Shown here piece by piece: positions 1 to 22,117 of a DNA stretch of 22,117 bases (positions are counted from its first letter, which is position 1; each line of letters opens with the position of its first letter). This DNA comes from Bacteroidota bacterium (GTDB taxonomy: Bacteria; Bacteroidota; Bacteroidia; Flavobacteriales; Flavobacteriaceae). The stretch covers positions 1 to 22,117 of the forward strand of contig JADFSQ010000001.1 in the NCBI GenBank assembly GCA_022560715.1. Reading direction: 5' to 3'. Both the position numbers and the translations under genes were made by a program. Under the pieces are notes generated by a model. It was not told where the DNA came from and ran no database searches. It saw only the letters and a program-made list of their open reading frames with translations.

Positions 1-2
1 CA

Positions 3-848
3 CCAAGTTAGTTCGAATGGTTTCCCAACGTTAGTTTACAATATAATATTTAGGATGGGTACAATATTTATATTAATTATAAGCGAAGCATAACTCCACC
101 AAATTACACCTATTTAAATCCATTTAAGTATTTCTTAAACGAAAGTGCAATTGCTGTTGGCAATCCAAATCTAACACCAGTTTTTTTAGATCATTATGTT
201 ATAGGATCGACATTGTTTGATATTTTTACAGTTGAGGCTTATTATGTAAACTATGATGGTAAAATTTCCGAGTTTCCCATTCAGGATAATTCTACTAACA
301 TTATTTCCTATATACCTGTTAATTTAGATAAAACAGTTGAGTTTGGATTTGATTTTTCAACATATTTTAATGTTACCGACGATTGGTCTATATATTTTTT
401 GACATCGTTTTACAACATTAAAGAAGAAACTAATTTTGGAAACGCTTTTGTAAAACAAGATCAATGGTCTAATTATAGCGTGCTACAAAATGATATTGCA
501 TTTTTAAAAGATAAAAGTTTATCGGTAAACTTGGCCTTAACCTGGGTGGGAAAAAATTTGCAAGGATTATCTATTTCTGAAGATAGATTGGTATCTTATT
601 TATCGGTTTCAAAAACGATTTTAAAGAAAAAAGGAACCATATCGCTTTTGGTAAGCGATTTATTTAATATGCACGACTTCGATGTTACAAACCGCTATTT
701 AAATCAATTTAATACCAGAAAAATCAATATAGATGATCGTTATATAAAACTCGGCTTCCGTTATAAGTTTGGCAATACAAAGTTAAAAACCAACGAGCTT
801 AAAAAAGAATCGGAGGAATTTAAAAGGTTAAAAGAAAAAGACAATTAA
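3..848 (+). pseudogene. 3' part of a TonB-dependent receptor / outer-membrane beta-barrel, with in-frame stops
   Basis: The reading frame ending at 848 gives the C-terminal barrel of an outer-membrane receptor of the TonB-dependent/OMP_b-brl type. It has alternating aromatic and polar beta strands, an R-S-I-T-P-P-N-Y-x-x-L-N-P stretch resembling the 'R..RP.y..LNPf' strand of this family, a G-N-P-N-L-T-P loop, and a last strand ending Y-I-K-L-G-F-R-Y-K-F. A charged tail follows. The similarity extends upstream of 54 in the same frame (FEWFPNVSLQYNI), but two TAG codons interrupt it at 9-11 and 51-53. TAG serves as a normal stop elsewhere in this window (7967-7969, and the pdxA and riboflavin synthase stops), so recoding is unlikely. 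No good start codon lies downstream of the second stop; TTG at 213 falls inside a strand. The 5' end is outside the window. Decay is the simplest reading; sequence error at the contig edge is possible. Its stop abuts the convergent neighbour with no gap. Confidence 0.6.
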
Positions 849-1952
849 TTAATCCTGCCATTCCGCAATAAACAAGTTGGTGTCACGACCACCACCATTA
901 TTTCTGTTTGAAGAAAAAATGAGTTTTTTACCATCATTTGAAAACACAGGAAAAGCATCAAATGTTTCACTATGCGTAACACGTTCCAGGTTTCCCCCAT
1001 CGATGTCTATTAAATATAAATTAAAAGGAAAACCACGTTTGGCTTCAAAGTTTGAAGAAAACAAAATTTTCTCTCCTGAAGGATGAAAAAACGGACTCCA
1101 ATTAGCATTTCCTAAAAAGGTAAGTTGCCTTAAATCGCTGCCATTGGCATTACAAATAAAAAGCTCCATTTTAGTTGGTTGCACTAAACCATTAGCTAAC
1201 AAATCCTTGTATTCTTTAACCTCGTCTTCGGTTTTGGGTCTGGAGGAACGAAAGATAATTTTTGTTCCGTCAGGCGAAAAGAAAGCGCCACCATCATAAC
1301 CCAACTCAAAAGTAATTTGCTTTACATTGCTTCCGTCAAGATTCATGGTATATAGATCCAAATCGCCATTGCGAGTCGAAGTAAATACAATTTTATCGCC
1401 TTTAGGAGATACCGTTGGCTCGGCATCGTATCCGTTTTCAAAAGTTAGCTGGTTTACAATATTACCTTCTAAATCGGCAACAAAAATATCGTAAGCATCA
1501 TAAATTGGCCACACATACTTCCCTTCTTTACGTATAGGAATTTCTGGACATTCATCATTGCCTAAATGTGTTGAAGCGTAAATAATATGCTTATTGTCTG
1601 GTAAAAAATACGCACAAGTGGTTCTCCCTTTTCCAGTACTGATCATTGGCGGAGGAATACTGTCAAAAGTATCTTCAGCATTCATTAAAAACATTTGGTC
1701 GCATGACACATTCCATTTTTTATTGTTTGACTGAAAAACAATTTGTGTATCATCAAAACTCCAATACGCTTCAGCATTATCGCCACCAAAAGTTATTTGA
1801 CGTAAAGATTTAAAATGAATTTCTTCAGGAAAAATTAAAGAGCTTACTTTTTCGGTTTTATCAGTAACGATATCGACATTTTCTTTCTCACCCGATTTAC
1901 AAGACAAACTTATTGTGGCTATTAACAAAAGAACATAAAGACTTGTTTTCAT
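849..1952 (-). CDS. TolB-like PD40 beta-propeller lipoprotein
   Basis: This 367-residue protein starts with a lipoprotein signal peptide (hydrophobic residues 5-17, lipobox S-L-S-C with Cys18), so it should be exported and lipid-anchored. The rest consists of repeated blades of the PD40/WD40-like type known from the TolB C-terminal domain: motifs such as D-G-S-N-V-K-Q-I-T-F, S-P-D-G-T-K-I-I-F-R-S and S-N-D-G-K-K-L-I-F-S-S recur about every 45-50 residues from roughly residue 45 to 360. No TolB N-terminal domain or catalytic domain is visible, so it is a bare propeller, probably a binding or scaffold protein; no substrate can be named. It is divergent from the M28 peptidase gene, with a 50-bp intergenic region carrying two opposed -7 boxes, so the two may be co-controlled. 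It is convergent with the receptor remnant. Confidence 0.85.
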   Translation of the reverse strand: MKTSLYVLLLIATISLSCKSGEKENVDIVTDKTEKVSSLIFPEEIHFKSLRQITFGGDNAEAYWSFDDTQIVFQSNNKKWNVSCDQMFLMNAEDTFDSIPPPMISTGKGRTTCAYFLPDNKHIIYASTHLGNDECPEIPIRKEGKYVWPIYDAYDIFVADLEGNIVNQLTFENGYDAEPTVSPKGDKIVFTSTRNGDLDLYTMNLDGSNVKQITFELGYDGGAFFSPDGTKIIFRSSRPKTEDEVKEYKDLLANGLVQPTKMELFICNANGSDLRQLTFLGNANWSPFFHPSGEKILFSSNFEAKRGFPFNLYLIDIDGGNLERVTHSETFDAFPVFSNDGKKLIFSSNRNNGGGRDTNLFIAEWQD

Positions 1953-1973
1953 TTGTATTGGAGATATATTACT

Positions 1974-1981
1974 TAATTTTG
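1974..1981 (+). promoter_or_regulatory. -7 promoter box of the M28 peptidase gene
   Basis: TAATTTTG matches the Bacteroidota -7 consensus TAnnTTTG exactly and ends 21 bases before the ATG at 2003. It lies next to the opposed box of the divergent gene. No clear -33 box is visible. Confidence 0.6.
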
Positions 1982-1983
1982 TG

Positions 1984-1991
1984 CAAACATA
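1984..1991 (-). promoter_or_regulatory. -7 promoter box of the PD40 lipoprotein gene
   Basis: On the minus strand the sequence reads TATGTTTG, an exact match to TAnnTTTG, about 31 bases upstream of the start at 1952. It is two bases from the opposed box of the peptidase gene, so polymerases at the two promoters should compete. Confidence 0.6.
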
Positions 1992-2002
1992 ATACTTATA
2001 AA

Positions 2003-3229
2003 ATGAAGAAAATATCGCTATTGGTTTTTTTTATATCGCTATTGGGATGTGAAAAAATCCATCAACCAGAAAACAAAATAAAGGAAGACGTAAGTTTTCT
2101 TGCAGACGATAAATTAGAAGGGCGTGAAACAGGAACTATAGGCGAACAGGAAGCAGCGACTTATATTGCTAAACGATTTAAAGAAATAGGCGTAGAACCT
2201 AAAGGCACCAAAGGGTTTCTTCAAGTGTTTACTTTTAAACCAAAAACAGACCCTCACCAAGAAGTTAAATATAGCACTACAAGTACAGATAGCACGATTA
2301 CAGGAACAAATGTGTTAGGGTATATAGATAATAAAGCAAATAAAACGATTGTAATTGGAGCGCATTACGACCATTTAGGGTTTGGCGCTGAAGGCTCTTT
2401 ATATAGAGGAGAAGAAAAAGCCATACACAATGGTGCTGATGACAATGCGAGTGGTGTTTCCGTAATGCTGAATTTAGCAGGTAAATTGAAGCAAACAAAT
2501 ACAGCAAATAACTATTTGTTTATAGCATTTTCCGGAGAAGAAATGGGATTGTTAGGCTCTAATTATTTCGTGAAGAACTCAACAATACCTTTAGATTCTA
2601 TAAACTATATGTTAAATATGGATATGGTAGGTCGCTTGAAAGCAGATAGCACTTTAGCGGTTTATGGTGTTGGAACGTCACCTGTTTTTAAGCAAGTTAT
2701 TAGCGACAATAATGATAAATTTAAAATTATTGAAAAGGAATCTGGTGTTGGACCTTCCGACCATACTTCTTTTTATTTAAACGATATTCCTGTATTGCAT
2801 TTTTTTACCGGTCAACACGAAGACTATCATAGACCAAGCGACGATTCAGAGTTATTGAATTACGAAGGGATGGAAGCTATCTCCACTTATATTTTTGAGA
2901 TTATTACCGATCTTGATGATAATGGAACATTAACTTTCCAAAAAACGAAGAGTGAAAGTGAGGATGCGCCACGTTTTAAAGTAACACTTGGTGTTATGCC
3001 AGACTATATGTTCGACGGAAAAGGAATGCGATTAGATGGTGTTACCGAAGATAAACCAGCACATAAAGCAGGTCTTCAAAAAGGAGATATTGTTATTAAA
3101 ATAGGTGAAATTGAGATTTCTGACATGATGAGCTATATGAAAGCTTTATCTAGTTTTGAAAAAGGCAATACAGCTATTGTTAAATTTAAAAGAGAAGGAA
3201 CTGTTATTGAAGCCGAAGTTACATTTTAA
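2003..3229 (+). CDS. M28 family metallopeptidase lipoprotein with C-terminal PDZ domain
   Basis: The 408-residue product has a lipoprotein signal (Cys16 in L-L-G-C), a PA-like region, an M28 zinc aminopeptidase domain (about 100-310) and a PDZ domain (about 330-405). The usual M28 ligands can be placed: His121 in GAHYDH, Asp147 in GADDNASG, Glu179-Glu180 in SGEE (general base plus ligand), Asp207 in NMDM and His276 in DYH. It should act as a cell-envelope di-zinc aminopeptidase. I chose ATG 2003 over an upstream in-frame start because it gives a clean signal peptide and lies downstream of the promoter at 1974-1981; an earlier start would overlap the divergent gene. The PDZ domain (DKPAHKAGLQKGDIVIKIGE) suggests regulated or protein-directed cleavage. 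The tRNA-dihydrouridine synthase gene follows after 9 bp, so the two may be co-transcribed. Confidence 0.9.
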   Translation: MKKISLLVFFISLLGCEKIHQPENKIKEDVSFLADDKLEGRETGTIGEQEAATYIAKRFKEIGVEPKGTKGFLQVFTFKPKTDPHQEVKYSTTSTDSTITGTNVLGYIDNKANKTIVIGAHYDHLGFGAEGSLYRGEEKAIHNGADDNASGVSVMLNLAGKLKQTNTANNYLFIAFSGEEMGLLGSNYFVKNSTIPLDSINYMLNMDMVGRLKADSTLAVYGVGTSPVFKQVISDNNDKFKIIEKESGVGPSDHTSFYLNDIPVLHFFTGQHEDYHRPSDDSELLNYEGMEAISTYIFEIITDLDDNGTLTFQKTKSESEDAPRFKVTLGVMPDYMFDGKGMRLDGVTEDKPAHKAGLQKGDIVIKIGEIEISDMMSYMKALSSFEKGNTAIVKFKREGTVIEAEVTF

Positions 3230-3238
3230 ATAAGAAAT

Positions 3239-4231
3239 CTGATTAAAATTGCCAACATAGAACTACCTGATTTTTCCTTGCTTCTTGCGCCTATGGAAGA
3301 TGTGAGCGACCCTCCTTTTCGAGCGTTGTGTAAAGAACAAGGAGCAGATGTTGTTTACACCGAATTTATTTCCAGCGAAGGTTTAATTCGAGATGCCGCA
3401 AAAAGCACCATGAAGTTAGATATTTACGAAAAAGAGCGACCAGTTGGCATTCAAATATTTGGTGCTAATTTAGACAGTATGCTTAAATCGGTTGAGATTG
3501 TTGAAAAATCCAATCCAGACATTATTGACATTAATTTTGGTTGCCCAGTAAAAAAAGTAGTGTCTAAAGGTGCTGGAGCAGGCATTTTAAAAGATATCGA
3601 TTTAATGGTATCTCTTACCGCAGCAATGGTAAAACGCACACATTTGCCAATAACCGTAAAAACACGTTTAGGTTGGGATCACGATTCTATAAAAATTGTT
3701 GAGGTTGCCGAGAGGCTTCAGGATGTTGGCTGTAAAGCAATTTCTATTCATGGTCGAACAAGAGCTCAAATGTATAAAGGCGAAGCAGATTGGGCTCCAA
3801 TTGCAGAAGTTAAAAACAATCCTCGTATGCACATTCCGGTATTTGGAAATGGTGATGTAGATTCGCCAGAAAAGGCAATGGAAATGAGAGACAAATACGG
3901 TTTAGATGGCGCTATGATTGGTCGTGCAAGTATCGGCAACCCTTGGTTTTTTAAACAGGTGAAACATTTTTTTAAAACAAAGAAACATTTGTCCCCAATT
4001 ACACTTGCCGAACGTGTAGATGCTGCAAAGAGACATTTACAAATGGCAATAGCATGGAAAGGAGAACGGCTTGGCGTTTTTGAAACCAGAAGGCATTATA
4101 CAAATTATTTTAGAGGCATTCCGCATTTTAAAGACTATAGAATGAAAATGGTTACTAGCGACGATGCCGACGATGTATTTGCTGTTTTTGATGAAGTTTT
4201 AGAAATTTTTTCAGATTATCAGTTCGTTTAA
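3239..4231 (+). CDS. dusB: tRNA-dihydrouridine synthase (DusB-like)
   Basis: This FMN-dependent enzyme reduces uridine to dihydrouridine in tRNA D-loops. Family marks are the LLAPMEDVSDPPFR N-terminus, the catalytic cysteine in INFGCPVKK (Cys102 with the start used here), HGRTRAQMYKGEADW, GNGDV, and the phosphate-binding GAMIGRASIGNPW. The conserved N-terminal strand (K-I-A-N-I-E-L-P-D-F-S preceding LLLAPMEDV) is encoded upstream of the first ATG/TTG candidates, and the frame is open back to the stop of the peptidase gene. The best start is therefore CTG at 3239 (ATT at 3242 also possible). TTG at 3278 would cut off the first strand, and ATG 3293 would remove the FMN-binding Pro. The gene overlaps the convergent permease gene by 4 bp at the stop codons. 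Length, about 330 residues, is normal. Confidence 0.9.
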   Translation: MIKIANIELPDFSLLLAPMEDVSDPPFRALCKEQGADVVYTEFISSEGLIRDAAKSTMKLDIYEKERPVGIQIFGANLDSMLKSVEIVEKSNPDIIDINFGCPVKKVVSKGAGAGILKDIDLMVSLTAAMVKRTHLPITVKTRLGWDHDSIKIVEVAERLQDVGCKAISIHGRTRAQMYKGEADWAPIAEVKNNPRMHIPVFGNGDVDSPEKAMEMRDKYGLDGAMIGRASIGNPWFFKQVKHFFKTKKHLSPITLAERVDAAKRHLQMAIAWKGERLGVFETRRHYTNYFRGIPHFKDYRMKMVTSDDADDVFAVFDEVLEIFSDYQFV

Positions 4232-5430
4232 AACGTCGTAATTAATTTTTTAGATATTCTTGCAGAAGCAATTTTTGATGCTATTATTCCTAACACAGAA
4301 ATTGTAACAAATACAATCACAAAATTTATTGGCTTAATTAAAACAGGATACGGTAACGATGGCGTTATCATAAACAAGGAGAATATTTTTTGAATCCATA
4401 CAATAATAAAACCTAGAAGCAAACCCAAGGCGCCACCTAAAATCGTCATTAAGCTTCCTTGTAAAAAGAATACACGCTGAATTTCTTTTACAGTTACACC
4501 GAGATTAAATAACGTATTCAGGTTTTTCTTTTTATCGAGTATCATCATTATTATGGAGCCGATAACATTAAAAAGCGCTATAATTAACACCAAGGTAAAT
4601 ATTAAGTAAACAGCAAGGTTTTCGGTATTTAGCATTTTATACAAGGCATCATTAAGTTGCGCTCTATTTTTGATAATAACTGTATTGCCAAAAATATCGA
4701 ATAGTTGTTGTTTAACGGTTTCAGTATCTTCAGGGTTTTTTAGCTGAAATTCAATCGCAGTTATTTGGTGTTCTTTATAGCCTAATAAATATTGAGCGGT
4801 TTCAAAATTCGCATACACATATCTATTATCTAAATCTTCATTTATTTGAAAAACACCAGCATTAGTCGCATTTAAAGAATTAAAAGCTCCTTTAAGGGAA
4901 GATATTTGTCCTTTTCCAGGTTTAGGTACAGAAATCCTTATAGTTTTAGCATAATCAAAAACACCGAACGATAAATTATTCGAAACTCCCCAACCAGCGA
5001 CAATCTGGTCAGTATTTGGCTCAAGCCAACGTCCTTGTACAAGAATGTTTTCAATGGTAGATTTCGGATAATTTTCATCAACACCTTTTAACGAGGCGAT
5101 TATATTTTTGTTTTCAAAAGTTAAAACAACACGCTCTTCTATAATTTTAGAATAAGAAGCAACATCGTTTAAAGCACTTATTTGCGTTACTTCATCTTGT
5201 GTTAATTCAAAAGATTTACCTTTTGCAGAAAAAACTTTTAAATCCGGATCAACTATTGTTGAGAATTGTAAACTAAAATCTTTCAATCCAGCAAAACCAG
5301 AAAGCACAATAAATAATGACGCCGAACCAATTATTACTCCAATAGCAGCAATTATGGTAATAAAATTTATGGTGTTATTACTGCTTTTAGAAAACAAATA
5401 ACGTTTAGCGATATATAGTGAAACATTCAT
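4228..5430 (-). CDS. LolC/LolE-type ABC transporter permease (FtsX/MacB-like)
   Basis: A 400-residue inner-membrane permease with the LolC/E layout: one N-terminal membrane segment (about 20-45), a large periplasmic MacB-PCD-like domain (about 46-265), then three membrane segments (about 270-300, 318-345, 370-393) forming the FtsX domain. The N-terminus (YIAKRYLFSKSSNNTINFITIIAAIGVIIG) is typical of the lipoprotein-releasing permeases that, with the ATPase LolD, extract outer-membrane lipoproteins from the inner membrane. No ATPase gene is beside it, so the partner must be encoded elsewhere. rbfA lies 89 bp upstream in the same direction. The 3' end overlaps the convergent dus gene by 4 bp. 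Exact substrate is inferred from family only. Confidence 0.85.
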   Translation of the reverse strand: MNVSLYIAKRYLFSKSSNNTINFITIIAAIGVIIGSASLFIVLSGFAGLKDFSLQFSTIVDPDLKVFSAKGKSFELTQDEVTQISALNDVASYSKIIEERVVLTFENKNIIASLKGVDENYPKSTIENILVQGRWLEPNTDQIVAGWGVSNNLSFGVFDYAKTIRISVPKPGKGQISSLKGAFNSLNATNAGVFQINEDLDNRYVYANFETAQYLLGYKEHQITAIEFQLKNPEDTETVKQQLFDIFGNTVIIKNRAQLNDALYKMLNTENLAVYLIFTLVLIIALFNVIGSIIMMILDKKKNLNTLFNLGVTVKEIQRVFFLQGSLMTILGGALGLLLGFIIVWIQKIFSLFMITPSLPYPVLIKPINFVIVFVTISVLGIIASKIASARISKKLITTF

Positions 5431-5519
5431 AATCTATAATATTATGAAAAAATAATGATTAAATGAATGTTCAAGCTGACCATTAAAAAACAATAAAAGC
5501 TAACAGGTTAAACATTCAA

Positions 5520-5912
5520 TTATAACTTTTTTCTTCTATCAAGTAAATCCGGATCATTAATAGGATTATCGAGACCTTTTAAGGAACGATTAATCTGGTC
5601 GATATATTCTAAAGAATCATCAAGAAAAAAAGACAAATGAGGCATACGCCTTAGTTGATGCCTTGTTCTTTGCGCTATTTCGTGCTTAATTAAAGGCGAA
5701 TTAGACATAATACCTTCTATTAACTCTTTGCTTTTGCTTACAGGAAAAATACTTAAATACACTTTAGCAATAGACAAATCTACAGTAACATTTACTTTAG
5801 TTACCGAAATAATAACACCTCGCAATCCGCCTTGAGTAGCAGCTTTTTGAAGCACATCTACCAAATCAAGTTGTAAAACGGATGCGATTTTTTTCTGTCT
5901 GTGACTTTCCAT
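5520..5912 (-). CDS. rbfA: 30S ribosome-binding factor A
   Basis: The 130-residue protein is RbfA, a KH-fold factor that binds the 30S subunit late in 16S rRNA maturation and is needed for cold growth in E. coli. The sequence starts with ESHRQKKIASVLQLDL, matching the conserved N-terminal helix. It contains the central strand DLSIAKVYLSIFP and ends with the typical R-x-x-P-H-L-S-F-F-x-D-D-S-x-E-Y block near residues 90-108. Length is normal. It is divergent from mce and precedes the LolC/E-type permease in what looks like a two-gene operon. Its -7 box lies only about five bases from the ATG, so the transcript is probably almost leaderless. Confidence 0.93.
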   Translation of the reverse strand: MESHRQKKIASVLQLDLVDVLQKAATQGGLRGVIISVTKVNVTVDLSIAKVYLSIFPVSKSKELIEGIMSNSPLIKHEIAQRTRHQLRRMPHLSFFLDDSLEYIDQINRSLKGLDNPINDPDLLDRRKKL

Positions 5913-5916
5913 AAGG

Positions 5917-5924
5917 CAAAAATA
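5917..5924 (-). promoter_or_regulatory. -7 promoter box of rbfA
   Basis: Minus-strand TATTTTTG matches TAnnTTTG. It ends four bases from the rbfA ATG (5910-5912), implying a leader of only a few bases. Confidence 0.5.
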
Positions 5925-5966
5925 AGATAATTCGGGTTAATACTTTAAAACGTTAAGGTTTTAAGT

Positions 5967-5974
5967 TAAATTTG
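5967..5974 (+). promoter_or_regulatory. -7 promoter box of mce
   Basis: TAAATTTG matches TAnnTTTG and ends four bases before the ATG at 5979. If transcription starts four to five bases after the box, the mRNA starts at or beside the A of the start codon. Confidence 0.55.
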
Positions 5975-5978
5975 TAGT

Positions 5979-6392
5979 ATGATAAAAAAAGTAGAACATA
6001 TTGGTATTGCCGTAAAAGACATTAAAGAGTCTAATAAACTATTTGAAAAACTTTTAGGAAAGCCACACTACAAAACTGAAACCGTAAAAAGTGAAGGCGT
6101 GAAAACGTCATTTTTTAAAGTCGGCACTAATAAAATTGAACTTTTAGAAGCGACATGTGAGGATAGCCCAATAGCTAAATTTATTCTCAAAAAAGGAGAA
6201 GGCATGCATCATATTGCATTTGAAGTAGATGATATTGAATTGGAAATAAAACGTTTGCAAAAAGAAGGGTTTAAGGTGTTAAACGAAACACCAAAAAAAG
6301 GAGCTGATAATAAGTTGGTCGCTTTTTTACACCCAAAATCAACCAATGGAGTTCTAATAGAATTGTGTCAAGAACGCACTAATAAAGAATAA
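5979..6392 (+). CDS. mce: Methylmalonyl-CoA epimerase
   Basis: A 137-residue VOC-fold protein that interconverts (2R)- and (2S)-methylmalonyl-CoA, linking propionyl-CoA carboxylation to methylmalonyl-CoA mutase. Two beta-alpha-beta-beta-beta modules are visible: residues 4-60 starting V-E-H-I-G-I-A-V and 75-133 starting M-H-H-I-A-F-E-V-D-D. Probable metal ligands are His7, His78 and Glu128 (G-V-L-I-E-L-C-Q), as in known epimerases. The DNKLVAFLHPKSTNGVLIEL block is diagnostic. The gene is single, 48 bp upstream of the tRNA gene, and has its own near-leaderless promoter. No other propionate-pathway gene lies in the window. Confidence 0.93.
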   Translation: MIKKVEHIGIAVKDIKESNKLFEKLLGKPHYKTETVKSEGVKTSFFKVGTNKIELLEATCEDSPIAKFILKKGEGMHHIAFEVDDIELEIKRLQKEGFKVLNETPKKGADNKLVAFLHPKSTNGVLIELCQERTNKE

Positions 6393-6420
6393 TTTTCTTG
6401 TAGTTTTTTAAAATAAGTAT

Positions 6421-6428
6421 TAATATTG
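6421..6428 (+). promoter_or_regulatory. -7-like box of the tRNA gene
   Basis: TAATATTG matches TAnnTTTG at seven of eight positions and lies 11 bases upstream of the mature tRNA 5' end. Confidence 0.4.
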
Positions 6429-6439
6429 CACACTATTTC

Positions 6440-6513
6440 GGTCCCATAGCTCAGCTGGTTAGAGCACTTGACTCATAATCAAGGGGTCCATGGTTCGAGC
6501 CCATGTGGGACCA
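6440..6513 (+). tRNA. tRNA with CAU anticodon (tRNA-Ile2 favoured over elongator tRNA-Met)
   Basis: All arms fold: acceptor GGTCCCA/TGGGACC with discriminator A at 6513, D stem GCTC/GAGC, anticodon stem CTTGA/TCAAG with loop CTCATAA (anticodon CAU), T stem CATGG/CCATG with loop TTCGAGC. CCA is not encoded. The acceptor stem has C4-G69 and C5-G68, the pairs used by TilS to select tRNA-Ile2 for lysidine modification in E. coli. This favours Ile2 (reads AUA), but elongator Met cannot be excluded by eye. The last 12 bases form the left copy of the direct repeat bounding the downstream island. A -7-like box TAATATTG sits at 6421-6428. Confidence 0.95.
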
Positions 6514-6518
6514 CTTTT
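6502..6518. repeat. Left attachment-site copy (attL-like) in the tRNA 3' end
   Basis: The 17-mer CATGTGGGACCACTTTT covers the tRNA T-stem strand, acceptor strand, discriminator and the first downstream bases. It recurs exactly at 12716-12732. With two mismatches the match extends five bases further left (6497-6518 against 12711-12732). A repeated tRNA 3' end is the classic footprint of tyrosine-recombinase integration. Confidence 0.75.
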
Positions 6519-6528
6519 TTAGAAGATA

Positions 6529-6565
6529 AAGCCTTGAAAATCAATCGATTGTTCGAGGCTTTTTT
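6529..6565 (+). terminator. Rho-independent terminator after the tRNA (island-borne)
   Basis: AAGCCTTGAA (6529-6538) pairs with TTCGAGGCTT (6552-6561) through one G-U pair. Inner palindrome AATCGATT extends the hairpin, and a run of T follows. Confidence 0.8.
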
Positions 6566-6835
6566 AGTTCAGCTCAAACATATGCTCAAACTACATACAG
6601 TTGGGGTGTTTTTAAAAATCAAGGAATATCAGTATTGATATGGAATAAAAGGACATTATTGACGTATTTTTTTTAATCGGATGGCAGTAATTTAAAATTT
6701 GTCATTATTTAATCTATATAAATTGTTCAATATATTTGTTATTTTATCCTCCCATATTCATTAAAAATGACAGTAAAATGAATACACATTACTATAATGT
6801 GTATCTTGGTGTCCTCGATTTACAATGGCATAAAA
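6566..6835. other. Left island end, non-coding leader of the regulator gene
   Basis: This stretch has two GCTCAAAC direct repeats 12 bp apart (6572-6579 and 6584-6591). An exact -7 box TATATTTG lies at 6731-6738, the likely promoter of the regulator gene, leaving a leader of about 95 bases. No gene is credible here; a short ORF starting at 6736 overlaps the regulator in another frame and shows no coding character. Confidence 0.45.
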
Positions 6836-7969
6836 ATGAATTTATCTCTCACCAATATAATAGCTATTCTCTTTTTCTTTCAGGCCACACTTTTTTCAGT
6901 GTATTTGATAACCATGAAGAAGCATAGAAACTTGAGTAATAAGCTGCTAGCGCTGTTCTTGTTTGTTATAGGTGCTAATATTTTCGAAGGATTGTTATAC
7001 AAGTCCTTTTATATGAAACATCCGGAGTTTGCATTCTACATTAATAATACCGCAAGTTTAATTGCTCCAGTGCTCTATCTCTATGTTAGAACATTGGCGT
7101 ATAAAATAACCAAACTAAAATGGTCTGATTTGATCCATTTATTGATGTACACTGTGTTGGTGGTTTGGAGCTTTTTTGATTATCACTTACTGCCTAGCAA
7201 CGAGCAACTTACTATCCTTACTACCGGAGTAGGCTTGAATGAATTACTCATGAAGATAATCGTTGCAATGATGTTCTCGCAGTTCTTGATATACCTCATT
7301 TTAACCATCAGACTAATCATAAGATATAGGAAACTTGTTAGGGAGAACTATTCAGAGGATTCTAAAGTGAATTCGAGCTGGCTAAGTCAAATTGTGGTCG
7401 TTTTTCTAATAATTGCACTTCTTGCTGTAATTGAAAACGTGATTGAATCTAATTTTTCAAGTGAAACTTATGAAAATACTTTACTGATCATATTCTTTGG
7501 TTATTTGGTATTCATTAATTGGATCATATTCAAAGCCTTGAAAGTTCCTCAACTATTTCAAGGAATTGATAAGGATGTTGAATTAGCGAAGGAAATGGAC
7601 CAGGGAACATTAACAGAAGCTGATAAGCGGATATTGAATAAGTTGAATGAATATATGTTAAATGAAAAACCCTACCTGAATTCAACATTAACGTTACGAC
7701 AACTCGCGAAAAATATTGAATTATCCAGCAGGGAACTTTCAATACTTATTAATAATCACCTTAATCAAAATTTCTTCGATTATGTGAATACTTTCCGAAT
7801 TGAGAATACTAAGCAAAAGCTTATAGATTTTGCTTATAAAGATCATACAGTATTGGAGCTCATGTACGATTCGGGGTTCAATTCAAAATCTTCTTTCAAT
7901 ACAGCTTTCCGAAAAGTAACAGGACTAGTGCCAACCGCTTACAGACATAAATATCTTATTACCAAATAG
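6836..7969 (+). CDS. Membrane-anchored AraC-family transcriptional regulator (7 TM + HTH)
   Basis: A 377-residue protein from the ATG at 6836, which begins directly with the first membrane segment; an in-frame ATG at 6797 would add 13 residues without membrane character. Seven hydrophobic segments are visible (about 5-25, 35-55, 65-87, 95-115, 145-170, 190-210, 222-240), then a linker and a C-terminal AraC HTH_18 domain (about 275-377). The second helix-turn-helix reads V-L-E-L-M-Y-D-S-G-F-N-S-K-S-S-F-N-T-A-F-R-K-V-T. This layout is common in Flavobacteriia and suggests a sensor whose ligand is read at the membrane. It lies 134 bp upstream of the ABC ATPase gene in the same direction, with repeated AAGTCGAAC elements between, so it probably controls the transporter. 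It ends with TAG. The signal sensed cannot be deduced. Confidence 0.88.
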   Translation: MNLSLTNIIAILFFFQATLFSVYLITMKKHRNLSNKLLALFLFVIGANIFEGLLYKSFYMKHPEFAFYINNTASLIAPVLYLYVRTLAYKITKLKWSDLIHLLMYTVLVVWSFFDYHLLPSNEQLTILTTGVGLNELLMKIIVAMMFSQFLIYLILTIRLIIRYRKLVRENYSEDSKVNSSWLSQIVVVFLIIALLAVIENVIESNFSSETYENTLLIIFFGYLVFINWIIFKALKVPQLFQGIDKDVELAKEMDQGTLTEADKRILNKLNEYMLNEKPYLNSTLTLRQLAKNIELSSRELSILINNHLNQNFFDYVNTFRIENTKQKLIDFAYKDHTVLELMYDSGFNSKSSFNTAFRKVTGLVPTAYRHKYLITK

Positions 7970-7977
7970 TTATACTA

Positions 7978-8037
7978 AAGTCGAACTTATTCTTAATTAA
8001 GTCGAACCAATTTTATATGTATTAATTGGTTCGACTT
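7978..8037. promoter_or_regulatory. AAGTCGAAC repeats with a 14-bp perfect inverted repeat: candidate operator
   Basis: AAGTCGAAC occurs at 7978-7986. AAGTCGAACCAATT (7999-8012) and its exact reverse complement (8024-8037) flank an 11-base loop, and a partial copy AAAGTCGG starts at 8041. A T-rich tract is nearly absent, so it is a poor terminator. It ends 34 bases upstream of the -7-like box of the ABC genes, a position suited to activator binding. Confidence 0.55.
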
Positions 8038-8071
8038 TATAAAGTCGGTCATTTATCCCAAAAAGATTGAG

Positions 8072-8079
8072 CAGTTTTG
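8072..8079 (+). promoter_or_regulatory. -7-like box of the ABC transporter operon
   Basis: CAGTTTTG differs from TAnnTTTG only at the first base. It lies 24 bases before the ATG and just downstream of the inverted-repeat element, which fits an activator-dependent promoter. Confidence 0.4.
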
Positions 8080-8103
8080 TAGCGTTCATTAAAACTAATA
8101 ACG

Positions 8104-8982
8104 ATGCAAGAACTCAAAATTGAAAACATTGACAAAATATACCCTAATGGTGTTCATGCCCTTCAGGGTATTAACTTAACAATCAAACCGGGCATATTTG
8201 GATTACTAGGACCTAACGGTGCTGGGAAATCATCACTTATGCGTACCATAGCCACCCTCCAGGAACCTGATCATGGTTCAATATCATTTAATGGTATTGA
8301 TGTTATTAATCAAAAAGAAAGATTAAGGCAGTCTCTTGGGTATTTACCTCAAGATTTTGGAGTTCCACCTAAAGTGTCGGCAGAAAGTCTCTTAAATTAT
8401 TTTGCAGTGCTTAAAGGCATTTCGAATAAAAAACAACGAAAGGAGCTCGTAAAAAATCTATTGGAGCAAGTAAACCTATTTGAAATAAGAAAAAGAGCAG
8501 TAAGCAGTTACTCCGGGGGAATGAAACAGCGATTTGGAATTGCTCAAGCTTTAATTGGTAATCCAAAATTGATAATTGTAGATGAACCAACAGCTGGGTT
8601 GGATCCTGAAGAACGCAATCGGTTTCACGCCATACTAAATAAAGTAGCGGATGATAAGGTTATTATATTGTCCACTCACATCGTGGAAGATGTATCAGAC
8701 TTGTGTTATGAACTGGCCATTTTAAACAAAGGCAAGATTCAGCTTGTGGGTACACCTGATGAACTTATCGATAGTATTAAAGGTAAAATTTTTACGGTAG
8801 ACACTAATTTGATCGACTACTCTAAATTACCTGAGGAAGCAACCAAAATATCAAGTAAAGTTATTCGAGGGAGACACAAGGCAACCTACTACAGCAATGA
8901 GCCTCTAAAAGGCGTTTTTGAATATGCTAATCCTGTACTTGAAGATGTGTATTTCTCCACAATAAACCACAGAAATAATTAA
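8104..8982 (+). CDS. ABC transporter ATP-binding protein
   Basis: A 292-residue ABC-2-type ATPase. Walker A is G-P-N-G-A-G-K-S (36-43), Q-loop Gln83, signature Y-S-G-G-M (136-140), Walker B L-I-I-V-D-E-P (156-162) and H-loop His192. A C-terminal extension of about 75 residues follows the ATPase core, as in many CcmA/NatA-type proteins. Its partner is almost certainly the permease/M1 peptidase fusion 35 bp downstream, which has no ATPase of its own. Two ATPase subunits would drive the roughly 13-14 membrane segments of that protein. The pair resembles exporters for peptides or membrane-active compounds, but the substrate is unknown. Confidence 0.93.
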   Translation: MQELKIENIDKIYPNGVHALQGINLTIKPGIFGLLGPNGAGKSSLMRTIATLQEPDHGSISFNGIDVINQKERLRQSLGYLPQDFGVPPKVSAESLLNYFAVLKGISNKKQRKELVKNLLEQVNLFEIRKRAVSSYSGGMKQRFGIAQALIGNPKLIIVDEPTAGLDPEERNRFHAILNKVADDKVIILSTHIVEDVSDLCYELAILNKGKIQLVGTPDELIDSIKGKIFTVDTNLIDYSKLPEEATKISSKVIRGRHKATYYSNEPLKGVFEYANPVLEDVYFSTINHRNN

Positions 8983-9017
8983 TATCTATATCTGAATTCT
9001 CATTTAATCTTACTGAT

Positions 9018-12000
9018 ATGTTAAAATATATAATTTTCGAAGAACTCCGTTTTAGGTTAAAACAACCTATGTTTTATGCTTTTGGAATGATTCTTTTCTT
9101 GGTTGTAATGGCACCATTGGCTACCGATAGTATTGATGCCTTTAGCCAATTGGGTAACATTGTTCGTAACTCTCCTTTTGTAATAGCCGAACGGATGTTA
9201 TTTGCCAATCTTTTAGCAATCATATTTATGGTGATAATAATAGGTTCAAGCATAGTGCGCGACTATGAAAATGGATTTTCGGAACTGATATTTACCACCC
9301 CAATAAAGAAGCTACCCTACTTAATGGGTCGCTTCCTTGGCTCATTTTTGGCACTGATGCTACTGTTTTTGATAGCATCCATAGGAGTTGAAGTAGCGGC
9401 TTTGATCAGAGGTGAAGAATTAACTGGTCCAATTCGAATCTATTCACACCTGTATGTATTTGCCGTATTCATAGTTCCAAACACCTTATTTGCTGGTGGC
9501 ATATTCTTTATGATGGCAACATTGAGTAAGAAAATGATGACCGCATACATTGGTCTTTTTGGTTTGGTAATTCTTTACGCCATTACTAATATGCTCATCT
9601 CTAAACAGAGTAACAGCGAAGGGCAGCAATTGCTTTTGGCCATACTTGACCCCTTTGCACTTTCTGCTCTATACAGTACTACTGAATTTTGGTCTATTGC
9701 TGAAAAAAGTACCTTGTTTATTCCTTTGTCAAAACCAATTCTATTAAACCGAATGTTGTGGTCAGGAATAGGCTTCATGAGCCTATTCACTACTTATTAC
9801 TTTTTCTCATTTGATTTGAAACAGAAAAAAGGCAAAACTAAAAGAAGCCATGATGCTACTAAAAAGTCGATAATGGGCGAACCACTAATAAGAATCAAGC
9901 CCCTATTTGATTTGAAAACCATTATGGTCCAGTTAACAACTATGGTGAAAATGGAAACCGCCATGATTTTTAAGAACAGGTCATTGTGGATTATCACTTT
10001 GCTAGGAATACTTAATCTATTTACAGCACTTTCAGCTGGTATGGATAGTAATTTTGGAAGTAGTGTTTACCCATATACTAGCCTTATTACTAATGTACTT
10101 GATATCAATTTATTTGTTGGAGTCTTTTTAATCATCGCTTTTTTTACTGCTGAATCCGTGTGGAGAGAACGTCAATATAAATTTGACATTTTAGTTGATA
10201 GTCTGCCTACTAAAAATTGGATGCCATTAATCAGTAAAATGTTTTCAATGGTGGCGGTATTAGTCACTTACCTGTCCATTGTGTTTGTGATTTGCGTGAC
10301 ATTCCAAATTTCATCAGGATTCACACAATTAGAATTAGGGTTATTGTTAAAAACAATGTTTGTAAAGCACTTTTTACTCTACCTACCTTGGATAGTAATA
10401 GGATTCGCTATTCAGGTCATTGCGACTAATAAGTATAGTGGTTTATTTGGGATGCTACTGTTTTTAATCGTCATGCAATACACAAGCATGAATACCAGCA
10501 ACTTCCTAATGACATATACATTACTATTAGCCACACCGTTTACCGACATGGCAGGGTTTGCCCATTTTTTACAACGATTGGTGTCATTGGAAATGTACTG
10601 GCTATCATGGGCAATATTGCTTTCCCTAATCACATATTATCTATGGAGAAGAGGTGCCAATACACGATTAATTGATCGCATCAAGATGATACGATTTTCT
10701 AAACATTCATTTGCAGCCATAATGGTAGTTTTTGTTCTTATCATATCGTCAGGATACAATGTTTATTATCAGTCCGAGGTGTTGGGAAAAAGTATGAGCT
10801 CGGATGAAATGGATCTGCACAAAGCCCAATATGAAATTAATTATGGCCTAGAACGCAACCTGCCACAACCAATAATTACAGAAGTGTTCCTGGAAGCTGA
10901 TTTTTATCCTAGTAAAATAGAATTGGAGATAAGGGGACATTATGTTTTGGTGAATAAAACTGATAAGATCATTAACAAACTGAATGTAAACCTATCACAA
11001 ATGAGCATTAAATACTTATATGTAGATAATGCGAAGATGACTCATGAAGACAATGAATTTGGTTTTTACACTTTTACTTTCGATAACTCCCTATTGCCTG
11101 GAGACACTACACAATTAAACTTTGATGTAAAGTATGATCAGAAAGGATTCAAAATTCGCGGCAACAACTTAAACATGCTCACTAATGGCATGATGTTCAA
11201 TAATACTTTTTTCAATACCGGCAAGTATGTGCCTTATATTGGATACAATGAATTTATGCAATTGAGCAATCCGAAAAAAAGAAAGAAGAATGGTTTGTCA
11301 GTAATCGATTTTCAAGAAGTGATTGATTTGCATGCTAACCCATCAAAAAACTTGCTGAACACAGGTGCGGACTGGATTAATTTTGAAGCGATAATAAGTA
11401 CTGAGAATAATCAGGTAATTGCCGGGACAGGCAAACAAGTTGACTCATGGACAGAAAATGATCGAAATTATTATCGCTATATTTCTGAGCAACCAATGCA
11501 AAATATCTTTGTATTTTCTTCAGGGAAATATACCGTTAAGAAAGTGACCCACAATGGTGTTGATATTGAAGTATATCATCACCCAACGCACAATCTTAAC
11601 ATTGATTTTCTTGTCAATGTGACCAAGAACACCCTTGATTATGCTTCTGAAGCATTCGGTTCCTATCCCTATTCACAAATGCGAATTGCCGAAATTCCAA
11701 ATTATTATACCCAAGGACAGTCGTATCCTAATATACTTACACTCACCTCTGATTTTGGTTTTATGAGTGATTATAGCAAAGGCAATGCTGATAAACCAAA
11801 TTCGTTGGCATGGGTAATATCTCATGAAATAGCCCATCAATGGTGGTTGAATCAGGTGGTGCCAGCAAAAGTACCAGGTGCTACCATCATGACAGAAGCG
11901 TTATGTGAATACACTTCAATGATGACCGCTAAGAAAATGTTTGGAGAGACGTATGTGAATAAAATGGTAAAACAGCGTACCAATGAATACTTGAAAGGTA

Positions 12001-12584
12001 GAGGAAATGAAAGAAACTTGGAATTGTCCCTTGCTGAAAATGTCGAACAACTAGGCACTTCCCAAATGTATATTGCTTATCAAAAAGCAAGTGTAGTGAT
12101 GCACAGTTTAGCAAAACTGGTTGGAGAAGACTCTGTAAACATAGCGTTAAAACGTTTTTTTAACCACTATCAGTTTCAAAACGAATACCCTCTTCCAAAA
12201 GACTTGTTGACTTATTATAATGAGGTTACACCAGATACATTATTGCCTGTGATTGACAAAATGTTCAACAGCATCTCATTTTTCGAGCACAGTATACAAA
12301 ATGCTCAGGTTGTTGAAGACAACGGAATATTCAGAGTTGAAGCGGAAATAAAAACTAAATTCTTTTTAGTGAATGATGAAGGAACTGAAGTGAGAACACC
12401 AATGTATTATCCATTGGATTTAGCTCTATATGATTCGAAGGATCAACTAATAGAAACAATAACAATTAATAGCGATACTAAAATAGTATCCATCACGCTG
12501 GATCAAAAACCAAAATACATGGTACTGGATCCTGAACATATCTACATAGAAAAGAAACGATTAGACAATAAAATTGACCTTTAA
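9018..12584 (+). CDS. ABC-2 type permease fused to an M1-family zinc metallopeptidase
   Basis: This 1188-residue protein joins a permease (about 1-575) to an exported M1 peptidase-like domain (about 590-1180). The first part has two blocks of six to seven hydrophobic segments, each resembling an ABC-2 permease; a last segment (about 565-585) leads into the extracytoplasmic region. The peptidase has the zinc site His936-Glu937-x-x-His940 in S-H-E-I-A-H-Q-W-W, with the third ligand Glu960 in M-T-E-A-L-C-E-Y. Nineteen residues separate the second His from Glu, against 18 in classical M1 enzymes; from memory this one-residue shift is usual in permease-M1 fusions. The classical GAMEN exopeptidase motif is not evident (region near A-E-I-P-N-Y-Y), so aminopeptidase activity is not certain. 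It forms an operon with the ATPase and probably couples peptide cleavage with transport. Confidence 0.92.
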   Translation: MLKYIIFEELRFRLKQPMFYAFGMILFLVVMAPLATDSIDAFSQLGNIVRNSPFVIAERMLFANLLAIIFMVIIIGSSIVRDYENGFSELIFTTPIKKLPYLMGRFLGSFLALMLLFLIASIGVEVAALIRGEELTGPIRIYSHLYVFAVFIVPNTLFAGGIFFMMATLSKKMMTAYIGLFGLVILYAITNMLISKQSNSEGQQLLLAILDPFALSALYSTTEFWSIAEKSTLFIPLSKPILLNRMLWSGIGFMSLFTTYYFFSFDLKQKKGKTKRSHDATKKSIMGEPLIRIKPLFDLKTIMVQLTTMVKMETAMIFKNRSLWIITLLGILNLFTALSAGMDSNFGSSVYPYTSLITNVLDINLFVGVFLIIAFFTAESVWRERQYKFDILVDSLPTKNWMPLISKMFSMVAVLVTYLSIVFVICVTFQISSGFTQLELGLLLKTMFVKHFLLYLPWIVIGFAIQVIATNKYSGLFGMLLFLIVMQYTSMNTSNFLMTYTLLLATPFTDMAGFAHFLQRLVSLEMYWLSWAILLSLITYYLWRRGANTRLIDRIKMIRFSKHSFAAIMVVFVLIISSGYNVYYQSEVLGKSMSSDEMDLHKAQYEINYGLERNLPQPIITEVFLEADFYPSKIELEIRGHYVLVNKTDKIINKLNVNLSQMSIKYLYVDNAKMTHEDNEFGFYTFTFDNSLLPGDTTQLNFDVKYDQKGFKIRGNNLNMLTNGMMFNNTFFNTGKYVPYIGYNEFMQLSNPKKRKKNGLSVIDFQEVIDLHANPSKNLLNTGADWINFEAIISTENNQVIAGTGKQVDSWTENDRNYYRYISEQPMQNIFVFSSGKYTVKKVTHNGVDIEVYHHPTHNLNIDFLVNVTKNTLDYASEAFGSYPYSQMRIAEIPNYYTQGQSYPNILTLTSDFGFMSDYSKGNADKPNSLAWVISHEIAHQWWLNQVVPAKVPGATIMTEALCEYTSMMTAKKMFGETYVNKMVKQRTNEYLKGRGNERNLELSLAENVEQLGTSQMYIAYQKASVVMHSLAKLVGEDSVNIALKRFFNHYQFQNEYPLPKDLLTYYNEVTPDTLLPVIDKMFNSISFFEHSIQNAQVVEDNGIFRVEAEIKTKFFLVNDEGTEVRTPMYYPLDLALYDSKDQLIETITINSDTKIVSITLDQKPKYMVLDPEHIYIEKKRLDNKIDL

Positions 12585-12622
12585 TAATTTTTCAATCGAT
12601 GCTCAAACCTTTATACATCCAT

Positions 12623-12703
12623 ACTACTCCATATTACTGTTTTGAAAGATAAATAGTTAGCTAATTACTCCGTATTACTCCATAACACTCCACATTACTA
12701 TAC
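12623..12703. repeat. 10-bp-period repeats just inside the right island end
   Basis: Units ATTACTCCGT (12664-12673), ATTACTCCAT (12674-12683), AACACTCCAC (12684-12693) and ATTACTATAC (12694-12703) are contiguous. Two earlier copies, ACTACTCCAT and ATTACTGTTT, lie at 12623-12642. The period is close to one helical turn, as for arm-type protein-binding sites near attachment sites. Confidence 0.6.
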
Positions 12704-12715
12704 TATATATGAGTA

Positions 12716-12732
12716 CATGTGGGACCACTTTT
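12716..12732. repeat. Right attachment-site copy (attR-like), displaced tRNA 3' end
   Basis: It is identical to 6502-6518 over 17 bases. Only the tRNA tail is present; no tRNA body precedes it. The next bases form a strong terminator, presumably the one that originally followed the intact tRNA gene. Confidence 0.75.
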
Positions 12733-12767
12733 AAGCTTAAATTACATTTGTAGTTTAGGCTTTTTTT
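12733..12767 (+). terminator. Terminator hairpin behind the displaced tRNA 3' end
   Basis: AAGCTTAAAT (12733-12742) pairs with GTTTAGGCTT (12753-12762) with G-U pairs. The intervening TACA-TT-TGTA extends the stem, and seven or more T follow. Confidence 0.75.
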
Positions 12768-12890
12768 GTGCTTAAAATCTACGTAAAAACTGCATTCACT
12801 GCATTTTACCGAATAGATTCTGGGTTTAAATAAATGTTTTAACTTTTGTGCATTTTTTAGGCTAGAATTATAAAACAAGAGTAGTGGGAA

Positions 12891-12964
12891 AAATTGCCAA
12901 CTCTTCAGGAAACCCTACCTAACTACGTCCCTTCTTTGCACCCCATCTTTGCGGTATCAAATTA
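12891..12964 (+). promoter_or_regulatory. Shared operator/promoter, copy A (hydrolase-SDR operon)
   Basis: It begins AAATTGCCAAC and aligns without gaps to copies at 15692-15765 and 16454-16527. Invariant bases in the first 31 positions are AATTGCCAA, then T, T, GGAA, C, ACC and A at fixed spacing. A -7-like box CATCTTTG lies at positions 54-61 and GTATCAAA follows. The start codon is 27 bases further on. Confidence 0.75.
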
Positions 12965-12991
12965 TTTATAAACATTTAAAACACAAAAACA

Positions 12992-13723
12992 ATGAAAAAT
13001 TTATTCCTAACAGTTGCCTTAGCAATTGTAAGTATCACACAAACATTTGCACAATTACCGGATCCCGGATTTGATATTGATGGCGCAACAGCTATCGTAA
13101 TTACCGACCCTCAAAACGATTTTTTAAGTCCCAATGGTGTTACCTGGGGTATGGTTGGCGAAAGCGTGACTGCAAATAATACGGTTGAAAACATAGAGAC
13201 CTTATTCAAATTGGCAGAGGCTAATGGCATTAAAGTATTTATTTCTCCACATTACTACTACAAACACGATCACGATTGGAAGTTTGAAGGCGCTTTAGAG
13301 ACCTTAATGCATAAAATAAATATGTTCGACAGAGGTGACCAATTGCAAACAGAAGGCTTTGAAGGCTCAGGTGCCGACTTTTTAGAACGCTATAAAAAAT
13401 ATATTGATAAGGATTTTGTGACCGTTGTAGGACCACATAAAATTTATGGCCCTGAACAGAACGATCTGAGTTTACAATTGCGTAAACAAAAAATTGACAA
13501 GGTGATTTTGGCAGGAATGTCAGGTAATTTATGTGTTGAAGCGCATATGAGAGAATTGATCGAAGACGGCTTTGAAGTAGCTGTAGTAGGTGATGCAACG
13601 GCATCGGCAATCGTTCCTGGATATGATGGAAACGCAGCTGCACAAACCAATTTCAGATTTATTTCTAGCCATGTATACAGTACTAAAGAATTGGCTGAAG
13701 ATTTAAAAAACCACAAACACTAA
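12992..13723 (+). CDS. Exported isochorismatase-family cysteine hydrolase
   Basis: A 243-residue protein with a clear Sec signal peptide (residues 1-20, cleavage after T-F-A) followed by an isochorismatase-like domain. The catalytic triad of the family is present: Asp39 in I-T-D-P-Q-N-D-F, Lys150 in G-P-H-K-I-Y, and nucleophile Cys181 in [11 protein letters not shown]. Most family members are cytoplasmic amidases or hydrolases, so export is unusual. The His-rich stretch [10 protein letters not shown] (87-96) may line the active site. The substrate is unknown; true isochorismate hydrolysis is unlikely without siderophore genes nearby. The SDR gene follows after 7 bp in the same operon, and the operon starts with operator copy A. 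Confidence 0.88.
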
Positions 13724-13730
13724 ACTACTC

Positions 13731-14477
13731 ATGAAAGAATTTAATAACAAAACTGCCCTTATTATTGGAGGCACAAGCGGCATCGGGAATGCCACAGTAA
13801 ATACCTTATTAGAAGCTGGCGCTACCGTACATATAGTAGGTAGAAATGTCAACAAGGTAGCAGACGCCGAAAACCTCATCAAACATCGTATTGATATCAC
13901 AGATGCCAATGATGTGCAAACATTGATCGCTAAAATTGAAGGCTTAGACAATCTAGATTTCCTGGTAAATGCATCAGGGATCTTTGCGCCAAAACCATTT
14001 TTGGAACATACAACAGAAGATTATAATTCATATTTAGATCTCAACAGAGGCTTCTTCTTTATTACACAGGCAGTAGCTAAAAAGATGAAGGACACTAATG
14101 GCGGTGCCATTGTAAATGTAGGATCGATGTGGGCAAAACAAGCGGTGAAAGCAACCCCATCATCAGCATATTCCATGCAAAAAGCAGGACTACATGCGCT
14201 AACCCAACACTTAGCCATGGAGTTGGCCGACTATAATATAAGAGTAAATGCAGTCTCTCCTGCTGTGGTAAACACCCCCGTGTATCACGGTGTATTTGGT
14301 GGAAAAGAAGAAGCTGAAAAAGCATTGGAAGGCTTTCATAGTTTCCACCCAATTGGCAGAAATGGTACGGCTCAGGATATTGCCAATAGCATCACATTTC
14401 TACTTTCAGATAAATCAGCATGGGTTACCGGAGCGATCTGGGATATCGATGGCGGCGTGAGTGCCGGAAGAAATTAA
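13731..14477 (+). CDS. Short-chain dehydrogenase/reductase (SDR)
   Basis: A 248-residue classical SDR oxidoreductase. The cofactor-binding motif is G13-G-T-S-G17-I-G19, the NAG-like motif N80-A-S-G, the catalytic residues Ser132 and Tyr147-x-x-x-Lys151, with an Asn at about 105. The P-A-V-V-N-T-P block and the C-terminal D-I-D-G-G-V-S are also typical. Arg38 after the second strand (V-G-R-N) suggests NADP(H) preference. The protein has no signal peptide, so it works in the cytoplasm although its operon partner is exported. The substrate cannot be inferred. A strong terminator follows the stop codon. Confidence 0.93.
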
Positions 14478-14503
14478 TTTAGTTTAAGTTGATTGATAGC
14501 AGA

Positions 14504-14537
14504 AAGGGGCTGATTGTAATGATCAGTCCCTTTTTTT
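14504..14537 (+). terminator. Terminator of the hydrolase-SDR operon
   Basis: AGGGGCTGAT pairs with ATCAGTCCCT (one G-U pair) and is followed by seven T. It lies 26 bases after the SDR stop. Confidence 0.85.
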
Positions 14538-14562
14538 ATTGGCATTGGATAAATCTAAAGTT

Positions 14563-14754
14563 TATACCATTTAATACCAATTTAAGTTCATAATGACGTA
14601 TTGAAGTTGTTTAATTTTCACAATATTTTCGTTAAAATATTTGACCATAACTTAAGCTATGCTAAAACATTTTGCCTCAATCTTGTAAAAATTAATTCAA
14701 TTCAATCTTACGACATTACAAAATTAAATTGGTATAAGTTTTGAAATTGGTATA
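14563..14754. repeat. 192-bp fold-back palindrome (MITE-like element)
   Basis: The two halves are reverse complements over nearly the full length, centred on CTTAAG at 14651-14656. Ends are TATACCA (14563) and TGGTATA (14754). Each end holds a doubled motif: TATACCA plus ATACCAATTTAA on the left, and the inverse with an 8-bp insertion on the right. Inner blocks such as TAATGnCGTA, TTAATTTTnACAA and CATAnCTTAAG also match their opposite arm. No ORF is inside. It could be a MITE, a REP-like element or a long RNA hairpin. Confidence 0.65.
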
Positions 14755-14862
14755 GAGAAAAGAAATGATTTAATATATCGGCTTCAATGCTTAAAAGGTA
14801 TTAGTATATTCGTAAATCATAAATGCTCGCCTTAATGAGTATTTATCAATTGACCGAATGTT
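14755..14862 (+). promoter_or_regulatory. Leader of the AraC regulator gene with -7-like box
   Basis: TATATTCG at 14805-14812 matches TAnnTTTG at seven of eight positions and ends 50 bases before the ATG. No copy of the AATTGCCAA operator occurs here, so the regulator gene does not seem to control itself through that site. Confidence 0.4.
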
Positions 14863-15684
14863 ATGAAATTTATTGGAAATACAAACGAATTCCTTCAGCT
14901 TAAAATTCTTGAAAGTCAAGATTGCAGTGTATTTAACGATATTGTTGAGGGGAGCTTAATCGTATTATGGTTTGAAGGCGACCACAATGCACTTACCATC
15001 GATGGGAAAGATTATGTGTTTACTAAAAACCAGATCGTATTTCTCACCGAATTTCATAAAGTTAAAGTGAATTGTTTAGAGACCACGCGCTTTTTAAGAT
15101 TCAACAGGTCGTTTTATTGTGTGATCGATCACGATAAAGAAGTAGGTTGTAAAGGCATTCTGTTTTTTGGAGCCTCACAATTGCCCGTGATTCAAATTCC
15201 GGATGAAGATCTGGAACAGTTCGAAATTCTCTGGAAAATGTTCAGTATTGAAATGCAATCTAAAGACAACCTTCAAATTGATATGTTGCAAATGATGCTG
15301 AAGCGCTATTTAATTTTATGTACCCGATTATTTAAAACCCAGCAGCGGTATCCTGATAAAACCCAGCAGTCGGATATTATTAGAGATTTCAACTTTTTAG
15401 TAGAGCAGCATTTCAAAACCAAGCATTCGGTTGCCGAATATGCCGAACTGCTTTACAAATCGCCAAAAACCCTATCCAATATATTTTCAAAGCTCGGTTC
15501 TAAAACACCGCTGCAATATATTCAGGAACGTAAAATGCTTGAAGCAAGACGCCGTTTACGCTATTCCGATCTGCAAATCCAAGAAATAGCCTTCGAAATT
15601 GGGTTTGAGGATATTCAAGCCTTCAGCCGATTTTTTAAGAAAAAAGAAGGTGTTTCCCCATCGGTTTTCAAAAAAAAAATCTAA
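14863..15684 (+). CDS. AraC-family transcriptional regulator with N-terminal cupin-like domain
   Basis: A soluble 273-residue regulator. Residues about 1-110 look like the beta-rich cupin sensor domain (G-S-L-I-V-L-W-F-E-G-D-H-N-A-L-T-I-D-G). A helical linker (115-165) and the AraC DNA-binding domain (about 172-273) with two helix-turn-helix units follow; the second reads I-Q-E-I-A-F-E-I-G-F-E-D-I-Q-A-F-S-R-F-F-K-K. Five cysteines (21, 71, 86, 96, 153), four of them in the sensor half, would permit redox sensing, but this is inference. The stop codon is seven bases upstream of operator copy B, and operator copies A and C flank the locus, so this protein is the best candidate for the factor reading those sites. 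It has no membrane segment, unlike the island regulator. Confidence 0.92.
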   Translation: MKFIGNTNEFLQLKILESQDCSVFNDIVEGSLIVLWFEGDHNALTIDGKDYVFTKNQIVFLTEFHKVKVNCLETTRFLRFNRSFYCVIDHDKEVGCKGILFFGASQLPVIQIPDEDLEQFEILWKMFSIEMQSKDNLQIDMLQMMLKRYLILCTRLFKTQQRYPDKTQQSDIIRDFNFLVEQHFKTKHSVAEYAELLYKSPKTLSNIFSKLGSKTPLQYIQERKMLEARRRLRYSDLQIQEIAFEIGFEDIQAFSRFFKKKEGVSPSVFKKKI

Positions 15685-15691
15685 TTAGGAA

Positions 15692-15765
15692 TAATTGCCA
15701 AGTTTTGGGGAATTCTCACCCACTAAAACTCTTCGTAATCTTCTCATTTTTGTAGTATTAAAGTA
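15692..15765 (+). promoter_or_regulatory. Shared operator/promoter, copy B (CMD-family gene)
   Basis: It begins TAATTGCCAAG, aligned without gaps to copies A and C. The -7-like box is CATTTTTG at positions 54-61, followed by GTATTAAA. It starts seven bases after the regulator stop codon and ends 19 bases before the downstream ATG. Confidence 0.75.
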
Positions 15766-15784
15766 ATCATTAAAAATAAAAATT

Positions 15785-16360
15785 ATGAATACAATCACAA
15801 AGTTGGCATTAACGCCAAAAACAATTGAAACCGCCGATGCAATATCTAGGGTAACGCTAGAAGCAGCACAAAAAGGAATGGGAATGATTCCAAATATGTA
15901 TGGAGGAATGGCAAACAATCCAGCTCTTTTAGACTCCTATAGTCATGCCTATAAAAGTTTTAGAGAAAACGCTGGATTTACATCTCAAGAACAGGAAATT
16001 ATATTTCTATCTGTAGCTTTTGAAAATGAATGCGATTACTGTATGGCAGCGCATAGTTTTGTTGCAGATAAGATGAGTAAAGTTCCAACCGAAGTTACGG
16101 ATGCTATTAGAAACAATACTGAAATTGAAGATGTAAAGTACAAAGCCTTAAGCCAATTTAGTAGAATTATGACAGCAAAGAGAGGGAATCCAACTCAAGA
16201 AGAGATTGACGACTTTTTAGATGCTGGATATAATGAAAACCATATTCTAGGGGTTATAACAGGAATAGGTATAAAAACTATGAGCAACTATTTTAATCAT
16301 GTGTTTAACACCCCTGTCGATGATGCGTTCAAAGGTAGAACCTGGTCAAAACCTGAATAA
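15785..16360 (+). CDS. Carboxymuconolactone decarboxylase family protein (AhpD-like)
   Basis: A 191-residue, all-helical protein of the CMD/AhpD superfamily. The redox centre E-C-D-Y-C-M-A-A-H carries Cys83, Cys86 and His90, the C-x-x-C-x-x-x-H arrangement of AhpD peroxidase/reductase proteins. This makes thiol peroxidase-type chemistry more likely than decarboxylation. The conserved C-terminal helix H-I-L-G-V-I-T-G-I-G-I-K-T-M-S-N-Y-F-N-H is present. The gene forms its own unit between operator copy B and a terminator. Its reductant could be the thioredoxin of the neighbouring unit, which has the same operator. The natural oxidant is unknown. Confidence 0.92.
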   Translation: MNTITKLALTPKTIETADAISRVTLEAAQKGMGMIPNMYGGMANNPALLDSYSHAYKSFRENAGFTSQEQEIIFLSVAFENECDYCMAAHSFVADKMSKVPTEVTDAIRNNTEIEDVKYKALSQFSRIMTAKRGNPTQEEIDDFLDAGYNENHILGVITGIGIKTMSNYFNHVFNTPVDDAFKGRTWSKPE

Positions 16361-16408
16361 ACCAATGCCCATATATAGCCCCATATTTAAAGGGGATCAT
16401 CAAATTTC

Positions 16409-16440
16409 AAAAGTGCTGACACTCCGTTAGCACTTTTTTT
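16409..16440 (+). terminator. Terminator of the CMD-family gene
   Basis: AAAGTGCTGAC pairs with GTTAGCACTTT (one G-U pair) around loop ACTCC, then runs into T. Operator copy C starts 13 bases later. Confidence 0.85.
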
Positions 16441-16453
16441 ATTAAAAGAGGAG

Positions 16454-16527
16454 AAATTGCCAAGTCCTCGGGAATACTTACCTATCAAATACCCTCCATT
16501 TCACTGCATCTTTGTAGTATCAAATTA
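16454..16527 (+). promoter_or_regulatory. Shared operator/promoter, copy C (small peptide-thioredoxin unit)
   Basis: It begins AAATTGCCAAG. The -7-like box CATCTTTG at positions 54-61 and GTATCAAA are identical or nearly so to copy A. No -33 TTTG box stands at the usual place in any of the three, which suits activator-dependent promoters. Confidence 0.75.
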
Positions 16528-16548
16528 ATCAATTAAAACAAAACAATT

Positions 16549-16680
16549 ATGACAACTACACAAGTAAAAAAAGAAACACATTCAACTATTGAAGTGTTCC
16601 ACAGATCTAAACGCTTAATATGGAATAGTAAAAGACGCAATTCATTTATTAGACCTAACAAATTTATTTATCAATACTAA
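16549..16680 (+). CDS. Small basic protein of unknown function, upstream of thioredoxin
   Basis: An ORF of 43 codons starting MTTTQVKKETHSTIEVFHRS and ending N-K-F-I-Y-Q-Y. I do not recognise it. It is strongly basic (many Lys and Arg, few acidic residues) and has no membrane segment or cysteine. Its ATG lies 21 bases after operator copy C, at the same distance as the starts of the proven-looking genes behind copies A and B, and the thioredoxin gene follows after 11 bases. So the first translated gene of this transcript is this ORF. It could be a real small protein working with thioredoxin, or a leader ORF influencing thioredoxin translation. Confidence 0.5.
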   Translation: MTTTQVKKETHSTIEVFHRSKRLIWNSKRRNSFIRPNKFIYQY

Positions 16681-16691
16681 AATTAAAACCT

Positions 16692-17009
16692 ATGAAAACA
16701 ATAGAAAACATTACCGACTACGATAACGTAATGGGTCAAGAGAACCCGGTATTACTAGATTTTTACGCTGATTGGTGTGGCCCTTGCCAATCATTATTAC
16801 CAACGGTAGAAAAATTATCTCAAGAATATAAAGGAAAGGTCGAAATTCAAAAAGTAAATGTTGATCAAAATCGTGAACTTGCAGCTAAATTCGGTATCAG
16901 AAGTATTCCTGCTTTATTTTTTATGAAAGATGCAGAAATAGTAGATCGGGTTAATGGTGTGTTACCAGAATCTGTTTTAAGAGAAAAACTGGATGCTCTA
17001 CTAAAATAA
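16692..17009 (+). CDS. Thioredoxin
   Basis: A 105-residue single-domain thioredoxin, a cytoplasmic dithiol reductant. The active site is W28-C-G-P-C32, with cis-Pro73 in R-S-I-P-A and the central D-F-Y-A-D-W strand. There is no signal peptide. It lies in the same transcript as the small basic ORF behind operator copy C. The same operator drives the AhpD-like protein, which has a C-x-x-C centre and could be a substrate. It is probably an inducible accessory thioredoxin rather than the housekeeping one; that is inferred from its operator only. No clear terminator follows. Confidence 0.95.
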   Translation: MKTIENITDYDNVMGQENPVLLDFYADWCGPCQSLLPTVEKLSQEYKGKVEIQKVNVDQNRELAAKFGIRSIPALFFMKDAEIVDRVNGVLPESVLREKLDALLK

Positions 17010-17431
17010 CAGAAATTTATATTCATATGGCAAAAAGTAGTTTTGATTCCATTAAAAATCCATTAGATTTGCGAGTGACTATATAAATAGGAATACATAC
17101 ACCAGTGTACGTACTCCTACGTTGCACGAAAAATAAAAAACACTCATTTGAAGATGATTTATAGAACTGCAAGACATACTAATAACTTAAGGCCAATAGT
17201 TGAATTTTTTACGAATATTTACTTCCATTATTATGGCTTAACGTACAGATAAATTTAATGGAAAAAGTTAACTCATGACAATATCGTGACAACTTAATCA
17301 GTTATGATGTTTTATAAGCATTAGGTGTAATAACAGTTAATTCATACTTTAGTCATTTGGATTAGTTAGTTTAACATATTATAATTTATCGATTATCATT
17401 TTACACTCACAATCATTAAGTCCAGTTTTTT
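17010..17431. other. Decayed region with gene fragments
   Basis: No intact gene is seen. A 19-codon ORF beginning MAKSSFDSIKNPLD at 17027 starts right after thioredoxin and may be the stump of a lost gene. A VOC-protein N-terminus lies at 17154. At 17300-17365 a frame with an internal stop reads S-Y-D-V-L-stop-A-L-G-V-I-T-V-N-S-Y-F-S-H, faintly like the C-terminal helix of the AhpD-like protein. The rest is AT-rich without recognisable content. Confidence 0.4.
17154..17252 (+). pseudogene. N-terminal fragment of a VOC/glyoxalase-family protein
   Basis: The 32-codon frame starts MIYRTARHTNNLRPIVEFFT. This matches, from memory, the first strand and helix of VOC (glyoxalase/dioxygenase superfamily) proteins, whose typical start is R-x-A-R-H-T-n-n-L-x-x-I-x-x-F-Y-T followed by a G-L-x-x-L-G strand. 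After residue 22 the likeness ends and a stop follows, so only about the first sixth of the gene remains. No matching C-terminal part is found downstream. Confidence 0.45.
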
Positions 17432-17686
17432 TTAAATAGACAGACATTTTTTAATATCCTTTTTATTTTCATCATTTATCTCATTATATGGAAAGGATGT
17501 TTCAATTAATTTAGTTCTTATATCTTCCTTCAAATTGATTAAGTCTTCTTTAGATTGTTTGTAAAAATCAACCACACCTTTTTTAATAATAGGAGCCAGT
17601 TGAATGCGTGAAAGTAAAGTCGGATTTTCTTTGGTTCTTTCAATCAAATTAAGGTTAATATTCATCTCAAGTTCCGAAGATTTCAT
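17432..17686 (-). CDS. Hypothetical protein, 84 residues
   Basis: I do not recognise this protein. It is hydrophilic and mostly helical, with Lys, Glu and Asp clusters (for example V-V-D-F-Y-K-Q-S-K-E-D-L-I-N-L-K-E-D-I-R-T-K-L-I-E-T); there is no signal peptide or membrane segment. Support for it being real is an exact -7 box on the minus strand (TATGTTTG, 17701-17694) only seven bases upstream of the ATG, and coding-like amino acid composition. It stands alone in an otherwise gene-poor stretch. It may be a small accessory protein or the stump of a longer gene. Confidence 0.45.
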   Translation of the reverse strand: MKSSELEMNINLNLIERTKENPTLLSRIQLAPIIKKGVVDFYKQSKEDLINLKEDIRTKLIETSFPYNEINDENKKDIKKCLSI

Positions 17687-17693
17687 TAACTCA

Positions 17694-17701
17694 CAAACAT
17701 A
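17694..17701 (-). promoter_or_regulatory. -7 promoter box of the 84-residue ORF
   Basis: Minus-strand TATGTTTG matches TAnnTTTG exactly and lies seven bases before the start codon, so the transcript would be almost leaderless. Confidence 0.45.
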
Positions 17702-18369
17702 TTTGCGATCAAGCAGAAGTAACTATGAATTTAATTCTATATTATCTTGAATCAATTTGCATGAGCAACCCTGTTTCTGATAATCATTCCTTTAAAATTT
17801 GCGATCATTTTAATTAAGTCCTTTAAATAAAGAATCATAGTTATTATAGAAAAATATGGAGTAAATAACTAAACTCAAACTATATAAAAAATACAAAAAT
17901 CGTTGATGAATTAAAAATAAGCACTTTATAGTTTTACTCAAAATGCACAACAGGTTACAGTTGTTTAATTACAATAAAAGTAGAATAAATATCCTAAAAA
18001 ACTCTATGCTAAAGAAGAAACGAGAGATTGAATTTAAATTTATTAAGTGCGTAAATTTTTAACCTTGATTCAAACAACCAAACGCCATAGCCTATTGCAC
18101 TTATTAATTGAACTTACCTTTTTAAGATTTTTATGTTTGACGACTCTCGAATACTTACAATGTTTTATCTTAGCCTTTTAAAAATAGCATTTTAGAATTT
18201 CTATCCTAAATTATCTAACTTTTTTAGAAAAACTCCGTTATCTTTGTGTTAGGTTTTAAGATTGATTAATAACATTTCGTCGGATATTTGTGCGCTTCAT
18301 GGATTTTTTTTCATCTAAAAACACGTTAATTTTTTTGTTAACTCGCTTTTTTTTATACATTTACGCAAA
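17702..18369. other. Non-coding AT-rich stretch
   Basis: No gene, RNA gene or long repeat is recognised. The motif ATTTGCGATCA occurs at 17701-17711 and again at 17797-17807. Exact -7 boxes on the plus strand are TATGTTTG (18132-18139) and TATCTTTG (18239-18246). The second could start the small-protein transcript with a leader of about 120 bases that contains the hairpin GTTAA-TTTTTTTG-TTAAC near 18325-18342. Confidence 0.4.
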
Positions 18370-18570
18370 ATGACAATACAAAACAAAAGAAAATTTGCCT
18401 CAATCTTATTTGTTTTAATAAGTTTTGTATGCACAGCTCAGTTAGGTGGAAACCCTCCGCCTCCTATGCCACCTCCACCTCCAGGGTTGCCGGTAGATGG
18501 TGCGGTTGTTTTTGTTTTGGTGCTTGGTATTTTGTACGGCATTAAAAAAAGATTAGAGCTTATAAAGTAA
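18370..18570 (+). CDS. Small PID-CTERM-like surface-sorted protein
   Basis: A 66-residue protein made of an N-terminal signal peptide (about 1-23, T-A-Q end), a proline run (P-P-P-P-M-P-P-P-P-P, residues 29-38), a P-V-D-G motif (41-44), a hydrophobic segment (45-57) and a basic tail (K-K-R-L-E-L-I-K). The order motif, hydrophobic helix, basic end is the tripartite C-terminal sorting signal. The P-[IV]-D-G form with a G-I-K-K ending matches the PID-CTERM class I remember from Flavobacteriia. Almost nothing is left between signal peptide and sorting signal, so the mature product is a tiny Gly/Pro-rich peptide. A sorting enzyme is not encoded in the window. Its 3' end overlaps the terminator of the convergent riboflavin synthase gene. 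Confidence 0.7.
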   Translation: MTIQNKRKFASILFVLISFVCTAQLGGNPPPPMPPPPPGLPVDGAVVFVLVLGILYGIKKRLELIK

Positions 18571-18587
18571 GCCAATCCTAATCTTTT
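18547..18587 (-). terminator. Riboflavin synthase terminator embedded in the small gene's 3' end
   Basis: AAAAGATTAG (18547-18556) pairs perfectly with CTAATCTTTT (18578-18587), with inner stem GCTTA/TAAGC. On the minus strand seven T follow (18550-18544), giving a strong terminator; on the plus strand only four T follow. Confidence 0.7.
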
Positions 18588-19168
18588 AGTTCATTTAATT
18601 TTGCAACATACTTTCCTATAACATCAAATTCTATGTTTACAATCGAATCAGGTTTAATTGAATTAAAATTTGTGTTTTCGTAAGTATAAGGTATTATCGC
18701 TACGCTAAAAGTGTCTTTTTCAGAATTAACAACAGTTAAGCTAACACCATTAATAGTTACAGAACCTTTTTCAATAGTAATATTTCCTAAACTAGAGTTG
18801 TACTTAAATGTGTACATCCAGCTTCCATTGTTTTCTTGGATATTTATGCACGAAGCGGTTTGGTCAATATGACCTTGCACAAGATGTCCATCAAGTCTAT
18901 CGCCAAGTTTCAATGCTCTTTCAAGATTAATGACATCATTATTCATCAAACTTCCAAGATTAGTTTTGTTTAATGTTTCTTTAATAGCTGTAACTGTATA
19001 TTCATCATTTTTAATGTCGATAATTGTTAAACAGGCACCATTATGTGACACACTCTGATCTATTTTTAATTCAGAAGTAATTTTACTTTTAATAGTGATG
19101 TGCAGGTTGTCCAACTCGCGTTTTAAATGAGTAACAACACCTAAATCTTCTATTATTCCAGTAAACAT
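18578..19168 (-). CDS. ribE: Riboflavin synthase (alpha subunit)
   Basis: The 196-residue enzyme dismutates two 6,7-dimethyl-8-ribityllumazine molecules to riboflavin. It is built from two similar lumazine-binding barrels: the first begins M-F-T-G-I-I-E-D-L-G and contains N-G-A-C-L-T; the second (from about residue 95) contains G-H-I-D-Q-T-A and T-I-N-G-V-S-L-T-V. Length is normal. It is convergent with the small sorted protein (7-bp gap) and divergent from pdxA, and no other riboflavin gene is adjacent. Its -7 box TAATTTTG (minus strand, 19211-19204) lies about 35 bases upstream. No FMN riboswitch is visible in the short leader. Confidence 0.95.
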   Translation of the reverse strand: MFTGIIEDLGVVTHLKRELDNLHITIKSKITSELKIDQSVSHNGACLTIIDIKNDEYTVTAIKETLNKTNLGSLMNNDVINLERALKLGDRLDGHLVQGHIDQTASCINIQENNGSWMYTFKYNSSLGNITIEKGSVTINGVSLTVVNSEKDTFSVAIIPYTYENTNFNSIKPDSIVNIEFDVIGKYVAKLNELKD

Positions 19169-19189
19169 AATATTGTCTGTTTATTTAAT

Positions 19190-19197
19190 TAAATTTG
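19190..19197 (+). promoter_or_regulatory. -7 promoter box of pdxA
   Basis: TAAATTTG matches TAnnTTTG exactly and ends 37 bases before the pdxA ATG, seven bases from the opposed ribE box. Confidence 0.55.
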
Positions 19198-19203
19198 TAA
19201 CAT

Positions 19204-19211
19204 CAAAATTA
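19204..19211 (-). promoter_or_regulatory. -7 promoter box of ribE
   Basis: Minus-strand TAATTTTG is an exact TAnnTTTG match, 35 bases upstream of the ribE start codon. Confidence 0.55.
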
Positions 19212-19234
19212 CGAACAAAACCTATCATTTTTTA

Positions 19235-20281
19235 ATGAGACATGAAGAAAAAATAAAAGTTGGCATTTCTATAGGTGATCTTAATGGCATTGGAGGAGAA
19301 ATTATAATTAAACTTTTTGAGGATAATAGAATTTTAGATTTTTTCACACCAATTATTTTCGCATCAGTAAAGACTATTTATTTTTTAAAAAAACATTTTG
19401 AAAGCACTTTAAGTTTTATAGGAATTCACAATATTACTCAAGTTCAGCACGGGAAAGTAAATATTATTAATGTTTGGAATGAAGAGGTAAAAATTGAATT
19501 TGGAGAAGAAAACCCTAAAATTGGCGAATATGCCATTAAATCTTTGATAGCTGCAACAGAAGCATTAAAGACTGGAAAAGTAGATATTTTAGTAACAGCT
19601 CCTATAAATAAGCATAATATTCAATCGGAAAAATTTAATTTTCCAGGGCATACAGATTATTTAGCTAAAGAATTAGAAGGCAACAGTTTAATGTTTATGG
19701 TAACAGATACTTTAAAAGTTGGCCTTCTTACAGACCATGTTCCTGTTAAAGATATTTCCTCTAATATAACAGAAGAACTAATCGAATCTAAAATTGATAC
19801 CGTTTATAATTCTCTAATAAAGGATTTTGGAATACGAAAACCAAAAATTGCAGTTTTAGGAATTAATCCGCATACAGGAGATAATGGTGTAATAGGAAAT
19901 GAAGACGACACTATTTTACGACCAACGCTTAAAAAAATTAGGGAAAACGGTAAATTGGTTTTTGGGCCATATGCTGCCGATAGTTTTTTTGGATCAAAGA
20001 ATTATAAAAATTTTGACGCTATTATTGCCGCTTACCACGACCAAGGCTTAATTCCGTTTAAGACATTGTCCTTTGGGAATGGTGTTAATTTTACGGCGGG
20101 ATTAAATAAAGTGAGAACATCTCCCGATCATGGCACAGCCTATGAAATTGCGGGAAAAGGGATAGCTGATATTAGCTCATTTAGAGAAGCAATATTTACA
20201 GGTGTTAGTATTTTTAAAATGAGGAAGATACATGAAGAATTGAATGTAGATGTTTTAAAAAAGCAAAGAAAAAAGATATAG
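19235..20281 (+). CDS. pdxA: 4-hydroxythreonine-4-phosphate dehydrogenase
   Basis: The 348-residue enzyme oxidises 4-phosphohydroxy-L-threonine in the DXP-dependent pyridoxal phosphate pathway. Metal ligands align with those of E. coli PdxA: His168 (T-D-H-V-P), His213 (N-P-H-T-G-D-N-G) and His268 (A-Y-H-D-Q-G). Further marks are G-D-x-N-G-I-G near the N-terminus, T-A-P-I-N-K, F-P-G-H-T-D and R-T-S-P-D-H-G-T-A near the end. The gene uses TAG as stop. It is divergent from ribE, so two cofactor-synthesis genes share a 66-bp control region. Confidence 0.96.
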   Translation: MRHEEKIKVGISIGDLNGIGGEIIIKLFEDNRILDFFTPIIFASVKTIYFLKKHFESTLSFIGIHNITQVQHGKVNIINVWNEEVKIEFGEENPKIGEYAIKSLIAATEALKTGKVDILVTAPINKHNIQSEKFNFPGHTDYLAKELEGNSLMFMVTDTLKVGLLTDHVPVKDISSNITEELIESKIDTVYNSLIKDFGIRKPKIAVLGINPHTGDNGVIGNEDDTILRPTLKKIRENGKLVFGPYAADSFFGSKNYKNFDAIIAAYHDQGLIPFKTLSFGNGVNFTAGLNKVRTSPDHGTAYEIAGKGIADISSFREAIFTGVSIFKMRKIHEELNVDVLKKQRKKI

Positions 20282-20323
20282 ACATTTTTTGTTTATATCC
20301 ATTATAAGGTAAATAAAATTTTA

Positions 20324-20331
20324 TATATTTG
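20324..20331 (+). promoter_or_regulatory. -7 promoter box of the yceD-rpmF operon
   Basis: TATATTTG matches TAnnTTTG exactly, 19-22 bases before the candidate starts. Confidence 0.6.
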
Positions 20332-20350
20332 CACGCTCGAAATAATTGTG

Positions 20351-20893
20351 ATGATGAAGCCTTTGAAAGAGTATATAATACAATTTGTAGGATTAAAATT
20401 AGGAGAGCATTGTTTTGAGTATAAGATAGATAAAAAGTTCTTTGAGTATTTTGAATTTAACGAGTTTAATGGTGTGAATGTAAATATTAGTGTTGTTTTA
20501 AATAAAAAACCAACACTTTTAGAATTGCATTTTAAGGCAATAGGTACAGTTAATGTTTTTTGTGACTTAACCAATGAGCCTTATAATCAAGAAATTGAGA
20601 ATAGCTTTGATTTGGTTGTTAATTTTGGAGATGATTATAATGATGAGAATGAAGAAATTTTAATTGTTCCTCATTCTGAATACGAAATTAATATTGCACA
20701 GTATATTTACGAATTAATTGCGCTTTCATTGCCGTCTAGAAGAATACATCCAGGAATTGAAGATGGAACATTAAAATCAGAAATACTTGATAAATTAGAA
20801 GAGTTAAGTCCAAATAGCTTAAAAAATAAAAAAACATCACAGGATATAGATCCTCGTTGGAATACATTAAAGAAATTATTAACGGATAAATAA
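20351..20893 (+). CDS. YceD/DUF177 family protein
   Basis: A 180-residue DUF177 (YceD) protein, the family almost always found directly upstream of rpmF and thought to act in 23S rRNA or large-subunit metabolism. Family marks are the central C-D-L-T-N-E-P-Y strand (about residue 75-82), the acidic D-D-Y-N-D-E-N-E-E region, the [16 protein letters not shown] helix and the closing [10 protein letters not shown]. Two tandem ATG codons (20351 and 20354) and a GTG at 20348 are possible starts; I use the first ATG. rpmF follows after 7 bases, so the two form an operon. Confidence 0.9.
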
Positions 20894-20900
20894 TATTAAT

Positions 20901-21104
20901 ATGGCACATCCTAAAAGAAAAATCTCTAAAACAAGAAGAGACAAAAGAAGAACTCACTATAAGGCAACAGTACCTCAAATTGCTACGTGTCCAACAACTG
21001 GGGAAGCGCACCTATACCACAGAGCTCACTGGCACGAAGGAAAACTTTATTACAGAGGTCAGGTTTTAATCGATAATACTGAAAAAGAAGAAAATTTAGC
21101 ATAA
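20901..21104 (+). CDS. rpmF: 50S ribosomal protein L32
   Basis: The 67-residue protein starts [21 protein letters not shown], the hallmark of L32. It has a single cysteine and no paired C-x-x-C motifs, so it is the zinc-free form typical of Bacteroidota. It is second in the yceD-rpmF operon; fabH lies 178 bp downstream with its own control region. Confidence 0.97.
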
Positions 21105-21106
21105 GT

Positions 21107-21122
21107 ATTATGCATGCATAAT
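21107..21122. repeat. 16-bp perfect palindrome after rpmF
   Basis: ATTATGCATGCATAAT is self-complementary and starts two bases after the rpmF stop. It has no loop or T tract of its own; the nearby CGTTCAC-GTGAGC and T run at 21129-21152 may be the actual terminator. Confidence 0.4.
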
Positions 21123-21193
21123 TTAAAACGTTCACAAGTGAGCATTTTTTTTATGAAAATTTTTTTAAAAGTCGAAAACTACCTATTTTGCCC

Positions 21194-21268
21194 AATATTT
21201 GAACAAAACATAGCATTTTAGTTGATTTTTTGACGTTTTTTGTCAATTTTGACCAATTTTTGTTCAAA
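21194..21268 (+). promoter_or_regulatory. fabH control region with nested inverted repeats
   Basis: TTTGAACAAAA (21198-21208) and its exact reverse complement (21258-21268) enclose half-sites TTGAC (21230-21234), GTCAA (21242-21246) and TTGAC (21249-21253). A -7-like box AATATTTG lies at 21194-21201, so the inner repeats would be in the 5' leader of fabH. The arrangement may be a repressor operator or an RNA fold. Confidence 0.45.
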
Positions 21269-21282
21269 CCAAAAAAAGATAT

Positions 21283-21987
21283 ATGAGTAAAATCTCAGCG
21301 GCAATTACAGCTGTAGGCAAATATGTGCCAGAATATGTATTAACCAACCAAATTTTGGAAACGATGGTTGATACTAACGATGAATGGATTACTTCCAGAA
21401 CAGGAATCAAAGAACGCCGAATTCTTAAAGAAAAAAATAAAGGCACTTCCTTTTTAGCAATTCAAGCCGTCAAAGACTTATTAAGCAAAACAAATTTAGA
21501 CCCAAAAGAAATAGAACTTGTAATTGTAGCTACTGCCACTCCCGATATGCAAATAGCAGCAACAGCAGTATATGTAGCGACACAAATAGGAGCTGTAAAT
21601 GCTTTTGGTTACGATTTAGATGCAGCCTGTTCGAGTTTTTTATACGCCTTATCTACCGCATCAAGCTATATAGAATCCGGAAAATATAAAAAAGTACTTT
21701 TAATAGGAGCAGATGTAAACTCCACAATGATAGATTATACCGATAGGGCAACATGTATCATATTTGGAGATGGTGCTGGAGCAGTTTTATTAGAAGCAAA
21801 TAATGAAGGTCTGGGCATCCAAGATGAATATTTGAGAAGCAATGGAGAGGGACGAGAATATTTACAAATACCTGCAGGAGGATCCATAGAGCCAGCCACC
21901 GAACAAACCATAAAAGACAAAAAGCATTTTTTTTATCAAGACGGAAAGAAAGTCTTTAAAAATGCCGTTTTTAATATGGCAGATGTT
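21283..21987 (+). pseudogene. fabH: 3-oxoacyl-ACP synthase III (KAS III), truncated after residue 235
   Basis: FabH condenses acetyl-CoA with malonyl-ACP to start fatty acid synthesis. The N-terminal two thirds are well kept: T-N-D-E-W-I-T-S-R-T-G-I-K-E-R-R, the nucleophile Cys116 in D-A-A-C-S-S-F, and F-G-D-G-A-G-A. The likeness ends at V-F-K-N-A-V-F-N-M-A-D-V (residue 235). The frame then runs 10 codons further to a stop at 22018-22020, without the catalytic His and Asn regions (normal length about 330). In another frame the DNA after the break encodes a cyclopropane-fatty-acid-synthase-like protein. The product cannot be an active KAS III. FabH activity is usually essential, so either another copy exists or the join is an assembly error. 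Confidence 0.75.
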
Positions 21988-21988
21988 T

Positions 21989-22117
21989 GCAAAAAAATAT
22001 TGCAAAGGACTTTCAGTTGAAATAAGACTTCAAGATTATAGGGAAGCAAAAGGGACAATTGATGACTCCAATGGGAAATTTGACAGAGTAGTAATAATTG
22101 GAATGATAGAACATGTT
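21989..22117 (+). pseudogene. Internal fragment of a cyclopropane-fatty-acyl-phospholipid synthase-like methyltransferase
   Basis: The frame from 21989 reads A-K-K-Y-C-K-G-L-S-V-E-I-R-L-Q-D-Y-R and, further on, K-F-D-R-V-V-I-I-G-M-I-E-H-V to the window end. This matches the SAM-dependent methyltransferase core of Cfa enzymes (typical: C-x-G-L-x-V-x-I-x-L-Q-D-Y-R, then F-D-R-I-V-S-V-G-M-F-E-H-V-G). The N-terminal half, including the SAM-binding glycine loop, is missing because fabH sequence lies there instead. It continues beyond the window. Confidence 0.65.

Follow-up and report, generated by a model that had tools for sequence, protein, structure and literature searches.

An AraC-type regulator (REG) and three transcription units around it lie in the window, the whole stretch of 22,117 nucleotides of flavobacterial DNA analysed here, and each unit is preceded by a 21-bp direct repeat at a fixed distance from a flavobacterial -7 box; the repeat co-occurs with REG across genomes, and REG bears a sensor loop conserved among its homologues. 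This regulator-site pair recurs in many relatives and is undescribed in the literature searched, where the matches listed held no description of REG or its targets in Bacteroidota. With reasonable probability, REG is an activator that switches on the three units through the repeat when triggered by a thiol oxidant or electrophile, and the best reading is of an AraC activator with cysteine-based sensing that serves a thiol-oxidant response, the presumed inducer being of that kind. The features concerned are these:

12886..12921, + strand, operator 1 (half-sites 12886-12900 and 12907-12921, in 21-bp register)
12944..12951, + strand, -7 box CATCTTTG of promoter 1 (predicted start site about 12956)
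12992..13723, + strand, ISO, isochorismatase-fold cysteine hydrolase (PF00857, E 1.9e-25, 90.4 bits)
13731..14477, + strand, SDR oxidoreductase (PF13561, E 3.2e-50), one unit with ISO
14501..14537, + strand, intrinsic terminator ending the ISO-SDR unit (fold z -5.4; absent from the consensus terminator scan)
14863..15684, + strand, REG, AraC-type regulator with N-terminal cupin-like sensor and C-terminal AraC DNA-binding domain (PF12833)
15687..15722, + strand, operator 2 (half-sites 15687-15701 and 15708-15722), directly 3' of the REG stop codon
15745..15752, + strand, -7 box CATTTTTG of promoter 2 (predicted start site about 15757)
15785..16360, + strand, AhpD-like CMD-family protein (C83-x2-C86-x3-H90)
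16409..16437, + strand, intrinsic terminator ending the CMD unit (fold z -6.5; also in the consensus scan)
16449..16484, + strand, operator 3 (half-sites 16449-16463 and 16470-16484)
16507..16514, + strand, -7 box CATCTTTG of promoter 3 (predicted start site about 16519)
16549..16680, + strand, small basic ORF of 43 aa (KRLIWNSKRRNSF), a probable gene
16692..17009, + strand, thioredoxin (TIGR01068, 106.9 bits, cut-off 96.8; WCGPC at residue 28)

The initial annotation had pointed to three 74-bp blocks, beginning at 12891, 15692 and 16454, as aligning without a gap, and they do so with 40 of 74 columns common to all three, against a mean of 6.2 and a maximum of 24 for random triples of the same length from the window (200,000 draws), and a mean of 9.9 and a maximum of 23 for triples anchored on TTTG. 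The elements it listed, AATTGCCAA, GGAA, ACC, CAT(C/T)TTTG and GTAT(C/T)AAA, stand where it placed them. Just 5 of 72 columns are shared by the upstream flanks (-80 to -8), which rules out recent duplication of whole segments as the origin of the blocks. A model (R2) of 35 sites, all from other genomes and held out from the window's assembly, retrieved from that assembly exactly the three window sites (E 3.5e-14, 4.8e-12 and 6.2e-12), the next best match reaching only E 0.33 (0.29 with model R1); as the assembly is 81.6% complete, more sites could be absent from it. In front of the REG gene no site turned up, in agreement with the initial annotation.

The operator itself, described earlier as one AATTGCCAA block, turned out to be a 21-bp direct repeat, GGGAAAAATTGMCAA followed by GGGAAnnnTTnCCwA, at about -70 to -35 (by inferred start sites) upstream of the -7 box, and the block had been drawn too short, the conserved GGGAA half-element beginning 6 bp upstream of AATTG and hence outside it. 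Of the 81 offsets compared, 21 came top, alone or tied, in 31 of the 38 sites, all three window sites included, with a repeat identity of 0.62 against an average of 0.265 over the 81. The criteria for selecting sites had included AATTGMCAA, GGAA and a box resembling CATCTTTG, leaving the upstream GGGAA and downstream TTnCCwA free. A second search of the window and 40 loci, using only the 20-mer core and allowing one mismatch, gave 28 matches: TTTG stood at exactly the same distance in 23 (the remainder having TTTG off by one in one case, TTTA there in two, and an unlike sequence in two), and the upstream GGAA was present in 25. The -7 boxes are placed at -12 to -5, the position of the flavobacterial -7 box in excerpts of PMC9723704. 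Sigma-70-type promoters were rejected as candidates (18 found, 20.2 expected), as was a known RNA element, the sole Rfam match in the window being a tRNA at 6440-6513.

Two direct-repeat half-sites some 21 bp apart and adjoining a promoter are what would be expected of an AraC/XylS regulator. AraC-type activators sit upstream of the -7 box, at about -35, and some members of the family are repressors. That REG represses at these sites would accord with the latter precedent and is scarcely credible here, given that the repeat stops short of the -7 box, at about -35 by the inferred start, in the place of an activator.

The pairing of regulator and site, put forward from the window, holds well beyond it. 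In 397 family genomes scanned with a strict site pattern and a reversed-pattern control, 38 of 43 sites lay within 3 kb of a REG homologue, and 77 of 80 named loci had a site. Occurrence of the site in genomes lacking the regulator had been singled out as what would speak against the pairing, and no excess of it appeared: strict sites away from REG numbered 5, against 6 for the control, and in a phylum sample of 198 genomes (a few also in earlier sets; own genome excluded) the site occurred in 10 of 14 REG genomes and 1 of 183 others (Fisher p 5.6e-13). Of 66 sites that the model placed at E<=1e-4 in 198 relatives, 62 adjoined a REG homologue or paralogue; for genomes that had not contributed to the model the figure was 19 of 22. 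A site was absent at E<=1e-4 from 4 of 15 REG genomes in the phylum sample, and 103 of 131 REG genomes in the family sample had no strict-pattern match. The module proposed for this locus is not confined to it, recurring in many Bacteroidota.

Most loci have the site at the 3' end of REG, a position that alone could raise its co-occurrence with the regulator: in 69 of 80 named loci a site stands from -60 to +600 bp relative to the REG stop codon, in 63 a site starts from -60 to +120 bp, and in the window just 2 bp separate the stop codon (15682-15684) from operator 2. The tighter of these placements favours a reading in which the site is conserved without REG binding, as a cis element at the 3' end of the REG transcript or as a strong promoter of general form. 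Such an element is nonetheless very unlikely, in view of the window sites ahead of the thioredoxin unit and, 2 kb before REG, ahead of ISO, of sites 7.5-7.8 kb from REG in genomes G086 and G618, of a -7 box distance kept even when unused in the search, and of the lack of any surplus in REG-less genomes.

The C-terminus of REG has the double helix-turn-helix of AraC/XylS proteins (PF12833, 78.8 bits, cut-off 33.6) and matches the MarA, SoxS and AraC domains, while a predicted model and structure matches assign its N-terminus the cupin-like sensor/dimerisation domain of that family. The sensor loop reads NRxFYCxxDHDxEVxCxGxLF, with C86 and C96 kept in all 41 homologues fetched by whole-protein similarity and H90 in 39; in the predicted structure, C86 lies outside the low-confidence part. 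Among 76 homologues from the named loci, C86 is missing in 3, C96 in 6, and one or both in 8. The two cysteines are therefore not essential, and because one of the two peptide patterns used in selecting these loci contained C86, loop conservation there is partly selected.

From these elements we infer that a REG dimer would bind both half-sites in tandem orientation at about -70 to -35. The flavobacterial sigma-A promoter, with its TAnnTTTG-like -7 box, has its -33 region right next to the downstream half, and REG may thus recruit RNA polymerase there. It would thereby activate the exported hydrolase with the SDR, the AhpD-like CMD peroxidase, and the small basic peptide with thioredoxin. The REG gene itself has no such site, and its expression is probably constitutive. 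Most likely the trigger belongs among thiol-reactive oxidants or electrophiles (reactive halogen species, hypothiocyanite-like oxidants or quinones), which the cupin domain would presumably sense through its conserved C86/H90/C96 loop.

The terminators ending the ISO-SDR and CMD units support the initial annotation's view that the units are separate, and the thiol/redox flavour it gave the targets is likewise supported. ISO combines the PF00857 fold with D39 and C181, which we take to be catalytic, and has by eye a signal-like N-terminal stretch; no solved structure matched it at E<=1e-8. In the CMD protein, the AhpD-like C83, C86 and H90 are invariant in 11 of 11 aligned sequences; it falls below the curated cut-offs (PF02627, 21.8 bits against 23; TIGR01926, 64.1 against 81.8), and a profile of 11 relatives matches the AhpD structure 6e8l (E 4e-38). 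The small basic ORF is probably a gene: two relatives (L040, L041) have similar ORFs at the corresponding position behind the site, and one protein in the database is 93% identical to it.

Target genes differ widely between loci. The first ORF behind 95 sites in named loci was a CMD gene in 32, a small Cys protein in 32, ISO in 8 and thioredoxin in 4; one locus runs site, small Cys ORF, CMD, thioredoxin, OsmC-like, and some first genes are not obviously redox (GAPDH-like, dehalogenase-like, secreted proteins without assigned function). The small Cys protein has 50-58 aa and two invariant cysteines; its structure model is of low confidence (pLDDT 58), and no fold is proposed. Regulators of the AraC cupin type usually bind ligands, and the same REG-operator pair could have a cupin pocket sensing a small organic ligand or metal, its enzymes serving to break down or detoxify a single substrate rather than to mount a general thiol-oxidant response. 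The names ISO, SDR and CMD would suit such a pathway, a metal could be bound by the C/H/D-rich loop, and dehalogenase-like hydrolases lie behind a site in locus L192 and beside one in G086. We consider this unlikely, if deserving of attention, given the AhpD-type CxxCxxxH and structural match of the window's CMD protein, the recurrence of thioredoxin and OsmC-like genes behind sites, and a variation in targets beyond what a single pathway allows.

Returning to a thiol oxidant or electrophile as trigger, a broader proposal, which we hold tentatively and at somewhat less than even chance, is that a Bacteroidota-wide, undescribed sensor of oxidants or electrophiles exists, a distinct AraC subfamily sensing through the NRxFYC-DHD-EV-C-G loop of its cupin domain and commanding a variable arsenal through one conserved 21-bp-repeat operator, with the small Cys protein, itself undescribed and first target in many species, perhaps acting as redox effector or feedback sensor. 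To our knowledge, stress regulons of Bacteroidota are poorly mapped, and here regulator, operator sequence and promoter geometry are readable from DNA alone and traceable across the phylum. They provide a ready-made matrix for regulon prediction in many named strains; a large regulator subfamily offers a candidate cysteine switch, and there are small proteins that belong to no database family. Were the trigger an algal or host oxidant, this would explain how marine flavobacteria that degrade algae survive the oxidative burst of their prey.

In Escherichia coli, AraC acts at araI1-I2, direct-repeat half-sites with 21-bp spacing. REG resembles it in having two such half-sites adjoining a promoter, and differs in its Bacteroidota promoter, half-site sequence and sensor signature; araI1 and araI2 are adjacent in the excerpt of PMC4486848. 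E. coli RclR is likewise an AraC-family regulator with oxidant-defence targets (RclABC) and cysteine-based sensing through C21 and C89, as described in part of PMC7464077, whereas C86 and C96 of REG belong to a signature that does not align with it. By comparison with E. coli RclR, the one member examined, REG was rejected as an RclR protein, no relation between the sensor domains being detectable: BLASTP is significant only over 189-273 and profile comparison only over columns 197-284, so that just the DNA-binding domains align, and Cupin_6 had no match in REG at E<=1 (PF12852, 68.2 bits in E. coli RclR). The flavobacterium Zobellia galactanivorans has a CMD-family gene, ZGAL_1598, induced on fresh Laminaria kelp (extracts of PMC9296495), and Zobellia uliginosa (L190) carries REG, site, small Cys, CMD and cupredoxin in that order. 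In layout, the REG module is best likened to RclR-RclX of Pseudomonas aeruginosa, where, in passages of PMC7950407, an AraC-family activator responsive to HOCl and HOSCN, and not autoregulated, governs an adjoining single-gene AhpD/CMD-type peroxidase with CxxC; REG similarly lacks its own site, and its locus differs in having three units, with thioredoxin, an exported hydrolase and an SDR.

The initial annotation had proposed one operator/promoter in three copies around an AraC-type regulator, as 74-bp blocks from window positions 12891, 15692 and 16454, all three leading directly into a start codon. The genes concerned are:

12992-13723, isochorismatase-fold hydrolase gene (ISO), behind the first block
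13731-14477, SDR gene
14863-15684, AraC-type regulator gene (REG)
15785-16360, gene for an AhpD-like protein (CMD), behind the second block
16549-16680, small ORF of 43 aa, behind the third block, with counterparts at the equal place behind a site in two relatives' genomes, G009 and G087
16692-17009, thioredoxin gene

The three-copy site is real. The blocks align without gaps and have 40 of 74 columns in common, against at most 24 among 200,000 random triples and 23 for triples anchored on TTTG; 19 of the shared columns lie in the operator part (columns 0-30), and 13 of 18 columns are shared in the -7 part (columns 52-70). Recent copying of whole segments can be rejected, since the flanks share few columns (5 in the 72 bp upstream, 3 in the 60 bp from column 100). 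Moreover, a model (R2) derived from the sequence alone of 35 sites in other genomes, with the window sites excluded, picked out just these three in the assembly that holds the window, which is 81.6% complete (E 3.5e-14, 4.8e-12 and 6.2e-12; next best 0.33). Because terminators follow the SDR (z -5.4) and CMD (z -6.5) genes, ISO-SDR, REG, CMD and small ORF-thioredoxin are likely four separate units. The window also holds a MITE-like 162-bp inverted-repeat element 5' of REG (14574-14735), with copies on contigs C125, C109 and C444 of the same genome and pieces on C266 and C212, and a repeat in 10-bp steps (TCCATATTACT-like; 12618-12699) between a large ABC-transporter-type membrane gene, so named by eye, and the first operator.

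The pairing of regulator and site is well supported. Across 397 family genomes, a strict pattern including TTTG (up to 1 mismatch) gave 43 sites in 33 genomes versus 6 for a reversed-pattern control, and a REG homologue lay within 3 kb of 38 of the 43, the G115 site being scored as adjacent through a REG fragment (E 1.2e-38). The other five are in G248, G392, G302 and G116 (no REG at E<=1e-40) and G271 (REG at 18 kb). REG itself occurs at E<=1e-40 in 131 of the 397 genomes, 28 of which have a strict match. A second model, R1, found 66 sites at E<=1e-4 in 198 relatives, 62 of which had a REG homologue no more than 3 kb away, with paralogues included down to about 34% identity (exceptions G086:C16:6806, 7.5 kb off, G054:C1:249, G014:C26:4985 and G130:C1:1159515); in genomes not used to build R1 the figure was 19 of 22. 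A phylum sample of 198 genomes, a few of which also belong to the two sets above, had REG in 15, the site (E<=1e-4) in 12 and both in 11, or, without the window's own genome, the site in 10 of 14 REG genomes versus 1 of 183 others (Fisher p 5.6e-13); G397, G123, G136 and G585 have REG and no site, G610 the reverse. A G634 site far from REG may be a chance match. Among named genomes (the best 80 of 557 relatives, overlapping the preceding organisms, as L144 = G086), which include Aquimarina, Zobellia, Maribacter, Flavobacterium, Chitinophaga, Terrimonas, Dyadobacter and Saprospiraceae, a site at E<=0.05 was present in 77 of 80 loci, and 69 of these have one at -60 to +600 bp relative to the REG stop; at that threshold none was found in L193, L201 and L209, the first two of which end 137 and 282 bp past REG. 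The module is patchily distributed, since G004 carries it and G001-G003, of the same genus (the window's), show no REG better than E 5.9e-9. It is a real and conserved regulator-operator module. REG paralogues of 34-36% identity have partial site-model matches directly 3' (G087:C13:116490, G037:C45:35824, G067:C33:471724, G089:C10:487732, G094:C12:287783), running from model position 7, 17 or 18 to 76, that in G087 at E 0.002 only, and the operator code may extend to more AraC paralogues.

The block noticed at first was genuine, and its anatomy needed correction. In an alignment of 38 sites (17 from loci with a REG of about 49-100% identity to that of the window, and 21 from less closely related loci; 15 of 53 matches, mostly with at least 3 core mismatches, were excluded by judgement ahead of counting), GGGAA is kept 5' of it and the operator takes the form of a 21-bp direct repeat, with half 1, GGGAAAAATTGMCAA, at -6 to 8 and half 2, GGGAAnnnTTnCCwA, at 15 to 29 (first A of AATTG = 0). 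Mean identity is 0.62 at offset 21 versus 0.265 over 81 offsets, and in 31 of the 38, all three window sites included, no other offset scores higher. As a check on this choice, the 20-mer core alone (up to 1 mismatch, no -7 condition) was sought in the window and relatives' loci L039-L078; of 28 matches, 23 have TTTG at equal distance, 1 has it one base off, 2 have TTTA and 2 are unlike, and 25 have the upstream GGAA. The flavobacterial -7 box spans -12 to -5 according to PMC9723704, and counting from the box we infer that the operator halves cover roughly -70 to -56 and -49 to -35.

Behind 95 sites of the named loci, the first ORF (starting with ATG, 38 aa or longer and no more than 330 bp away; most names read by eye rather than by family scan) is CMD in 32, a small Cys protein in 32, ISO in 8, thioredoxin in 4, and PNPOx-like, dehalogenase-like (both in L192) or a secreted-looking protein in 2 each; 11 others occur once each, including OsmC-like, quinone-oxidoreductase-like, alpha/beta hydrolase, GAPDH-like and a CMD truncated by the contig end, and 2 sites have no such ORF. 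The small Cys protein (50-58 aa; (S)IFNLIEIF...HCEQKHxHDFYCDAEKP), which has its own operator, as in L062 (site at 7436), L204 and L194, is apparently undescribed: its 97 database homologues lack any Pfam domain, those named being hypothetical or uncharacterized. Both cysteines are invariant in 26 of 26 aligned proteins, and its predicted model is of low confidence. The window's 43-aa ORF has one database protein at 93% and is missing ahead of thioredoxin in the closest relative, G086, where thioredoxin follows the site directly.

In 52 of 79 named loci, and in 33 of the 41 made up of the window and L039-L078, a CMD gene is found no more than 3 kb from REG; 6 of those 41 have a ferritin-like gene (by eye) nearby. 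The order REG, site, small Cys protein, site, CMD, cupredoxin (by Pfam) recurs in 9 of the 29 more distant loci L050-L078; G618 carries, 7.8 kb from REG, a site followed by a small Cys ORF, CMD, thioredoxin and an OsmC-like gene, and in G004 a site and a cysteine-dioxygenase-family gene come before REG, with a second site, ISO and OsmC after it. CMD and thioredoxin among the first ORFs favour the redox-type regulon proposed earlier, and the module's putative redox role is likely, if unproven. A Sulf_transp (YeeE-type) gene with a similar neighbour, downstream of a site, a small Cys ORF and a CMD gene in G107 (L045:9611-10584), hints at sulfur/thiol metabolism. A fourth G086 site (L225:1307-1380; G086:C16:6806), 7.5 kb from REG, precedes a 144-aa membrane-protein-like ORF and deaminase-like and PNPOx-like genes (names by eye), and a similar membrane protein lies behind a site in Rhodohalobacter (L199). 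PMC9296495 reports a Zobellia CMD-family gene, ZGAL_1598, as up on fresh Laminaria.

In the part of the open-licence search results covered, we found no prior description of REG or its operator, whose half-site spacing is also that of AraC I1-I2. By the comparisons made, REG is not an RclR: its DNA-binding domain alone aligns with E. coli RclR, the sole RclR compared, and it lacks Cupin_6. P. aeruginosa RclR, according to PMC7950407, is an AraC activator without autoregulation that adjoins the AhpD-family gene RclX and answers HOCl/HOSCN, and the module resembles RclR-RclX in layout, with an AraC regulator beside an AhpD-family gene.
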